Assembly: GCA_017303995.1 (NCBI GenBank) | Contig: JAFLBE010000004.1 | Span: 1 to 64,000, forward strand | From: Bacteroidota bacterium | Lineage (GTDB): Bacteria; Bacteroidota; JABWAT01 | DNA: 64,000 bases | Reading direction: 5' to 3' | The notes under the pieces: model-generated | Told to the model about the DNA's origin: nothing | The model's database searches: none | Seen by the model: the letters and a program-made list of their open reading frames with translations, nothing else | Translations under genes and position numbers: made by a program | In this document: positions 1-64,000 of the stretch, in pieces | Numbering within the stretch: position 1 is the stretch's first letter | How the letters are laid out: each line of letters begins with the position of its first letter

Positions 1-1850
1 TGAAGGTTGAAGTTGAAAATGATGAACTGCTCGTCACCTGGCACGGTGATCTGTTCAGGTATCAAATGACTGACCCGGAAAGCTGCCGGATTCAGGAAAG
101 TCTCTTCCACGAAAAACAAACACTGATCGAGAACTGTCTGTTCGGTGTGGATATCAACCCCAAATCAGTCATGATCTGCCGGCTTCGGCTCTGGGTTGAA
201 CTGCTCAAAAATGCCTATTACAAAAACCAGTTACCTGCGGGACGGACGGAACGGCAACTGGAAACCCTGCCGAATATTGACATCAATATCAAGTTCGGAA
301 ATTCGCTGATCAGCCGGTTTGCCCTGAATGCCGATCTGAAGGAAGCGCTGAAACGCTCGAAACATACGATAGACAGTTACCGGGATGCCATTAAGGTCTA
401 CCGCCACGCCGAAACGAAGGATGTGAGGCGTGAAATGGAACGGCTGATCGGTGAAATCAAAACCAGTTTTCAGTCTGAAATCACCCGCAACGACCCGAAA
501 GCCGTGAAACTGTACAAACTGGCCGGAGAACTCACGACCCTCACCACCCAAACCGGACTTTTCGGCATGACTGACCCGCAGAAAAAGGACTGGACGAAGC
601 AGGTTGACAAGCTCACCGCCGAAGTGAAAAAGCTGGAAGTGGAGATCGAGGACATCAGAAGTAACAAGATCTATGAGAATGCTTTTGAATGGCGGTTTGA
701 ATTCCCCGAGGTGCTGAATGATGAGGGTGAATTTGTGGGTTTTGATGTGGTGATTGGGAATCCGCCGTACATTGTTTTAAGTTCATTTTCAGATAATGAG
801 TTTAAATTTTTCCATGATAATTATGAAACAGCATATGGAAGAATTAATACCTTTGCAATTTTCCTTGAAAAAGTTACAAATTTAATTAAAAAGTCTGGTG
901 TTTGTAGTCTTATCATTCCAGATTCACTTTGTTTAATTGACTATTATGCATCAATTCGTAAATACCTTCTTACAAAGGTTTCAATTACAGAGATAATTGA
1001 GCTTGGTGGGGGTGTTTTTGAAGAAGCGGTCGTCCCTGCAATTATATTTTCATTTTCAAACAAACTTATTGAAAATAACAAAATAAAAATCGGCAATTCT
1101 CAATCTATTTCTAGTTCTTTTTTTACATACCTAAATCAAGTTTATTTTAACCAAACTCCAAAAAACTCTTTCAATCTTCAACTCAATGAACTTTTCATTA
1201 GGATTCACTCAAAAATTGACAATATAATTTGTCATAGACTTTGTGATATTGCAACAATTAAAATTGGAATTTGCACAGGTAATAATGATGAATTCATTTC
1301 AAACTTCGAAAAATTTGAAAATTCAAAAAAACTTCTTCAAGGTAAGGATATAAATCGATATTCAATTTCATATAATAATTTATTTGTAAATTATGATAGA
1401 AAAACTTTATTGAGAGCAAGGGATGAGGAAATATTTTTAAAATCAGAAAAGCTTTTAATGAGACAAACATCTGATAAATTAATTTTGGCGTTTGATGATA
1501 ATCAATTTTATACAATTGATTCTTTATTTATCATTTTCTCTTCAAAAATTCCATTAAAATATCTTTTGGCAATTTTGAACTCAAAACTATTAAATTGGCA
1601 GTATCAAAAGTTAAATCCAGAAAAAGGCCGAGTATTTGCACAGGTTAAAATTGACTTTGTAAATGAATTACCAATTATAACAAATTCAAGCTTTGTAACC
1701 ATAATTGAGAATATCTCAAATCAGATATTACTTCAGAAGAAAGAAAATCCACAGGCAGACACCACCGAACTGGAACGTCAGATAGACCGGTTGGTTTATG
1801 AGTTGTATGGTCTGACCGAAGAAGAAATCCGGGTTGTGGAGGGGGAATGA
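1..1850 (+). CDS. Type IIG (Eco57I-like) restriction-modification enzyme, 3' part
   Basis: The reading frame is open from base 3, so the true start lies upstream of the window. The visible part has the FGVDINPKSV-type element followed by LRLWVELL, typical of Eco57I-class methylases, then a Lys/Glu-rich helical stretch and the catalytic NPPY motif of N6-adenine methyltransferases (bases 759-770, context VIGNPPYI). A TaqI-like target-recognition region follows, then a short helical tail ending at TGA 1848-1850. By family, one polypeptide would methylate and cut DNA at a specific site; the nuclease part would lie upstream and is not visible. Base composition changes abruptly: bases 771 to about 1747 are very AT-rich, while both flanks have ordinary composition, suggesting an exchanged recognition domain. 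Confidence 0.88.
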   Translation, partial: KVEVENDELLVTWHGDLFRYQMTDPESCRIQESLFHEKQTLIENCLFGVDINPKSVMICRLRLWVELLKNAYYKNQLPAGRTERQLETLPNIDINIKFGNSLISRFALNADLKEALKRSKHTIDSYRDAIKVYRHAETKDVRREMERLIGEIKTSFQSEITRNDPKAVKLYKLAGELTTLTTQTGLFGMTDPQKKDWTKQVDKLTAEVKKLEVEIEDIRSNKIYENAFEWRFEFPEVLNDEGEFVGFDVVIGNPPYIVLSSFSDNEFKFFHDNYETAYGRINTFAIFLEKVTNLIKKSGVCSLIIPDSLCLIDYYASIRKYLLTKVSITEIIELGGGVFEEAVVPAIIFSFSNKLIENNKIKIGNSQSISSSFFTYLNQVYFNQTPKNSFNLQLNELFIRIHSKIDNIICHRLCDIATIKIGICTGNNDEFISNFEKFENSKKLLQGKDINRYSISYNNLFVNYDRKTLLRARDEEIFLKSEKLLMRQTSDKLILAFDDNQFYTIDSLFIIFSSKIPLKYLLAILNSKLLNWQYQKLNPEKGRVFAQVKIDFVNELPIITNSSFVTIIENISNQILLQKKENPQADTTELERQIDRLVYELYGLTEEEIRVVEGE

Positions 1851-1854
1851 GATT

Positions 1855-1871
1855 CCGCCCCGCCGGGGCGG
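1855..1871. repeat. GC-rich hairpin after the RM gene
   Basis: A perfect 7-bp stem CCGCCCC/GGGGCGG with a 3-nt loop starts 4 nt after the stop codon of the restriction-modification gene. No uninterrupted T-run follows, so it is a weak terminator at best and may simply be the first of many hairpins in this island. Confidence 0.5.
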
Positions 1872-1880
1872 TAATTGGTT

Positions 1881-1915
1881 TTGAATGATATTTTATTGCC
1901 GTCTGCTTTAGCTGA
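1881..1915 (+). repeat. 35-bp perfect inverted repeat, left arm
   Basis: Bases 1881-1915 are the exact reverse complement of 2504-2538. The arm runs into the first 21 bases of the long direct repeat (copy A starts at 1895). It contains an internal imperfect hairpin CCGTC...GACGG when extended to 1917. Confidence 0.9.
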
Positions 1916-2139
1916 CGGAATTATAGATTCAGGATTTATTAGTCGTCCGGGCTGAAAATCAGAGGTAAGGGATGGTTTACCTCCGGACGAAACTGGCAAT
2001 CAGGGGATTTATTTTCAACCCCTTTCGGGGTTGATCGAATTGTTGGAAACACCTATCCACCGGGTTGTCTCCGTCGGTGGCCGGATCTTCGAACCCGGGG
2101 CTATTCATGTACCACCCCGTTGGGGTGGGTTGATCCGAA

Positions 2140-2171
2140 TTTGGATTTCACACAATAAAATATAACATTTG
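2140..2171 (+). promoter_or_regulatory. Bacteroidota-type promoter of small RNA copy A
   Basis: TTTG at 2140-2143, a 19-nt spacer, then TAACATTTG at 2163-2171. This is the Bacteroidota pattern TTTG-N19-TAnnTTTG except for one extra base in the -7 element. The same arrangement and spacing recur in copy B. The predicted start near 2177 coincides with the 5' strand of the RNA's closing stem at 2176. Confidence 0.5.
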
Positions 2172-2175
2172 CAAC

Positions 2176-2290
2176 GTGCTGCGCGAAACTGACTACCTCC
2201 ATCGGTTATAGTCAGCTGAAAGGCCAGAGTGGTGGATGAGACCCAGAACTGGCGAGACCGGCACAAAAAAGGCGGCTTCGGTCGCCTTTT
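2176..2290 (+). ncRNA. Candidate structured small RNA, copy A
   Basis: About 115 nt from a promoter-like element to an intrinsic terminator. The fold has a closing stem GTGC (2176-2179) with GCAC (2261-2264), a hairpin CTGACT/AGTCAG, a hairpin GCCAG/CTGGC, then the terminator hairpin with a TTCG tetraloop at 2265-2290. Compared with copy B about ten bases differ, and one change is compensatory (A-T here, G-C in copy B in the same stem). I recognise no known RNA family. Function is unknown; a trans-acting regulator, an antitoxin RNA or the RNA of a mobile repeat are all possible. Confidence 0.5.
2265..2290 (+). terminator. Intrinsic terminator of small RNA copy A
   Basis: AAAAGGCG pairs with CGCCTTTT, extended by G-T and C-G pairs that close a TTCG tetraloop, an unusually stable loop. 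It has four terminal T residues. Confidence 0.65.
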
Positions 2291-2317
2291 CTATATATAG
2301 ACTAAGATTCAGATTTA

Positions 2318-2425
2318 TGGGGTAAATGACAGTAGGGAATTTTCGGCGTTGCCTACGGCGAGGGACTTAACCGTTCGTCGATATGGAGGGGAGTAGCCGG
2401 CCTCCCATTTACCCCAACTTTTTTT
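2318..2425 (+). ncRNA. Candidate structured RNA with 11-bp closing helix
   Basis: TGGGGTAAATG (2318-2328) is exactly complementary to CATTTACCCCA (2406-2416), and seven T residues follow at 2419-2425, as in a factor-independent terminator. The 77 nt enclosed are GC-rich and can form further hairpins, for example GGAGG/CCTCC near the 3' side. It lies between the two long repeat copies and inside the 35-bp inverted repeats, but is not itself duplicated in the window. I match it to no known riboswitch or RNA family. No Bacteroidota-type promoter is obvious upstream, so it could be transcribed from copy A by readthrough. Confidence 0.4.
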
Positions 2426-2462
2426 CATTTCCTTGAAAAACTGCGCAATATGCAAGAAAAGA

Positions 2463-2481
2463 GTTGGGTTAAAACCCAATA
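2463..2481. repeat. Short palindrome
   Basis: TTGGGTT-AA-AACCCAA forms a 7-bp perfect stem with a 2-base centre between the candidate RNA at 2318 and the right inverted-repeat arm. No function can be assigned. Confidence 0.4.
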
Positions 2482-2503
2482 TCCTTTCAATGTCCCTGAT
2501 CCC

Positions 2504-2538
2504 TCAGCTAAAGCAGACGGCAATAAAATATCATTCAA
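2504..2538 (-). repeat. 35-bp perfect inverted repeat, right arm
   Basis: Exact reverse complement of 1881-1915. The two arms enclose 588 bp containing most of repeat copy A and the structured element at 2318. Only 24 bp separate this arm from repeat copy B, which starts with the same element in direct orientation, so the element occurs three times here: twice direct, once inverted. Confidence 0.9.
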
Positions 2539-2783
2539 TTCGGACAATGGAATCCGTTTACCATTGCCGTCTGCTTTAGCTGACGGAATTATAGATTCAG
2601 GATTTATTAGTCGTCCGGGCTGAAAATCAGGGGAAACGGTGTCCTGGCTCCGGACGAAACTGGCAACCAGGGGATTTATTTTCAACCCTGTCGGGGTTGG
2701 TGGAATTGTTGAAAACACCTATCCACCGGGTTGCTCACCCGGGGCTATTCAAATAACACCCCGTTGGGGTGGGTTGACCCGAA

Positions 2784-2815
2784 TTTGGATTTCACCCAAT
2801 AAAATATAACCTTTG
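2784..2815 (+). promoter_or_regulatory. Bacteroidota-type promoter of small RNA copy B
   Basis: TTTG at 2784-2787, a 19-nt spacer, TAACCTTTG at 2807-2815. Spacing and both boxes match copy A although the surrounding bases differ. The predicted start at about 2821 falls at the closing stem of the RNA. Confidence 0.5.
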
Positions 2816-2819
2816 CATT

Positions 2820-2937
2820 GTGCTGCGCGAAACTGACTGCCTCCATCGGTTATAGTCAGCTGAAAGGCCGGAATGGTGGATGAGACCCAGATCCGACGAG
2901 ACCTGCACAAAAAAGGCGACTTCAGTCGCCTTTTTTT
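2820..2937 (+). ncRNA. Candidate structured small RNA, copy B
   Basis: Closing stem GTGC (2820-2823) with GCAC (2905-2908), extendable to TTGTGC/GCACAA; hairpin CTGACT/AGTCAG; hairpin CCGGA-type with TCCG; then the terminator with a full T-run. In the third stem G-C replaces the A-T of copy A, an A-A mismatch becomes A-T, and one C-G pair becomes C-A, so pairing is largely preserved under change. This copy has the better terminator (seven T residues). Function unknown. Confidence 0.5.
2909..2937 (+). terminator. Intrinsic terminator of small RNA copy B
   Basis: AAAAAAGGCGAC, loop TTCA, GTCGCC and seven T residues: a 12-bp stem including the A-T pairs. It is textbook in form and stronger than the equivalent in copy A. 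Confidence 0.8.
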
Positions 2938-3116
2938 AATTTTATACCTTTCCGCCCGCCACTTCGAGAGCCTCAGTGACCGGGCGGAATTTTCATTTCA
3001 TGTTGGGGTTGGTGGTCGGGCGAGTTTGGGTTTTGGGTTCTGTTCTTCTACCAAGAGGTCACCCCGTTGGGGTGAGGAACACAACCGAATCCTATATTTA
3101 CCAACAGTCTGCAAGG

Positions 3117-3177
3117 TTTTTTGTCGTCCTTCGATACAATTTTGCCAAAAGGCAAAATCACTCAGGATGACAAAAAA
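3117..3177. repeat. Long imperfect hairpin element
   Basis: Outer arms TTTTTTGTC-G-TCCT and AGGA-T-GACAAAAAA pair over 14 positions with one G-T, and inner arms ATTTTGCC and GGCAAAAT pair around AAAA. Its shape, with T-run and A-run at the outer ends, would let it end transcription from either side. It could also be a MITE- or REP-like relic. Confidence 0.55.
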
Positions 3178-3267
3178 CGGGCACCTAATTCCTTATGCCT
3201 TATTCCTTTCGCCTTATGCCTTCCCCATTATCCTGTCCATCCTGAATATCCCTGTTTGAATACGAAT

Positions 3268-3378
3268 ACCGACCGGGAGGTCGGTGTTACATGAGAGAAA
3301 ACCACCCCGGCCCGTCCCGAGAATCGGGATCGGGACACCCCCCGAAAGCGTTCGGGGCAGGCTCTCCTTGAAAAGGAG
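3268..3378. repeat. Cluster of four consecutive hairpins
   Basis: ACCGACC/GGTCGGT (3268-3285), GTCCCGA/TCGGGAC (3314-3336), CCCCGAA/TTCGGGG (3340-3357) and CTCCTT/AAGGAG (3364-3378) follow each other within 111 bp. They lie just downstream of the prolidase gene, which reads towards them from the right. Confidence 0.5.
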
Positions 3379-3419
3379 GGGAAGTATCTCATTTACCCTT
3401 TAACATTTAAAATTTAACC

Positions 3420-4757
3420 TTAAACCTTATCCTGTCTCTCAAACTCAGTTCTCGTCCAGTTGTCAGGACCGGATTTGGTCATGCAGATATTATCCTCAAT
3501 ACGAATGCCGCCAAATTTTCGGAAGGAATCAACCCGGCTCCAGTTCACGTATTTACCGTTTTCAGAGTTTTTCAGATCTTTTAAAAGCGGATCGATGAAG
3601 TAAAATCCAGGTTCAATGGTGAAAACAAATCCTTCCTGAATGGTTCTTGTCAGGCGAAGAAACGGGTGACCTTCTGGTTTGGCAATCAGATCGCCCTGAG
3701 GGTTTGAAGAAAAACCGGCCACATCATGAACCTGCATGCCAAGCAAATGCCCGATTCCGTGCGGAAAGAAAAAGGAGGTTAACTTCTTATCCATGATGGA
3801 TTCAGTTGACAGATCAATAAATTTAAAGTCGTGAAGAAGTCTGGCAACCGCACCATGAGCCCGCAAATGGGTTTGCGGATACGGATCACCAATTCTAAGC
3901 TGGCTGATGATTGCAAGTTGTTCTTTGTCGAGTTCGTGAATCAACTCAGCAAATTCATCTTCCAGAAAGGAATACGTTCTGGTAATATCAGCAGCATAAC
4001 CTGAAACCTGGGCACCGGCATCAATCAGAAAAGAATGAAGGTCGCCATGTGGTTTTCTTGATTTATCGGTAACCTGATAATGCAAAACCGAACCATGTTC
4101 ATTTAAAGCAATGATATTTCCGTAGGGCAAATCACTTTCCATAGACTGGACAGCATTGAGATACGCCAGATGGATTTCAAATTCGGATCCCCCATGATGG
4201 AAAGCCTGTTTGGCTGCTATATGGCCCGTCACTGCAACACGGGTTGCTTCCTTCATCAATTCCTGTTCGTAGGATGTTTTTACCGCACGAAGGAAGTGAA
4301 GCCGGTTCATGAGGTGCTGCGGATTAAGTTGTTTGATACCCATCGATTTAAACTGCATTCCAGACGGACCAATGTAGGCAGCGCCCGCCATATTTGCAGG
4401 TAAAAACGATTTCAGTGTATTCACATCCTCGATGATTTCGATATCAAAAGCATCCACCCAATACCCTTTTGGATGTTCCGGCATGATGTACCAGAAATCA
4501 CTTGCAAGAAAAAACAGAAGTTTCGGTTTTTTGCCGGGCTGAAGAATGACGAAACAGTCCGGATTATCGACAACCGGCACAAAATAATTAAAATGAGCAT
4601 TCACTTTAAAGGGCAAACTCATATCATCCTGAAAACGATAATCGAGTGAACCGGAATGAATCACCAGCCAGTTGTAGCCAAGTTCAGTCATAACCTGAGT
4701 GTAGGCTGCCGTTACCTTTTGAATATGGTCAGTAAATAAAGGTTTTAAATCTTTCAT
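3420..4757 (-). CDS. pepQ: Xaa-Pro dipeptidase (prolidase), M24 family
   Basis: Cytoplasmic metallopeptidase that hydrolyses Xaa-Pro dipeptides. The 445-aa protein follows the PepQ layout: an N-terminal substrate-binding domain beginning MKDLKPLF, then the pita-bread catalytic domain with the five metal ligands D246 and D257 (LIDAGA...GYAADIT), H333 (FFPHGIGH), E382 (TIEPGF) and E421 (GIRIEDN). The start at 4757 is preferred over 4820 because a GAGGA site lies 5 nt upstream and because it removes an overlap with the DinB-like gene, whose TGA stop lies inside that ribosome site. It is the last gene of a minus-strand run; hairpins at 3268-3378 follow. Confidence 0.92.
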   Translation of the reverse strand: MKDLKPLFTDHIQKVTAAYTQVMTELGYNWLVIHSGSLDYRFQDDMSLPFKVNAHFNYFVPVVDNPDCFVILQPGKKPKLLFFLASDFWYIMPEHPKGYWVDAFDIEIIEDVNTLKSFLPANMAGAAYIGPSGMQFKSMGIKQLNPQHLMNRLHFLRAVKTSYEQELMKEATRVAVTGHIAAKQAFHHGGSEFEIHLAYLNAVQSMESDLPYGNIIALNEHGSVLHYQVTDKSRKPHGDLHSFLIDAGAQVSGYAADITRTYSFLEDEFAELIHELDKEQLAIISQLRIGDPYPQTHLRAHGAVARLLHDFKFIDLSTESIMDKKLTSFFFPHGIGHLLGMQVHDVAGFSSNPQGDLIAKPEGHPFLRLTRTIQEGFVFTIEPGFYFIDPLLKDLKNSENGKYVNWSRVDSFRKFGGIRIEDNICMTKSGPDNWTRTEFERQDKV

Positions 4758-4764
4758 GGTATCC

Positions 4765-5268
4765 TCAAAGGTTGATAAGCTGATTCCGGAGTGACTTACC
4801 GTGCGTACAGTCGTGTTCAATCATATCCGTCAGCCAGAAAAAGAAATCAGTCCGGCCATATTTTTCATGCTTTGCCTTCCAGTTCCAAACCGGATCTTCC
4901 TGATGACCCAGAAAATTCACCAGTCTTTTCCTGCGCGCAACCCAGGAATCGAGCAGCCAGAGGTATGACTTCCCGCCGGTTTCGATTGATTCGGCATTTT
5001 TCTCTTCCCAATTAGCTAAAGGAAGATCTTTTGCTTTCATTTCAAGCGGAAGAAACCGGTTATAATACATCCAGTCTTCCCAGTAGTTCAAATGAGCCAA
5101 AACCTGAATAGCCGTCCATTTACCTTCAGGCGGCGTTGCTTTTTCAAGTTTTTCACGGTTATCCAGAAAAAAATGCCGGGCTTCAGTCGATTCCTGAAGA
5201 AAAGCAGTCACAGCCTCCATCGGCGTGTTAAAATCAAGCGTTTTCACGTTAATATCAGGAAATGCCAT
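4765..5268 (-). CDS. DinB-like four-helix protein
   Basis: 167 aa with the DinB/YfiT-like pattern: GKWTAIQVLAHLNYWEDW near residue 50 supplies the first conserved His, and DMIEHDCTHGKSLRNQL near the C-terminus supplies the pair of His residues that complete the usual metal site. Members are small helical bundles, often thiol- or metal-dependent transferases; the substrate cannot be inferred. It sits 7 bp upstream of pepQ and 12 bp downstream of the next gene, so all three are probably cotranscribed. No signal peptide, so probably cytoplasmic. Confidence 0.72.
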   Translation of the reverse strand: MAFPDINVKTLDFNTPMEAVTAFLQESTEARHFFLDNREKLEKATPPEGKWTAIQVLAHLNYWEDWMYYNRFLPLEMKAKDLPLANWEEKNAESIETGGKSYLWLLDSWVARRKRLVNFLGHQEDPVWNWKAKHEKYGRTDFFFWLTDMIEHDCTHGKSLRNQLINL

Positions 5269-5280
5269 TTTAAAAACCTT

Positions 5281-6048
5281 TCAATTTTCTGATGAGAGCA
5301 GATAAACCTGCCCGACAAGTACATTTTTCTTCTGCGGGAAACGGTCAAGCAAACGCGGATCTGCAACAATCGGCAGGATAAAGCCATCCCCGGTATCCAC
5401 CCGGATCAGCCAGAATTCTTTGTTCGTTTCAGGGTTGATCATCTTGTCATAATCTGAAACCAAACCCGAAAAGACTGCATCTGCAGAAGGCGTCCAATGC
5501 TCACCAAACTCTTCCATTTTCAATGCAGAAAGTGAAATAAGCTGTTTCTGGAACGAAGCCCTAACCTGACTTTCGTACATGTCAATGCTGTCGTAAGCTG
5601 TTAGTTCAATTCCAAACGCAGTCAGGTAAACTTCACCTGACTGGTGCGGTGTAAAAGGAATTTTCTCGGTAACCAGTGTCTGGCCTTTTACTTTAAGAAC
5701 TTCAAATCCGTCGCCCAGATCACTGGTAACGGTTTTTATTGACTCTGCATGGAATTTATCTGCTCTGAAAAAAGGAGAAAAAACAGAGAAATCACCTTTT
5801 TCCGGAATTCCCCACAGTTCAATTCCATTGCCGATTTCGAGTTTTTTCCAAATCCCAAGCGATATGCCTTCAGTTTCCATTCTTTTAGAAAGTGTTGTCC
5901 AGGTGGTTTCAAGATGGAAATCAACAAAGCCAAGATCTGAGAAATGTGAAATTTCATTTTCATTCAGTTTGCTGATCTGGTGGCTTCTGTAAAGCCAATA
6001 ACCGATGACCAATAATCCTAAAACCAGAATAGAGATAACGTAAACCAT
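5281..6048 (-). CDS. Uncharacterised single-span membrane protein
   Basis: 255 aa, unknown family. Residues 3-20 (VYVISILVLGLLVIGYWL) form one membrane segment, followed by a mixed soluble domain, so the protein is probably anchored with its bulk on one side of the inner membrane. No catalytic motif is recognisable. AAAGGA lies 6 nt before the ATG, supporting the start. The C-terminal segment mentions no repeats or sorting signal. It leads the three-gene set ending in pepQ. Confidence 0.6.
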   Translation of the reverse strand: MVYVISILVLGLLVIGYWLYRSHQISKLNENEISHFSDLGFVDFHLETTWTTLSKRMETEGISLGIWKKLEIGNGIELWGIPEKGDFSVFSPFFRADKFHAESIKTVTSDLGDGFEVLKVKGQTLVTEKIPFTPHQSGEVYLTAFGIELTAYDSIDMYESQVRASFQKQLISLSALKMEEFGEHWTPSADAVFSGLVSDYDKMINPETNKEFWLIRVDTGDGFILPIVADPRLLDRFPQKKNVLVGQVYLLSSEN

Positions 6049-6172
6049 TTAATTCCTTTTTCCTGATTTTTCAGGATTTATAATTCATCAAATATCGGAT
6101 AGATCAGTTATAAGTTACAAGTTATATGATCCCACTTCACCTGTAACTTATAACTTATAACTTTTAACTTGT
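6049..6172. other. Intergenic spacer with palindromic satellite
   Basis: Contains a 6-bp hairpin TCCTGA/TCAGGA (6061-6076) and a 14-bp perfect inverted repeat (6106-6119 with 6142-6155) built from repeats of the words TTATAAGTT and AACTTATAA. It separates the HAD phosphatase gene from the next minus-strand gene. Confidence 0.7.
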
Positions 6173-6778
6173 TTACTTTCCTTTAAAAACCCGGTAATGC
6201 GGAAAAGTTGCCAAAGCCAGCATTTCCCGGTCACCTTCGGTATCGCCATAAGCATAAATATCTTTAAACCGGGTAAGATCGATAACTTCACGAATCCGTC
6301 TTGCTTTTTCATGACCAAAATTATTCGGAGTTGAAAGTTTCCCTGTCATTTTTCCGTTTTTCACTTCCATGGTCGTCGAAATCAGGTTTATACCCAAACT
6401 ATCTGTCCACGGTTTCAGCCACAAATCAACTGAAGCCGTAACCACCCAAACCTCGTGTCCCTGCTGCAAATGCCAGTTTAACTTTTCCATTGCATCCGGC
6501 CTTAGAATTCCGGGGATTTTTTCAAGACTGTACGATTTTGCTGATTGAACAAACTGATGCTCACTCATTCCTTTGAAGAAATGGATTAAAACCAATTCCT
6601 TTGCCCTGTGATTGGTTATCAGGTTTAACTTCCAGACAATGATGACCGGCACCATCAAAAACCATCCCAACCAGAACCGCCAGGCAGGAAAGATAACTTT
6701 CAAAGCGTGGGTAAGGCTATCCCTACGGGTAATTGTTCCATCAAAATCAAAAAGTGCCAAACCATTAGTTTGCTGCAT
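6173..6778 (-). CDS. HAD-IB family phosphatase
   Basis: 201 aa. LALFDFDGTITRRDS carries the nucleophile and acid/base aspartates, WVVTASVDLW supplies motif II (Thr), a Lys follows in the GHEKARR segment, and YAYGDTEGDREML is the acidic motif IV. A hydrophobic insert (AWRFWLGWFLMVPVIIVW) replaces the usual cap start, as in HAD-IB members that act near the membrane. The substrate is probably a phosphomonoester such as a phosphoserine-like or lipid-linked compound; not determinable. Start MQQTNG at 6778 is chosen over 6811 because it gives a normal 14-nt overlap with the flippase gene and has an AGAGGG site upstream. Confidence 0.78.
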   Translation of the reverse strand: MQQTNGLALFDFDGTITRRDSLTHALKVIFPAWRFWLGWFLMVPVIIVWKLNLITNHRAKELVLIHFFKGMSEHQFVQSAKSYSLEKIPGILRPDAMEKLNWHLQQGHEVWVVTASVDLWLKPWTDSLGINLISTTMEVKNGKMTGKLSTPNNFGHEKARRIREVIDLTRFKDIYAYGDTEGDREMLALATFPHYRVFKGK

Positions 6779-8228
6779 CTGGTAACCCTCTTTCTTTTCC
6801 TGGCTCTGCAAGTAAACTTTTTATTTCATCTATTTCTTTTTTGTCGGTGATTTTAAATGAAAGAACAGAAGCAAGAAAAACAAATCCACCTGCAACAATC
6901 CGGGTTATTATCGGCCAGTGATCAGTTAAAATAAGAAGACCACACATCGCAAGAACGGGAACAAACCACTTCCAACGGAAACCGGAATGATATTTGAAAG
7001 CAACAATTGAACGAAGATTAACGAACAGCAAAATCCAAAGCACCCATTCAGCAATCAAAGTCGCCCAGGCAGCCCCGACTGCACCATAACTGGGAATTAA
7101 AAGCAGATTGATCAAAATATTTACAGCCACACTGATCAGGGTAAAAACCAGATTCAGTTTCGTTTTTCCTGCAATTAAAAGCAGATTTAAAAAAACCAGA
7201 TTCATTCCCATCGGAATCAGCCCCCACCAGAGAATTCTGGCAAAGGAAGCTGCATCAGGAAACTGACTTCCGAAAATAAACGGGAGCAGATCATTAGCAG
7301 TTAAAAATCCGCCGGCAGCAACCGCTGTTGTAAAAAGTAAAATGAATTTTAGCAGTTTCGAAATCAGATCAGGAAGGTTCCGTCTTTCTTTTACCCACAG
7401 TCGGTTTAAGGTCGGGAAAAGTGCAGCCATTGCAATCACTGAAAAAGTGTGGATCAGATCCTGAATCTTCATTACAGCTGTATACTGACCGATTTCAGCA
7501 AGATCGCCACGAAAGGCTTTCAGCATAACCACATCAACCCGAAGATATAACACAACCAAAAAAGCAGTCAGTGAAACAGGAAGTGCTTTTGCCCAAACTT
7601 CCCGCCAGGAAAAAACAAACTTTTCTGACTGATTCAGTTTAACCGTTTTATGCTGGTAAACCCTGATCCAGCCAAAGGCAACCGTGAGCAGATTGGCGAT
7701 GATGGAATATAAAAGTGCCAGTTCCATCGAATTCTGGAGGATTCCGATAACAGATGCACAGGCAACCAGCAATCGGTTTCCTGTTTTGATGACAGATTCA
7801 ATTCGTTGATCATCTTTCGACCACAACAAATGCTGAAGAAATTCAACCCATGTACCCGTCACAAGAAATCCGGTCATGAGATATACCAAATTTTGTTCAG
7901 CAACCGTCCACGACATGAAATAGGAAGTCCCGATGGCAAGGCACCCAAAGGTAATCGAGAGGAAAAGTTTCGCACGCAGAAGTTTACGGGAGTAAAGGGC
8001 AAAAAGACCAGGTGACTGACTCACATCTCTGACCAAAACCAAATTCAAACCCAGATCAGCCACAACAATAAAAAGCGAAAGAAAACTGTAAACCGATGAC
8101 CAGGCACCATAACCTTCAGCTCCCATTTTTGAAGTGAGCATCAGAATAACATAGAACATGGCTAGTCGTGAAATAGCCTCAGCACCGGTTTTAAATACGA
8201 AATGGGAAAATACCCGGGTAAGTGACAT
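6765..8228 (-). CDS. Oligosaccharide flippase (MATE/Wzx-like)
   Basis: 487 aa, about 12-14 membrane spans, no signal peptide. The N-terminus SRLAMFYVILMLTSKMGAEGYGAWSSVYSF is the typical first hairpin of polysaccharide flippases of the MOP superfamily, which move lipid-linked sugars across the inner membrane. It lies between a polysaccharide-deacetylase-like gene (4-nt gap upstream) and a HAD phosphatase (overlap downstream), supporting a role in surface glycan export. Confidence 0.8.
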   Translation of the reverse strand: MSLTRVFSHFVFKTGAEAISRLAMFYVILMLTSKMGAEGYGAWSSVYSFLSLFIVVADLGLNLVLVRDVSQSPGLFALYSRKLLRAKLFLSITFGCLAIGTSYFMSWTVAEQNLVYLMTGFLVTGTWVEFLQHLLWSKDDQRIESVIKTGNRLLVACASVIGILQNSMELALLYSIIANLLTVAFGWIRVYQHKTVKLNQSEKFVFSWREVWAKALPVSLTAFLVVLYLRVDVVMLKAFRGDLAEIGQYTAVMKIQDLIHTFSVIAMAALFPTLNRLWVKERRNLPDLISKLLKFILLFTTAVAAGGFLTANDLLPFIFGSQFPDAASFARILWWGLIPMGMNLVFLNLLLIAGKTKLNLVFTLISVAVNILINLLLIPSYGAVGAAWATLIAEWVLWILLFVNLRSIVAFKYHSGFRWKWFVPVLAMCGLLILTDHWPIITRIVAGGFVFLASVLSFKITDKKEIDEIKSLLAEPGKERGLPDAAN

Positions 8229-8232
8229 CAGA

Positions 8233-9627
8233 TTATTTCAGTAACGCATGATTACGGATTGAGAATTGAACGGCCGATTCGTACCACGACCACCAGTCAG
8301 GGTTTTTATCCCGGGTAAAGGAATTATGGAAAAGAATTGAACAATGCCCTTGCCAGTTTTTTACTTCCTTTAAAAGTCTTTCTGTTGATTGAATTGATTC
8401 CAAAGCCGAACATTTTCTGTAATCGGTGAAGGTTGCATCCATGGCAATCAGAGGAATGTAGTTCGTTTCTGTAAGTGACCATGAATTAAAATCAAATCCC
8501 TGAAATGGGTGAACTGATGACCGGCGGAATCCTTCCTGATCATGAAAACCGATGGTGTAATCTTCTTCAATTCTCAAATCACGGTGAACCGTTGGCGTAA
8601 GAACCGGATCAAACATCAGAAAGTGCTGACGGTTTACCCGTTCAACAGATGGTATCGCTGAAGAAAGCTCTTGCCAGTCTTTATAAAACTGTTCAGGATC
8701 AAATGCCGATTTTATTGTCGGATGGATACCGAGCCGGCACAAACCAGCCTTTGAATCTTCAACCAAATTTCCAATCAACTTATGTTTAAAAGAAATCCTT
8801 GAATCCCGTTTGTCACTTTTGCCGGAACGAAGAAAATAGATCGGGTTTACTTTTTGATCATTATTATAAGTTCGGATCTCCTCGAGGGCAGTTTCAAACG
8901 GGTCTTTTTCACTGAAGGAAGTTTTAAACTCAGTTGCCAATGTTTGCAGTTCTTTGAACGATGACCGTGACTGAAGCAACTTCCGTGAAAAATAACCGGG
9001 AGTCCATTTCTTAAGATGATCGAGATCGTGGGTGAAAGTAATCTGCCAGGAAAATCCGTCATAAAACCGAAAGGACTCCGGAATACCTAATGCCTGATAA
9101 CCATTCATGATGGCTGCACAGGTTTCATCTGCAAAAGCCCGGTTTATCAGGCCAAGTTTATCAATCAGCGAATTTTTAAAAATGACACGCTTCAACTTGT
9201 CCTTTTCAGAAAACTGTTCATCCCAACCGGTGAGCAATACAAAAAGTTGGGAAATCAGGTCAGCCTGAAAAAGAACAGATTCTCCTGATATTTCAGCGGC
9301 CTGTGCCGATTGCCGGTTTACAGGAAAGAGACACAACAGTTCCTGCTCTCTGATTCGGTAATTCTGAACGGACTGAAGATTTACAGGTTGTTTTCGAAAC
9401 CAGAGTTGTTCAGCGTCCCTGCTAAACGGAATAAAAAGCAAACATGGCAGCTTGAGATATTTTTTTTCTTCTTCCTGGTAGTCCCAAACCACAACAAGGT
9501 CTTCAGAAATTTCCAGCGCAGGAACACGTTCCATTTTTTCAGTTCGGAAAAGTGAATTCAAATGCCGGATCACAAAGTCGGCAACCTGATCAGCTTTTCC
9601 GGTTAAGGGTGAAAAAAATGGAATCAT
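8233..9627 (-). CDS. Polysaccharide deacetylase-like protein
   Basis: 464 aa. The C-terminal half carries deacetylase-like signatures: ITFTHDLDHLKKW around residue 210 (the THDxD metal site), CRLGIHP (the RxGxHP element) near residue 300, and a late FHDQEGFRRSSVHPF block. The N-terminal half resembles the accessory domain of Bacteroidota deacetylases of unknown role (DUF7033-like, from memory). It lacks a signal peptide, so it would act on cytoplasmic or lipid-linked sugar precursors. Its position beside the flippase gene supports surface-glycan metabolism. Confidence 0.65.
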   Translation of the reverse strand: MIPFFSPLTGKADQVADFVIRHLNSLFRTEKMERVPALEISEDLVVVWDYQEEEKKYLKLPCLLFIPFSRDAEQLWFRKQPVNLQSVQNYRIREQELLCLFPVNRQSAQAAEISGESVLFQADLISQLFVLLTGWDEQFSEKDKLKRVIFKNSLIDKLGLINRAFADETCAAIMNGYQALGIPESFRFYDGFSWQITFTHDLDHLKKWTPGYFSRKLLQSRSSFKELQTLATEFKTSFSEKDPFETALEEIRTYNNDQKVNPIYFLRSGKSDKRDSRISFKHKLIGNLVEDSKAGLCRLGIHPTIKSAFDPEQFYKDWQELSSAIPSVERVNRQHFLMFDPVLTPTVHRDLRIEEDYTIGFHDQEGFRRSSVHPFQGFDFNSWSLTETNYIPLIAMDATFTDYRKCSALESIQSTERLLKEVKNWQGHCSILFHNSFTRDKNPDWWSWYESAVQFSIRNHALLK

Positions 9628-9652
9628 GGGTAATGTTTTTGCTTTTGCTAAT

Positions 9653-10360
9653 TTAAAAACTAATCAACCTTGAAAATTTATCAGGAAATTCTGACCATGA
9701 ATTCAAGCTGAATTCAGCCAGATCACTTTGGCGTGATTTACCGGAAAAATCAAAAAAAACACTCTTCCATCCGGCAGAAACTGCACCTTTAATATCGGTC
9801 TCAATTGAATCGCCAATGTACAAGTGATTATCTGGAGGCAAACCGGTTTTTTCTTCAGCAAATCTGAATATTCCCCGATACGGTTTTTGAACCCCGGCTT
9901 CTTCACTTAAAACTATCGTTTCAAATAAATCAGTCCAACCCATTTTTTCGATTTTTAGATATTGAAGTTCAATAAAACCGTTTGAAAGTACACCAACTCT
10001 GAAACCGGCATTTTTCACAAATTTAATGGCGTCATCGGCACCCGGAATTGCTTTCCAGAAACGGGCATAATTTTCATAATACAAGGCAGTAAAATTATCA
10101 ATTACGACTTTATCTGAAGTTAGCTGCCCCACACTTTCATCAAACCGGCCAAATTTCACATCATCTTTTGAAATCCGTGAATGGCTGTAAGCATCCCACA
10201 ATCTCAGATTAATGGTGTGATAAGCCAACCTGAATTCATCAAATCCATCTGCTGAGCCGAAAATATCAAGATAAGTTGAATGAAGAGCAGCTGTTTCGGC
10301 ATGGGTGTGATCAATTAACGTATTGTCCAGATCAAAAAAAACGAAAAATGGCTTTATCAA
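9653..10360 (-). CDS. YjjG-type HAD nucleotidase
   Basis: 235 aa. FVFFDLDNTLIDHTHAE is HAD motif I, GVLSNGF motif II, the Lys of GVQKPYRGIF motif III and YIGDSIETDIKGA motif IV; the helical cap matches the YjjG family that dephosphorylates (non-canonical) pyrimidine nucleotides. The start codon is TTG, and its TTGA overlaps the stop of the upstream TPR gene, which suggests translational coupling. Confidence 0.8.
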   Translation of the reverse strand: MIKPFFVFFDLDNTLIDHTHAETAALHSTYLDIFGSADGFDEFRLAYHTINLRLWDAYSHSRISKDDVKFGRFDESVGQLTSDKVVIDNFTALYYENYARFWKAIPGADDAIKFVKNAGFRVGVLSNGFIELQYLKIEKMGWTDLFETIVLSEEAGVQKPYRGIFRFAEEKTGLPPDNHLYIGDSIETDIKGAVSAGWKSVFFDFSGKSRQSDLAEFSLNSWSEFPDKFSRLISF

Positions 10361-11877
10361 GGATCAACTCCCAGTTTCTTAAGTTCAGTTTCGATTTCTC
10401 TCGCCATCGAGTTTGTAAAGACGTGATCATCCAGTTCTGCTGCCTTCCGTAACAGGGCGATAGCCTCAGTTTTTTTTCCGGAGGCCAGATGAAGTTTTGC
10501 CTGTTGGAAAATTGAATAGGGCACGAGCCAAACTTCCTGTTTATAAGCTGCTTTTTCTGATAGTTTATAGTGCGTCATTGCAAGTTCTGGTTGGCGACTT
10601 TCTTCGTAAACCCGCCCGATTCTGTAATCAGCCTCCCCGGCAAAATCTGTGTCTTGTCCGGCCAGTTTTTTCGCTTCATTTAAAAGTTGAAGTGCACCGT
10701 TAAAATCACCTGAATCAAATGAATTCCTTCCCAGCCAAAGTGATTTTTCTGCAGGAGTCATCGGTCGACCAATCCATTTTTTTCCTTCGGCAGCAGCGTA
10801 GCTTTCAAAATCATTATTCTCACGGGGTTCGAGTATTTTAAACCAATTGACTGCCTTTTCGTGCTGGCCAGAAAGTTCATACGATAAACCCAACCGAAAT
10901 CTGGCAAGCGTCAAAATCGTTTTTGTTTTGTAGCCATCAAGAAATTCGTTAAAATGCGGGATGGCTTCATCAAACTGATTCAGAAAAAAATAGCCTTCCG
11001 CAATTCTGAATAACACCTGATCTGCAAAAACCGGTGAAGAATTCTTGATGGACTGATATTTACTTTCCATCAAAACAACTGATTCCCTGACGTCCCGGTT
11101 TCGCTGCAGTGCGATGGATTTTACTAAAAGGAAAACACCATTTTCAGGATATTTTTCCAAAAGGATATTTAGCTTTTTCATTGACCGGGGAGGATCTTTG
11201 TCTACAAACAGGTCTATGCCGGCAAGAAAAAATCTGGCCTCATCAGAGGTAATGCCACCAAAATCAGCAGCCTTCTGCAATTCAGAACGACCAAGCGACA
11301 TTGACCCGGTAAAACCGGTAATGTTTACAAGCCAGGAAAATCTCGATGGAACATTCCCAACCATAAAATGAAAGATGCCCAATCCTTTTAACAGATCCGG
11401 ATTCCCGGGATTTAATTCATATGCTGATTCGTAATATTTATAAGCTGATCTTGCATTCCATGCTGCAGAAATAAAATCATTTTTTCTGATCTGAACGATA
11501 GCTCTCCATAATGTCCCTTCCCCTTTCAGAAACAAAACCTCATCTGTTTCAGGCAAAGATTCAGCATAATCATTCATCAATTCCCAGGCAGTTTCAAATT
11601 TTGCCAGATGACCAGGATCTTCAGTTAATAGATATTGCCAGGCAGCAATTTGCATAAAATAAAAACGACGGATTCCCTCTGCCTGTCCTTTTAATGGCCT
11701 TACCGGCAGCAGTTTTTCTGCTGCCTTAAAATCAAATTTGAGGATTAAGGTTCTTACCGTTTCAAAAGGAGGCAAACTGAACCCTGGCAGATATCCAGAG
11801 GCAAGAAGAGATTGGCTGCCAGTGAAAGGAAGCAAAAACAAAAAGGCAAGAATTACCCAATTTTTACGCTGGAACAT
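10357..11877 (-). CDS. Exported TPR-repeat protein
   Basis: 506 aa. MFQRKNWVILAFLFLLPFTGSQSLLASG is a signal peptide, followed by helical tetratricopeptide units throughout, for example LADQVLFRIAEGYFFLNQFDEAI-type and DTDFAGEADYRIGRVYEESRQPELA-type pairs. Such proteins act as scaffolds in the periplasm or at the outer membrane. Start 11877 is preferred over 11919 because it begins the signal peptide, has AGGTG upstream and overlaps the symporter gene by only 14 nt. No partner can be named. Confidence 0.72.
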   Translation of the reverse strand: MFQRKNWVILAFLFLLPFTGSQSLLASGYLPGFSLPPFETVRTLILKFDFKAAEKLLPVRPLKGQAEGIRRFYFMQIAAWQYLLTEDPGHLAKFETAWELMNDYAESLPETDEVLFLKGEGTLWRAIVQIRKNDFISAAWNARSAYKYYESAYELNPGNPDLLKGLGIFHFMVGNVPSRFSWLVNITGFTGSMSLGRSELQKAADFGGITSDEARFFLAGIDLFVDKDPPRSMKKLNILLEKYPENGVFLLVKSIALQRNRDVRESVVLMESKYQSIKNSSPVFADQVLFRIAEGYFFLNQFDEAIPHFNEFLDGYKTKTILTLARFRLGLSYELSGQHEKAVNWFKILEPRENNDFESYAAAEGKKWIGRPMTPAEKSLWLGRNSFDSGDFNGALQLLNEAKKLAGQDTDFAGEADYRIGRVYEESRQPELAMTHYKLSEKAAYKQEVWLVPYSIFQQAKLHLASGKKTEAIALLRKAAELDDHVFTNSMAREIETELKKLGVDP

Positions 11878-13153
11878 TTTCACCTGGCTGATTTTCAAAC
11901 AAGTCTTCCTGGGTTGCAATTACTGACGCAACAACTGCATCACCGGTAACATTTACTGTAGTTCTTAGCATATCCAAGATCCGGTCAACACCAAAAATCA
12001 GTGCAATTCCTTCTGGTGGAATGTGAACTGATTGCAAAACAATAACAAGCATGATCATACCAACACCCGGTACTGCAGCAGTTCCGATGGAAGCTAAAGT
12101 TGCCGTTAGAATTATGGTAAGCTGCTCAGTCCAATGAAGTGGGATTCCGTAAACCTGTGCGATAAAAACGGCTGCAACTCCCTGATAAAGTGCAGTTCCA
12201 TCCATATTGATGGTAGCTCCCAATGGAAGTACAAACCCGGTTACTTCCTCTTTAATTCCCAATTTTTTCTGGCAGACATCCATATTTACGGCAAGTGTCG
12301 CTGCTGAACTGGATGAACTGAAAGCAACCAGCTGTACTTCAGAGAAAGCTTTGAAAAATTTCTTTACCGTTAACTTTGACAAAAAGGCAATCATCGGTGC
12401 ATAGACAATTGCAACATGAAGAAAAAGTCCTAAAATAACTGCAAAGAAATATTTCCCAAGGGGCTGAAGAATATCAAAGCCAAAATCAGCAATAACGGCG
12501 GCAATCAAGGCAAAAACGCCATAGGGTGCAATTTTCATCACCATTTCAATAATTTTGATCATGGCATCCGTCAATCCGTCAAAAAACCGGATTACCGGTT
12601 GAGATTTTTCTGGTAAAACCATATTCAATGCAATTCCAAGCAGAAGTGCAAAAAATACAATTTGAAGCATTTCTCCACGTTCGGTGGCCAACGAATTGAA
12701 CGGATTCAAGGGAACAATATCTAGTATTTGCTGGGTGATACTTACTTCTGCGGTTTTATTGATTTTGGATTCAACGATTCCAGAATAGTCTGACCGGAGT
12801 TGTTCCTTAACTTTTGGATCCAATCCTTCACCCGGGCGAATCAGATTTGCCAAAATCAATCCAATAGTTATGGCAATCATTGTTGTGGCGATATAAAAGG
12901 CCATTGTTTTTGAACCGATCCGTGAAAGCTTTTTGAGGTCTTTCATGGATGCAACCCCAACAATCAGCGACGCCAAAACCAATGGCACCGCAGTCATTGA
13001 AATCAACCGGATAAATAACGACCCTACTGGCTTAACATAGCTGCTCACAACCCAGGCAAAGCCCATTTCGTTGGCAATAACGCCAACAACCGCACCCAAT
13101 ATCATACCAATCAGAATTTTCCAGTGGAGTTTCACTTTGGGGAATTTAGACAT
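11864..13153 (-). CDS. Dicarboxylate/amino acid:cation symporter (SLC1/DAACS)
   Basis: 429 aa, about 8 membrane helices plus two re-entrant loops. The serine-rich loop SSSSAATLAVNMDVC and the GATINMDGTALY motif are the substrate- and sodium-site signatures of the GltP/DctA family, which imports glutamate, aspartate or C4-dicarboxylates with protons or sodium. The exact substrate is uncertain. It opens the minus-strand run that continues into the TPR gene, and is divergent from ispE across an 82-bp gap. Confidence 0.88.
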   Translation of the reverse strand: MSKFPKVKLHWKILIGMILGAVVGVIANEMGFAWVVSSYVKPVGSLFIRLISMTAVPLVLASLIVGVASMKDLKKLSRIGSKTMAFYIATTMIAITIGLILANLIRPGEGLDPKVKEQLRSDYSGIVESKINKTAEVSITQQILDIVPLNPFNSLATERGEMLQIVFFALLLGIALNMVLPEKSQPVIRFFDGLTDAMIKIIEMVMKIAPYGVFALIAAVIADFGFDILQPLGKYFFAVILGLFLHVAIVYAPMIAFLSKLTVKKFFKAFSEVQLVAFSSSSSAATLAVNMDVCQKKLGIKEEVTGFVLPLGATINMDGTALYQGVAAVFIAQVYGIPLHWTEQLTIILTATLASIGTAAVPGVGMIMLVIVLQSVHIPPEGIALIFGVDRILDMLRTTVNVTGDAVVASVIATQEDLFENQPGENVPA

Positions 13154-13203
13154 AAACCTGCCGGATTTTTTTAAATTAAAATGAAAAGTAGCAATCAGTC
13201 ACT

Positions 13204-13211
13204 TACTTTTG
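13204..13211 (+). promoter_or_regulatory. Possible -7 box of ispE
   Basis: TACTTTTG matches TAnnTTTG and would start transcription near 13217, about 19 nt before the ispE ATG. No TTTG box is present at the expected upstream distance, so the call is weak. Confidence 0.3.
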
Positions 13212-13235
13212 GAAAAAACATTCAACGAAGATAAA

Positions 13236-14075
13236 ATGATTCTCAAGGCTTTCGCAAAAATAAATCTGGGATTAAGAATTCTGGAACGCCGGTCAGATGG
13301 TTACCATAACATTGAATCGGTGTTTTGTTACCTGAATTGGTTCGATGAATTATCCATTTCTGAGGCAAATAAATTCAGTTTTTCCTGTTCTGATCCTTCC
13401 CTTCCAACAGGTGAGGATAATCTGGTTGTAAAAGCTATCAGAAAGGTTGAACAGGCCACCCATCAGCCATTTGATTTTTCGGTTCATCTGACTAAAGACA
13501 TTCCGCATGGCGCTGGTTTAGGTGGAGGGTCTTCAGATGCAGCTTGTGTTATCCGGTTTGCATTAACGAAATGGCCAGAATTATTTTCGTCAGATCAGGC
13601 ACAAACAATTGCCTCTGAACTAGGCTCTGACATTAATTTTTTTCTCAGTCCGGAAAGCCAGATTGCCACCGACCGGGGAATTGTTTTACGACCTCTCAAC
13701 TTTCAGATTCCAGCGTGGATTGTCACCGTTTTTCCGGCAGTAACCGTGCCTACCGGATGGGCATATCAGCAAATCACACCAAAATCGGGGTATTCAGAAA
13801 CCCTTGATCTTCTTTTAAATCGTTTAACTGATGTTTCAGATTATTCCGGAAGCATTATAAACGATTTTGACGCTCCGATTTCTTCACAAAAGCCCGAAAT
13901 TAAAACGATAAAAGAACATCTGACTTTTTCTGGAGCTGATTATGTTTCTTTATCTGGCAGCGGAAGTGCCTGCTTTGGTTTATATAAACAAAAAAGCCAG
14001 GCAGAATCAGCGTTCCGGATGTTCAGAAAAAACTATCCGGCCAATCTGACACCACCTGGCTTTAAACCCAAGTAA
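13236..14075 (+). CDS. ispE: 4-diphosphocytidyl-2-C-methyl-D-erythritol kinase
   Basis: 279 aa cytoplasmic GHMP kinase of the non-mevalonate (MEP) isoprenoid pathway, phosphorylating the 2-hydroxyl of CDP-methylerythritol. Visible motifs: AFAKINLGL at the N-terminus, the ATP loop IPHGAGLGGGSSDAA near residue 90, and the C-terminal SLSGSGSACFG. The ATG at 13236 is chosen over an upstream TTG (13209). It links to the polyprenyl synthases at 43 and 62 kb by pathway. Its stop is 5 bp from the convergent HU-SPOR gene, with no terminator between. Confidence 0.93.
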   Translation: MILKAFAKINLGLRILERRSDGYHNIESVFCYLNWFDELSISEANKFSFSCSDPSLPTGEDNLVVKAIRKVEQATHQPFDFSVHLTKDIPHGAGLGGGSSDAACVIRFALTKWPELFSSDQAQTIASELGSDINFFLSPESQIATDRGIVLRPLNFQIPAWIVTVFPAVTVPTGWAYQQITPKSGYSETLDLLLNRLTDVSDYSGSIINDFDAPISSQKPEIKTIKEHLTFSGADYVSLSGSGSACFGLYKQKSQAESAFRMFRKNYPANLTPPGFKPK

Positions 14076-14080
14076 TCTAG

Positions 14081-15733
14081 TTACTTTATTTTATCAACCC
14101 AGGCATCTTTTACCTCTGCCTTGAAAGCTGCCTGCCCTGCAATGGCTGCAGCCCGGGTTGGAAATTGACCAACACGAACCCGGAAAATGGTTTTTCCATT
14201 AACCACAGATTCTTTGTATCCGGAAGCATATCCCTTTGCCTTCCATGAATTCACTGCTTTTTGGGCCTGATCAGCTGAGGGAACTGAAGCAACGTTAAGG
14301 GTGAATCCACCTTTGGCTTCATCATAAGTTCCCTTTAGACCATCAGCAGATCCGGCAGAAACCGCTGGTTTTGCCTGTTCTGCAGGTTTTGTATCTTTTT
14401 TCACATCCGGCTTAACCGGAACTGTTGTCTTTGTAGCGGGTGAAACAACTGGTTTTGATTCTGTCTTTTGAACAGGAACAGGTTTGGCAGATGTTGGTGT
14501 TGAATTTTCCTTTGGAGTAACAACAGCCGGAACTGGCACTTTACTTGCAGGTGATGCAGGTACAACTACAGATTTCTCGCCTGTAGCTGGCGCAGGAACC
14601 GGAACTTCAGATGTTGCTCCGGATAATGCAGCAACTGAATCTTTATTTACTGTTTCCAAAACCTTATTCACAAGAGATTCCTGTGCGATTGAATCTTTCA
14701 GATCAGATGCAGTTTGAACCTGTTGTGCTTTTTTAAGTTTTTTGACGTCTCCTTGCATAAACCAATAGACAAATCCACCCAATGCAATAACGCCAAGCCC
14801 GATTAAAACCCAGATCCAGAGCTTGTCCATTTCTTTATTGAGTTCAGTATGGCTTAAATATTGGTATTGGAAACCAGTACTGCCATCTGCATTTTTCCCT
14901 GCAGGTTGTTCAGTACCCTGAGTTTCAGCTGGTTCAGTTGTACCAGTAGCTTCAGGCTCATTCCATGAAAAGGATGGCTGAGGGACTGAAGGCGCAGCTT
15001 CAACCGGAGGTTGTGTATACCCCGTTGCTGAACCCGGTTCTTCAGGTTGGGTTTCTTGCTGACTATAAACGGGGATTTCGTTTGGTTCAGTAACAACTCC
15101 GGCAAAATCCGTTGTGGAGTCTTCCGGAAGGAAGATTTGTTCAGGTTCACCAATAAAAGGAGAACTTTCTTCAGTTGTTTTCTCCTGTGAAAGTGCAATT
15201 TCAGGTTCAGATTCTGCAAAAACGGTTGATAGTCCGGGTTCTGAAGAAAAAACTTCCTGAATAGATTCTGTTTCAGTTGAATAAATTTCAGGGGATGCTT
15301 TTACTTCAGACTGAGATTCCAGAAAGGGTGAAGCAAAATCTGATTCAACACCAGTTAAAATAGAAGGGGCATCCTGTTCAGTAGTTTCTGCGGGTTCTTC
15401 TGTTGGATAGACTTCAGCAAGTGTTGGAATTATTTGTCCTGACTGAAGGGTTGCTTCTGATGTTTCTGAAGGAAGAATTCCATCTTCAACGACAATAGGT
15501 CTGCTGTTGTTGTACCGGTAATTGATAATCTTTGCGAAATCTGAATTAGCTGCAAATTCAATTCTGGAATATTCACTGAAGGAAAAACTTCCAAATTCAG
15601 CAAAATCAACCGGTTGACCTGATCTTGTTTTTTCTATAACCGAGGTAATAAGTGCATCAAGAACCAGAGCAATATCTGTCGGATTTTTTCCTGTTCCAGA
15701 TTGAATATTTTCAAAAAGTTTTTCAGCGTCCAT
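14081..15733 (-). CDS. HU-like domain, membrane segment and SPOR domain protein
   Basis: 550 aa in four parts: residues 1-80 resemble an HU/IHF fold (DIALVLDALITSVIEKTRSGQPVDFAEFGSFSF, compare the GxxVxLxxFGxF of HU); 81-300 is an acidic Glu/Pro/Ser/Thr-rich linker; 305-326 is a membrane segment (WIWVLIGLGVIALGGFVYWF); 330-470 is a Pro/Lys/Val linker; about 474-550 is a SPOR domain, which binds denuded septal peptidoglycan. Such HU-SPOR fusions are known from Bacteroidota (HU-CCDC81 type). The layout puts the HU-like part in the cytoplasm and SPOR in the periplasm, so the protein may link cytoplasmic factors to the division site. It follows a second HU-like gene by 9 bp. Confidence 0.8.
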   Translation of the reverse strand: MDAEKLFENIQSGTGKNPTDIALVLDALITSVIEKTRSGQPVDFAEFGSFSFSEYSRIEFAANSDFAKIINYRYNNSRPIVVEDGILPSETSEATLQSGQIIPTLAEVYPTEEPAETTEQDAPSILTGVESDFASPFLESQSEVKASPEIYSTETESIQEVFSSEPGLSTVFAESEPEIALSQEKTTEESSPFIGEPEQIFLPEDSTTDFAGVVTEPNEIPVYSQQETQPEEPGSATGYTQPPVEAAPSVPQPSFSWNEPEATGTTEPAETQGTEQPAGKNADGSTGFQYQYLSHTELNKEMDKLWIWVLIGLGVIALGGFVYWFMQGDVKKLKKAQQVQTASDLKDSIAQESLVNKVLETVNKDSVAALSGATSEVPVPAPATGEKSVVVPASPASKVPVPAVVTPKENSTPTSAKPVPVQKTESKPVVSPATKTTVPVKPDVKKDTKPAEQAKPAVSAGSADGLKGTYDEAKGGFTLNVASVPSADQAQKAVNSWKAKGYASGYKESVVNGKTIFRVRVGQFPTRAAAIAGQAAFKAEVKDAWVDKIK

Positions 15734-15742
15734 AGGTCACTT

Positions 15743-15994
15743 TCAATTGTCCGGTGTGAATTCAAGACTATCTTTAGGAGGGTACAGCATGGTTTTTCCT
15801 GAAGCCGGATCTACTTCTTTTAAACTAGATAAGTGCTGTATCTGCAAAACACCCAAACCCGGAAGATGAACAGATTCACCCGAAAGCAAAGTTTCTTTCA
15901 CTGTTTGATGGAGCTTACCCAAAATCAACTCAACATCCTCAGTGGGAAGGTTTGTTTTTATTGCAAGTTCCTGAACAAATGTTTTAGAGAACAT
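15743..15994 (-). CDS. HU-family-like small protein
   Basis: 83 aa. SKTFVQELAIKTNLPTEDVELILGKLHQTVKETLLSGESVHLPGLGVLQI follows the helix-helix-strand start of HU/IHF, but the basic DNA-binding beta arm is replaced by a short, not very basic segment (DPASGKTMLYPPKDSLEF). It keeps the PASGK core normally found after the arm tip. DNA binding is therefore likely but not certain. The ATG at 15994 has AGGA 8 nt upstream and is preferred to a TTG at 16012. It sits between a beta-barrel gene and the HU-SPOR gene. Confidence 0.72.
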   Translation of the reverse strand: MFSKTFVQELAIKTNLPTEDVELILGKLHQTVKETLLSGESVHLPGLGVLQIQHLSSLKEVDPASGKTMLYPPKDSLEFTPDN

Positions 15995-16008
15995 AATTGC
16001 ATTCCTGT

Positions 16009-17574
16009 TCAAAGGTTATAACGGAGGCCAATAAAATATTGACTCTCATTTTTATATAAGCCGGGATAAAACTGGTCTTGACCAGTTGTGATAATCTTAA
16101 ATTCTGCGAAGAAATTCAATGTAAACCAATGAAAATCTTCAATTTTTAATGAAATATCACTAAAATCGGCCAATTTTGTGTTTAAAATCTGGTCATTATA
16201 TCGCTCAGTGTGATACCGAACACGACCACTGACCCGGTTTTTTTGCCTTTGGGTCAGCCATGACACTTCCAGAAATCCTTCTGCACCCGGTTCAAATGGA
16301 ACCGACTTGACTGAACCGAAGAAAAATTCCTTTTTTAATCCTGCAGTAATTCGTGTATTAAAAACCGGAAACCAGGATAATCTGGCTTCAACCCGATGGG
16401 ATGAAGTGGTTAACACAGAGAAATGCCCAACTGAATCAGGATAAATGCGGTCTTCCGAGTGATGATAATTTGTTCCCGCATTAAAAACCCAGTGTTTTGT
16501 TGGTATCCACTCAAAATCGTAGGTAATATGGTGCCGGTTAAATAGGTCAAGTGCAGCAAAATCCCCAGTTGCAATCCAGTTTTCATTACTTGCCAGAACT
16601 TCAAAACCGGGACGAACAGAAACATATTTCCAGTTTACTTTTTGGTGGGTTTGCCGGGTGTGGAATGATGCAAAACCAGATCCGGATATCCCACTTTCAG
16701 AAGTGTATATTCCTGACCAATTGAAGTACCCGGCAAGGATTCCAATCTCAAACTGGTCACCGGTAAATTCAAACCCGCTTTCGGCAGTAATTGATCCCGT
16801 TTCAGACCGTTTCTGACCTGTTCCCTTCCAACCTTCTGCTGTTGAAATCCAATTCAAAAAAGAAAAATCGAAACTGAATTTTCCTGAATAATTAATTGTA
16901 CCCGTTTCAAAATGAGTTTTACCATCCGTTAAAAAGTGGGAATATCCGGCAGTGACTTCCCACTGGTCACCTGAAACAACGGGATCACTGAATAATTTCA
17001 GACTACCATCAAGCAACCGAAGGGTAACACTGTCAGTTTGGGAGTCTTTTGGATGATGGGCTCGAAATACTCCAGTTCCTGAAAAAGTATAGAACAAGTC
17101 CGGTTGCAATGAACCGGTATTCAGCTGGTTATTTCCGGTAAGAAAGGTGCCGTTGAGTTCCTGTCGTGAATAATTTTTTTCTTTTATCCAAAAACCATTT
17201 CCATTAAACCCAACAAATTGAAATCCAGTTGGATTTTGATATTTCAATCCGCCTTTAATATCCCGGCTATGATTGACTGCACCCCAAACAGACAGTTCAG
17301 ATGGGGGGATAAATCGTTGTCCATAGGTTGGTATAAGATCAGACGGACCAAATAGATCAAGTTCAGGATTCACCATACTTTGTGGCTTTATCTGAATAGC
17401 ATAACGTTTCAGTGGTTCAAGGTGCTGAACCGGATCTTTAAACATTGCATTATCAAAGACAGCCAATGAATCAGACCTGTCTTGACCGTTAACCAATCCC
17501 TGAATCAGGAAAAGGCTAAAGAAAAAGACGACGGGCGTCTTTAACAACCGTTGTTTTAGGGTATTTTTTATCAT
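16009..17574 (-). CDS. Predicted outer-membrane beta-barrel protein
   Basis: 521 aa, unknown family. A signal peptide (LLKTPVVFFFSLFLIQGLVNG) precedes a long series of alternating amphipathic strands rich in aromatic residues, and the chain ends YFIGLRYNL, an aromatic-containing barrel-type terminus. The start overlaps the upstream TPR gene by 59 nt; no later in-frame start would keep the signal peptide. It probably acts with the TPR partner encoded just upstream. Confidence 0.6.
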   Translation of the reverse strand: MIKNTLKQRLLKTPVVFFFSLFLIQGLVNGQDRSDSLAVFDNAMFKDPVQHLEPLKRYAIQIKPQSMVNPELDLFGPSDLIPTYGQRFIPPSELSVWGAVNHSRDIKGGLKYQNPTGFQFVGFNGNGFWIKEKNYSRQELNGTFLTGNNQLNTGSLQPDLFYTFSGTGVFRAHHPKDSQTDSVTLRLLDGSLKLFSDPVVSGDQWEVTAGYSHFLTDGKTHFETGTINYSGKFSFDFSFLNWISTAEGWKGTGQKRSETGSITAESGFEFTGDQFEIGILAGYFNWSGIYTSESGISGSGFASFHTRQTHQKVNWKYVSVRPGFEVLASNENWIATGDFAALDLFNRHHITYDFEWIPTKHWVFNAGTNYHHSEDRIYPDSVGHFSVLTTSSHRVEARLSWFPVFNTRITAGLKKEFFFGSVKSVPFEPGAEGFLEVSWLTQRQKNRVSGRVRYHTERYNDQILNTKLADFSDISLKIEDFHWFTLNFFAEFKIITTGQDQFYPGLYKNESQYFIGLRYNL

Positions 17575-20278
17575 AATCTTTTATCAGTTTCAGGGCAGAT
17601 GTTTTTTTCTTTTCCCTGAGCAGGGACTTTACACTTAATAAGAATATCTGATCTTCAATTTCACGGTCTCCCGGCCAGTTCTTTCTCCAATTTTCACTTT
17701 CAGGAAGGAATTCTTTTGATGGCATCTGATCAGCAAGACGTGTCATTTTTTTGATTTCAATCAACTTTCTCGTGCGTTCAGGGAAGTAAGACCGAACCGC
17801 CTGATAATAGTAATCAAAAGCTTCCCACCCACTCACCTGAGCAGTCCAGAATAAATCCTGATGTAATAATTCAGAATAGGCAAATGAAACCGACTGAAGT
17901 TTCAATGCCTGTTTTCTAAAAAACAGCTCAAGAACTGAATCAGATTTCCCCGCATAAAATCGGGTTAATCCCAAATAAAAATAAAATTTAAGGGGTGCAG
18001 AAACCGGGACAGAACCTTTGTGTATTAAAATCTTGACCTGATTGGTATCCAATCGGGCGTAGTCGCTTAAACTTAATTGATTCCGCAAGAGATCAATATC
18101 GTACTTGTCAATTCTGCCATCTTCAATCCATTTCTCTACCATCAAAGCTGGACGTGAGAAAAATAATTTCTTAACGACCTGACTTTTTATCCAGGCTCCG
18201 TCACGGCTCAGACTTAGGGCAAAAATCTGTTCGCCTATTTCACCTGGATCGTTTGACCGGCCTGACCAAAGTGTTTCATAATTTGCAATTTTTTCACCAT
18301 CAAGTGATGCTGATTTTACAAGCTGAGACCCTGCAGCTAAACCCGTCTGGGCTACCAAAATAAATAAACCGGCGTCATCAAATTGCCTGACAACATTAAA
18401 AACCATGGGTGATAAAACTGCTGACCTAACCGAATCCTGACTCAAATAACGGGATCCGGTTTTAATAGCAAGTGAGAATGATTCCGGAGATTTTAATCTG
18501 ACCAAACTACCCGAAAAAAGGACAGAATTAAGTTCTTTCCGGCTGCCAAGTACATCAATTTCTACGGGAATGAGCCAGTCATCGGCCTGAAATCCATACT
18601 TTGACCGGTAATCCCTTATCCGGTTATTCAAATAGGCATACGAACCACTGGCATACTCTGCAATAATTTGCATAAGTTCGACTGATTCTGGCAGAAAATC
18701 GGGACTAAACCGGTTTAAAATCCGAATATAACCAAGTGAAAGATCCGGCCGGCCGGCTGTTAAGGTCATACGGGCAGCAGAATACATCAATTTATTTTTA
18801 ATTGAATCACTGCCGGCATATCTGATTTTTTTGTCGATCAGCTCTAAACCGGTTCGCTCAAGTCCAATCCGGAAATAATTTTCTGCCTGAATCAGATCAA
18901 TCTGATCATAATAGCTCACATAGCGATCCCGAAACAATGAAATTCTGGTTTGTAAGGTATCATACTGTCCGGTTTGAATAAGTGATTCAAGGCCATAAAG
19001 GAAGGCGTCACTGGCAAGTTTATGACCTTTGAAATCTGAAATAAAACGATCAAACTGTAAAAGTGCATCTTCAAATTTGCCAGATTTAAATAGGGTTACC
19101 CCTGCGTTATAGACAAGTTCTGGCCAGGCAGATTTTTGATTTTCCTGATTAATTCCTACTGCCTGGCGATAAGCCCGTGCAGCATCCTTCATCCTGCCCT
19201 GATCAACGGCAACCTGTGCAACCTGAACCCAAAGTGAATCAAGGCTGAGTTCTGGCTGTGATTCACCGGAAAGCAGGTTTAGGTCTTTTTCAAATAAATC
19301 CCACCGGTTTAATTTCAGGGCAGCCCATAGACGGTGATTTAAATTATATTGGTTTATTTCTGGGGAAAAGGTGAAAACCTGCAGCTTTGCATTCAGAATT
19401 TGATCAACTTGTCCTGCACTTTTCCACAATTCGACCAACAGAACTTTTTTATATGGAGACAGCCAGGAATCTTCAGAAATTTTTTCAAGAACCTGAAGGG
19501 CTCTGTTTTTCTGATTTTCTTTTAGTAAAGCGAATGCAAGCCGGAATCTGATAAAATCGATCTGATAAGATTCAGGATAGAGCGTTTCATACTTTCCAAG
19601 ATTGATAATAGCATCTTTCCACAATTCCATCCGGATGTAAGATTCTGAAATGATCAGCAAACTTTTTTCCTTTTGTTCCTGATCCTGTAACAATGGTTGA
19701 AGCAAAAGCAGATTGTCTATGGCCCGGGCATAATCACCCAGATGGAAATCGCAGTCTGCAACCGAAAGTGAGGCATAATTACCATAAGCAGATTCAGGAA
19801 ACTGACGATTGAAGGCTTCAAATTGAATTTTGGATTCACTCCATTTTCCCAAACGGGCAAGAACATATCCGCGAAGTACTGAGCTGTGTTCAGTCACTTC
19901 ACTGTTACCGTCAGCCATCATCACTGTATCTAGTTCAGCCAGACCCAATTCAAACTGATCATAATCAATTTGGGTTCTCGCCAACCAGTACCTTACCGTT
20001 GTCTGCCAGTTACCTTCAGTTAAAGAAATGAGTTCTCCCAGGAGTGGTGTTGCTTCCTGTAACCGTCCTTGCTGAAGGAACGTCATACTCAATTGCCATA
20101 GCCATGAGGTCCGATCTGGATGAACCAGATAGAATTTTAATTTTTGTTTGAGTTCAGATTCAGAATTGACCCATTGGCCAGAATTAAATAAAAAATCTGC
20201 AGGTGGGGGCAAAGGTTGGGAGTTTGCAGCTGGGATGCCGGCAAAAAAACAAAAAAAGAATGCAAAAATTAGTTTCAT
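17516..20278 (-). CDS. Large exported TPR-repeat protein
   Basis: 920 aa. MKLIFAFFFCFFAGIPAANSQ is a signal peptide; the rest is helical repeats, including NYASLSVADCDFHLGDYARAI-like and ELVYNAGVTLFKSGKFEDALL-like TPR units. It ends KYPKTTVVKDARRLFL. Probably a periplasmic or outer-membrane-associated scaffold. It overlaps DUF92 upstream by ATGA and the barrel gene downstream by 59 nt, so all three are translationally linked. Confidence 0.68.
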   Translation of the reverse strand: MKLIFAFFFCFFAGIPAANSQPLPPPADFLFNSGQWVNSESELKQKLKFYLVHPDRTSWLWQLSMTFLQQGRLQEATPLLGELISLTEGNWQTTVRYWLARTQIDYDQFELGLAELDTVMMADGNSEVTEHSSVLRGYVLARLGKWSESKIQFEAFNRQFPESAYGNYASLSVADCDFHLGDYARAIDNLLLLQPLLQDQEQKEKSLLIISESYIRMELWKDAIINLGKYETLYPESYQIDFIRFRLAFALLKENQKNRALQVLEKISEDSWLSPYKKVLLVELWKSAGQVDQILNAKLQVFTFSPEINQYNLNHRLWAALKLNRWDLFEKDLNLLSGESQPELSLDSLWVQVAQVAVDQGRMKDAARAYRQAVGINQENQKSAWPELVYNAGVTLFKSGKFEDALLQFDRFISDFKGHKLASDAFLYGLESLIQTGQYDTLQTRISLFRDRYVSYYDQIDLIQAENYFRIGLERTGLELIDKKIRYAGSDSIKNKLMYSAARMTLTAGRPDLSLGYIRILNRFSPDFLPESVELMQIIAEYASGSYAYLNNRIRDYRSKYGFQADDWLIPVEIDVLGSRKELNSVLFSGSLVRLKSPESFSLAIKTGSRYLSQDSVRSAVLSPMVFNVVRQFDDAGLFILVAQTGLAAGSQLVKSASLDGEKIANYETLWSGRSNDPGEIGEQIFALSLSRDGAWIKSQVVKKLFFSRPALMVEKWIEDGRIDKYDIDLLRNQLSLSDYARLDTNQVKILIHKGSVPVSAPLKFYFYLGLTRFYAGKSDSVLELFFRKQALKLQSVSFAYSELLHQDLFWTAQVSGWEAFDYYYQAVRSYFPERTRKLIEIKKMTRLADQMPSKEFLPESENWRKNWPGDREIEDQIFLLSVKSLLREKKKTSALKLIKDYDKKYPKTTVVKDARRLFL

Positions 20279-21756
20279 GGTCTGATAAATAGGAGATAGG
20301 CAAATATACCTAAGCCTGAAGCGATGGCGATACTTAAAAAGTTAACACTATCATTGTTGATAATTCTGAAGCCTTTAACAACACGGCCAGACACACCACA
20401 GTGTTCATCTATTTCAGTTTCCCTTCCGCAAATTCTGCATGAAAAATGAACCTGAAAGGCCGAACCGAGAATGCTGTCAATTAAACTGCCCGAAAACCCG
20501 GTTACTACTGCTAAAATCCAGAAATTCCATGGATTTTCAAAATAATAATCCGTCTGAAAAAACAGAACTGATGAAATGGTTACTGCTCCAGCCAACCCGC
20601 CAGCTAAACCCGGAATACTTATTCCACCACTTTTTCCTTTTTCGACCGGCTTCCATTTTAAAATATCAAATGGCTGACCCCTGCCAAACAGTTGGCCAAT
20701 TTCTGTACTCCAGGTATCAGCTGCTGCAGAGGCGACGGCAACAATAAAAATAACATAACTCCATGGCCACATATTATTCATGGCAACAAGGAAAATGATC
20801 AGGGGAACCCCACCGTTTGCCAATACCTGAACCTGATCTCTTGGCCCTGACTTCTCAACAAAATCACCGGCAGATCGTCTTAATTTATGGCTTAGTAAGG
20901 TAAGAAAGCTCGAAAGGACGAAAAACAAAATCAGCGGAATCGCCCACGCCCAACCACCCATTCCTAAAATAATCACAGCCATCAGGAACATGGCAGCTGA
21001 ACCATTTCCCGATAGAAATTTTAACCGCCAGGAGAGCCAGCCAACCGGAAGAATTCCAAAAATAATTATCCATAAACGGGTTACTTCTGCCGGATCAACC
21101 AATAGATAATCGATGAAAAGGGCCGTAACCAGCGGAATGAACAATTTTTCGGTTCCGCCAGCAAAAAGCGCATCAGTTAATGCAGCAACAATTCCGATTA
21201 AGGTTGCAATCTGAACAAGTTCAAAAAAAGTTAGTTTCGATAAAAACCCTGTAAAACCAGCCGCCAGAATAATGAAATAAGCTGTGATCATTAAAGCCGC
21301 TGAACCTTCTGCACTTTTTACCGGATTCAGCCAGTGAAGCGGATGGCTGTTATGCAGATTTCTACCAATCAATGAAGAGAAAGAAGCACCAAGACCAACG
21401 ACCAGCATTGAAACCTGAAGAATCGCCACATCTGTATCCCAGTAGAAAAAGGCAAGAACGGCAAAGCTGACCGGGAAATAGACAGAACCTTTTGAATCTG
21501 CTAAAACCTGAAAAAGAAAATTGAGTTTTCGCGCAAAAAGTGCAATCAGAAAAAAAAGAAAAGCTAAAAGGATGACCAGGTATTTTGATTCAAAGAAGTA
21601 AGGGGAGAGAAAGCAGATCAAACCTGCCAGAATCTGGAAGATTTTTGTTGAGGTAGTAAAAGGTAAAAAACCCGAGCGACCAAGCAGGCTGGCAGTGATC
21701 AGAAGTCCATTTAGCACAAAAAAGGAGACTCCGAACCACAACCAGTCATTGTACAT
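20275..21756 (-). CDS. DUF92 membrane protein with N-terminal kinase-like membrane domain
   Basis: 493 aa, about 13-14 membrane spans in two parts. The C-terminal part (from about residue 240) is DUF92: AAADTWSTEIGQLFGR, KWKPVEKGKSGGISIPGLAGG and FSGSLIDSILGSAFQV are its conserved blocks. DUF92 includes plant VTE6, which phosphorylates phytyl phosphate. The N-terminal part resembles dolichol-kinase or CDP-alcohol-type membrane proteins. A C-x-x-C...C cluster (FSCRICGRETEIDEHCG) near residue 440 could bind metal. Role inferred: polyprenyl or phytol phosphate metabolism, uncertain. Confidence 0.7.
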   Translation of the reverse strand: MYNDWLWFGVSFFVLNGLLITASLLGRSGFLPFTTSTKIFQILAGLICFLSPYFFESKYLVILLAFLFFLIALFARKLNFLFQVLADSKGSVYFPVSFAVLAFFYWDTDVAILQVSMLVVGLGASFSSLIGRNLHNSHPLHWLNPVKSAEGSAALMITAYFIILAAGFTGFLSKLTFFELVQIATLIGIVAALTDALFAGGTEKLFIPLVTALFIDYLLVDPAEVTRLWIIIFGILPVGWLSWRLKFLSGNGSAAMFLMAVIILGMGGWAWAIPLILFFVLSSFLTLLSHKLRRSAGDFVEKSGPRDQVQVLANGGVPLIIFLVAMNNMWPWSYVIFIVAVASAAADTWSTEIGQLFGRGQPFDILKWKPVEKGKSGGISIPGLAGGLAGAVTISSVLFFQTDYYFENPWNFWILAVVTGFSGSLIDSILGSAFQVHFSCRICGRETEIDEHCGVSGRVVKGFRIINNDSVNFLSIAIASGLGIFAYLLFIRP

Positions 21757-21768
21757 GAAAATACCAGA

Positions 21769-22701
21769 TTAAAGTTTCAGAGAAATATTCAAAGCCGGGG
21801 TACGGGTTCCGTCGCCCGAAGGGAGACTGCCTAAAGATAACTGAAGATTTTGATTATGTAAATGTGCTTGTATGGCAGCATTAATTGCCGACACAGAGTG
21901 GTTCATTACGGTAAGAACCAGATAGGTATAAGCAGTGTTGTGCATATCATTGGCTTTGGTTCGCATATTGCGGTAGGAAATATAGAAAGGAGTTGGATTT
22001 TCCATTTTACTTGCGTCTGTGAAATCCGACCAACCAGGATTAAACTGATTATACTTCCCGATAAGTTCATAGTATTGCTGGGAATTATAAGTAGGAAGAA
22101 CATGTGAAAACTTTGCCCTTCCGCCATATTCAAAGACCATTTCACGCTCAAGGGCGTTTAATTCGTTCCACCATGCCCGGTTTCCTGGAGTTTGATCTGA
22201 TTCAGAATTGATGCGTGAGTAAAGGCTTTCAGCCAAATCTTTAGCCTTCTGATCCTGTGCACCTGATGTTTGAGCCAAATCAATCAGATAATCAGCGTAT
22301 TTTCTGACGCTCCAACCATTAATTGGGTCATTGGCAACTTTTTGGTATGCCTTTTCCTGGGAAATTGCCTCACTATCATAGTATAAATAGGCACCAATGA
22401 AAACAACTTCAGCTGCAAAAAAACCAATAGCCGATTTATATGACTCAGTATACCATTCACCGGCACCTGGTAAGACTGCTGAGAAAATGGCCGCCTTCAA
22501 CGGACTTTTGGGTTCATCTTTAAAAAACTCAAACGGATCAGCCAGAACCTGATCTTTATCCCGAAATGAATCCAGGTAAGGATTTTTGGTTAGCTGGGTT
22601 TCTGCATGTTTTAAATAGCCCACATTAATTGGCTGGGAAATTGCAAAGGATACTGCAGTAATAATAAAAGAAACCGATAGAATTAATCGCCGTGATTCCA
22701 T
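21769..22701 (-). CDS. DUF5683-like membrane protein
   Basis: 310 aa. A signal peptide (ILSVSFIITAVSFAISQ) is followed by the block SPLKAAIFSAVLPGAGEWY, resembling the lPGaGqxY core of DUF5683, then a second hydrophobic helix (AIGFFAAEVVFIGAYLYY). The C-terminal third has a helix-rich soluble stretch. Function unknown. It overlaps the upstream BamA-fusion gene by 19 nt and lies 12 bp before DUF92. Confidence 0.55.
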   Translation of the reverse strand: MESRRLILSVSFIITAVSFAISQPINVGYLKHAETQLTKNPYLDSFRDKDQVLADPFEFFKDEPKSPLKAAIFSAVLPGAGEWYTESYKSAIGFFAAEVVFIGAYLYYDSEAISQEKAYQKVANDPINGWSVRKYADYLIDLAQTSGAQDQKAKDLAESLYSRINSESDQTPGNRAWWNELNALEREMVFEYGGRAKFSHVLPTYNSQQYYELIGKYNQFNPGWSDFTDASKMENPTPFYISYRNMRTKANDMHNTAYTYLVLTVMNHSVSAINAAIQAHLHNQNLQLSLGSLPSGDGTRTPALNISLKL

Positions 22702-25700
22702 TTTTCCAATCCTAAATCAAAGTTGAATAACATTCCAAAATGATATTGCCACTCATGGCCATAAGTAACGGTTGATTTGCCAGTCGCCGTTACAAAATTT
22801 TCTGATAGTTTAACATCAAATTGGTCAAATCCGTAGGTACCAGAGAAGAAAATTCGTATTGGCATCAAATAAAAAGCCGTTGTTTCGAGCCTGAGTTCAA
22901 AACCTGCATCTTTTTTAAACTTTCCGCCGTTTTTGAATTCACCATCCCATGCATTACCCAGATCAGTAAAAACAGATCCATATAGACGGTCGAAATAAAT
23001 CATTTTCAAACTTTTGTCGATGTTCTTTATTAATGGGAACCGGTAACTCATCTGAACATGTGCCATATTATATCCGCCAAGGGCGTAAAATGGGTATCCC
23101 CTCATTCCTGAAAATCCACCGGCATAATTGTAAAAAAAGGATTCACCCTTGCCGCCAAAAGTACTGGCCTGACGGATCCAGAAGGTCAATGTATTGTTGA
23201 ACCAGGGTAAGGCAATATGTTCCTTGTAACCTAAACTGTACCTGAGAATATCAAATTTGTCATAAATGGGTTTAATTCTGCCATCCTGCAAATCATAATC
23301 CTTAAGCAGTTCATTTGATTCAGTTCCAACTGTAAAACTTCCCTCACGCCCAACCGGATTTATTGAAGATTCCTTTGAGGGAAGCAATGCCTCAAATACA
23401 TAATTCAGAGTGAAACTGTGACCCATAAAATAGTTGTCAACTGAAGCAGGATACTTGACGGCACCCTTCGATGTTTGAAATACAAAACCCTGCATTTTAG
23501 TCGAATAAAGCGAATAGGCATACTTAAGCGTAACTTGATTTGCCGGGTCAAGCCGGATAATACCACTGAATTCAAACTGGTTCAAATTGTAAATCACATC
23601 AGTTTTTAACAAATCAATACCAACGGTGTCTAAAACCGCATCTTTTGCCTGCCGGGTGAGATTGTAATAATCAATAGCCCATCTGATGGGAATCAGGTTT
23701 TTAAAAAACGGATCTGCAAGGTTGATCCCAAGAAAAATATCACGGTCCCAATCCCTGAAATCACCATCACCACCCGGATTAATCAATGCCCCGGCACTAA
23801 ATTGGATCCAATCAAGCGGGTCACCAGAAAATGCATAGGTTCCAAGTTTTAAATCTCTGCCGATATTGTTGGATAATTTTTTGAAATCTTTATTCCGGAT
23901 ATTGTCCAGATAAGTTCCATTTGATTTAATATAAGAATCAAGACGGATAACCGGGTAAAAAGAAAGTGGGTTTTGGGTTTTCATCCGGTAATCTGAAGTT
24001 CTATAATTTCCCGGTTCAATTCTTTCCTTGTTCAGCGAAAGGGTTTCAACTCCTTCCGATGCCGGATTGTTTACAAATGGATAGGTAACAGTTGGCTTTA
24101 GAACCTTATTCTGAATTGGCAATTTTCGAACTTTAAAACCTTGTCCGGTGAAAACAGAACCTAAAACCTGATTGTCACCAACCGGAAGTCCCTGAAAAAC
24201 ACTTCCTTTGACCTGCGTAATTTGATTTTTTGACCCAGTTTCAAGATTCCAAGCGAAAAGATTGAATATTCCGGTTTCATCTGAAGAAACCAAAAGTTCG
24301 TTTGAAGATATCCATCTGGGTTCCCGGTTGTCATGACCCTTTTTAGGTAGTTCCCTGAAAGTTTTAGTCTGGGTATTGTAAATCATGATCTGCCGGCCAT
24401 GAACCTGCATAAAATCGGCGGCAAGCAATCCTGTTGCAGTATCTAAATCAAGAGTATGAAATTCTGTTTCCGGGTAGGATTCAGTCAGGTTTTCAAATCC
24501 GGTCAGCTCTGGCTTTTCAACCTTAAGCTCAGAAAGATCGACTTTTACTATTGATTTTTCTGCATTCCGGTTACTGATGGCATAAAAAGCCTGTTTACCA
24601 TCCCAGACCGGTGAAAACAACCGGGCCTCTTTCGTCAGCCTGATGGATTCGTTTGCTTTTAAATCCCACAAGTAAATATCAGAAAATTTGGACTGCATTC
24701 GGTTTGGTGCTGAAATCTGGCTATAAAGCAGGTAGCTTTTCCCCTTCCATGAAAAGAACCGGACTCTAGAATTGGCTTTTATTCCATCAAAACGCTTAAT
24801 CTCTTTTCCGGTTGAATCCACCAGAAGTATCACAGATTGCCCGAAATAATCTGATTTTTGGTTTGACCTGATTAAAACGTTCCCGGTTTTTGCATCGTAG
24901 TCATCAGCCCAGTTTGAAAATCCGGTTTCAGAAAAGGATGAGCCTTGGTTTATTTCGGACGCGATAGGTTCAATTTGTTGGGTGTAGTGCTTTTTTAATT
25001 CTTTTACCCAATCCTGATAAATTTCATCTCCCGGTTTCCCGAAAGCATCTTCCATCGCACTGGTAATCGTCAGCAAAGATTTCTTTCGCAGGCTTTTATT
25101 TAGTTTATCAACTGCTGTAAGCCCGTATGTTTTACTCAGGTAAGAAACAAAATTATACCCCTGATTATAAACCGTTTCACCATCAAGAGAAGTTTTATTG
25201 AAACTCATCATTTGCGAATAAGTAAGCAAAGTTGAATCAAGGGTTCTGGCTCTCAGAATCATATCACGGTGTGAATCCCAGTAGTCGAAATAAAGCCCGG
25301 GAACGTTATACTGTGCCGTACCTTCCGCAAGCCAGGCTGGAACGGTTATACTCAACCAAGGAAAGGAAACAAGGCGGTTTGGGTAGCCATACAAAATATC
25401 GGGGCGTCTCACATCTTCGTAACCGAAATATTGAAAATAAAAGGCCGGAATTCGTTTATTCCACTTCATGGCCGCCTGAATCTGAACGATGTGAGTAAAT
25501 TCATGAGAAATTACATCTTCAAGCCAACGGTGGTTACCTCTTAGCGGAAAGTCTAATGCGGTTGCATAAATTTCGATTTTATCATCAAAAAAATAGGCAG
25601 CCCCATTTGAATAATCATCGGTATCTTTAAGAATTAATGTTTGTCTCGATGGATAGTACCCATAAACTTCGCAAACCGGAACATAAATGGAATCATAAAC

Positions 25701-25883
25701 TGCGGCCATCCGTTTTGCCATTTTTTCCAATGGTTCATGGTAAAGAACCGTCGCATATTTCGACTCAAATGTTTTCCAAACCAGGTTTTTATATCCAAGT
25801 GGAAAATAAATCTGAGAAAATACAGAACCAGCCACCAACATTGAAAAAAGGGTGGTAAAAAAGAAAACCCGGAATAATTTCAT
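22683..25883 (-). CDS. Zinc metallopeptidase / beta-propeller / outer-membrane barrel fusion
   Basis: 1066 aa. After the signal peptide (cut near residue 23) comes an MA-clan peptidase domain: SHEFTHIVQ puts HExxH at 127-131 and WLAEGTAQY puts the third-ligand Glu near 187. Residues about 300-620 form a TolB/WD40-like propeller (repeated segments such as LVDSTGKEIKRFDG and DIYLWDLKANESIRL). The C-terminal 400 residues form a BamA/TamA-like beta-barrel ending GMLFNFDLGLEKWNHGD. The enzyme would therefore be tethered at the outer membrane. It follows the M6-like gene by 7 bp in the porU-porV transcription unit. Substrates unknown. Confidence 0.8.
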   Translation of the reverse strand: MKLFRVFFFTTLFSMLVAGSVFSQIYFPLGYKNLVWKTFESKYATVLYHEPLEKMAKRMAAVYDSIYVPVCEVYGYYPSRQTLILKDTDDYSNGAAYFFDDKIEIYATALDFPLRGNHRWLEDVISHEFTHIVQIQAAMKWNKRIPAFYFQYFGYEDVRRPDILYGYPNRLVSFPWLSITVPAWLAEGTAQYNVPGLYFDYWDSHRDMILRARTLDSTLLTYSQMMSFNKTSLDGETVYNQGYNFVSYLSKTYGLTAVDKLNKSLRKKSLLTITSAMEDAFGKPGDEIYQDWVKELKKHYTQQIEPIASEINQGSSFSETGFSNWADDYDAKTGNVLIRSNQKSDYFGQSVILLVDSTGKEIKRFDGIKANSRVRFFSWKGKSYLLYSQISAPNRMQSKFSDIYLWDLKANESIRLTKEARLFSPVWDGKQAFYAISNRNAEKSIVKVDLSELKVEKPELTGFENLTESYPETEFHTLDLDTATGLLAADFMQVHGRQIMIYNTQTKTFRELPKKGHDNREPRWISSNELLVSSDETGIFNLFAWNLETGSKNQITQVKGSVFQGLPVGDNQVLGSVFTGQGFKVRKLPIQNKVLKPTVTYPFVNNPASEGVETLSLNKERIEPGNYRTSDYRMKTQNPLSFYPVIRLDSYIKSNGTYLDNIRNKDFKKLSNNIGRDLKLGTYAFSGDPLDWIQFSAGALINPGGDGDFRDWDRDIFLGINLADPFFKNLIPIRWAIDYYNLTRQAKDAVLDTVGIDLLKTDVIYNLNQFEFSGIIRLDPANQVTLKYAYSLYSTKMQGFVFQTSKGAVKYPASVDNYFMGHSFTLNYVFEALLPSKESSINPVGREGSFTVGTESNELLKDYDLQDGRIKPIYDKFDILRYSLGYKEHIALPWFNNTLTFWIRQASTFGGKGESFFYNYAGGFSGMRGYPFYALGGYNMAHVQMSYRFPLIKNIDKSLKMIYFDRLYGSVFTDLGNAWDGEFKNGGKFKKDAGFELRLETTAFYLMPIRIFFSGTYGFDQFDVKLSENFVTATGKSTVTYGHEWQYHFGMLFNFDLGLEKWNHGD

Positions 25884-25890
25884 GAATTTT

Positions 25891-28800
25891 TTATTTAATT
25901 AAAACAACTTTTAGGACTTTGGATACTGATTTCCCTTCACCTGAAATTTCAACGGAAGCGAAATATAAACCTGATTGAGCACGACCGGTATCCCAAACCC
26001 ATTCTGTTTCCTGATTTTTGGAAAATGAAACGTTTATTGATCCGATTTTCTGCCCCGACAAATCAAGTAACGTTATTTTCCCGTCACCGGTAAAAGGTAA
26101 ATTCAATCTGAACTTTACAAGTCCGTCTGAACTTGGATTTGGCCAGGAATAAATGACTTCATTGTTTGGGTTGAAGGTTTGGGAATATTGTTTTTGGGAT
26201 AGGTTGGTATTGCCAGTTTGGAGATTTCCATAATTCCTGATCCGAAACCCAGGATAAACAGTTTTGGCATTAAGGACAACCCTTTCAAAAGAGTGTCCAT
26301 CGGGTAAAAGCGTGGTGGTAACTGTCCAATTCTCACCAGAAACCAGATTTCCATCACCAAGTCCAAATTGAAGGGCCATCGGTTCATCGTTTGAATACAA
26401 AGTTTTGGAAAACCAGCTTCTGTTGGTCTTTATTAAAGCGACAAGTTCGGTCCCGGTCTCAACAACTCTAACATTCTGAATTTCATCCTGAAAAGTAAGA
26501 GGGAAGGAAGAAATCTGAGTCTCACCAGTAAATCCCTTAAGTTCCTTGTATAATGAGTCAGTTTTATTTCGTTCAAATTTGATATAACCATCGGGACTTG
26601 AAATAAAAAATCCTTTAGAATCTGTCAATTCACCTGTAATTTTAGCCTGATGGTTAGTTTCAGTTAATAACGAGGGTATTGAATAAGTAACCAGTTTATA
26701 TCCTTCCAGAATACAAAATATTTGCCCTGCAATTGTATCAGCAAATGCAGTTTTTGTAAAAAAATCATTCTTTACTTCAACAAACTTATCCTCCGAAGAA
26801 AGTGAAAATCCAAAGGATTGAGGGGTTAAAAGGAAATATTTATTTTTCCAATTAAAAATATTATTTGAGATTGGAAAAAAGGCATTGTCTCCCGATGTAC
26901 CGACCAGTTCTGCGATTTTTCCGGAAGGAAACTCTGCAATAAAAACTTTCTGGGATGGACGGCTGATAAGAAGAAATACGATTTTGTTCCCTGTAACAAC
27001 CGGTCCTGGATTAATTAACCATTCTGAATCCTGTCCTGGAATTGGGGGAATTCTGAGCGTTCTGCTTGTAGCTGCCCCGTTTGAAACGGAAACCAGATTA
27101 AAAACATTTCCGCCATTATAACAAACAAAGTGCGTAGAGTCACCCTCATGAATAAATACTGGTTCATTAATACCCCCATTCACTATTGTTTCAAAAATCT
27201 TTACTTTCTCTTTAAAAATCAGAAGTGAATCAGAGATAAAAACAGCAGAATAAAGGGTTCCTCCCTGCACAAAAGAATTTCCTGCAAACTTGTTAATTGC
27301 GTAAGCATTCAGTTTCAGTACGTCACGTGATTTAATCAGAGTATTCGATTTCAGATCAGTTGAAAGCGTAATTTTTATTCCATTCCCTGCCCTTGCGAAA
27401 TTGGTCAGTTTCAACCCGGAAGGAATCCGGTAAGCCCAATCACTCGAAGGTGTAGAAGTCGTTGAAAATTCATTTTTATATACGGGTGCAATGTTTCCCG
27501 GATACCAATAATCAAAAATAGTACCGGTTTCTGAACCACCACCACCAGAAAAAAGATCGTAAGTCTGGCCGATATCAAAACTGCCATCGGCTTCCACTAC
27601 TTTTAATATCTTCGTCTCAGTCGTTGAATTTAACTGTGAAAAACTTCGTGTCGTCATTCCAGGGGATAATTGACTATCATCAAGCCGCCAGATCAGCAAT
27701 CCTCCATTTATCGTATCCTGATTTGAATTTATTCCGGCAGGAATAACCCAATAGGGATTTGATACGTCAGTAATAACCCCTTTGATTCCTGTTTGGGAAT
27801 ATGAATAAAATTCGTCCTTATCTGTAAAAAAGGAAGTTGAAATCAGGCTTCCATTGTCGGCAGTAGTAACTGTTACGCCCTTTTCTGAAGGAACTGGATT
27901 GCGTGCAAGTGCTTCGAGCAGATAATATTTTCTTTCACCCAAATGAATAAAAAGAGGTTCACCAGGTTCAATTGTCCAATCTGCAGGCAATTGTGAAATA
28001 TCTACAACTGACGGATTAATCCACCCAAGCTGATATTTTTCCCACACATTTGGCGGACTCGGAATAAAGCCGTTAAAATTGAAGAATCCATACCCATCCA
28101 TCAATCCAAAGCTTCCAACACCCGAAGCTCCTGTTTTTGTATTATACAAATCAGGAAGTCCAAGAAAATTCCCGAAATTGGCAATCATAACCCCATTTAT
28201 ACCGAACGACAACAGTATTTCTTTACCAAAACTTTCAATTGTTCTTGATAGAGTTTCGGGAAGAATACTTAAATGGTCAATAACTAATCCTGAAGGAAAT
28301 ACCTTACCAAGAAATGGAACATCTGATTGGCCATTTACAAACAAACTTGGTAGATCAGCAGGGGTAGGATCTCCACCCAGAATTGATCCCCAATCAATGT
28401 CTCTTCCTAAACCGGCATGGAAAATAATAAAGTGAGTTTTCCCTTCTCCGGCATAATGATCCTGCATTTCCTGAACAAGAAGCGGGTTTTTATCCAGTTC
28501 AGCATAAAAATCCGAAATTAAGGAAGCATATCCTTCCGGTTGGGTTTGACCAATTGCAGAATAAGCCTTCATTTTCTTGGGAAGCGTAATAACAGATGAA
28601 ATAACATGAGTTTGGGAAATAGTTAATCTTCCTTCTGAAACCCTTGACCAATAATTTTTCAAATAAGTCAAATGATTTTCAAAATAAGTCCGGTTTCGTG
28701 GCCAGGAATCAAGAAAACCACTATCCCTGGCTGTGGTGACAAATTTACCGGTTCCATAGGTCAATGGGTCAGTATCTTTTCGGTCTGTACCAGTTTCATC

Positions 28801-28935
28801 CTGAAAATCAACCATGAAGGCAATTACAGAATAATTGCCGGTAGCATCACCGGCAATTCGGGTTGGACTTTGACCCAGGCTAACAATAGGGAAAATAAAA
28901 CTTGCCAGCAGTAAACGAGATAGGGTAGACTTCAT
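25891..28935 (-). CDS. M6-family-like secreted protein with lost zinc motif and T9SS sorting domain
   Basis: 1014 aa. The signal peptide ends near residue 21. Residues 35-290 follow the M6 (immune inhibitor A-like) peptidase fold: IAFMVDFQD, a YFENHLTYLKNYWSRVSEGR segment, and the block that normally reads AHEFGHxLGLPDLY. Here residues 252-256 are ANFGN in place of HEFGH (bases 28168-28182), while FLGLPDLY and SFGLMDGYG are kept, so both zinc-binding His and the catalytic Glu are gone. The middle is beta-rich. The C-terminal 80 residues (YSWPNPSSDGLVKFRL ... SGLYFASVEISGEGKSVSKVLKV) are a type A sorting domain. Likely a surface or secreted binding protein and not a protease. Confidence 0.82.
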   Translation of the reverse strand: MKSTLSRLLLASFIFPIVSLGQSPTRIAGDATGNYSVIAFMVDFQDETGTDRKDTDPLTYGTGKFVTTARDSGFLDSWPRNRTYFENHLTYLKNYWSRVSEGRLTISQTHVISSVITLPKKMKAYSAIGQTQPEGYASLISDFYAELDKNPLLVQEMQDHYAGEGKTHFIIFHAGLGRDIDWGSILGGDPTPADLPSLFVNGQSDVPFLGKVFPSGLVIDHLSILPETLSRTIESFGKEILLSFGINGVMIANFGNFLGLPDLYNTKTGASGVGSFGLMDGYGFFNFNGFIPSPPNVWEKYQLGWINPSVVDISQLPADWTIEPGEPLFIHLGERKYYLLEALARNPVPSEKGVTVTTADNGSLISTSFFTDKDEFYSYSQTGIKGVITDVSNPYWVIPAGINSNQDTINGGLLIWRLDDSQLSPGMTTRSFSQLNSTTETKILKVVEADGSFDIGQTYDLFSGGGGSETGTIFDYWYPGNIAPVYKNEFSTTSTPSSDWAYRIPSGLKLTNFARAGNGIKITLSTDLKSNTLIKSRDVLKLNAYAINKFAGNSFVQGGTLYSAVFISDSLLIFKEKVKIFETIVNGGINEPVFIHEGDSTHFVCYNGGNVFNLVSVSNGAATSRTLRIPPIPGQDSEWLINPGPVVTGNKIVFLLISRPSQKVFIAEFPSGKIAELVGTSGDNAFFPISNNIFNWKNKYFLLTPQSFGFSLSSEDKFVEVKNDFFTKTAFADTIAGQIFCILEGYKLVTYSIPSLLTETNHQAKITGELTDSKGFFISSPDGYIKFERNKTDSLYKELKGFTGETQISSFPLTFQDEIQNVRVVETGTELVALIKTNRSWFSKTLYSNDEPMALQFGLGDGNLVSGENWTVTTTLLPDGHSFERVVLNAKTVYPGFRIRNYGNLQTGNTNLSQKQYSQTFNPNNEVIYSWPNPSSDGLVKFRLNLPFTGDGKITLLDLSGQKIGSINVSFSKNQETEWVWDTGRAQSGLYFASVEISGEGKSVSKVLKVVLIK

Positions 28936-28947
28936 AATTACACTTAT

Positions 28948-30105
28948 TTATTCCAGAACTGAAGTAACATTTAATCCGAGCGTCACCCGTACAGTACCTG
29001 CAAGTGGATGGGCTTCTTCAAACGCAGAAATATAACTAAAATCCACATTAAGGAATGAATACAAGATTCCTGCTCCATAGGTCATGAATTTTCTGTTTCC
29101 GGCATCTTTATCCTCATAAAAAAATCCAGCTCTGAGTGACACATAATTATCATAAACAAATTCAGCGCCCATCATCAGGTTGGCTTTATTCAATTCGTTT
29201 ACAAAACCATCTTTGTACCAAGCTTTATAAACTGCCTTATAAACTGGATATTTTGTGAGTGAATCTTGATTTGAAACTAGCAATTTTGCCATTTCGACAT
29301 AAGAATCCAGGTAATAGTACTCATCATCAATTAAGCGGTAAGCAATACCAGTTCTGAATTTGGTAGGCAGCGGATCTGCCTGAGCATCATCAATATAGGT
29401 CATTTTGGGTCCGATATTGGAAATGTTTGTTCCCCAACGGAACCGGTTTGAAAGATCGGCAAGTTCATAAAATGAAAACCAGCTGTCGGTTGAACCTTCA
29501 AAAATTGACGGATAAGGTAAACCAAGAATAAACTTGGAAGGATGGTATTCAAATGCAAGGTCAACACCAAATCCTGAAGCTACGCCACGACCTTTTTCAT
29601 TTTCTACTGCTACCGGACTCAATCTTGAATAAATAAACCGCCCGCCGGTGCCAATGCTCCAGTCTTCATCAAGAGGTACACCATATGACACGCCAACAGC
29701 CATTTCCCAGCTAACAAACCGGCCTAATTCTTTCCCGCTTGCAGAGGTTTGTACATTCTCGCCAAGATTAAGAAAAGTGATGTGCCCGCCAAGCGAACCC
29801 AAATCAGGTCCCAACGGATAAACCAGAGCTAAATAGTCATAAAACAAATCACCGGTTAACTGGGGCAGCCAGTTAGAGTGGGTAATACTGGCTTTAATTT
29901 CCTGTATCCGGTAAAGTGCAGCCGGATTCCAGAAAATGGTATTTGGGTCTTTTCCTGCCATTGCAACTCCACCTTCTCCGAATCCGCTTGACCGGCTGTC
30001 AGGCGCAATTTGAAGAAAAGGAACCGCTGTTGTGGTAACCTGTGCCTGGGACGTAACGGCAGTGAAAACCAGAAAAAATAAAAGACCTGGCAGAGTTTTT
30101 TTCAT
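28948..30105 (-). CDS. porV: Type IX secretion outer-membrane protein PorV
   Basis: 385 aa. MKKTLPGLLFFLVFTAVTSQA is a signal peptide. AVPFLQIAPDSRSSGFGEGGVAMAG...NTIFWNPAALYR is the PorV/PorQ N-terminal signature, followed by FadL-like barrel strands. PorV carries type IX cargo to the PorU sortase and is part of the attachment complex. Start 30105 is chosen over 30120 because GGAG lies 9 nt before it. Its neighbour 39 bp upstream is porU, the expected partner, which strengthens both calls. Confidence 0.88.
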   Translation of the reverse strand: MKKTLPGLLFFLVFTAVTSQAQVTTTAVPFLQIAPDSRSSGFGEGGVAMAGKDPNTIFWNPAALYRIQEIKASITHSNWLPQLTGDLFYDYLALVYPLGPDLGSLGGHITFLNLGENVQTSASGKELGRFVSWEMAVGVSYGVPLDEDWSIGTGGRFIYSRLSPVAVENEKGRGVASGFGVDLAFEYHPSKFILGLPYPSIFEGSTDSWFSFYELADLSNRFRWGTNISNIGPKMTYIDDAQADPLPTKFRTGIAYRLIDDEYYYLDSYVEMAKLLVSNQDSLTKYPVYKAVYKAWYKDGFVNELNKANLMMGAEFVYDNYVSLRAGFFYEDKDAGNRKFMTYGAGILYSFLNVDFSYISAFEEAHPLAGTVRVTLGLNVTSVLE

Positions 30106-30144
30106 GTTGATGAACTCCATATTTTCTTACAATGTTACTTTGAT

Positions 30145-33100
30145 TCAGTTATATTTAAATAGTTTGAGAATCTTCGTTTCCGTTTTGCCGGAATTCAGAT
30201 CTTTGATTATTGCCTTTGCAAGGTAAATTCCATTCGCAACCTGATCATGGTCGCTATCCCTTCCGTCCCACTCAAGCAATTCACCACCCGATGAAAAAGA
30301 ATAGTTTTGTTTCAGAGTTCTGATTAACAGTCCATTTAAAGTAAAAATGGAAAGGGTAACCTGCAGTTCAGCTTGATTTTGGTTGTGATTAAAGAAAAAT
30401 TTGACCCGATCAGCAAATGGATTCGGGTAAGGGAAAAGGTTTTCTACTGCCAAACTGTTGTCATTGGTTACTGTAAAACGGATTTCAGATTCTGAACCGT
30501 TATTAAAAGCATCCCAGGCTTTTAACTTAAATGTATACTCACCTGCATTGAGAGAACTCAACGGATATTCAACATGCCCTTTTTGATAGTCATCAATCTC
30601 AGCGGTGTAAAACTGACTCAAATCGACAGCAGAAGAATAATCATCATTTAAAACACCTGATAACTGATGACCGATTCCCAAACCGGTAGTATTAATGCCT
30701 GACTCGTCTTGAATTCTTGCAAATAGTGTACTTGACTGAGATACTTTTTGGCCATTTGAAAAGGTAGAATCATTTACATACAAAAATATACCCGGGGGTA
30801 AACTATCCGTTTTGCTTGAATTATTCCCAGCCTGATAGAAAATTTTCGGGGAAACCAGAAGTCCTGAACGTTCACTGTTCCAATAATAACCCGATAGAGT
30901 TGTCGGTGTTGTATTGGTTAATACATCACGGGGCGCAAGAAACTTTAGAGTAAAAGCGCCTGATTTGACAGTTACAAGTCCTCTGAATATATCGGCGCCT
31001 TCAATGAAATATGATTTTATTTCTGTTGGAGGTCTGTTTTTCCATTCAGGGATCAAAACTAAAACAGGCTCAGCATTCAATCTGATGAAACAAGTGCCAT
31101 TGAATGTCAGATCTGGATTTCCCTGCAAATCAGTAATTTTTCCTGATACAACATTTTCTTTCATCGTAGTAAACGAAATCGTATCGGCTGACTGTACAAG
31201 TGTATCATTTTTGGTCAGGAATCCATTCCCTTCAGGCAATAATAATCTCATGGCAGGGTCTGCCAATAATGCAAATTTTCTTACATTTCGATCAACTTTA
31301 TATTTATTCTGACCGTCAGGATTTGCAAATTTCTTTTTTGTTAAAACAAAAATTTCGCCAATAGATAAGTTTCTTCCATTTTCATTTTTCGAATACAAAT
31401 TTTTAAATAAAAAGTAATTAAGTGCCAAATTGTTGTTGCCGTCTATACTCTTATCAGTATAAACAAGGCGTGTTGTTGTAAAAATACCGGCAACCCCGGT
31501 TTCTTTGTTTGTAACCAGCATTTCTGCAGCACTTTGATCATCTGGGTCATCAAATTTTCCAAAATCGCATGTTGCAGTAATTAAAAACGAAAGTCGGTTT
31601 TTATTGCTTAACCTTGGAAGAAAAGTGCCAATATCAAAGACCCGTTCATGCGTCCATACTTTTGTATTTCCGTGTCCTGAAAAATTTATTATTGCAGAAC
31701 CCTGATTAAAAACATCAAGAAGAGCAGATGTTACTTCAGGTTTTCTCCTGCCACCGCTCGTTGTAATGGTTGGATATGAAACCGTATAAATTTTGCGTTT
31801 GGAGAGATAAGACGGAATTTGAGTTGCAACGGTTTCAGCATTTGAAGTATGAAGATCGAAATCATCTCCTTCTGCAGTCAGTCCATCATCGGCAACCATT
31901 GTAACCAACGATCTCCAGTCTCCCTGATCAGATCCAAGATCATAATTAATCAGTTTATCAACCATATTTTCGGCATCGGTAAGTGTAGAAACCGGAATCC
32001 GGCCGACACCAACTGAAAATTGTTCCTGTGCAGAAATCTGGCTGTATTCATCATCTGAACAATGGGTATAATCAATAATCAGTGATTCTGAACTTTCAAA
32101 GGTTGGAATGATCCCAGGAAAGGGTTTTGAACCGTTAATTCCCTTAACATCAAATGATGCATCACCGAAAAGCAAAACATTTTTGAGTTTTTGACCACCT
32201 GCTTCATAAACATCTGCAAGAAATTTCCTGATGGCCGGAGCGTTTTGTTTTCCACCAGAATAAACCAAATAAATGTCTTCAACATAGGCAGGCGATCCGA
32301 GCCAACCCTGTTTTTCACGATGAGCAAGAAGCCGTTTTACTGCAGGTGAAAATGCTTTGGGCGCCACAATAATGTAGTTAATCCCTGGAGAAAATGCTGA
32401 AGAAAGCTCTGGAGATGTAATCTGAAGTGAAGGAAGTGAACTCACTGGAGTTACCCCCGAGACTTTATTGAAAACAAAAAAACGGTTTGCAACTCTTGGC
32501 TTGAGTGTCCAACCAAATCTGACTTCACCAGCCATGATTTCAGGATTAACAACCTCCGGTTTTAACGGATCGGTAATATTAAAGACGACCTGGGAAGAAT
32601 TCTCGAACCCTTTTAACCAAATGTTGACCGGCTTCTCTGCTATTAGGCCTGGAAAATAAAAGTCAGCTTTTGATTTTGGTAACTGAAGATCCCGTTGATA
32701 TTCAAGGGTAAACCAGTCAACCCAACCAATAGCACTACCTGGACTTACAAGTGCATATTCAAGTATTGCACGGTCAGACTGAAGGGAAGTAATGACACCA
32801 GAAACCGTTCTTCCAGTTGCCACCTGACTATTATAATTGGCAGGATTCGAACCTCCGGTAATGATATCCTTTACAATATCTTTTCCAGATTCCTTAATTG
32901 ACATTCTTGCAGTGATAGAGTAGTCGTACTGGCAAATAACTGCGGATGAAAGGTTCACCGGAGTATCTGTTTTATAGTCAAGAAGTTTTTTTGTAATCAT
33001 CATTGAACTGTTGGCAGAAATTCGCTGACTGTACCACTTTTCGCCAGATTTTAGAATATTTTCAACATCAGGATTATCCCAAACCATTGCTTTTCCTGTT

Positions 33101-33960
33101 GTGACTTCCTCAGCATTTGCTATCAAGGTTCCACTTATCTTTTCGATTCTGGCGCCAGCGGAATTTTTAAACCCTACAAAAACAAAATGGTCATTGGTAT
33201 AAATATCATCGAAAAATGACATTCCATTTTTAGTTGTAGTATAAGTAAGTCCTTTTGAAGTCTCAGAATAGAAATACCAGATTTGTTCGGGATCCCATTG
33301 GGCTGATTCTGGTTTTTCAGAAAGTAACGGAATCTCAGTTGATCCCATGAGTTCTGGTTTAAAGCCTGCTGATGAATAGACTGTCAGATTACGGGGATCA
33401 TTTTGCTCAGAAAAGCCTGCATTTTTAAGGTCTGAAGCTGTAAGTTTAAAAACGCCTTCTTCCGGAAGGGTAAATCGTACCCACTTTCCTGTTGAAAATT
33501 GAGAAAGTTGATCTTCAGCCAATGCTCCCTTTTTAACCGAGAGTTGTGGGGAAAAAACGGGTAAAATGCTTTCAACAGTAAAAACCTGACTTATCGTCAT
33601 TTTTCTACCCTCTAAAAAACCGATCTGTTTTGATAATCTGGGAAGGTTTGTGGCGGATGCGGGTTTTATCTCTGGAGATTTGAATTCAGATGATACCAGG
33701 CCAAGATCTATTTCCACCCAGGATCCAGGCAATGGAGTTACTTTATAGTCTGTGCCCGAAGCACCCAGGTATAGCACCTGGCCATCAGGGGTTACATAAA
33801 TTTCAGGATTTGAAACAATCCAGCTGGAGAGATTTTCTGATTGATAAACTGAAAATGAACCAGGAAGGATTTCAGTCAGATCTATAGTTTCTCTGTTCTG
33901 TGAAAAAACAGAAGAATAGACAATCGTCAATGTAAGGGAAAAAAACAGGGTTTTCAGCAT
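30145..33960 (-). CDS. porU: Type IX secretion sortase PorU (C25 family)
   Basis: 1271 aa. Signal peptide (LFFSLTLTIVYSSVFSQ), N-terminal beta-rich region, then the gingipain-like C25 domain with the catalytic pair intact: His763 in NFSGHGNTKVW and Cys798 in TATCDFGKFDD. The C-terminus (YPNPFADRVKFFF ... NGIYLAKAIIKDLNSGKTETKILKLFKYN) is itself a type A sorting domain, as usual for PorU. The enzyme removes the sorting domains of cargo at the cell surface and attaches cargo to lipopolysaccharide. It is the first gene of the run to 14081; no perfect Bacteroidota promoter was found in the 145 bp upstream. Confidence 0.92.
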   Translation of the reverse strand: MLKTLFFSLTLTIVYSSVFSQNRETIDLTEILPGSFSVYQSENLSSWIVSNPEIYVTPDGQVLYLGASGTDYKVTPLPGSWVEIDLGLVSSEFKSPEIKPASATNLPRLSKQIGFLEGRKMTISQVFTVESILPVFSPQLSVKKGALAEDQLSQFSTGKWVRFTLPEEGVFKLTASDLKNAGFSEQNDPRNLTVYSSAGFKPELMGSTEIPLLSEKPESAQWDPEQIWYFYSETSKGLTYTTTKNGMSFFDDIYTNDHFVFVGFKNSAGARIEKISGTLIANAEEVTTGKAMVWDNPDVENILKSGEKWYSQRISANSSMMITKKLLDYKTDTPVNLSSAVICQYDYSITARMSIKESGKDIVKDIITGGSNPANYNSQVATGRTVSGVITSLQSDRAILEYALVSPGSAIGWVDWFTLEYQRDLQLPKSKADFYFPGLIAEKPVNIWLKGFENSSQVVFNITDPLKPEVVNPEIMAGEVRFGWTLKPRVANRFFVFNKVSGVTPVSSLPSLQITSPELSSAFSPGINYIIVAPKAFSPAVKRLLAHREKQGWLGSPAYVEDIYLVYSGGKQNAPAIRKFLADVYEAGGQKLKNVLLFGDASFDVKGINGSKPFPGIIPTFESSESLIIDYTHCSDDEYSQISAQEQFSVGVGRIPVSTLTDAENMVDKLINYDLGSDQGDWRSLVTMVADDGLTAEGDDFDLHTSNAETVATQIPSYLSKRKIYTVSYPTITTSGGRRKPEVTSALLDVFNQGSAIINFSGHGNTKVWTHERVFDIGTFLPRLSNKNRLSFLITATCDFGKFDDPDDQSAAEMLVTNKETGVAGIFTTTRLVYTDKSIDGNNNLALNYFLFKNLYSKNENGRNLSIGEIFVLTKKKFANPDGQNKYKVDRNVRKFALLADPAMRLLLPEGNGFLTKNDTLVQSADTISFTTMKENVVSGKITDLQGNPDLTFNGTCFIRLNAEPVLVLIPEWKNRPPTEIKSYFIEGADIFRGLVTVKSGAFTLKFLAPRDVLTNTTPTTLSGYYWNSERSGLLVSPKIFYQAGNNSSKTDSLPPGIFLYVNDSTFSNGQKVSQSSTLFARIQDESGINTTGLGIGHQLSGVLNDDYSSAVDLSQFYTAEIDDYQKGHVEYPLSSLNAGEYTFKLKAWDAFNNGSESEIRFTVTNDNSLAVENLFPYPNPFADRVKFFFNHNQNQAELQVTLSIFTLNGLLIRTLKQNYSFSSGGELLEWDGRDSDHDQVANGIYLAKAIIKDLNSGKTETKILKLFKYN

Positions 33961-34105
33961 AGCACCACAGGCTGTAATTAGTTACCGAAGGAAAGTGGAA
34001 TATCCAGATTGTATTCGTCCTTTAACAATTAGCCAATAAATGCTGCCCCTGATTTAGTAAGAAGTTGTCGAAAGTTAAGCATGATCGTGGATAAAAACAA
34101 CCCAA

Positions 34106-34447
34106 TCACCCCGGAGGCCACAAAAATTTGCGCTTTCCGAGAATGTGTGCATGGAGGTGATCAACACTCTGACCACCGTCTTCTCTTGTATTAAAGACAA
34201 CACGGTAACCCGATTGGTCAATTCCGGTTTCTCTGGCCAGATTTGAAGCGGTAACCAGAATATGGCCTGCAAGGTGTACATGGTCTGCAGACAAATCATT
34301 CAGGCTTGCGAAATGATGCTTTGGAATGATGAGAAAGTGAACAGGCGATTGGGGTTGGATGTCATAAAAAGCAACCAACTTATCATCCTCAAAAAGTTTT
34401 TTTGCAGGAATTTCACCTGAAGCGATTTTGCAAAAAATACAAGCCAT
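34106..34447 (-). CDS. HIT-family nucleotide hydrolase
   Basis: 113 aa cytoplasmic protein of the HINT branch. CIFCKIASGEIPAKKLFEDD is the N-terminal zinc/strand element and QSVDHLHAHILGKR carries the histidine triad. Members cleave nucleoside phosphoramidates such as adenosine monophosphoramidate. The start at 34447 is MACIFCKI; a longer frame to 34570 would run into the glgA promoter. It is divergent from glgA and lies upstream of porU in the same orientation. Confidence 0.9.
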   Translation of the reverse strand: MACIFCKIASGEIPAKKLFEDDKLVAFYDIQPQSPVHFLIIPKHHFASLNDLSADHVHLAGHILVTASNLARETGIDQSGYRVVFNTREDGGQSVDHLHAHILGKRKFLWPPG

Positions 34448-34499
34448 AATCGTAATATTTTTTCTGCAGATTATTCTAAACCTAATCATAACAACTTTA

Positions 34500-34531
34500 T
34501 TTGTAAAAAGAAACAGACTTTCGTATTTTTG
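34500..34531 (+). promoter_or_regulatory. Bacteroidota-type promoter of glgA
   Basis: TTTG at 34500-34503, a 20-nt spacer and TATTTTTG at 34524-34531 match TTTG-N20-TAnnTTTG perfectly. The predicted start near 34538 gives a 43-nt leader before the glgA ATG. It is the best promoter match in the window. Confidence 0.75.
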
Positions 34532-34580
34532 TGGATATTTTTTCTTGAATTTCATCCTAACCAACATCAACGAGTTTGAG

Positions 34581-36065
34581 ATGGCAAAACCTGCAAGTGT
34601 CCTTTATGTCTCCACAGAAGTAAGCCCGTTTGCAAAAACGGGGGGATTGGCTGATGTAGCCAATGCCCTACCCATTTCCCTGTTTAATTCGGGAGTCGAA
34701 ATCAGGGTCGTCATGCCCAAATATGGCTTTATCAGTGAACGACGCAGCCGCCTTCATGAAGTTATCCGTTTAAAAGATATCCCCGTCTCTCTAAATGGTG
34801 AAATTCGTAAAATTAACGTCCGGGTCGGCGTACTCCCTGAAACCAGAGTTCAGGTTTATTTCATTGATAATGAAGAGTTCTTCAAAAGAGATTCACTTTA
34901 TACAAATCCGAAAACCCAGGCTGATTACGAAGATAATCATGTCCGTTTTGCATTTTTTGCAAAAAGTGTTTTTGAAATGCTCAAGCGACTTGGATGGCAA
35001 CCAAATATAATCCATTGCAATGAATGGCACACAGGTCTCATTCCCCTTTTCCTGAAAACTCACTACAAAAACGATGAGTTTTTTGCCCATGCAAAAACCC
35101 TCTTTACTGTTCATAACACTGCCTATCAGGGTATTTTTCCTTCTTCCTGTGCCAGTGAAATTGATATTCCGCAAGAATACCAGACTGAAGATGGGGTTCT
35201 TCATAATGGGAATCTTAATTTTCTCAAGGCTGGCGTACAATATGCTGAATATGTAAATACAATCAGTGACTTCTATGCTAAAGAAACCCGGTCGAACGAA
35301 GAATTGACCGGTGGCCTGGCCCAAGTCTTCGAATCACGTGGCAGTCACTATTCTGGTGTTGGAAATGGTATTGATTTCAAAGTGTGGAACCCTGAAATCG
35401 ACAAATCAATCCCTGCAAATTATTCATTTGATCACCTTACCGGAAAAGCTGAGTGTAAAAAAGCAATCGTAGAAAAACTAGGTCTGCCATACTCTGAACA
35501 CACTCCCGTTCTTGGAATCGTAACGCGGATGGTAGAGCTGAAGGGAATTGATTTGATGATTGAAGCTCTACCAGAGTTGCTTCAAAAAGATCTCCAGATT
35601 GTATTTATGGGCCAGGGTGAAGAAAAATACCAAAAGGTTCTTGAGTCACTTAAATCAAAATTCCCTGGTAAAATGGGGATTTTATTTTCCCACGATCAGG
35701 CTGTTGCCCACATGGTTTTTGCCGGTGCTGATATATTTCTTATGCCGTCAAGATTTGAAACCAGTGCAACAAGTCATTTGCAGGCTCTCAGGTACGGAAC
35801 GGTTCCGATTGTTAAAGAAACCGGGTCATTGGCCGATACGGTCTGTGATGTCAGGGATGGTTCAGGAAAAAATGCCAACGGCTATAAATTCCGCCAATAT
35901 TCAAAAGAATCCTTCCTTGAATCTGTCAACCATTCGCTTGAATTGTTCAAAAACCGTGAGAAGTGGCTTCATCTTATGGAAAAGGGCATGCACGCCGATT
36001 TTTCATGGGAAAACACAGCCGCCGGATATTCTGCACTTTACAAAAAAATTCTTAAGGAAAAGTGA
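34581..36065 (+). CDS. glgA: Glycogen synthase (GT5)
   Basis: 494 aa, GT-B fold. The ADP-glucose-binding KTGGLADV lies at residues 19-26, the acceptor side has YQGIFP, and the C-terminal half contains the FMPSRFE...SHLQALRYG donor site. It extends alpha-1,4-glucan from ADP-glucose. The start is the first ATG with the VLYVSTEVSPFAKTGG segment in frame. It opens a plus-strand run; its stop overlaps the next gene by GTGA. Confidence 0.92.
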   Translation: MAKPASVLYVSTEVSPFAKTGGLADVANALPISLFNSGVEIRVVMPKYGFISERRSRLHEVIRLKDIPVSLNGEIRKINVRVGVLPETRVQVYFIDNEEFFKRDSLYTNPKTQADYEDNHVRFAFFAKSVFEMLKRLGWQPNIIHCNEWHTGLIPLFLKTHYKNDEFFAHAKTLFTVHNTAYQGIFPSSCASEIDIPQEYQTEDGVLHNGNLNFLKAGVQYAEYVNTISDFYAKETRSNEELTGGLAQVFESRGSHYSGVGNGIDFKVWNPEIDKSIPANYSFDHLTGKAECKKAIVEKLGLPYSEHTPVLGIVTRMVELKGIDLMIEALPELLQKDLQIVFMGQGEEKYQKVLESLKSKFPGKMGILFSHDQAVAHMVFAGADIFLMPSRFETSATSHLQALRYGTVPIVKETGSLADTVCDVRDGSGKNANGYKFRQYSKESFLESVNHSLELFKNREKWLHLMEKGMHADFSWENTAAGYSALYKKILKEK

Positions 36066-36634
36066 AGTCAGCTATCTTTATTGACAGGGACGGAACTCTG
36101 ATCAGGGAAGTGAACTTTCTTCACAGACCCGATCAGGTTGCACTTATTCCTGGTATCCATCAGGCAATTAAACGTGCAAATGCGTTAAATCTTCCTGTAA
36201 TTGTTGTTTCTAACCAATCTGGTGTTGGACGCGGGTATTTCTCTGTTGATGATGTAAATCTGGTTCATTCTCATATTTCAGCACTGCTTTCTGATCATCA
36301 AGCGCATATTGATGGGTATTATTTTTGTCCGCATAGTCCACCAGACCCAAGCAACGCCATATCAGACTGTCAATGCAGAAAGCCAAACCCGGGGATGTTT
36401 TTTGAAGCCTCACGGGATTTTAAAATTGATCTTGGCACCTCTGTTATGATTGGTGACAAATCTCTGGATATTGAGGCTGGAAGGAACCTTAATATGGTTA
36501 CGGTTTTAGTTGAAACCGGTTATGGCCGGAAGTCCCTTCCTGATGTTGAACTTTTTAAACCTTCTTTCGTCTGCAACAATGCATCGACTGCCATTCATTT
36601 TTTTCTGGATTCCTATGAGACTAAGACCTTCTGA
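36062..36634 (+). CDS. gmhB: Heptose-1,7-bisphosphate 7-phosphatase-like HAD enzyme
   Basis: 190 aa HAD-IIIA phosphatase. AIFIDRDGTLIRE (nucleophile D8, acid D10), VVSNQSGVGRG and MIGDKSLDIEAGRN are the HAD motifs, and the loop CPHSPPD...DCQCRKPNPGM supplies the Cys/His zinc site typical of GmhB. It would act in ADP-heptose synthesis for lipopolysaccharide. The GTG start overlaps the glgA stop (GTGA). The closest alternative is a histidinol-phosphatase-type HAD, less likely with this zinc loop and no his genes nearby. Confidence 0.82.
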   Translation: MKSAIFIDRDGTLIREVNFLHRPDQVALIPGIHQAIKRANALNLPVIVVSNQSGVGRGYFSVDDVNLVHSHISALLSDHQAHIDGYYFCPHSPPDPSNAISDCQCRKPNPGMFFEASRDFKIDLGTSVMIGDKSLDIEAGRNLNMVTVLVETGYGRKSLPDVELFKPSFVCNNASTAIHFFLDSYETKTF

Positions 36635-37880
36635 ACTAATTTTTTCCCTCTTTCTTTTCTTTTCGATGATTGCACTATCATCCTGCAGTGATGAAAAACC
36701 TGTACTTGGTGCTGATTTGATTAATCCGAATGAAAAACCGGAATTTAAAAAACTGGATACAGACTCTTTGTCTTTCACTTATTCAGTTTCGTACATTGAT
36801 TATGATTCACTCACAAGAAATTCTACACGTTTTGTTATCGGAAATGCAATTAACAACTCAATTGGTATTCTTCATGCAAATGCTGCCTTACGGCTCATTG
36901 CAGATGCAGAGGTTTTTAAGCCAGATTCATTGATTAAAATTTTATCGGCAAAAATTTCTCTTACCCCCTATTTTGTGACCCGGAACGGAAATTCACTACC
37001 CTACTATTCGGGTGACACCACAGAAAGTTTTCACCTTGCTCTAAGTGAGCTAACGTCAAGAACGTATTTTTCAAATCTTAAACTTAAGGATCAGGTTTCC
37101 TATAATCCGTTGGTAACAGTTGCAGATACTACTTTTACAGGAACTCAACAGACTACCTTTTCTTTTTCAGTTAAGGATACGAATTGGGTTAGAAGGATGA
37201 TTACCGGAATGGGCCAATTGAACGATACAACTGCATTATATGCCAATAATTTAGGACTTGTTCTTCATTCTCCTGATCAGCTAAAAAACAGAACACTCGG
37301 GCTTTACGGGTTTGCAACGAATGAAAACTATTACAATTATGACTACGAACCCCGCATGATTGTAAAGTCACTCGTTAAAAACGGAGCCAAATCTGATACA
37401 ATAACTGCTTATTTCTCAATCAATTCTGGAAATCAGCTATCTAAATTTACCCAATCAGGCCCCCATTGGGACGACAATTCCCGTATCATCTTAGCTGGAT
37501 TAAGTGGAAAAAGAGCAGTGGTTAAATTTTCGGACACATCCTTCCTTCCACCCAGGGTTCTTTTCTACAAAGCTTCCCTGTCTATGACACTCGATAGTAC
37601 GGTTTCAAATACTATTGATGCAGATTATTTCGTCATTTGGAACGCGGGAGACGATGGGAAAACCAGAAAATCACCGGGTGTTTTTGCTCAATTTGGTAGT
37701 GATGCAAGCTTATTGGTTGACGTTTTGCCAGTTGTTCAAAATTGGAGCTTCAACACCAATAACGGCTTCTTCCTTTATCCATCTGGTGAGCTTAGCAGAT
37801 CTGAAATGAATGCCATTTTCCTACGAACAGAAGGCAATTCAAAAAAACCATCGTTCACTTTTATATACTCCGGACTTTAA
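36615..37880 (+). CDS. Lipoprotein, DUF4270-like
   Basis: 421 aa. ELIFSLFLFFSMIALSSC is a lipoprotein signal with cysteine at the lipobox, so the protein is membrane-anchored outside the cytoplasm. The body is beta-rich with LGADLINPNEKPEF and DSLSFTYSVSYIDYDSLTRN early on, resembling DUF4270 proteins that follow glgA in other Bacteroidota (family assignment from memory, tentative). Start 36615 is chosen because it begins the lipoprotein signal; it overlaps gmhB by 20 nt. Confidence 0.6.
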   Translation: MRLRPSELIFSLFLFFSMIALSSCSDEKPVLGADLINPNEKPEFKKLDTDSLSFTYSVSYIDYDSLTRNSTRFVIGNAINNSIGILHANAALRLIADAEVFKPDSLIKILSAKISLTPYFVTRNGNSLPYYSGDTTESFHLALSELTSRTYFSNLKLKDQVSYNPLVTVADTTFTGTQQTTFSFSVKDTNWVRRMITGMGQLNDTTALYANNLGLVLHSPDQLKNRTLGLYGFATNENYYNYDYEPRMIVKSLVKNGAKSDTITAYFSINSGNQLSKFTQSGPHWDDNSRIILAGLSGKRAVVKFSDTSFLPPRVLFYKASLSMTLDSTVSNTIDADYFVIWNAGDDGKTRKSPGVFAQFGSDASLLVDVLPVVQNWSFNTNNGFFLYPSGELSRSEMNAIFLRTEGNSKKPSFTFIYSGL

Positions 37881-37883
37881 ACA

Positions 37884-39119
37884 ATGAACAATTTTATTCG
37901 TCTTCTTTTTGTCCTTTCCTTTTTCTCCGGAACTGTTTTTGCCGGTTCAAATGGATCTGTTACTTCAAAACTTGGTATCGGAACTCTTCAGAGCAAAACA
38001 ACCCCAGCAATGACTGGTATTGGCGGATCAGGTTCTGCACTCTCGGGTTCGTCCTATTTTAACTCAATGAATCCTGCACAATGGGTTTACTCCAGAAATA
38101 CACATTTAATTTCAGGATTTACCTATCAGGGGTTAACTCAGTCAACCTCGGCAGCTTCTTCCTTTTCTGGAAATATTGATTTCAATGGATTGCTTTTTAT
38201 CATCCCAGTCAAAACCGATTGGAGTTTTGGACTCAGTTTGTCACCCTATTCCATCACTGGATATGAAATCAATACAACGGGAAATTATGATGGTGAAACA
38301 ACCCAGGAGCAATATGTAGGTTCTGGTGGAATTAGTCAGTTTGGAATAGGGACTGGATATCGTGTGACCCCCGACATGAGTGTGGGTGGAACTTTTTCGT
38401 TCTATTTTGGTAACATCAAAAAAGGCCGGACAGTTACCTATGATGCAACTGCTCAATCGACAGAAAGAGTAACTTCAAACAAATTAAGTGGGATTGGCCT
38501 TTCATTTTCAGGACTCTCATTGATTAAAAACAGTCTTTTTACTGCAGATGATCGTCTTTTTGCATCTGCAATCTTGGATCTTCCGTTCAGTTTGTCGGGA
38601 ACTTCTGAGGTACAAAATTTTTCTGATCAGGTTGATGATACCATTCTCACATCCAGTTCAACAACACTTTCACTTCCTGTTTCCTTTCGGCTTGGACTTG
38701 GATATGAACGGAACCGTCAGTTTTCTGCCGCTTTGGATTTTGTATTTAGCAAAACTTCGGGTATGGAATACTCTAATTTAACAAACGACCCTACCGGTGA
38801 TATTTTGACATTAATGTTTGGGGTTGCGTATCTTCCAGACAACAATACAGGTGCCCGTTACCTCGAAAGAATTCAATATAAAGCGGGTTATTTTATCGGG
38901 AAAAACCATATCATTCTAGCAGGTAAAGATCAGGATGAAACAGGCTTTACTGCGGGTCTTGGACTTCCCCTTCCAGGAGTAAAAAGTGTTCTTGATCTTT
39001 CTGGTGGGGTAACCTGGAAAGGGTATTTAAATGATACATCAATTAAAGACACTCAATATTCATTCAGCCTCGGGATCAATTTAACTGAACTCTGGTTCCA
39101 AAAACGAATCATTGATTAA
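37884..39119 (+). CDS. Predicted outer-membrane beta-barrel protein
   Basis: 411 aa. MNNFIRLLFVLSFFSGTVFAG is a signal peptide. The remainder alternates short hydrophobic strands with Ser/Gly/Thr turns, and SSYFNSMNPAQWVYSRNTHL recalls the NPA block of FadL- and PorV-like barrels. Function unknown. It starts 3 bp after the lipoprotein gene and leads into the TPR gene, so the three probably act together at the outer membrane. Confidence 0.6.
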   Translation: MNNFIRLLFVLSFFSGTVFAGSNGSVTSKLGIGTLQSKTTPAMTGIGGSGSALSGSSYFNSMNPAQWVYSRNTHLISGFTYQGLTQSTSAASSFSGNIDFNGLLFIIPVKTDWSFGLSLSPYSITGYEINTTGNYDGETTQEQYVGSGGISQFGIGTGYRVTPDMSVGGTFSFYFGNIKKGRTVTYDATAQSTERVTSNKLSGIGLSFSGLSLIKNSLFTADDRLFASAILDLPFSLSGTSEVQNFSDQVDDTILTSSSTTLSLPVSFRLGLGYERNRQFSAALDFVFSKTSGMEYSNLTNDPTGDILTLMFGVAYLPDNNTGARYLERIQYKAGYFIGKNHIILAGKDQDETGFTAGLGLPLPGVKSVLDLSGGVTWKGYLNDTSIKDTQYSFSLGINLTELWFQKRIID

Positions 39120-39135
39120 CATAAAGGTAACTACT

Positions 39136-40431
39136 ATGAAACGGCTTACATTGGTCCTGATTTCAGGACTGTTTGCGCTTTCTTCCTCTTTTGCCCAAAC
39201 AACAGAAGTTCAGGGAATCAATACAAACCTGATTAACAGAAACTGGAGTCTCTTTTTTGAATACCATAAAAACAAAGATTATTCTTCTTCGATTAAATAT
39301 GGTATGTGGCTGGTAAAGAACGCCCCAGACGCAAAAAAAACATTGTGGAGCAAGCTAAATGAATCATTTTTTAACGTTTCACAAGACTCAACCCTTTCCC
39401 CCGAAATAAAAGCTGCCTACTTTGACAGTTCGATGTATATATTAAATCTGGGTATTGGTTTTACACCAGACAAGGCAAAATCATTTTTGGTACTAAAGGG
39501 TTACAATTACGAAACCTATGGTAACAGCCCTGATAGTGCAATTGCGAATTATCAGGCAGCAATTAAAATGGGTTTTCAGGACATAGATTACCGCTTTGTA
39601 ATTCGGTGTGGACAGCTTCTTGCTAAAAAGGAACAAATTGGCGACGCAATAGACCTTTACTCAATGGCTAAAGATTTTTATGACACAAATAGCTTAGTTG
39701 AAGCAGCAGCGGCCATTGTGAATGAATTAAACGGAATTGCTTCCCCAGAACAGATCATTGAAGTCAACAACAAAACCCTGGCAATTGAAACTGATACTGC
39801 TAAAAGTCTAAAGTTGCGCTGGCAAAATTTCAAATTATATCTTAACCAGTTAAAGGAAGATGATAAAGCTCTGGCTGAAATTCTGGAAATTTTGAAACTT
39901 GAACAAACATCATCAGCATACCGTTGGGCTGGTCAGGTCAATTACAATCTTGGTAAATATTCTGATGCAATTGAGATGTACCAAAAGGCTTTAAAACTTG
40001 AAGAAACCAAAGAAGATTTTCTGAATATTGCGCAGTGTTATATTAATCTTGACAAAGGTCAGTCTGCCCGGGAATGGGCAAATAAGGCACTTCGTGTTGA
40101 TAAAAATCTAGGGCGGGCTCATATTGTTGTAGGGCAGGCTTATGAAGCAGCAATATCTTCATGTGTTTCCCAAAAGGGTGGTTGGTCAAAAATTGAGTTC
40201 GAGGATAGAATGGTCTATTTGGCCGTAATTGATGCCTACCAGCGTGCAAAAGCCGTTGATCCTTCTGTAACCGGTGAAGCAAATCAAAGAATAAATGCCA
40301 TACATACCAATAATTTATTACCTACAAAAGCAGATTACTTCTTTAAAAAGAAAAAGCCAGGCGATAAAATTAAAATTTCAGGACCTTGTTATAGTTGGAT
40401 CGGTGAAACCGTAACGGTACCCAATTTCTGA
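39136..40431 (+). CDS. Exported TPR protein
   Basis: 431 aa. MKRLTLVLISGLFALSSSFAQ is a signal peptide and the rest is helical. A clear TPR pair is SSAYRWAGQVNYNLGKYSDAI plus DFLNIAQCYINLDKGQSAREW-like. A Lys-rich segment and PCYSWIGETVTVPNF close the chain. Start 39136 has AAAGG upstream. Its stop shares one base with the rpiB start (TGATG). Function unknown; probably a periplasmic partner of the barrel gene before it. Confidence 0.65.
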   Translation: MKRLTLVLISGLFALSSSFAQTTEVQGINTNLINRNWSLFFEYHKNKDYSSSIKYGMWLVKNAPDAKKTLWSKLNESFFNVSQDSTLSPEIKAAYFDSSMYILNLGIGFTPDKAKSFLVLKGYNYETYGNSPDSAIANYQAAIKMGFQDIDYRFVIRCGQLLAKKEQIGDAIDLYSMAKDFYDTNSLVEAAAAIVNELNGIASPEQIIEVNNKTLAIETDTAKSLKLRWQNFKLYLNQLKEDDKALAEILEILKLEQTSSAYRWAGQVNYNLGKYSDAIEMYQKALKLEETKEDFLNIAQCYINLDKGQSAREWANKALRVDKNLGRAHIVVGQAYEAAISSCVSQKGGWSKIEFEDRMVYLAVIDAYQRAKAVDPSVTGEANQRINAIHTNNLLPTKADYFFKKKKPGDKIKISGPCYSWIGETVTVPNF

Positions 40432-40874
40432 TGAAATATTTTATTGCTTCTGATCATGCCGGATTTCAAATGAAGAAGCTCTTGTTTGAGGAGCTTCTTC
40501 ATTCAAATTTTGAAACAGAAGACCTTGGAACCTGGTCTGAAGAAAGCACTGACTATTCAGATTACGCGCAAACTTTATCTGCCAGCATTTTAAAAAAGCC
40601 AGAATCAAAAGGCATATTGCTTTGCGGAAGCGGAATTGGAATGAGTATTGCAGCGAATCGCTTTAAGGGAATCAGGGCTGCACTCGTCTGGAATGAAGAA
40701 CTGGCAAAACTTTCCCGACTTCACAATAATTCAAATGTTCTTGTCTTACCTGCCCGGTTTCTTTCAGAAAATCAGGCCAAATCAATTCTTCATACCTGGA
40801 TTGAAACCCAATTTGAAGGGGGACGACATGAGAGAAGAATACAAAAAATTGAATCTGATTTACCCACATCCTAA
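40431..40874 (+). CDS. rpiB: Ribose-5-phosphate isomerase B
   Basis: 147 aa, RpiB/LacAB family. IASDHAGFQMKK at the N-terminus, ILLCGSGIGMSIAANRFKGIRA with the catalytic Cys in the middle, and RLHNNSNVLVLPARFL match the family along its length. It interconverts ribose 5-phosphate and ribulose 5-phosphate. The stop TAA at 40872 doubles as the start of a promoter-like -7 box for glyA. Confidence 0.9.
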   Translation: MKYFIASDHAGFQMKKLLFEELLHSNFETEDLGTWSEESTDYSDYAQTLSASILKKPESKGILLCGSGIGMSIAANRFKGIRAALVWNEELAKLSRLHNNSNVLVLPARFLSENQAKSILHTWIETQFEGGRHERRIQKIESDLPTS

Positions 40875-40879
40875 CTTTG
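40848..40879 (+). promoter_or_regulatory. Candidate glyA promoter overlapping the rpiB stop
   Basis: ATTG at 40848-40851 (one mismatch to TTTG), a 20-nt spacer, TAACTTTG at 40872-40879 (perfect -7 box). Transcription would begin near 40886, upstream of the hairpin at 40905-40931. Confidence 0.5.
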
Positions 40880-40904
40880 TGAACTGCTTTTAAATTTTCT
40901 GTTG

Positions 40905-40931
40905 AAAAAGCCACTGTTACGGTGGCTTTTT
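40905..40931. terminator. Bidirectional terminator-like hairpin before glyA
   Basis: AAAAAGCCAC pairs perfectly with GTGGCTTTTT around a 7-nt loop. It ends the glgA-rpiB run and, because a promoter-like element lies upstream, also sits in the predicted glyA leader, where it could act as an attenuator. Confidence 0.8.
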
Positions 40932-40956
40932 AATTTCTAACCAAAGGAAAACTGCT

Positions 40957-42255
40957 ATGGAAATGCCACTTCTGAAAATCCAGGATCCTGAACTTTATAT
41001 TGCCATTGAAAATGAAACGAAACGGCAAACAGAAAAAATAGAACTCATCGCCAGTGAAAATTACGTTTCCAAAACTGTTCTTGAAGTGGCAGGAAGTGTT
41101 CTGACCAATAAATATGCAGAAGGATATCCCGGGAAACGTTATTATGGCGGATGTGAATGGGTTGATGTAGCAGAAGATCTTGCCCGGGAGCGTCTGAAAA
41201 CTTTGTTTGGGGCCGAATATGTAAACGTTCAGCCACACTCTGGCAGCCAGGCAAATATGGCTGTTTATTTTACTTTACTAAAACCAGGTGACACCGTTCT
41301 TGGCCTTGACCTCAATCATGGTGGCCATTTGACCCACGGTTCCCCCGTTAACTTTTCAGGACAGCTTTACAATATCGTTTCTTATGGCGTGGATCAGGCA
41401 ACTGGCCGGATTGATATGAATGCAGTTGAAGAACTTGCAACTAAACACAATCCTAAAATGATCGTTGTGGGCGCAAGTGCTTACACCCGTGATTATGATT
41501 ATGTGGCTTTTAGAAAGATCGCCGACAAAGTCAACGCATTTCTCTGGGCAGACATTGCACATCCGGCAGGACTTATTGCTAAAGGCAAATTGAATAATCC
41601 ACTTCCCCATTGTCATATCGTAACATCAACCACACACAAAACTTTGCGTGGCCCCAGAGGTGGTATTATCATGATGGGAAAAGATTTTGAAAATCCGTTT
41701 GGTATAACGATGCCCAAAAGCGGCAGGTTGAAAATGATGAGTGAGATTCTTGACTCAAAAGTCATGCCTGGAATTCAGGGTGGACCGTTAATGCATGTCA
41801 TTGCAGCCAAGGCTGTAGCGTTCAGAGAAGCATTGTTACCTTCCTTCAGTTCCTATACCGATCAGATTCTTGCAAATGCAAAACAACTTGCATCCGAATT
41901 GACTGCCAAAGAGTATAACCTGATTTCTGGGGGGACAGATAATCACCTGATGCTGATTGATCTCAGAAATAAAGCAATTACTGGTAAAGAAGCTGAACTT
42001 GCGCTTGGAAAAGCAGGCATTACCGTGAATAAAAACATGGTTCCTTTCGACAGTCAATCGCCTTTTGTTACCTCTGGCATAAGAATTGGGACCCCTGCAA
42101 TTACAAGTCGTGGATTCAAAGAAAATGAAATGAAATTGATTGCAGCCTGGATAGACCGTGCTGTATCCAATTGGCAGAATGATGATAAACTGGCCATTAT
42201 AAAACAGGAAGTAAAAGAACTGAGTACCGGCTTTACAATCTTCCCAACAGTCTAA
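40957..42255 (+). CDS. glyA: Serine hydroxymethyltransferase
   Basis: 432 aa PLP enzyme that converts serine plus tetrahydrofolate to glycine plus methylenetetrahydrofolate. ENYVS and [20 protein letters not shown] at the N-terminus bind substrate and folate; [14 protein letters not shown] contains the PLP-binding Lys. Length is normal. AAAGGA lies 8 nt before the ATG. It is followed by tatC after 14 bp. Confidence 0.96.
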
Positions 42256-42269
42256 CCTAAAGTTACCTG

Positions 42270-43034
42270 ATGTCAACACAAGATCCGGAAAAGCAAGCTT
42301 CAGGGGGTTTTCTAAGTCATCTTGAAGATCTGAGATGGACTCTTGTTAAAATTGCCATGGGTCTTGTTGTTACAACCGCTTTTTCAGCCTATTACATCGA
42401 TTTTATTTTTGATGAAATTCTGCTTGGTCCTTTGAAGCAATTTGATCCGCCGGTACATCTTCAAAATTTAAAACCTTATGGCCAGGTTGTGCTTTATTTA
42501 CAGGTTGGATTGTTTTCTGGTCTGATAATCGGCATTCCATGGGTCTTGTATCAAATCTGGAATTTTATTTACCCTGCGCTCCGCACAACAGAAATAAAAT
42601 ACATCCGTTTGCTTGTAGTCTACTCCTCCTTTTTCTTTCTTTTAGGGGTTGCTTTCAGTTACTTTATTGTAATTCCGTATTCGGTTGCTTTTTTTATTGG
42701 ATTTGGATCACCGCTGATTGAAAATAATCTGGCTGCCGATGAGTATCTAAGTTTTATTTTCCAGATTTTAATAGCTGGGGGAATCATTTTTGAACTGCCA
42801 ATGGTTTCATATTTTTTAAGTAAAATCGGCGTACTAACCCCACCTTTTATGCGTCATTACCGGCGATACGCCTATTTTATCGTGATCGTATTGGCAGGTA
42901 TTATCACTCCCCCGGATGTGATTTCCCAGGTTATGCTTGGGATTCCGATGATACTTCTTTATGAACTTTCGATCTATGTTTCTGGTATTGTACTGAAGAA
43001 TAAATTAAAGAAAGAAGCCACTAGAGCAATTTGA
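42270..43034 (+). CDS. tatC: Twin-arginine translocase subunit TatC
   Basis: 254 aa, six membrane helices. FLSHLEDLRWTLVK is the conserved N-terminal element that binds twin-arginine signals, and FELPMVSYFLSKIGVLTPPFMRHYRRYAYFIVIVLAGIITPPD is the conserved fourth-helix region. It forms the receptor of the Tat pathway for folded proteins. tatA was not found in the window. The stop overlaps the next start by TTGA. Confidence 0.95.
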   Translation: MSTQDPEKQASGGFLSHLEDLRWTLVKIAMGLVVTTAFSAYYIDFIFDEILLGPLKQFDPPVHLQNLKPYGQVVLYLQVGLFSGLIIGIPWVLYQIWNFIYPALRTTEIKYIRLLVVYSSFFFLLGVAFSYFIVIPYSVAFFIGFGSPLIENNLAADEYLSFIFQILIAGGIIFELPMVSYFLSKIGVLTPPFMRHYRRYAYFIVIVLAGIITPPDVISQVMLGIPMILLYELSIYVSGIVLKNKLKKEATRAI

Positions 43035-44005
43035 AACCTATCAGCGACATATTAAAACCACTTGAGCCAGATTTCAAGGTTTTTCAGGAAAAATTTGCTG
43101 ACTATCTGAAAACAGATACCCCCTTGCTTGATAAAATCCTTGATTATATTCTCAAACAAAAGGGTAAACAGATCAGACCTGCCTTAGTTCTGCTTAGTGC
43201 ACATCTTACCGGGGGGATTAACGATCGTGCCTTCAGAGGTGCCATTCTAGTCGAATTACTGCATACTGCAACGTTGGTTCATGATGATGTGGTGGATGAT
43301 GCTGATATGCGCAGGAGTCTACCCAGTATAAACGCACTTTGGAAAAATAAAATCGCGGTGCTGATTGGTGACTATTTACTTTCGCGCGGATTGCTTCTCG
43401 CCTTAGACAACCATGACTTTGCTCAATTATCAATTCTCAGCCGTGCAGTTAAGGAAATGAGCGAAGGTGAGTTGATTCAGATTGAAAAGAGCCGGCTTTT
43501 AAATACCACTGAGGAAGTTTACTTCAGAATTATTCAGGGGAAAACAGCAAGCCTGATTTCTTCTGGTTGTGAAATTGGCGGATTAAGCAATACGGATGAT
43601 CCTGAAGTATTGCAGTCACTCAGGATTCTTGGACAATCTTTGGGTATTGCTTTTCAGATCAGAGATGACCTTTTTGACTATATCACCAATGAAGATGATA
43701 TCGGAAAGCCAATCGGTCTTGATATCAAAGAAAAAAAACTTACACTACCTCTCATTTATGCCCTCAGACAAAGCTCCGAAAAAGAGGTAAGGGCTATTAA
43801 GAAATTGATTGAGCGCAGTAAAAAAGCAGCAGAATTTGAAGCGATTGTTGATTTTATCAAAGAAAAACAGGGTGTTGAATATGCAACCAAAGTTGCATTT
43901 GAACATGCAGAACTTGCGAAAGAAAGAATCCGGACATTTCCACCCAGTATTTACCGGGACTCTTTTCTTGATATCGTAGATTTTGTTGTAAACAGAACGA
44001 AATAA
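43031..44005 (+). CDS. Polyprenyl diphosphate synthase
   Basis: 324 aa, all-helical trans-prenyltransferase. GKQIRPALVLLSA is the isopentenyl-diphosphate site; LVHDDVVDDADMRR is the first Asp-rich motif and FQIRDDLFDYI the second. Length fits octaprenyl- or heptaprenyl-type synthases supplying the quinone side chain. The start is TTG, overlapping the tatC stop (TTGA). Its stop lies 3 bp from the convergent BamA-like gene. Confidence 0.88.
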   Translation: MKPISDILKPLEPDFKVFQEKFADYLKTDTPLLDKILDYILKQKGKQIRPALVLLSAHLTGGINDRAFRGAILVELLHTATLVHDDVVDDADMRRSLPSINALWKNKIAVLIGDYLLSRGLLLALDNHDFAQLSILSRAVKEMSEGELIQIEKSRLLNTTEEVYFRIIQGKTASLISSGCEIGGLSNTDDPEVLQSLRILGQSLGIAFQIRDDLFDYITNEDDIGKPIGLDIKEKKLTLPLIYALRQSSEKEVRAIKKLIERSKKAAEFEAIVDFIKEKQGVEYATKVAFEHAELAKERIRTFPPSIYRDSFLDIVDFVVNRTK

Positions 44006-44008
44006 TTG

Positions 44009-46297
44009 TCAGAACGAGTGGCCAATCCCGATATAGAATGACATTTGTTTGATGTATCCAGAGAAATCATTCAATCGGTATGAATTTGGTACCCACCTCT
44101 TCCCTGCTGGTTTTGCCGGATCGTAAGCTTTCCATGCAAAATCTATCCGGGCAGGACCAATTGGCAGAAAATAACGAAGCCCAACTCCATAGTCAGCAGC
44201 AATCTCCTTCCAAAAATTGGTTAAAGTGAAAGCACCTTCACTTCCAGCCCGATTCCACAAATTACCAAAGTCTGCAAAGAGAACATATCCCCAATCGTCA
44301 TTCCATTTTTTTCTGTATTCAACAGAACTTTCTAGTTTAATATCATAATAGCCGGTCAAATTTGAGGCAATCACACTTCCAGGACCCAGTGAAGCCGGTC
44401 CCCATGCGCGTAAACTTGTAATTCCTCCTCCAAAAAACCGGTTAAGTGTAGGTGTTTGGGTTGAAACACCATACGGGAATATATACCCTGCAAATAATTT
44501 AAAGGCTACTGTTTCTTTTTTACCTGCTGAAAGGTATTGACGGTGGTCAAAATAAAATTTTGAATACTGATAAAAATCCAGACCAAAAAGACGACCTGTT
44601 TTCCCATTTGCTGATCGCTTTTCAGAAGACTGATCTACGTTCAGCGACAAAATTTTTGGCAATGTTCCCGATTCTTCAAATGTAAATTCCTGAATCCCGC
44701 CATAATTCTTTTCAATAATATCTGTGTTTGATCGTTGAACTGTCCATCTGAACACACTGTTCAAATAAGGATCCTGGATAAACTTTGAACCGGTTTTATC
44801 AAAATAGGCTTTATCTGCCTTTACCCAGTTTAATTCAATCAAATCAATAAAACTGCGGGTATAGGTTGCATGTTTCCATTGAATTCGCAAACCCGTACTC
44901 AGGATGGTAAGATCATATTGTGCATTATTATCGACCTTAGATGCCTGCTGGCCCTTAATTCCAATCTGTGAACGATTACGCGTACCAAAAAAATAGGGGA
45001 AATTGAGGTCAATACCACCATTTAAATTCCACTCACTGTACTGAGTTTTTGAACCGGTCCATTTGGCAGGAAGCTGAACTGAACCACCAACGCTGATTCT
45101 GAGATTTTCTGCTGTGTGAAAAATATTTTTATTGGAATAGATCAAGCCTGCACCAAATGATCCATCACTTTTACTATCTATTCGTATTTCAGGTCTAATC
45201 TCATGTTTGGGAGACATTCTGAGCTGATAATTTGGAAAAACCCGGTAGCGGTTCACTTCAGGCATAAAAACAACAGAATCAATTGACATATTAACTGAAC
45301 TGAAAACGCCGAGTTCAGTTAAATTCCGGATTGAGTTTGTTCTAAGTAAGGGGGAATAAATTTTCCCATCAGTCAGTTCAACATGTCGTATCAATATTTC
45401 GGGGGCGAGTTCTTTCATTTCAGTTGAAAAAACTTGAAACCCTTTTGATTTAAGTGTGTCAACAATTACAGTATCGACCCCTGACTTATTTGTATAAATG
45501 TACATGCTTTGGGTATCAGTTATGGTCTGAAGACTAGGGCTGATAATGTATTTAAGGGAAACGTTAGGAAACCCTGTTGTATCGGCAATTACACTGATCG
45601 AATCAGAAGTGGTAAATGAATACCCGAGTGTGAGTATTGAGGTTAGAATCCGGTCACGTTCATTCCGGATATCAAAAACAGAATATCCCTGGTTTTCAGC
45701 AACCAATTTATCATTTGAAATTACCTTCCGAAGCTCAGGATTATCTTCGGTGCTGAATTCATAAACAATTGACTTGATAACTGCCCGTTGGTTTTCATGG
45801 AAGGTGAAGGAAATGTTTTTTCCATCTTTTGTTGATTTGGTAAGCGTATCAACCTGAACCCTGAAGTAACCAAAATACTTGTAATAGGTTTCAAGATAGG
45901 CAATATCATCTGCCAGTGCAGGTTCATAATAATAGCTGGGAGCTTCACCAAGATTGGTTTTGAGATAATTTTTCAGGTAGGCAATAAAACTGATTTTGCT
46001 ATCGGGAATCACGGCATCAAAAACACGGTACCAAAAAAGACCCGGCTTAATTGATTTGGAAATAAACCAGGAATTCTGACGGGTTTGAATTTCATCTGCG
46101 AGGTCACTCTCGTCAAAAAACGTCAACCCATCAAAGTAAACCCTGTTAATAAAAACTAAATCGCCAGTTTCTGATTCCGGAATCTGCTGAGAAAACGCAG
46201 TTCCGGATGTTAAAACCAAAAGAAAGGCAAGGGAGTACCGAACTAACCGCCCCCCCGGAATGAAAGGCAAATACAGTAATAACTTCAGGAGAAACAA
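44009..46297 (-). CDS. BamA/TamA-like outer-membrane protein
   Basis: 762 aa. After a signal peptide (YSLAFLLVLTSGTAFSQ) come POTRA-like alpha/beta units (for example GEIQTRQNSWF... and YSVFDIRNERDRILTSILTLGYSF) and a C-terminal barrel with RFFGGGITSLRAWGPASLGPG, the surface-antigen signature, ending MSFYIGIGHSF. It would insert or move proteins at the outer membrane. No in-frame ATG or GTG precedes the signal peptide; TTG at 46297 is the best start. A run of seven G residues in the sense strand (46250-46256) interrupts the leader. Confidence 0.82.
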   Translation of the reverse strand: MFLLKLLLYLPFIPGGRLVRYSLAFLLVLTSGTAFSQQIPESETGDLVFINRVYFDGLTFFDESDLADEIQTRQNSWFISKSIKPGLFWYRVFDAVIPDSKISFIAYLKNYLKTNLGEAPSYYYEPALADDIAYLETYYKYFGYFRVQVDTLTKSTKDGKNISFTFHENQRAVIKSIVYEFSTEDNPELRKVISNDKLVAENQGYSVFDIRNERDRILTSILTLGYSFTTSDSISVIADTTGFPNVSLKYIISPSLQTITDTQSMYIYTNKSGVDTVIVDTLKSKGFQVFSTEMKELAPEILIRHVELTDGKIYSPLLRTNSIRNLTELGVFSSVNMSIDSVVFMPEVNRYRVFPNYQLRMSPKHEIRPEIRIDSKSDGSFGAGLIYSNKNIFHTAENLRISVGGSVQLPAKWTGSKTQYSEWNLNGGIDLNFPYFFGTRNRSQIGIKGQQASKVDNNAQYDLTILSTGLRIQWKHATYTRSFIDLIELNWVKADKAYFDKTGSKFIQDPYLNSVFRWTVQRSNTDIIEKNYGGIQEFTFEESGTLPKILSLNVDQSSEKRSANGKTGRLFGLDFYQYSKFYFDHRQYLSAGKKETVAFKLFAGYIFPYGVSTQTPTLNRFFGGGITSLRAWGPASLGPGSVIASNLTGYYDIKLESSVEYRKKWNDDWGYVLFADFGNLWNRAGSEGAFTLTNFWKEIAADYGVGLRYFLPIGPARIDFAWKAYDPAKPAGKRWVPNSYRLNDFSGYIKQMSFYIGIGHSF

Positions 46298-46336
46298 TGA
46301 GAACAGGTTCTTTTGTTTGAAATTAAAGAATAAGAT

Positions 46337-46561
46337 TTAATACTCGTCTTCATCAGAATAGTAAAATTCACTGCTTGAAGGGAAATCCGGCCAGATTTCT
46401 TCCATGCCTTCATAAACTTCTTCATCATCTTCAAGGGCCTGAAGATTTTCAATGACTTCAAAAGGAGTCCCGGTCCGATAGGCGAAATCAATCAATTCGG
46501 CCTTTGTACACGGCCAAGGGGCATCATTTAGGTAATTGGCAAGTTCCATCGTCCAGTACAT
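46337..46561 (-). CDS. DUF2795 protein
   Basis: 74 aa. MYWTMELANYLNDAPWPCTKAELIDFAYRTGTPFEVIENLQAL matches DUF2795, a short helical domain of unknown role; the tail is strongly acidic (DEDEY). GAGG lies 6 nt upstream of the ATG. Genes of this family in Bacteroidota are short and soluble. It stands between the M23 peptidase gene and the BamA-like gene, both minus strand. Confidence 0.82.
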   Translation of the reverse strand: MYWTMELANYLNDAPWPCTKAELIDFAYRTGTPFEVIENLQALEDDEEVYEGMEEIWPDFPSSSEFYYSDEDEY

Positions 46562-46674
46562 ATCAACCTCGTTTTGCTAAAAATAGACAGATTTGGGGCC
46601 ATTAATTTTTGGCGCAAATCTACGACTTCGAAAACGAAAAAGCAATGAAAATAATTCATGCTTTGAATTTTTCT

Positions 46675-47643
46675 TTAATCGAGAGTTGGCCGGTCTCTGT
46701 CGCTGGAGTGAATGGCAATGTTATATTCGACGGGATCGAGGTCATCAAGGAAATACATAGCCGGATCCTGAGGGCGGCCACGATAATGAACCTCATAATG
46801 CAGGTGGGGTGCAGTTGAAACACCAGTATTTCCGGAGTAGGCAATAATGTCACCCCGTTTAATTTTCTGGCCTTTTTTAACAGATACACTTGAAAGGTGA
46901 GCATAATAGGTTTTCAAAGAAAACCCATGATTTAAAATTACAAGTCGCCCAAACCCGGTTCTGGGGTTTCCGCCGGTAAATTCAACAGTTCCACCGCCGG
47001 TAGCATAAACCGGAGTTCCACGGGGAATTGAAATATCTATTCCCTGATGGGGACGGCGGATTTTATAAATAGGATGAATTCGGCTGCCAAATCCTGAACT
47101 AAGGCGTCCTTGAGCGGGTTTAATTGCAGGAAAGTTTACAAAGTATTGTTCATTCACTTTATATTGCTGTAAAATTTCAGAATAAGAATCTTTCTGAATC
47201 CGGAGCTGGCGGTCAATCTGATCAAGTGCAGTCTGGGTTGAACTTAGCATTCTGTCAACATCGAGATTACCGGTAAACAGTTCACCCGATGCCGCAGCAC
47301 CACCAACACCAGCCTGTCGGCTATCACTATCAATAGACGGCAGATCGACAAGTACTCTGAGTTCCTCATCTTTATTTGCTAATGTTGAAACTACACGATT
47401 AAATGTGGCAATTTTTTCTGCAAATTTACCGATTTGAATACGAAGGGATTCATTTTCAACTTTTAAAGTTTTGGAGTACTGGCTTTCAAGTACTTCACCA
47501 AAAAAATAAAGGGTAACTGTTGAAAGAATAGAGGAAACGAAAATAATCAGACCGAACCAGAAGAGGTAGTGAGAAAGGGTATTTTTATCTTCCACAACTT
47601 TGAGTGTGTGCGGATCGATAGAATATTTTTTAAAACCTTTCAT
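46675..47643 (-). CDS. M23 peptidase (LytM-like)
   Basis: 322 aa. One membrane segment (residues 25-48), a coiled-coil stretch (54-100 and 130-165), then an M23 domain: GFGSRIHPIYKIRRPHQGIDI gives His199 and Asp203, TYYAHLSS gives His249, and APHLHYEVHY gives His280 and His282, the complete zinc and catalytic set. It would cut peptidoglycan cross-bridges. The coiled coil resembles division-associated regulators of amidases. AAAAGG lies close upstream of the ATG. Confidence 0.88.
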   Translation of the reverse strand: MKGFKKYSIDPHTLKVVEDKNTLSHYLFWFGLIIFVSSILSTVTLYFFGEVLESQYSKTLKVENESLRIQIGKFAEKIATFNRVVSTLANKDEELRVLVDLPSIDSDSRQAGVGGAAASGELFTGNLDVDRMLSSTQTALDQIDRQLRIQKDSYSEILQQYKVNEQYFVNFPAIKPAQGRLSSGFGSRIHPIYKIRRPHQGIDISIPRGTPVYATGGGTVEFTGGNPRTGFGRLVILNHGFSLKTYYAHLSSVSVKKGQKIKRGDIIAYSGNTGVSTAPHLHYEVHYRGRPQDPAMYFLDDLDPVEYNIAIHSSDRDRPTLD

Positions 47644-47886
47644 ACATCCTTTTTAAATTGTTTGATTGCCTGATTGTATTACTTTGGGAATTGAACGGGT
47701 GCAAGTTACACCCGAAGGCCTTACCATACAACCCTGGGTCAGGTTTGGTTATGATAATTTCAGATTGATACCAGTTACATGCTTTTAGTAATCATTTATT
47801 TACAATGATTTACATATTTGTGCAACAGATCACAAAATGCAAATGTCCTTTTAAAAAGTGACAGGCAGCAAATTCAAATCCTGAAA
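47644..47886. other. Spacer between hprK and the M23 gene
   Basis: 243 bp without a gene. It holds a 6-bp hairpin CGGGTG/CACCCG (47696-47714). No Bacteroidota -7 box was found on the minus strand, although the M23 promoter should lie here. Confidence 0.5.
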
Positions 47887-48918
47887 TTATTCAAAGTCAT
47901 GTTCAAAGTAAGGGGTAATCCGGTCTGGCTCTTTTCCGGCTTTTACTTTTGATTTATTTTCAATTGCAACCTGTAATTTTTCTGCAAAAACCTGAGCGGA
48001 ATCATACCCATAATGCTTCAGCAGGTGATTAAGTGCAATGGTTTCAAGGATAACTGTCACGTTTTTACCTGCATAAACTGCAAGAGAAATGAGTGGGATT
48101 TTTACTCCAAGTATTTCGGTGTACTCCCCATCAAGTCCGAGTCGTGTATATTCTTTGTTTGTATCCCAGTCTTCCAGTTCAACAACGATTTCAACCCGTT
48201 TCTGATATCGGATTGATCTCACACCAAAAATGGATCTGATATCCAGAATTCCAACCCCTCTTATTTCCATGAAATGCTCAACAAGGTTATTGGAACTTCC
48301 AATTAATATTTCTTCTCCCTTTCGGGTGATCAGAACCACGTCATCAGAAACAAGCCTGTGTCCCCGTTCTACCAAATCTAAACCGACTTCACTTTTGCCG
48401 ATTCCTGAACGGCCTGTTATCAAGATCCCGATACCATATACATCAACCAAAACCCCATGTATGGACTGTTGATGCGAAAACTGATCGTCAAGGAAATCGG
48501 TTACCAGATAAATTAATTTTGAACTGGTGTAAGTTGTTGAGTAAAACGGAATGCCCTTCTGCGCACATAGGGAAACCAATTCCTGATTGACCTCATTATT
48601 ATCTGCATCAGTCATGATAATACACGGAATATCATAATTCAAAAGTAACTCAAATGCCTTTGATTGATCTTTTAAAGACATGGATTTGAGAAACCGGCAT
48701 TCTGTATTTCCAAGAATCTGTACCCGGTGAAAAGTAAACAGATCGGTAAAACCTGCAAGTGCGAGGCCCGGGCGGTGAACTTCCCTTTCAGTAATCAATT
48801 TTTTTGATGCATCAACCTGACTGAGATCCTCTAATGGAATTTTTAACCGGTTTTTGAGCATCCGGTAAAAAAAGTCAGCGTTAATTTCCTGTTTCCGAAT
48901 AAGGGGTCCAAGTTTCAT
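47887..48918 (-). CDS. hprK: HPr kinase/phosphorylase
   Basis: 343 aa. Residues 169-176 (GRSGIGKS) are the Walker loop, HGVLVDVYGIGILI precedes it, and MEIRGVGILDIRSIFGVRSI is the family signature. It phosphorylates HPr on a serine and reverses this in response to metabolites. No ptsH or other PTS gene is in the window. The start codon follows a strong hairpin that separates it from a GGAGG site (see separate entries). Confidence 0.92.
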   Translation of the reverse strand: MKLGPLIRKQEINADFFYRMLKNRLKIPLEDLSQVDASKKLITEREVHRPGLALAGFTDLFTFHRVQILGNTECRFLKSMSLKDQSKAFELLLNYDIPCIIMTDADNNEVNQELVSLCAQKGIPFYSTTYTSSKLIYLVTDFLDDQFSHQQSIHGVLVDVYGIGILITGRSGIGKSEVGLDLVERGHRLVSDDVVLITRKGEEILIGSSNNLVEHFMEIRGVGILDIRSIFGVRSIRYQKRVEIVVELEDWDTNKEYTRLGLDGEYTEILGVKIPLISLAVYAGKNVTVILETIALNHLLKHYGYDSAQVFAEKLQVAIENKSKVKAGKEPDRITPYFEHDFE

Positions 48919-48920
48919 CG

Positions 48921-48956
48921 AATTAAAAAAGGCATCTTTTTAAGATGCCTTCCTCC
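48921..48956 (-). promoter_or_regulatory. Shine-Dalgarno, hairpin and T-run before hprK
   Basis: Minus strand: GGAGG (48956-48952) is immediately followed by the perfect 10-bp hairpin AAGGCATCTT-AAA-AAGATGCCTT (48951-48929), a run of T residues, then ATG at 48918. Either this is the hpf terminator, or the hairpin brings the GGAGG to 10 nt from the start codon when folded. Both could hold. Confidence 0.65.
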
Positions 48957-48977
48957 AGAATTATCGTGGTGAAAAGG

Positions 48978-49286
48978 TTAATGATCACGTTTTAGTTCTT
49001 TGTACTTTTTCAATTGTCTGATAATATCGTCAATGGCTGTATCAACTGCCACTTCAAAATGTTCTGATTTTTCTGTCGCCTTCATCAGCTGATTAAATAC
49101 TGTAACTTTTATTTCAACTACTTTCATGTGATGACCATTTTGTGAGTTATTTTTCTCATAGTCAAGGAGGACTGAGCAATCGATTATTCCATCGTAATAT
49201 TTCTCTAGTTTTGAGGTCGCGTCCATAACATAATCTTTCAATTCTTCCCGGGCATTAAAATGTCTGGCAGTTAAATACGTATTCAT
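48978..49286 (-). CDS. hpf: Ribosome hibernation factor (HPF/RaiA family)
   Basis: 102 aa, short HPF form. MNTYLTARHFNAREELKDYV, KLEKYYDGIIDCSVLLDYEKN and the basic C-terminus (RQLKKYKELKRDH) follow the family. It binds the 30S decoding region and stabilises inactive ribosomes. No long-HPF C-terminal dimerisation domain is present. It lies between xer and hprK on the minus strand. Confidence 0.88.
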   Translation of the reverse strand: MNTYLTARHFNAREELKDYVMDATSKLEKYYDGIIDCSVLLDYEKNNSQNGHHMKVVEIKVTVFNQLMKATEKSEHFEVAVDTAIDDIIRQLKKYKELKRDH

Positions 49287-49298
49287 TGAGACCTCCTA

Positions 49299-50189
49299 CT
49301 ATTGGTTCGCTTTTGGATGGGCCAGCTGATATACTTTTTTCAGCCGGTCAATACTAACATGGGTATATACCTGTGTTGTCGATAACGATTCGTGACCAAG
49401 GAATTCCTTGACAGCACGAAGATCAGCCCCATGATCAATCATGTGGGTGGCAAAAGAATGCCTTAGCAAATGCGGACTTTTTTTTGGCACTTCTGTTACC
49501 TGGGTAAGATACTTTTTAACTAACCTTTGGACTGAAGGCGGGTCAATTGGTTTCATTTTTGAATTAATGAACAGATACTGATGATCTGAAACAAGCTCAT
49601 TTCTCCTATTAAGCCACTTTTCAATAGCTCTGAGACAGGTTTTCCCAACAGGAACAATTCGGTCTTTAGCGCCTTTTCCAAATACTTTTATTGCTGACTC
49701 CCGGCCTTGAAATGCTTCAATTTTCAACTCTGTCAATTCTGAAAGCCTGATTCCGGTTGAGTAAAACAATTCCAGAATTGCCTGATCACGAAGTCCCTGC
49801 CAGGTTAATAAATCGGGAAGCGCCATGAGTTTTGAAATTTCAGTTTCAGTCAGGAACTGAGGGAGACGGCGTTCAGGTTTCGGAAAAATGAGCTGAAGTG
49901 CAATATTTGACGATATAACTCCAGAACGCCGGGCATACCTGAAAAATGCCCTTAAGGATGCAATTTTTCTCGAGATTGTTTTTTTACTGAATTCCTGATC
50001 ATGAAGCGATGCAACATACCATTTCAATTCGCTTTTAGTCACTTTTCTCAAATCCGCCGGTTTATTTCCGTTTTCTTCAATGAAAAAAGTAAATTGTTCG
50101 AGATCAATCTGATAGGCAATAAGGGTATTGCCGGAATAGTTACGTTCGATGCGGAGATACTGGAGAAATTTAGGAAGTAATTCAATCAT
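49299..50189 (-). CDS. xerC: Tyrosine recombinase XerC/XerD-type
   Basis: 296 aa. An N-terminal SAM-like DNA-binding domain (FLQYLRIERNYSGNTLIAY) precedes the catalytic domain: STGIRLSEL (Arg), GKGAKDRIVPV (Lys), HLLRHSFATHM (His-x-x-Arg), GHESLSTTQVYTHV (His and nucleophile Tyr). Length is typical for the resolvases acting at dif. The start at 50189 (MIELLPKFL) is used; a GTG at 50243 is possible. Symbol by general resemblance, since XerC and XerD cannot be told apart here. Confidence 0.86.
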   Translation of the reverse strand: MIELLPKFLQYLRIERNYSGNTLIAYQIDLEQFTFFIEENGNKPADLRKVTKSELKWYVASLHDQEFSKKTISRKIASLRAFFRYARRSGVISSNIALQLIFPKPERRLPQFLTETEISKLMALPDLLTWQGLRDQAILELFYSTGIRLSELTELKIEAFQGRESAIKVFGKGAKDRIVPVGKTCLRAIEKWLNRRNELVSDHQYLFINSKMKPIDPPSVQRLVKKYLTQVTEVPKKSPHLLRHSFATHMIDHGADLRAVKEFLGHESLSTTQVYTHVSIDRLKKVYQLAHPKANQ

Positions 50190-50261
50190 AATCAGCTTAG
50201 ATTTAGGATCAAGATACCCAAACCTGAGAGAGTTGTCAAGCACCCTTAGTCATTTCTAATG

Positions 50262-50291
50262 CAAAAAGAAACCCCGCTTGATGGCGGGGTT
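50262..50291 (-). terminator. topA terminator
   Basis: Stem AACCCCGC/GCGGGGTT (8 bp, 6-nt loop). On the minus strand it is followed by TTCTTTTT, so it ends transcription from topA before the xer gene. Confidence 0.85.
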
Positions 50292-50336
50292 AACTTTTTA
50301 TTTTCCAATATTTTGCAAAACAAGGGTCAGTTAGGA

Positions 50337-52604
50337 CTATTCAGCAATTTCAACCTTGTAATCACAATTCGGACAGCTTCTTGTCGTACCCGCCCGGGTT
50401 GTTTTTTCGAGCAAATAGGAATGATTGCAGGTTGGACATGGCTCTGGTACCGGGCGATCCCAAAGCGCAAAATCACATGCTGGATATTTATTGCATCCAA
50501 AAAATATCTTTCCACGTTTTGACCGTTTTTCTTCAACCTGTCCTTCTTTACATTTCGGACAGGCAATTAATGGCTTTTTCTCGCCTTGAATATTTTCAGA
50601 ATATTTACATGTCGGATAAGTAGAACAGGAAATAAACTTGCCGAATTTACCTTTTCTGAAAACCAGCGGTTTACCACAAGTGGGGCAATCCTGACCGGTT
50701 AATTCAGGTTCTGCTTTTTCACCTTTTACTGCACCCGGATCATCAAGTGATTTGGCGTTTTTACAGGTTGGGAAATTTGAACATGCAAGAAAACGACCGT
50801 TTCTGCCCCAACGGATAACCATGGGTGAACCGCATTTTTCACATAAAACATCGGTAGTCTCAACCAATTGTTTTTTGATGGTACCGACTTGTCCCTGAAG
50901 ATGTTCAAGAGTTTTCTGAAGCGGATGGTAAAAACTGTCCAGTACTTTTATATAAGGTTTTTTACCTTCAGCAATTTCATCCAGGTTTTCTTCCATACGT
51001 GCAGTGAAGTCGTAGCTGAAAATATCTTTGAAATTCTCGATCAGAATGTCATTTACACTTAGCCCAATTTCAGTTGCAAAAAATTTACGGTCTTTCAGTT
51101 CTGCATATTTCCGTTCAACCAAAGTGGTTACAATACCGGCATAGGTGGAAGGTCTTCCAATCCCGTTTGCTTCAAGTTCTTTAACCAGACTGGCTTCTGT
51201 AAACCGGGCAGGAGGTTTGGTGAAATTCTGTTTTGAGAGCAGATCAAGCAAATCGGTTTTCTGTCCGGTTGCCAGTTCTTTTGGAAGCAGAGCAGATTCA
51301 TCATCTTCTTCAACGCCATTTGCTTCCTTTTCTTCAAGCGAATCGCCATAAACGGCAAGAAAACCTGAAAATTTCACAACACGGCCTGTCACCCGGAACT
51401 GGTAACTTCCACCTGAAATATCAACAGTTGTTTGATCAAAAACAGCCGATTCCATCTGACTGGCAACAAACCGGTTCCAGATTAGTTCATATAATTTAAA
51501 CTGATCTGCAGTCAGCGATTTTTTCACTGATTTTGGGTCATATTCGAGACTTGTCGGCCGGATGGCTTCGTGTGCATCCTGTGCAGACTTTTTGGTTTTA
51601 TACTGGCGTGGAGCGTGCGGAACGTACTCTTTACCAAACTGATCATGGATATAAGCACGTGCAGCCTGAACAGCCGCGTCACTCACTCTCACCGAATCAG
51701 TTCTCATGTAGGTAATCAAACCCACTGATTCGCCATTGGCAAGTTCAATACCTTCATAAAGCTGCTGGGCAACCATCATGGTTTTCTTGGTATTAAACCG
51801 CATGCGGGAAGAGGCATCCTGTTGAAGTGTACTCGTTATAAATGGTGCACCAGGATGGCGTTTTACTTCTTTTTTCTCAACGGAGGAAATGTGAAAAATT
51901 TCTTTATTGATCTGATTCACGTGGGCTGTAGCTTCAGATTCAGTAGAAACGATGGCCTCTTTACCATCAATTTTGAATAATTTTGCTACAAATGGCTGGG
52001 ATGCTGCCGTTTTAAACTTCCCGGTCAGACTCCAGTATTCAACCGGAACAAATTCACCGATGGCCCGCTCACGTTCACTGATGAGCCGCATGGCCACAGT
52101 TTGAACACGACCGGCGCTGAGTCCTTTATAAATCGCCTTCCAAAGAAACGGACTAACCTGGTATCCTACTATACGATCCATCACCCTGCGGGCTTGCTGA
52201 GCTTCGACCATTTTGTCATCAATTTTAATGGGATTTTCAATCGACGCTTTAACTGCATCTTTTGTAATCTCATGAAACATGACCCGGTGGATGTCGGTAT
52301 TTTTCTTACCGATTGCCTGAGCGATGTGCCATGCAATAGCCTCGCCCTCACGATCAGGGTCAGTTGCGATGTAGACAGTTTTTGATTTTCCGGCAAGATC
52401 AACGAGTTTTTTTATAACATCGTTTTTCCCTTTGATGGTCACATACTCAGGGGTGTAGGCATTTTCAATATCAATGCCAAGTTTACTTTCCGGAAGGTTT
52501 TTTATATGCCCGGCTGATGATTCAATGATATAATCACTGCCAAGATATTTTGAAATTGTTTTTGCTTTCGTCGGGGATTCGACGATCACCAGGGATTTTG
52601 CCAT
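50337..52604 (-). CDS. topA: DNA topoisomerase I
   Basis: 755 aa type IA enzyme. SLVIVESPTKAKTISKYLG starts the Toprim domain, TDPDREGEAIAWH holds its acidic residues, and Tyr299 in GLITYMRTDS is the nucleophile. The C-terminus carries four zinc-ribbon units (CEKCGSPM, CPTCGKPL, CPKCKEGQ, CPTCNHSY). It relaxes negative supercoils. Normal length; the minus-strand neighbours hemW, lepB and lepA lie further upstream. Confidence 0.97.
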   Translation of the reverse strand: MAKSLVIVESPTKAKTISKYLGSDYIIESSAGHIKNLPESKLGIDIENAYTPEYVTIKGKNDVIKKLVDLAGKSKTVYIATDPDREGEAIAWHIAQAIGKKNTDIHRVMFHEITKDAVKASIENPIKIDDKMVEAQQARRVMDRIVGYQVSPFLWKAIYKGLSAGRVQTVAMRLISERERAIGEFVPVEYWSLTGKFKTAASQPFVAKLFKIDGKEAIVSTESEATAHVNQINKEIFHISSVEKKEVKRHPGAPFITSTLQQDASSRMRFNTKKTMMVAQQLYEGIELANGESVGLITYMRTDSVRVSDAAVQAARAYIHDQFGKEYVPHAPRQYKTKKSAQDAHEAIRPTSLEYDPKSVKKSLTADQFKLYELIWNRFVASQMESAVFDQTTVDISGGSYQFRVTGRVVKFSGFLAVYGDSLEEKEANGVEEDDESALLPKELATGQKTDLLDLLSKQNFTKPPARFTEASLVKELEANGIGRPSTYAGIVTTLVERKYAELKDRKFFATEIGLSVNDILIENFKDIFSYDFTARMEENLDEIAEGKKPYIKVLDSFYHPLQKTLEHLQGQVGTIKKQLVETTDVLCEKCGSPMVIRWGRNGRFLACSNFPTCKNAKSLDDPGAVKGEKAEPELTGQDCPTCGKPLVFRKGKFGKFISCSTYPTCKYSENIQGEKKPLIACPKCKEGQVEEKRSKRGKIFFGCNKYPACDFALWDRPVPEPCPTCNHSYLLEKTTRAGTTRSCPNCDYKVEIAE

Positions 52605-52654
52605 AGGGGTCTTTTCAATTAGTACCGGGACTTAGTAACAACCGGAGATGGAAA

Positions 52655-52948
52655 TTAATTCACAGAATCGGAAAGATTCATGAGTCTGATAAGAGGAAGT
52701 CCGTCTGCAGTACGTTCAAGAATCAGGGTCGTAGCAGCAAATTTAACATCATCAACCGTTACCTGATCATATGGAGTAAAGACAATACGTTCGAGAATCT
52801 GTTCAATTTCACCTGTTGAAAGGAGACCGGAGCCCGCAAGGCTGATTAGATAACCCTGAGCCTGAACAGTGAGAACAGAACGTTCCCAATCATTTAGAAT
52901 TCTGAAACCAGGGAATTGATTCGGATTCAGTTCCTGATAAATTGACAT
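52655..52948 (-). CDS. DUF494/Smg-like protein, C-terminal half only
   Basis: 97 aa. RILNDWERSVLTVQAQGYLISL...GLLSTGEIEQILERI...VTVDDVKFAATTLIL aligns by eye with the C-terminal half of E. coli Smg (DUF494), whose gene also lies next to topA. The N-terminal half is absent, so this is either a short lineage form or a truncation; the open frame begins with an ATG and there is no sign of decay. Function unknown. Placed 50 bp before topA and 5 bp after ybeY. Confidence 0.65.
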   Translation of the reverse strand: MSIYQELNPNQFPGFRILNDWERSVLTVQAQGYLISLAGSGLLSTGEIEQILERIVFTPYDQVTVDDVKFAATTLILERTADGLPLIRLMNLSDSVN

Positions 52949-52953
52949 AATTT

Positions 52954-53376
52954 TTAGCTTCCGGATGGAAAAAGAAAAAGATCTTCCTTTTTTCGCATCG
53001 TTTGAATTTCAATTACAGTTTCATCATTGTATCCACACAGGTGGAGACAACCGTGAATAATAAGGCGGTTCAGTTCATTTTCGAACGAAACTTTAAACTC
53101 ATCGGCTTGTGCTGTTGCCTGATCAAGACTAATATAAATTTCTCCTTCAACCGGTCCGCTTTCCTGCAAAGGAAACGTGATAACATCGGTGTCAAAATCA
53201 TGCTGAAGAAATTGCCTGTTCATTTCCAGAAGCCGTTTTGCATCAACCAGAATGATGTTAATATAGCGAAACGAAACATTCTCTGCTGTAAAAACTGAAC
53301 GGGCAAGAGCGGCAAGAGGTCTTTTTTTTAATCCCTTATGCCGGGGATGTTCAATGAAAACGGAAACTGACCCCAA
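52954..53376 (-). CDS. ybeY: Endoribonuclease YbeY
   Basis: 140 aa. Its zinc motif reads IIHGCLHLCGYND; the E. coli enzyme has HGSLHLLGYDH, so the third His is replaced by Asp. I recall Bacteroidota YbeY proteins with GYKDK here, so this is probably a lineage variant and not inactivation. It matures the 16S rRNA 3' end. The start is TTG at 53376, 4 bp after the upstream stop. Confidence 0.82.
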   Translation of the reverse strand: MGSVSVFIEHPRHKGLKKRPLAALARSVFTAENVSFRYINIILVDAKRLLEMNRQFLQHDFDTDVITFPLQESGPVEGEIYISLDQATAQADEFKVSFENELNRLIIHGCLHLCGYNDETVIEIQTMRKKEDLFLFPSGS

Positions 53377-53380
53377 TGGG

Positions 53381-53836
53381 TTACTCTTCCTTCTGTTCGG
53401 ATGGACTTTGCAGAATGTGTTCGGTCAAAGACAAGGCAATGCTGCTTAACATGACTTCAGGTGCCATTTGGGAAAAATCACCCGAAAGTACTTCACGATC
53501 GACATTACAGAATAATGAACATCCGCCCAATTTTTCTATAATCAGCCCTGAAACTTTTCGGTTTGATTCTGCTACAAAGGTCACTTCTTCACACATTTCA
53601 CTTACAACAAACCCGGTTACGAAATGAAGTTGAAGGTGTGAATTAGCTGTGTAAACTGTAACCAATGTACCCAACATGGTACCAATTGGAATCTCTGAAT
53701 AAATTTCAAGGGTCAGCTTACGGGATGAATCATGATGATTGACCTCAAAGCGGATATTATTTCCCAAAATTTTTGGTTCAACACCAAGAACGAGAGAAAT
53801 TTCAGACAGATTTTCTTTGGTAAACTTAAAAGACAT
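53381..53836 (-). CDS. Uncharacterised soluble protein
   Basis: 151 aa, no signal peptide or membrane span, no recognised family. It reads as an alpha/beta protein of mixed charge with a Cys-containing segment (MCEEVTFVAES, GGCSLFCNVDRE). It lies 4 bp before ybeY in the same orientation, so it is probably cotranscribed with it. Confidence 0.55.
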   Translation of the reverse strand: MSFKFTKENLSEISLVLGVEPKILGNNIRFEVNHHDSSRKLTLEIYSEIPIGTMLGTLVTVYTANSHLQLHFVTGFVVSEMCEEVTFVAESNRKVSGLIIEKLGGCSLFCNVDREVLSGDFSQMAPEVMLSSIALSLTEHILQSPSEQKEE

Positions 53837-53895
53837 GGTGCGGATGTCCCGACTAAATGGTACAAATATAACGGAATTTTTAGCGAATGGGAAAA

Positions 53896-54909
53896 TTACC
53901 GCATTTTCATTGACCTGAATATGACCGGGATCAAAGATAATTTTGGCAAAATCTGTTTTCTGAACCCGGTTACTGCCTTCAAGTTTTGATCTTTAACTGA
54001 CAATAAAAAGCTATTATTTTTCCAAAGCCATAGCCAGGCGGAAGGAATAACAGTAAATCCATTCTTCCCTTTTTGAATGGAATAAACAGCCCAGGCAACA
54101 CAGTCAAGGGCAAGTCTTGGAATGAAAACCACACTAAAAAACCAAATTGGTGTGTTTTTGAAAATCAGGTACCAGTTATTCCGATGGTTGAGATATAATT
54201 TCTTTGGCGTACCAAAAGCAAGTGTTTGTCCGCCAAGGTGATAAACAACAGAATCTGGAACTGACCAGACTTCTCCGCCTGAAGCAAGAACTCTCCAGCA
54301 CAAATCTATTTCTTCCATGTGGGCGAAATAACCACTATCAAAATATCCATGTTCTGCAGCAACCGATTTTTTGATAACCATGGCGGTTCCTGATGCCCAG
54401 AAGATTGGCCGGGGTACATCATATTGCCCCGAATCAGTTTCAACATGTGCCATAATCCGGCCCCAGGCAAACGGATAACCTAAAATATCCATCTGGCCAC
54501 CGGCACCGCCAGCATAGTCAAAAACCTTTCGGCCAACTTGTTTTTCCTGAAGGGAAAGAATTTTTGGCTGAAGAATTTCTGCATTGGGATGTTCAGATAT
54601 AAAATGTTCCAGCCTGATGAGCCAGTCAGGCTCAACCTGAGTATCGTTATTCAGAAAAATGAGAAAATCGGAGTCAGCATATTTTGCTCCAAAAGTACAA
54701 CCGCCAGCATACCCCAGATTTTCACCCGGTGAAACGATTTTTACCTGAGGAAACCGGCTTTGGGTTTGAACTATTGACTGATCGGAGCTCCCATTATCAA
54801 CAAGAATGACAGTGAAGGAGCCCTTAGAACAGAAAAGCGAATCCAGGCACTCAGCCAGGATTCGCTCTCCGTTAAAATGCGGGATAATAATTGAAAAGGT
54901 AACTGACAC
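53896..54909 (-). CDS. Glycosyltransferase family 2
   Basis: 337 aa. FSIIIPHFNGERILAECLDSL, VILVDNGSSDQS and LIFLNNDTQVEPDWL (the DxD-like site) are GT2 hallmarks, with FWASGTAMVIKKSV and HMEEIDLCWR characteristic of rhamnosyl- or similar transferases. C-terminal hydrophobic helices would hold it at the inner membrane. Likely role: surface polysaccharide. It ends DUF2723's transcription unit, 8 bp downstream. Confidence 0.87.
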   Translation of the reverse strand: MSVTFSIIIPHFNGERILAECLDSLFCSKGSFTVILVDNGSSDQSIVQTQSRFPQVKIVSPGENLGYAGGCTFGAKYADSDFLIFLNNDTQVEPDWLIRLEHFISEHPNAEILQPKILSLQEKQVGRKVFDYAGGAGGQMDILGYPFAWGRIMAHVETDSGQYDVPRPIFWASGTAMVIKKSVAAEHGYFDSGYFAHMEEIDLCWRVLASGGEVWSVPDSVVYHLGGQTLAFGTPKKLYLNHRNNWYLIFKNTPIWFFSVVFIPRLALDCVAWAVYSIQKGKNGFTVIPSAWLWLWKNNSFLLSVKDQNLKAVTGFRKQILPKLSLIPVIFRSMKMR

Positions 54910-54917
54910 GTATTCTG

Positions 54918-57569
54918 TTATTTCTTTTCCTGAACTGAAGTTGGAACGGCATCACTGCCCATGGCAGCAAGGCTGTCATACCGTTTGATTTTGGTAATCA
55001 GGGAAGGTTCATTCGGATATCTCTGCTGAAGAATTTTCAAAAGATCTGAAGCTTCTTTATACCGCTTCATATCATTATAAATACGTTCCAGCAACAAGTA
55101 GTTTACCGGATCTTCAGCACCGGCACCAGCCATTTCTGCTTTCACCATTTCTTCAGCACGAAGCATATATTCGGTGTACTGAACTTTATAATCAGGAAAA
55201 TCACGATATACTTCTGCAACATTAATCAATGATCTGGAATCATCATAAGGGAAAGTTTTTTCAGAGAAAACACTGTTCATTTTGTTTACAACTTCAAGTG
55301 CCGATTGTTTATCATCTTTTTCGAGATAATAAAATGAAAGTCTCTGGAATAAGTTCCGGTAATTCTGTACCAGACGGCGGATGTTCTCATCATAGTAAAC
55401 ATTATCGAGATCCAGATTGCGGAATTGATAAATTTCAGTGAGGTTTTTTCTCATTTTATCAGCCTGAATCCGGTCAAACGGATTGCCTCCGCGGGAAGGA
55501 ACAACCCGGTAAACCATACCTTCAAGACGAAGGTAATTTTCAATACCGATCCGGTTATCTTCAGGAACCGTGATGGCAAAGTAAACAGGTCTGCGCCACT
55601 GGTTCGCAACAAGAATATCATAAATCAGAAAATCCTGAACCCTGATGAGCGGAATTCCCTGATAGTTCATGGAAGGATCCATTTTGAAACTGACAACAGA
55701 GTCGGCTTTCACATCAGGTTCTTTCCCAAGATCAGATTCCATCACATTCTTCCGGGAAACCTGAATATTCATCATTTTTCCGCCTTCTTCCCAAACCTGA
55801 GGCTGAATACTGCGGATAGCATCATCAGTGTACATAGAAGGCAAAGCAACTTTCTGGGCACCACGGGGTTCTTCGTTTTTCAGCTGGATTATATACCAGT
55901 CTGTATTCAGAAGTGAGAGATTCACTACTCTTACATCAGTACGGAACCGTTCAACTTCCTGCTGATACCAAAGCGGGAATGTATCATTGTCACCATTTGT
56001 GAAAATAATGGCGTTGGGTTCAAGGCCGCCAAGAAGATTTTTGGCATAATCAGAAGGAACATACCAATGACTGCGATCATGTGAATAGTAATTTTCGGCG
56101 AGCATTCTGCCGGGGATAAAAACAATGGTGAGTAAAAGTCCGACAGGAACTGCAACTTTTTGCACGGACTCACCTTTGGCAATTTCCCTGAGCGTTTCAA
56201 GGAACCCGTTTACACCGATCCCAATCCATAGTGCAAAGGCGAAAAAGGCTCCAACGTACGAATAATCCCGCTCTCTCGGTTGCGGCTCCGTCTGGTTAAG
56301 GTAGAGCAGAATTGCATACCCCGTCAGGAAGAAAAGGGCAAGAATTGCCATTCCCCGTTTATAGTCTTTCAGGAAGTGATAATACAACCCGAACAGACCA
56401 AAAATGAAAGGAATTGCCCAGTATTTTGAAAAATCTACACCAGCATCCTGAAGGTCAGATTCACGGCCGATAAAATTCCATCCCAAATAGCGGTTGAACA
56501 TGTGATTTACCTGATAGGAAACAAAATAATCCAAATCAGAGCTATAACGGGCATAATAGCGTTGGTGAATCGGGTCTGGACTCCATCTTCTCGGGAAAAT
56601 CGGACTGTCACCGTATTGCTCTCTATTGAGATAAGAGTACATTCTCTCTGCAGTTGACGGGTCATTTTCATTAATTGGCGGGTGGGCATTTGCACGAATC
56701 AGAATGACCATATATGAAGCATACCCAACCACAATCATTAATGTTGCAAGAAGAGCAAGGTTGACGAGTTTATACCGGTTGACATGACTCCAGTAAATCA
56801 GAAAAGCAAGGGCCCCTAAAATCAGAAATGAGATAATCCAGGGCAGTTCGAGCAGTTTTGGAACGCCTTTAATAATTCCAGGATAAATTGCGGCAAAAAC
56901 ACCAATTGAAACAAGCATCATAATGAAAAATCCTAAAAAGGAGAATTCATATTTCCGGAAATAATAAATAACCGCAACAGCAAAAATGGTCAGCATATTC
57001 AGAAGGTGAATTCCGATTGCAAGACCAATAATGTAGGCGATCAGTAACAAGTAACGCTCATTATGGCCTTCGTCACCATGATCTGCCCACTCCAAAATTA
57101 ACCAGATCACGATTGCAGTAAAAAACATCGAAAGTGCATAAACTTCAGACTCAACTGCATTAAACCAGAAACTGTCAGAAACAGCAAATGCCAAGGCACC
57201 AACAACAGCAGAGCCATATCCGCTGATTTTATCCATGAACGTCCATTCAGATGGATCTGGCTTGTAATATTGGATCAGTCTTACAATAATGAGATAGGCA
57301 AGAAGAACGGTGAGTGCAGAAGAAATCACGCTCATGTAATTCATTCTGAGAGAAATATCGTCAAATACCGGGATAGAAGTGAAGAATCGGCCGAGGACAA
57401 GAAAAATCGGCGAGCCGGGAGGGTGTGGAACGCCTAACGTGTAAGAAGTTGCAACAAATTCACCGCAATCCCAGAAGGAAACGGTTGGTGCAACAGTTAG
57501 TGCATAAAGGATAAAAGAGGCCAGCAGAACGAATCCGCCAATTAATCTATTACTCTGTTTGTGTGTCAT
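54918..57569 (-). CDS. DUF2723 membrane protein (GT-C-like)
   Basis: 883 aa. GGFVLLASFILYALTVAPTVSFWDCGEF is the DUF2723 start; about 12 membrane spans follow to residue 460, then a large soluble C-terminal region with helical TPR-like pairs near the end. DUF2723 is related to eukaryotic TMEM260 O-mannosyltransferase, so a protein- or lipid-glycosylating function outside the cytoplasm is likely but unproven. AGGG lies near the ATG. The GT2 gene follows closely. Confidence 0.88.
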   Translation of the reverse strand: MTHKQSNRLIGGFVLLASFILYALTVAPTVSFWDCGEFVATSYTLGVPHPPGSPIFLVLGRFFTSIPVFDDISLRMNYMSVISSALTVLLAYLIIVRLIQYYKPDPSEWTFMDKISGYGSAVVGALAFAVSDSFWFNAVESEVYALSMFFTAIVIWLILEWADHGDEGHNERYLLLIAYIIGLAIGIHLLNMLTIFAVAVIYYFRKYEFSFLGFFIMMLVSIGVFAAIYPGIIKGVPKLLELPWIISFLILGALAFLIYWSHVNRYKLVNLALLATLMIVVGYASYMVILIRANAHPPINENDPSTAERMYSYLNREQYGDSPIFPRRWSPDPIHQRYYARYSSDLDYFVSYQVNHMFNRYLGWNFIGRESDLQDAGVDFSKYWAIPFIFGLFGLYYHFLKDYKRGMAILALFFLTGYAILLYLNQTEPQPRERDYSYVGAFFAFALWIGIGVNGFLETLREIAKGESVQKVAVPVGLLLTIVFIPGRMLAENYYSHDRSHWYVPSDYAKNLLGGLEPNAIIFTNGDNDTFPLWYQQEVERFRTDVRVVNLSLLNTDWYIIQLKNEEPRGAQKVALPSMYTDDAIRSIQPQVWEEGGKMMNIQVSRKNVMESDLGKEPDVKADSVVSFKMDPSMNYQGIPLIRVQDFLIYDILVANQWRRPVYFAITVPEDNRIGIENYLRLEGMVYRVVPSRGGNPFDRIQADKMRKNLTEIYQFRNLDLDNVYYDENIRRLVQNYRNLFQRLSFYYLEKDDKQSALEVVNKMNSVFSEKTFPYDDSRSLINVAEVYRDFPDYKVQYTEYMLRAEEMVKAEMAGAGAEDPVNYLLLERIYNDMKRYKEASDLLKILQQRYPNEPSLITKIKRYDSLAAMGSDAVPTSVQEKK

Positions 57570-57596
57570 ACTACCCTATTAAGTAAAATCGCCGGA

Positions 57597-58757
57597 TCAG
57601 ACCGCCGGATCAATAAAAAGTTCCCCTGCCAGAAAATCTCCGAATCGGAGTCCTTCTGGTGTGGCTTTTAAAAACGAATCAGACCAGTTAAGATAACCCT
57701 TTTTTTCAAACCAGTCGAGTTTATGCCGCAAATTTTTCGAATCCCCGGCAGTTAGGTCTTTCCAGATTTGTTCAATATTTACACCTTCAACCGTTCTGAC
57801 GCCAAGCATCAGTTTTTCATTGGTACAGGTAATGGAATCAAGACTCTCTCTTTCTTCTTCGGGAAGTTTTCCGCTTTCAAGAAATTCGAGATAGCGCCCC
57901 AGGTTTCTGAAGTTACGATACCGGGTTGTGCCGTTGAATCCGTGGGCAGACGGACCAAAAGCCAGCCAGGGATCCCATGACCAGTAAGTTGAATTGTGAA
58001 GTGATGCTTTTCCGGAACGGCAGAAATTACTGACTTCATAATGTTCAAATCCGTTTTCACGCAGAAACTGAATCGTTATTTCATACAATTCTGAATTGTG
58101 ATCTTCGTCAGGAACCTGAATTTTGCCGGACTTTACCCAGCTAAAAAGCGGTGTTTTTTCTTCAACAATCAGATTATAACAACTAATATGGGAAATGGGA
58201 AGGTTCACTGCCTGTTCAAGGTTCCGTTTCCAGGCTTCTGCAGACTGACCGGGCAAACCAAAAATTAAATCAATTGAAATATTTGAAAATCCGGCAGAGG
58301 CGGCATCGTTTACCGCTTTTTTTGCGGTGTCAGCAGAATGGATCCGGCTCAGGAATTTCAAATCGTCATCAGAAAACGACTGAACCCCCATTGAAATCCG
58401 GTTGAAACCCTGAGATAGTAAACTGGTTAGTTTTTCGGGTGTTAACGTACCGGGATTTGCTTCAAGGGTAATCTCGGCATTCTGAACAATTGGAACATGA
58501 TCGGCCAGAATACGGATGCAGTCACCAAGATCAGCGGGATCTGCCAGAGAAGGCGTTCCGCCTCCAAAAAAAATGGACGAGATAGGTTTATCAATCGGAT
58601 CAGCAAGCAACCTGAGCGGAATTTCTTTTTTCAGTGCGGCATAAAAACGAACAGCCTGATCATGATTGGTCAGGCTGTAAAAATCGCAATAGACACATTT
58701 GGTATCACAGAACGGAATATGAAAATAGGCTCCGTAACGGTATCCTGGCTTATTCAA
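57597..58757 (-). CDS. hemW: HemW-like radical SAM heme chaperone
   Basis: 386 aa. AYFHIPFCDTKCVYCDFYS carries the CxxxCxxC iron-sulfur motif, FFGGGTPSLADP binds SAM, and NRISMGVQSFSD is typical of HemW/HemN. HemW proteins bind heme and lack coproporphyrinogen oxidase activity. Starts: TTG at 58757 gives the usual short N-terminus and overlaps lepB by 8 nt; an alternative at 58814 would overlap by 65 nt. Confidence 0.85.
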   Translation of the reverse strand: MNKPGYRYGAYFHIPFCDTKCVYCDFYSLTNHDQAVRFYAALKKEIPLRLLADPIDKPISSIFFGGGTPSLADPADLGDCIRILADHVPIVQNAEITLEANPGTLTPEKLTSLLSQGFNRISMGVQSFSDDDLKFLSRIHSADTAKKAVNDAASAGFSNISIDLIFGLPGQSAEAWKRNLEQAVNLPISHISCYNLIVEEKTPLFSWVKSGKIQVPDEDHNSELYEITIQFLRENGFEHYEVSNFCRSGKASLHNSTYWSWDPWLAFGPSAHGFNGTTRYRNFRNLGRYLEFLESGKLPEEERESLDSITCTNEKLMLGVRTVEGVNIEQIWKDLTAGDSKNLRHKLDWFEKKGYLNWSDSFLKATPEGLRFGDFLAGELFIDPAV

Positions 58758-59592
58758 TAAGCCGACCAATCCGGCTCCATCTGATGCTGGCAAGCAAATC
58801 AATGGGGTTTGCAAAACTGATTTTCTGATCCCATGACCAATAAGTGATTAAAGCCTTTCCTCTGACGTGTGACTCAGGAACGAAACCCCAATAACGGGAA
58901 TCAGCTGAATTATCACGGTTATCACCCATCATCCAGAAATAATCCTGCTGAATCGTGTAGGATGAAAGAATTTTACCGTTCAGGTAAACGTTATCATCAA
59001 CCAAACGTGGCTTGACTTCAGTTTCATGAATGATACAATCCTGATAAAGTGAAAATGTCTGAGCATTCATCGGAATGACATCACCCTTCCGTGGAATATA
59101 GATCGGACCGTAATTATCACGATTCCAGTTTCTGTCTGAAGGGAAAGTTTCCATTCCGAAATATCGGATACCGGCCTGCAGAGTATCAGGACCAAACTGC
59201 GATTTAGGCGGATTTTCGAACGGAACACCATTCACAAACAGTTGTTTATTTTTTACCTGGATCGTATCACCGGCAACGCCGACACACCGTTTGATATAAT
59301 CTAGATCTGTATCCTTCGGATAAACAAAAACAACAATGTCTCCTTTTTCGGGCATTCTCAGGCCAGGAACACGCAAATCTGTAAAGGGAATCTTTGCACC
59401 GTAAATAAAATTATTCACAAAGAGAAAATCTCCGGCAAGCTGGGTACTCTCCATCGATTCTGTCGGAATCCGGTAAGCCTGCATAAAAAAGATTCTGATG
59501 AAACCGGCAACAACCAGAGCAAAAATGATTGCATCCAACCACTCAGCCAGTTTTGAATCGTACTTTTTCTTTTCTTTTTTCTTAAAAAACAT
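58750..59592 (-). CDS. lepB: Signal peptidase I
   Basis: 280 aa. One N-terminal membrane segment (AIIFALVVAGFIRIFFM), catalytic Ser46 in RIPTESM and Lys101 in YIKRCVG, and the C-terminal MMGDNRDNSADSRYWGFVP signature. It removes signal peptides from exported proteins, including the many in the porU region. Normal length; hemW overlaps its end. Confidence 0.94.
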   Translation of the reverse strand: MFFKKKEKKKYDSKLAEWLDAIIFALVVAGFIRIFFMQAYRIPTESMESTQLAGDFLFVNNFIYGAKIPFTDLRVPGLRMPEKGDIVVFVYPKDTDLDYIKRCVGVAGDTIQVKNKQLFVNGVPFENPPKSQFGPDTLQAGIRYFGMETFPSDRNWNRDNYGPIYIPRKGDVIPMNAQTFSLYQDCIIHETEVKPRLVDDNVYLNGKILSSYTIQQDYFWMMGDNRDNSADSRYWGFVPESHVRGKALITYWSWDQKISFANPIDLLASIRWSRIGRLIE

Positions 59593-59816
59593 GGTTTACT
59601 CTATTTTGTGGCTGGTTTTGAGTTTTTGTATAAATCCTAAGACCTGACCTTTTTATTTACTTTGGTTGAAAGGGACAAGGGACATGTGACTCAAAATAAC
59701 AGGTTACGGGTCGCCTATCACGGGTTACAAAATTCTGGCTTGGAAATACTGTTACGGGATAAGTCAGTCCTGGTTTTAAAAATTAACCTGTGACCCGTAA
59801 CCCGTTACCTGTGACC
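59593..59816. other. Spacer between lepB and lepA with palindromic satellite
   Basis: 224 bp without a gene. GGTTACGGGT (59702-59711) is exactly complementary to ACCCGTAACC (59793-59802), with further related words (ACGGGTTAC, CCTGTGACC) between. No promoter box is evident for lepB. Confidence 0.65.
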
Positions 59817-61616
59817 TTACTTGTCATCCATTGAAAGAACTGCAAGGAAAGCTTCCTGCGGAATTTCGACATTACCAACCTGCTTCATCCGTTTCTTGCC
59901 TTCTTTTTGTTTTTCAAGAAGTTTTCGTTTCCGGCTGATATCACCGCCATAACACTTGGCAAGCACGTTCTTTCTCATGGCTTTAATCGTTTCACGTGCG
60001 ATAACTTTTGATCCGACTGAAGCCTGAACTGCAATTTCAAACATCTGACGAGGGATAAGGTCTTTAAGTTTCCCGGTCAGCTTTCTTCCCCAATCATAAG
60101 CTTTGTCACGGTGAACAATCATAGAAAGAGCATCCACAATTTCACCGTTCAGCATGATATCCAGTTTGATAACATGAGAAGTGCGGTAACCGTGCACTTC
60201 ATAGTCAAAAGAGGCATACCCCCGGCTGATTGATTTCAATTTGTCGTAAAAATCAAAGATAACTTCACCCAAAGGAAGGTAAAAGGTCATATCCACCCGG
60301 CTGGCACCGATGTAATGCGTATTCAGCCATTCTCCCCGGCGGTCAATACAAAGCTGCATAATGGCGCCGATGTATTCTTCTGGGGTAATAATCTGGGCTT
60401 TAATAAACGGTTCTTCGATATGCTCAATACTTGACGGATTGGCAAGGTGTGCCGGATTATCAACTTTGGTGATTTTTCCGTCGATTGTGTACACCATATA
60501 TTCCACGTTGGGAACCGTGGTGATGATATCCATATTATATTCACGGGTCAGCCTTTCCTGGATAATCTCCATGTGAAGAAGACCAAGAAATCCGCAGCGG
60601 AATCCGAATCCGAGTGCAGCAGACGTATCCGGTTCATAAAAAAGAGAACCATCATTCAGACTGAGTTTATCAAGAGAAGCTCTTAAATCTTCAAAATCAT
60701 CAGAATTGGTTGGATAAACCCCTGCAAACACCATGGGTTTAACTTCTTTATATCCTTCGATAGGTTCAGTAGCAGGACGGTCGACATGCGTAAGCGTATC
60801 GCCAACTTTCGTATCCGCAACTTCCTTAATATTTCCGATGATATAACCCACTTCACCGGCAACCAAAATTTCAGTTGGTACCCGTTTCAGACCCAAAACA
60901 CCAATTTCGTCGGCGTAATAAGATTTTCCGGTGGCGTAAGATTTAATCTTATCCCCTTTTTTCAAGGTTCCCTCAAAAACCCGGATGTAAGCAATAGCAC
61001 CCCGGAAAGCATCAAAAGTTGAATCAAAAATCAAAGCTTTAAGCGGATTTTCAATTGCTTCCTTCGGTGGCGGAACTTTATCTATAATTTGCTCAAGCAG
61101 TTCTTCAATACCAATTCCCTCTTTAGCAGAAACGGCAATAATGTCTTCTTCAGCGCAGCCAATCAGGCTGATTGCTTCACCTTTGGCCATAGGAATATCG
61201 GCGGCAGGAAGATCGATTTTATTTACAACCGGCACAATTTCGAGTCCGGCATCAATGGCCAGATAGAGATTTGAAATGGTTTGAGCTTCAACACCCTGCG
61301 AGGCATCAATGATGAGAATTGCTCCTTCGCAGGCAGCAAGAGACCGTGAAACTTCATAGGTAAAGTCGACGTGACCGGGAGTATCGATCAGGTTAAACGT
61401 GTACAGTGTATTTCTTTTTTTGGAAAGATATTTCATCTGGATAGCATGTGCCTTGATCGTGATTCCTTTTTCACGTTCTAGATCCATATCATCGAGAAGC
61501 TGGGCTTTCATTTCACGTTTGGTTACGGCCCCTGTAAATTCAAGCAAACGGTCAGCCAGCGTTGATTTACCGTGGTCAATATGGGCTACAATACAAAAAT
61601 TTCGGATAGTGGACAT
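59817..61616 (-). CDS. lepA: Elongation factor 4
   Basis: 599 aa translation GTPase. [16 protein letters not shown] (G1), DTPGHVDF (G3) and NKIDLPAA (G4) are present, with the CTD ending in the basic [17 protein letters not shown] segment. It back-translocates ribosomes. ATG at 61616 is chosen over 61622 because AGGTGAG lies 7 nt upstream. Confidence 0.95.
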
Positions 61617-61655
61617 GCTCACCTGATTACTGGTTTCCTGCTATAAAAAGAGGTG

Positions 61656-61663
61656 CAAAGATA
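61656..61663 (-). promoter_or_regulatory. Candidate lepA -7 box
   Basis: Minus strand TATCTTTG matches TAnnTTTG; predicted start about 33 nt before the lepA ATG. No TTTG box at the expected distance. Confidence 0.4.
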
Positions 61664-61715
61664 GTTAAACCTTACCGTTTTTCCTACCTGACTGACCTCA
61701 TGAGAGTTGAACCGA

Positions 61716-62699
61716 TCAGTGAATCTGGTGGCGGTAGGATTGGATAATTGTGCGGATTTGGTTGGAAACTGATGACATATCACAAATCATCTTTTTACGC
61801 GGATAATTTTTCAGATTCAATTCTTTAGAACGTCCCTGAACAACATCATACTGATCGAGACAAACAAAACCCATTGAGAAGGCAAATCCCATCAAATCAA
61901 AATAGGTTTTTATAATCTCTGAGTTAACAGACAAACTTTTAAAAGCATGAACTGATTTTTTTATTTCCTTTGATAAACGGGACCGCAGATATTTACTGGT
62001 TGGATTACGGGTTGCAATTGTATTTGTTCCCTGGTGAAAATCATCATAAACGTCAAAAATATCATCAATCAGCTGGAAGGTCCCCGATTGATAATAAATG
62101 GCCATTTCTTCACCCTGCATCAACTGATGGTCAAGTAATGCTCTCACACAAAGAGCAGAAAATGCCGATTTTTCCCAGGTGATCCGCTCAATATCAGCAT
62201 CAGAAATGGACTCAGAACTTTGAAACTGGCTTTCACGTTTCGCTTCAAACAGCTTCAAAAACCAGGATCTGAATAAGGTCGGATCAGGAACACTTTGAAT
62301 CAGTTCAGTTATCAACTGGATGAATAAAGATTCGTCGGGTGTTTCGGGAATAATTGTTTCCGGGTGATTCATCAATCTCAGGATGCGGGAAAAATCTCTT
62401 GACTCCAGATCAAAAAAATCATCAAAAACCGGAAGAGATGCACTGAAGTAGAGAATTCGCTTCTCTTCAGCTGGCGTCATTGGCGTATTTCTGAGCAGGC
62501 AAAAATTATTTCCAATGTACAAAGCCAATAAGGCATAATTCTGAATGCGATCTGCCAACCCTTTTCTTGATTTGGATGATTCAGAAACCCAACGTCTCAA
62601 TGGCGGATATTCCAGCACCAAAGAGCGGGTAATTTTTCTGTAACGGATCTGATTCCGAACAGCTTTTATCAACGTTTTTGTAAAAAGAAGTCTTTTCAT
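61716..62699 (-). CDS. Divergent class 1 isoprenoid enzyme
   Basis: 327 aa, all-helical, no signal peptide. LPVFDDFFDLES and QLIDDIFDVYDDF are two Asp-rich motifs in the positions of a trans-prenyltransferase-fold enzyme, but the usual GKxxRP diphosphate site is not evident, so it may be a terpene or prenyl-transfer enzyme of another specificity. AGGAG 5 nt before the ATG at 62699 decides the start over 62762. It is a second prenyltransferase-fold gene besides the one at 43031. Confidence 0.72.
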   Translation of the reverse strand: MKRLLFTKTLIKAVRNQIRYRKITRSLVLEYPPLRRWVSESSKSRKGLADRIQNYALLALYIGNNFCLLRNTPMTPAEEKRILYFSASLPVFDDFFDLESRDFSRILRLMNHPETIIPETPDESLFIQLITELIQSVPDPTLFRSWFLKLFEAKRESQFQSSESISDADIERITWEKSAFSALCVRALLDHQLMQGEEMAIYYQSGTFQLIDDIFDVYDDFHQGTNTIATRNPTSKYLRSRLSKEIKKSVHAFKSLSVNSEIIKTYFDLMGFAFSMGFVCLDQYDVVQGRSKELNLKNYPRKKMICDMSSVSNQIRTIIQSYRHQIH

Positions 62700-62915
62700 T
62701 ATGGCTCCTGTCATGAATGTAACATTTTTTTCTTCGGAATGCCATAGGGGACGGTAAGTCATAAGTTATAAGTTAAAAGTTATACGTGATAAGTGGCCAG
62801 TGGTAAGCTCCCCTCCCCCGATAAAATCGGATTTCAAAAAATTTTCACTTATAACTTACCACTTACCACTTGCAACCTTTTTTTAGTCCGATTTAATTTT
62901 TACCTTTGGCACCTT
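62700..62915. other. Divergent spacer with palindromic satellite
   Basis: AAGTTATAAGT (62763-62773) pairs with ACTTATAACTT (62847-62857), sharing the word TTATAAGTT with the satellite at 6106. Between the arms lie related words such as AAGTGGCCAGTGG and a CT-rich block. Promoters for both flanking genes should be in this region. Confidence 0.65.
62901..62908 (+). promoter_or_regulatory. Candidate smpB -7 box
   Basis: TACCTTTG matches TAnnTTTG and would start transcription at about 62915, next to the smpB ATG, implying a leaderless or nearly leaderless message. The upstream TTTG box is not found at normal spacing. Confidence 0.4.

Positions 62916-64000
<1,085 letters not shown>

Follow-up and report, generated by a model that had tools for sequence, protein, structure and literature searches.

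In the type III toxin-antitoxin systems (ToxIN, CptIN, TenpIN), the antitoxin RNA is encoded first in an operon with its toxin, a terminator standing between the two, and takes the form of an array of short tandem repeats (PMC5086642). Another toxin, AbiF, is neutralised via direct binding by an adjacent RNA that is unrelated to the family described here (PMC12373285). PBECR2 is a predicted RNase domain of the colicin D/RelE-like BECR fold, found in phages and mobile elements, and PBECR RNases have been proposed by Iyer et al. to counter host RNA-based restriction (PMC5512222). The term noncoding RNA is absent from the text of that study, which was also the only paper in which a literature search met the term PBECR2; a survey of plasmid leading regions leaves PBECR unmentioned (PMC11541004).

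Here, a small RNA is described that occurs twice in the 64,000-nucleotide stretch of Bacteroidota DNA that was analysed (referred to as the window) and recurs on proteobacterial plasmids, in a phage genome and in a prophage. It resembles the type III systems in its location on plasmids and phages and in that the gene for a small predicted endoribonuclease adjoins one for a small RNA that has a tertiary fold and a terminator of its own. Unlike those systems, it is built from a single unit, occasionally present as two spaced copies and never more than two per site, with no tandem repeat array, and it has its own promoter and converges with the nuclease gene instead of being promoter-proximal in one operon. 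The fold of ToxN also differs from the BECR fold predicted for PBECR2. By its defining features, that is, the lack of a repeat array and the convergent arrangement, the RNA is not a type III member; the adjacent endoribonuclease is the predicted RNase PBECR2 on plasmids, and none was found in the window's genome.

Among precedents for the neutralisation of an RNA-acting toxin by an unrelated RNA, AbiF with its RNA (RF03085; RCd22 in C. difficile) comes closest, being a protein toxin in a mobile or defence context with a conserved adjacent non-coding RNA (PMC12373285). However, the abiF motif measures about 36 nt, is repeated and precedes the toxin gene, AbiF is a HEPN rather than a BECR protein, and no sequence or Rfam match connects it to the RNA described here. 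A HEPN (ApeA-like) gene does lie near the copy in the sister genome G002, yet a HipS-like gene intervenes.

RNA copies of the window and their surroundings

A preliminary description of this DNA had reported a duplicated small-RNA gene with its own promoter and terminator, and the observation as a whole holds, with both copies where it had placed them. Including their terminators, the copies occupy positions 2176-2291 (copy 1) and 2820-2936 (copy 2) of the forward strand and share 92% identity across 115 nt. They belong to a long repeat (1895-2290 versus 2563-2934, with indels) that is 91% identical across its final 198 nt. The repeat is real, but the genome contains four RNA copies rather than two, the further pair lying on contig C86 at 3462 (identical to copy 1) and at 3874 (97% identical to copy 2). 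Both window copies fold more stably than shuffled sequence (z of -2.4 and -2.25). Palindromes of the TTGCCGTCTGCTTTAGCTGACGGA type, in 39-nt inverted and direct copies (1881-1919, 2500-2538; 2563-2587), flank the RNA repeats, and numerous other palindromic intergenic repeats, CACCCCGTTGGGGTG and CACCGGGTTG...CACCCGGGG, are found in the window.

Both repeat ends carry the reported TTTG-N19-TAACnTTTG arrangement, the last base of which lies 5 nt before the RNA. As read from the sequence, the putative promoter of copy 1 spans 2140-2171 (TTTG at 2140-2143, 19 nt, then TAACATTTG at 2163-2171) and that of copy 2 spans 2784-2815 (TTTG at 2784-2787, 19 nt, then TAACCTTTG at 2807-2815), both on the forward strand. 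The boxes are indeed close to the Bacteroidota sigma-A pattern, but the match is inexact, since the -7-like box has one base too many: three bases separate TA and TTTG, where the usual TAnnTTTG has two. Intrinsic terminators follow at 2266-2291 (copy 1, from the fold and a terminator scan) and 2910-2936 (copy 2, from the fold). Within its own genome, every recurrence of the promoter block accompanies an RNA copy, in line with the proposal that the RNA spreads as a unit; that proposal does not extend to copy C86a and the G002 copy, which are without the TTTG promoter and instead start 20 nt after the stop codon of a HipA-N (Couple_hipA, HipS-like) gene.

The contig starts inside a gene for a type IIG restriction-modification (RM) enzyme, of which the C-terminal part (66-1850, forward strand; Eco57I methylase and TaqI_C specificity domain) is preserved, and the two promoter-RNA units follow directly. 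On C86 the order is a type IIG RM gene, a HipA_C protein (PADLOC PDC-M03A), a HipA-N protein (PDC-M03B), the RNA and a second RNA, whereas in G002 an ApeA-like HEPN protein and a HipA-N protein precede the RNA; both loci continue to the same cation-efflux gene. Because C86 and G002 differ in their upstream genes, the HipS-like gene plus the RNA is the piece shared by the two species, and the RM gene is one among several changing neighbours. The suggested link of the RNA to restriction-modification is thus incidental. Within the window's genus, a HipA-N (HipS-like) gene precedes the RNA, and the locus forms part of a defence island. C86 thereby resembles the HipBST and PDC-M03 systems, having HipA_C and then Couple_hipA genes immediately before the RNA, unlike the window copies, which are without any hip gene; to our knowledge, no RNA component is known for these systems. 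This association is established less securely than the one with PBECR2 on plasmids.

Positions 1-770 of the window and of the C86 locus (L007) encode nearly the same half of a type IIG RM enzyme and then continue into different specificity halves, in open reading frames of 594 and 651 aa. This suggests either that the RM locus was duplicated and the target-recognition domains were exchanged, or that the assembly is broken at the repeat.

A three-way junction with kissing loops

In copy 1, the structured core extends over 2176-2264 (cmsearch 119.4 bits with model R1 and 84.6 bits with model R3) and is predicted from covariation to form a three-way junction of a closing stem, P1, and two hairpins, P2 and P3. 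The P1 strands are GUGCUG (2176-2181) and CGGCAC (2259-2264), and the core motif CGCGAAAC at 2182-2189, present in most family members, leads into P2 (2189-2215). This hairpin combines CUGACU/AGUCAG with ACC/GGU around a 3-nt UAU bulge, and 98% of its cells are paired family-wide, with compensatory changes. The junction CUGAAAG (2216-2222), for which the proteobacterial counterpart is CGUAGGAA, is followed by P3 (2223-2253), a GCCAG/CUGGC hairpin with a large loop that was delimited by the covariation analysis. The P2 loop UCCAUC (2198-2203) is complementary to the P3 loop segment GGUGGA (2231-2236). Copy 2 has the same architecture (core 2820-2908; 117.7 bits with R1, 82.6 bits with R3), the loop-pairing analysis placing UCCAUC at 2842-2847 and GGUGGA at 2875-2880; all of these features lie on the forward strand. 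The folded elements described earlier, namely the closing stem, the CTGACT/AGTCAG hairpin, the third hairpin and the intrinsic terminator, are thus all present, although the closing stem comprises six base pairs and not GTGC/GCAC, and the pairing between the P2 and P3 loops had been absent from that structure. The third stem does show the reported A-T to G-C change: among four distinct copies, the base pair concerned is A-U, G-C or G-U.

The covariation among the few near-identical Bacteroidota copies alone is not above chance and becomes decisive only with distant homologues. In an alignment of 17 sequences, compensatory changes affect both sides of 15 of the 19 base pairs, and compensatory cells number 67, where shuffles gave 22 +/- 4 (0/500). 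An alignment of 25 sequences (24 distinct), fitted to the structure, gave 95 such cells against 33 +/- 4 (0/500). When the pairing partner was slid by one to three columns, the paired cells fell from about 90% to 25-46%. The junction letters are invariant or nearly so: CGCGAAAC stands between P1 and P2, with CGGGAAGC or CGAGAAGC on plasmids of Leclercia, Raoultella, Yersinia, Serratia and Pantoea, the P2 bulge is of the UAU/AAU type, and G(U/C)GAGAC-like letters precede the closure of P1. The stems of the family include G-U pairs.

The P2 loop of 6-7 nt is complementary to the P3 loop segment in all 25 aligned copies, which carry 12 distinct loop sequences. With one sequence per distinct loop (n = 12), none of 200,000 permutations reached the observed score. 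The P2/P3 loop pairs are UCCAUC/GGUGGA in the window, UCCAUC/GGUGGG in G002 and GACAGA/UCUGUC in a third genome of the phylum (G122), UUCAGC/GCUGAA in Pseudomonas, CUCUCC/GGAGAG in Vibrio, UUAGGG/CCCUAA in Klebsiella, UCAGGG/CCCUGA in Serratia and AGCGGG/CCCGCU in the prophage. These patterns of substitution identify the RNA as a three-way junction with a kissing loop. Proteobacterial copies carry a further hairpin (e.g., CACCTTTCGTCTGAAGGTG) between core and terminator (L098 6594-6680; just after P1 at enterobacterial loci), which is absent from the window copies. A reading of the element as an integron attC site was dropped, as the RYYYAAC/GTTRRRY ends are absent.

No family of Rfam 15, abiF RF03085 included (cmscan, gathering threshold), matched in the 64-kb window, and none matched at that threshold in ten further RNA-carrying loci. 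With a structure very strongly conserved across phyla, this bears out the earlier suggestion of a functional, undescribed RNA family. Sub-threshold Rfam matches on the window (CRISPR-DR25, mir-142, STnc250 and others), as well as PrrB/RsmZ on the Pseudomonas aeruginosa copy (23 bits against a cut-off of 44), were driven by the terminator or due to chance. The window copies carry the features that mark the family: the P1-P2-P3 junction, the core CGCGAAAC (or CGNGAANC), the UAU/AAU-type bulge and complementary P2 and P3 loops.

The RNA was found in three of 394 sampled genomes of the phylum, with the stems conserved in the homologues. Besides the window's genome (G000), these are the sister genome G002, with one copy (L038), and G122, from another family, in which the covariance model R1 detected a tandem pair, separated by 117 nt, next to a prokaryotic Argonaute gene. 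Just upstream of this pair, near the long pAgo gene, are three tRNA-like sequences that have GGTTCGAATCCC arms and are not called by ARAGORN (L059, minus strand, about 1974-1640, on contig C175). Beyond these genomes, the RNA was found in tens of proteobacterial plasmids, two IMG/VR contigs, Pseudomonas phage Cygsa01 and a Mu-like prophage. As a blastn query against plasmids and phages the window RNA gave no credible match, while the G122 copy matched an intergenic stretch of a P. aeruginosa plasmid of 12 kb, from which 27 more plasmid records and phage Cygsa01 were reached. Nearly all of these records are from Pseudomonas, Klebsiella, Enterobacter, Citrobacter, Escherichia, Kosakonia or Vibrio; one short Actinomyces match was left out of the count. 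The IMG/VR contigs were added by a pattern scan, and the prophage by a search across Gammaproteobacteria in which it was the one positive among 369 genomes, a group picked via a Halomonas genome and with assemblies that may miss many plasmids. Scans of viral and genome contigs with the Bacteroidota core letters gave mostly chance matches in coding DNA, the sole genuine one being that in the sister genome. Weak model matches at four loci (L060, L061, L085, L087) were rejected for lying inside coding sequence, as was a Providencia phage match (H5) that was coding and partial.

The convergent PBECR2 gene on plasmids

On proteobacterial plasmids the RNA has a constant neighbour, a solo PBECR2 (PF18810) predicted RNase gene that is convergent with it and ends about 40-90 nt beyond P1. 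This gene was present in all eight plasmid regions opened and on both IMG/VR contigs. Counting the opened regions together with the records for which RNA and PBECR2 match tables gave agreeing coordinates, 21 of 21 cross-checkable plasmid records show the linkage. The reverse also applies: eight PBECR2 loci unflagged by blastn and chosen blind to the RNA (Leclercia, Raoultella, Yersinia, Pantoea, two from Serratia, Citrobacter freundii and Klebsiella michiganensis) all have the RNA in the equivalent position (E <= 1e-13), although Raoultella, C. freundii and K. michiganensis are not independent lineages because their RNA sequences are identical. The plasmid neighbours exceed the Pfam cut-off of 27.1 bits, scoring 45.5 to 60.1 bits in six proteins, and H, R, K and N residues are invariant among the plasmid relatives. 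A single-sequence AlphaFold model of the L113 nuclease, built without an alignment, had a pLDDT of 37.

Sigma-70-like boxes (TTGACx-N15-19) precede nearly all plasmid copies, the -35 box being TTGACx or near it and the -10 box ending 1-6 nt ahead of P1, so that the promoter stands in nearly constant register to P1. Scores of single copies are often not above those of shuffled sequence, and the argument for a promoter is this constant position. The boxes lie on duplex DNA upstream of P1, outside the fold; those of an Frpo/ssi single-strand DNA promoter form within a hairpin of one DNA strand. Intrinsic terminators follow nearly all copies, often preceded by an additional hairpin. Together, these promoters and terminators suggest that the RNA is transcribed. 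Inverted repeats across the -35 box (TTGACGgtagCGTCAA, TGACGttagCGTCA; L102 5940-6000, L107 4470-4500) look like a repressor operator.

Elsewhere, the neighbouring protein changes. A PBECR2 gene was not found in G000, G002 or G122; no PBECR2-related loci were found in viral contigs, and tblastn of PBECR2 against phages gave no match. In phage Cygsa01, a 168-aa protein (L106 4158-4664, minus strand) is convergent with the RNA, arranged like PBECR2 on the plasmids; it has no Pfam or PHROGs match and no similarity to plasmid PBECR2, and is possibly another partner fold. The open reading frame tested next to the RNA of the Mu-like prophage had no Pfam match. Given these three observations, the RNA has a broader distribution than any single protein.

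Candidate functions and significance

Its constant position beside a predicted RNase gene on plasmids makes it probable that the RNA belongs to a toxin-like conflict module. The reading that we favour, at a little under an even chance, is that of a mobile-element RNA that binds a toxic RNA-acting protein of such a module and holds it in check or targets it. An RNA of about 90 nt plus terminator would be transcribed as its own unit, would adopt the three-way junction locked by the P2-P3 kissing loops, and would bind, then inhibit or target, the toxic protein. On plasmids the partner would be the neighbouring predicted RNase of PBECR2 fold; for the window's genus, the nearest candidate is a HipS/HipA-like module, whose HipS-like gene precedes the RNA by 20 nt in two species. 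The working mode would be like that of a type III (RNA-protein) toxin-antitoxin pair, but in a single-unit and convergent form. Fold and genetic linkage are observed here, whereas direct binding, inhibition and the choice of partner for the window's genome are our inferences. The absence of PBECR2 from G000, G002 and G122, the unmatched neighbours in the phage and the prophage, the convergent gene order and the lack of a repeat array count against this reading. The interpretation offered in the preliminary description is partly supported. More tentatively, and with the balance somewhat against it, one kissing-loop RNA class may pair with toxins of unrelated folds (PBECR2; HipS/HipA-like) and be exchanged across phyla by plasmids and phages; with the same reserve, such a class of RNA-protein conflict modules may have been previously unrecognised.

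The persistence of the RNA while the neighbouring proteins change would also suit an anti-defence decoy that mobile elements carry to occupy a defence nuclease of the host or one of its conserved factors, with PBECR2 as a fellow anti-defence RNase and not a partner. We consider this unlikely, though well worth entertaining. UmuD, ArdC and mobC genes surround the copy on the E. coli plasmid, and psiB lies near the Pantoea copy; genes of these kinds occur in leading, anti-defence regions (PMC11541004), and the proposed action of PBECR RNases against host RNA-based restriction (PMC5512222) points the same way. However, co-occurrence with PBECR2 (8/8 and 21/21) is tighter than expected of two independent cargo genes, and the window copies lie in a chromosomal defence island. 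It is improbable that the element is a self-cleaving ribozyme or ligand-binding RNA, comparable to hammerhead ribozymes or purine riboswitches, a reading which would account for the near-invariant CGCGAAAC, G(U/C)GAGAC and UAU/AAU bulge around a kissing-loop three-way junction; no regulated gene lies downstream in the direction of the RNA, terminators follow and the plasmid neighbour converges, and no Rfam ribozyme or riboswitch matched. The core motifs also differ from the hammerhead pattern CUGAUGA/GAAA/UH.

In the window's lineage, the RNA could be a functionless relic, a fragment of the 3' UTR of the HipS-like gene carried within intergenic repeats. The promoterless C86a and G002 copies just past the HipS-like stop codon fit this, the four near-identical copies could be young duplicates, and the genome has no PBECR2 partner; yet copies 1 and 2 have their own promoter and terminator, and the changes between window and sister genome keep pairing (GGUGGA to GGUGGG opposite UCCAUC; A-U/G-U/G-C in P3), which makes a relic a poor prospect. 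A single-stranded DNA element folding as DNA, such as a single-strand promoter, a primase site or a recombination site, is very unlikely: promoter boxes for double-stranded DNA end just ahead of P1 and a terminator follows, in register, the stems contain G-U pairs, and chromosomal defence islands, a phage and a prophage carry the element too. What would speak for it is that the plasmid regions are rich in transfer, resolvase and integrase genes and that Frpo/ssi single-strand promoters occur in such regions (PMC11541004).

Few structured RNA families cross phyla, and the present one is absent from Rfam. No regulator is known for the solo PBECR2 proteins, which are predicted RNases; on conjugative plasmids of Klebsiella, Enterobacter, Serratia and Pseudomonas, this family provides them with an RNA partner in strict linkage. 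If the RNA is a decoy, it would be an RNA anti-defence factor; if it is an inhibitor, these clinically important plasmids would carry a new RNA-controlled toxin.
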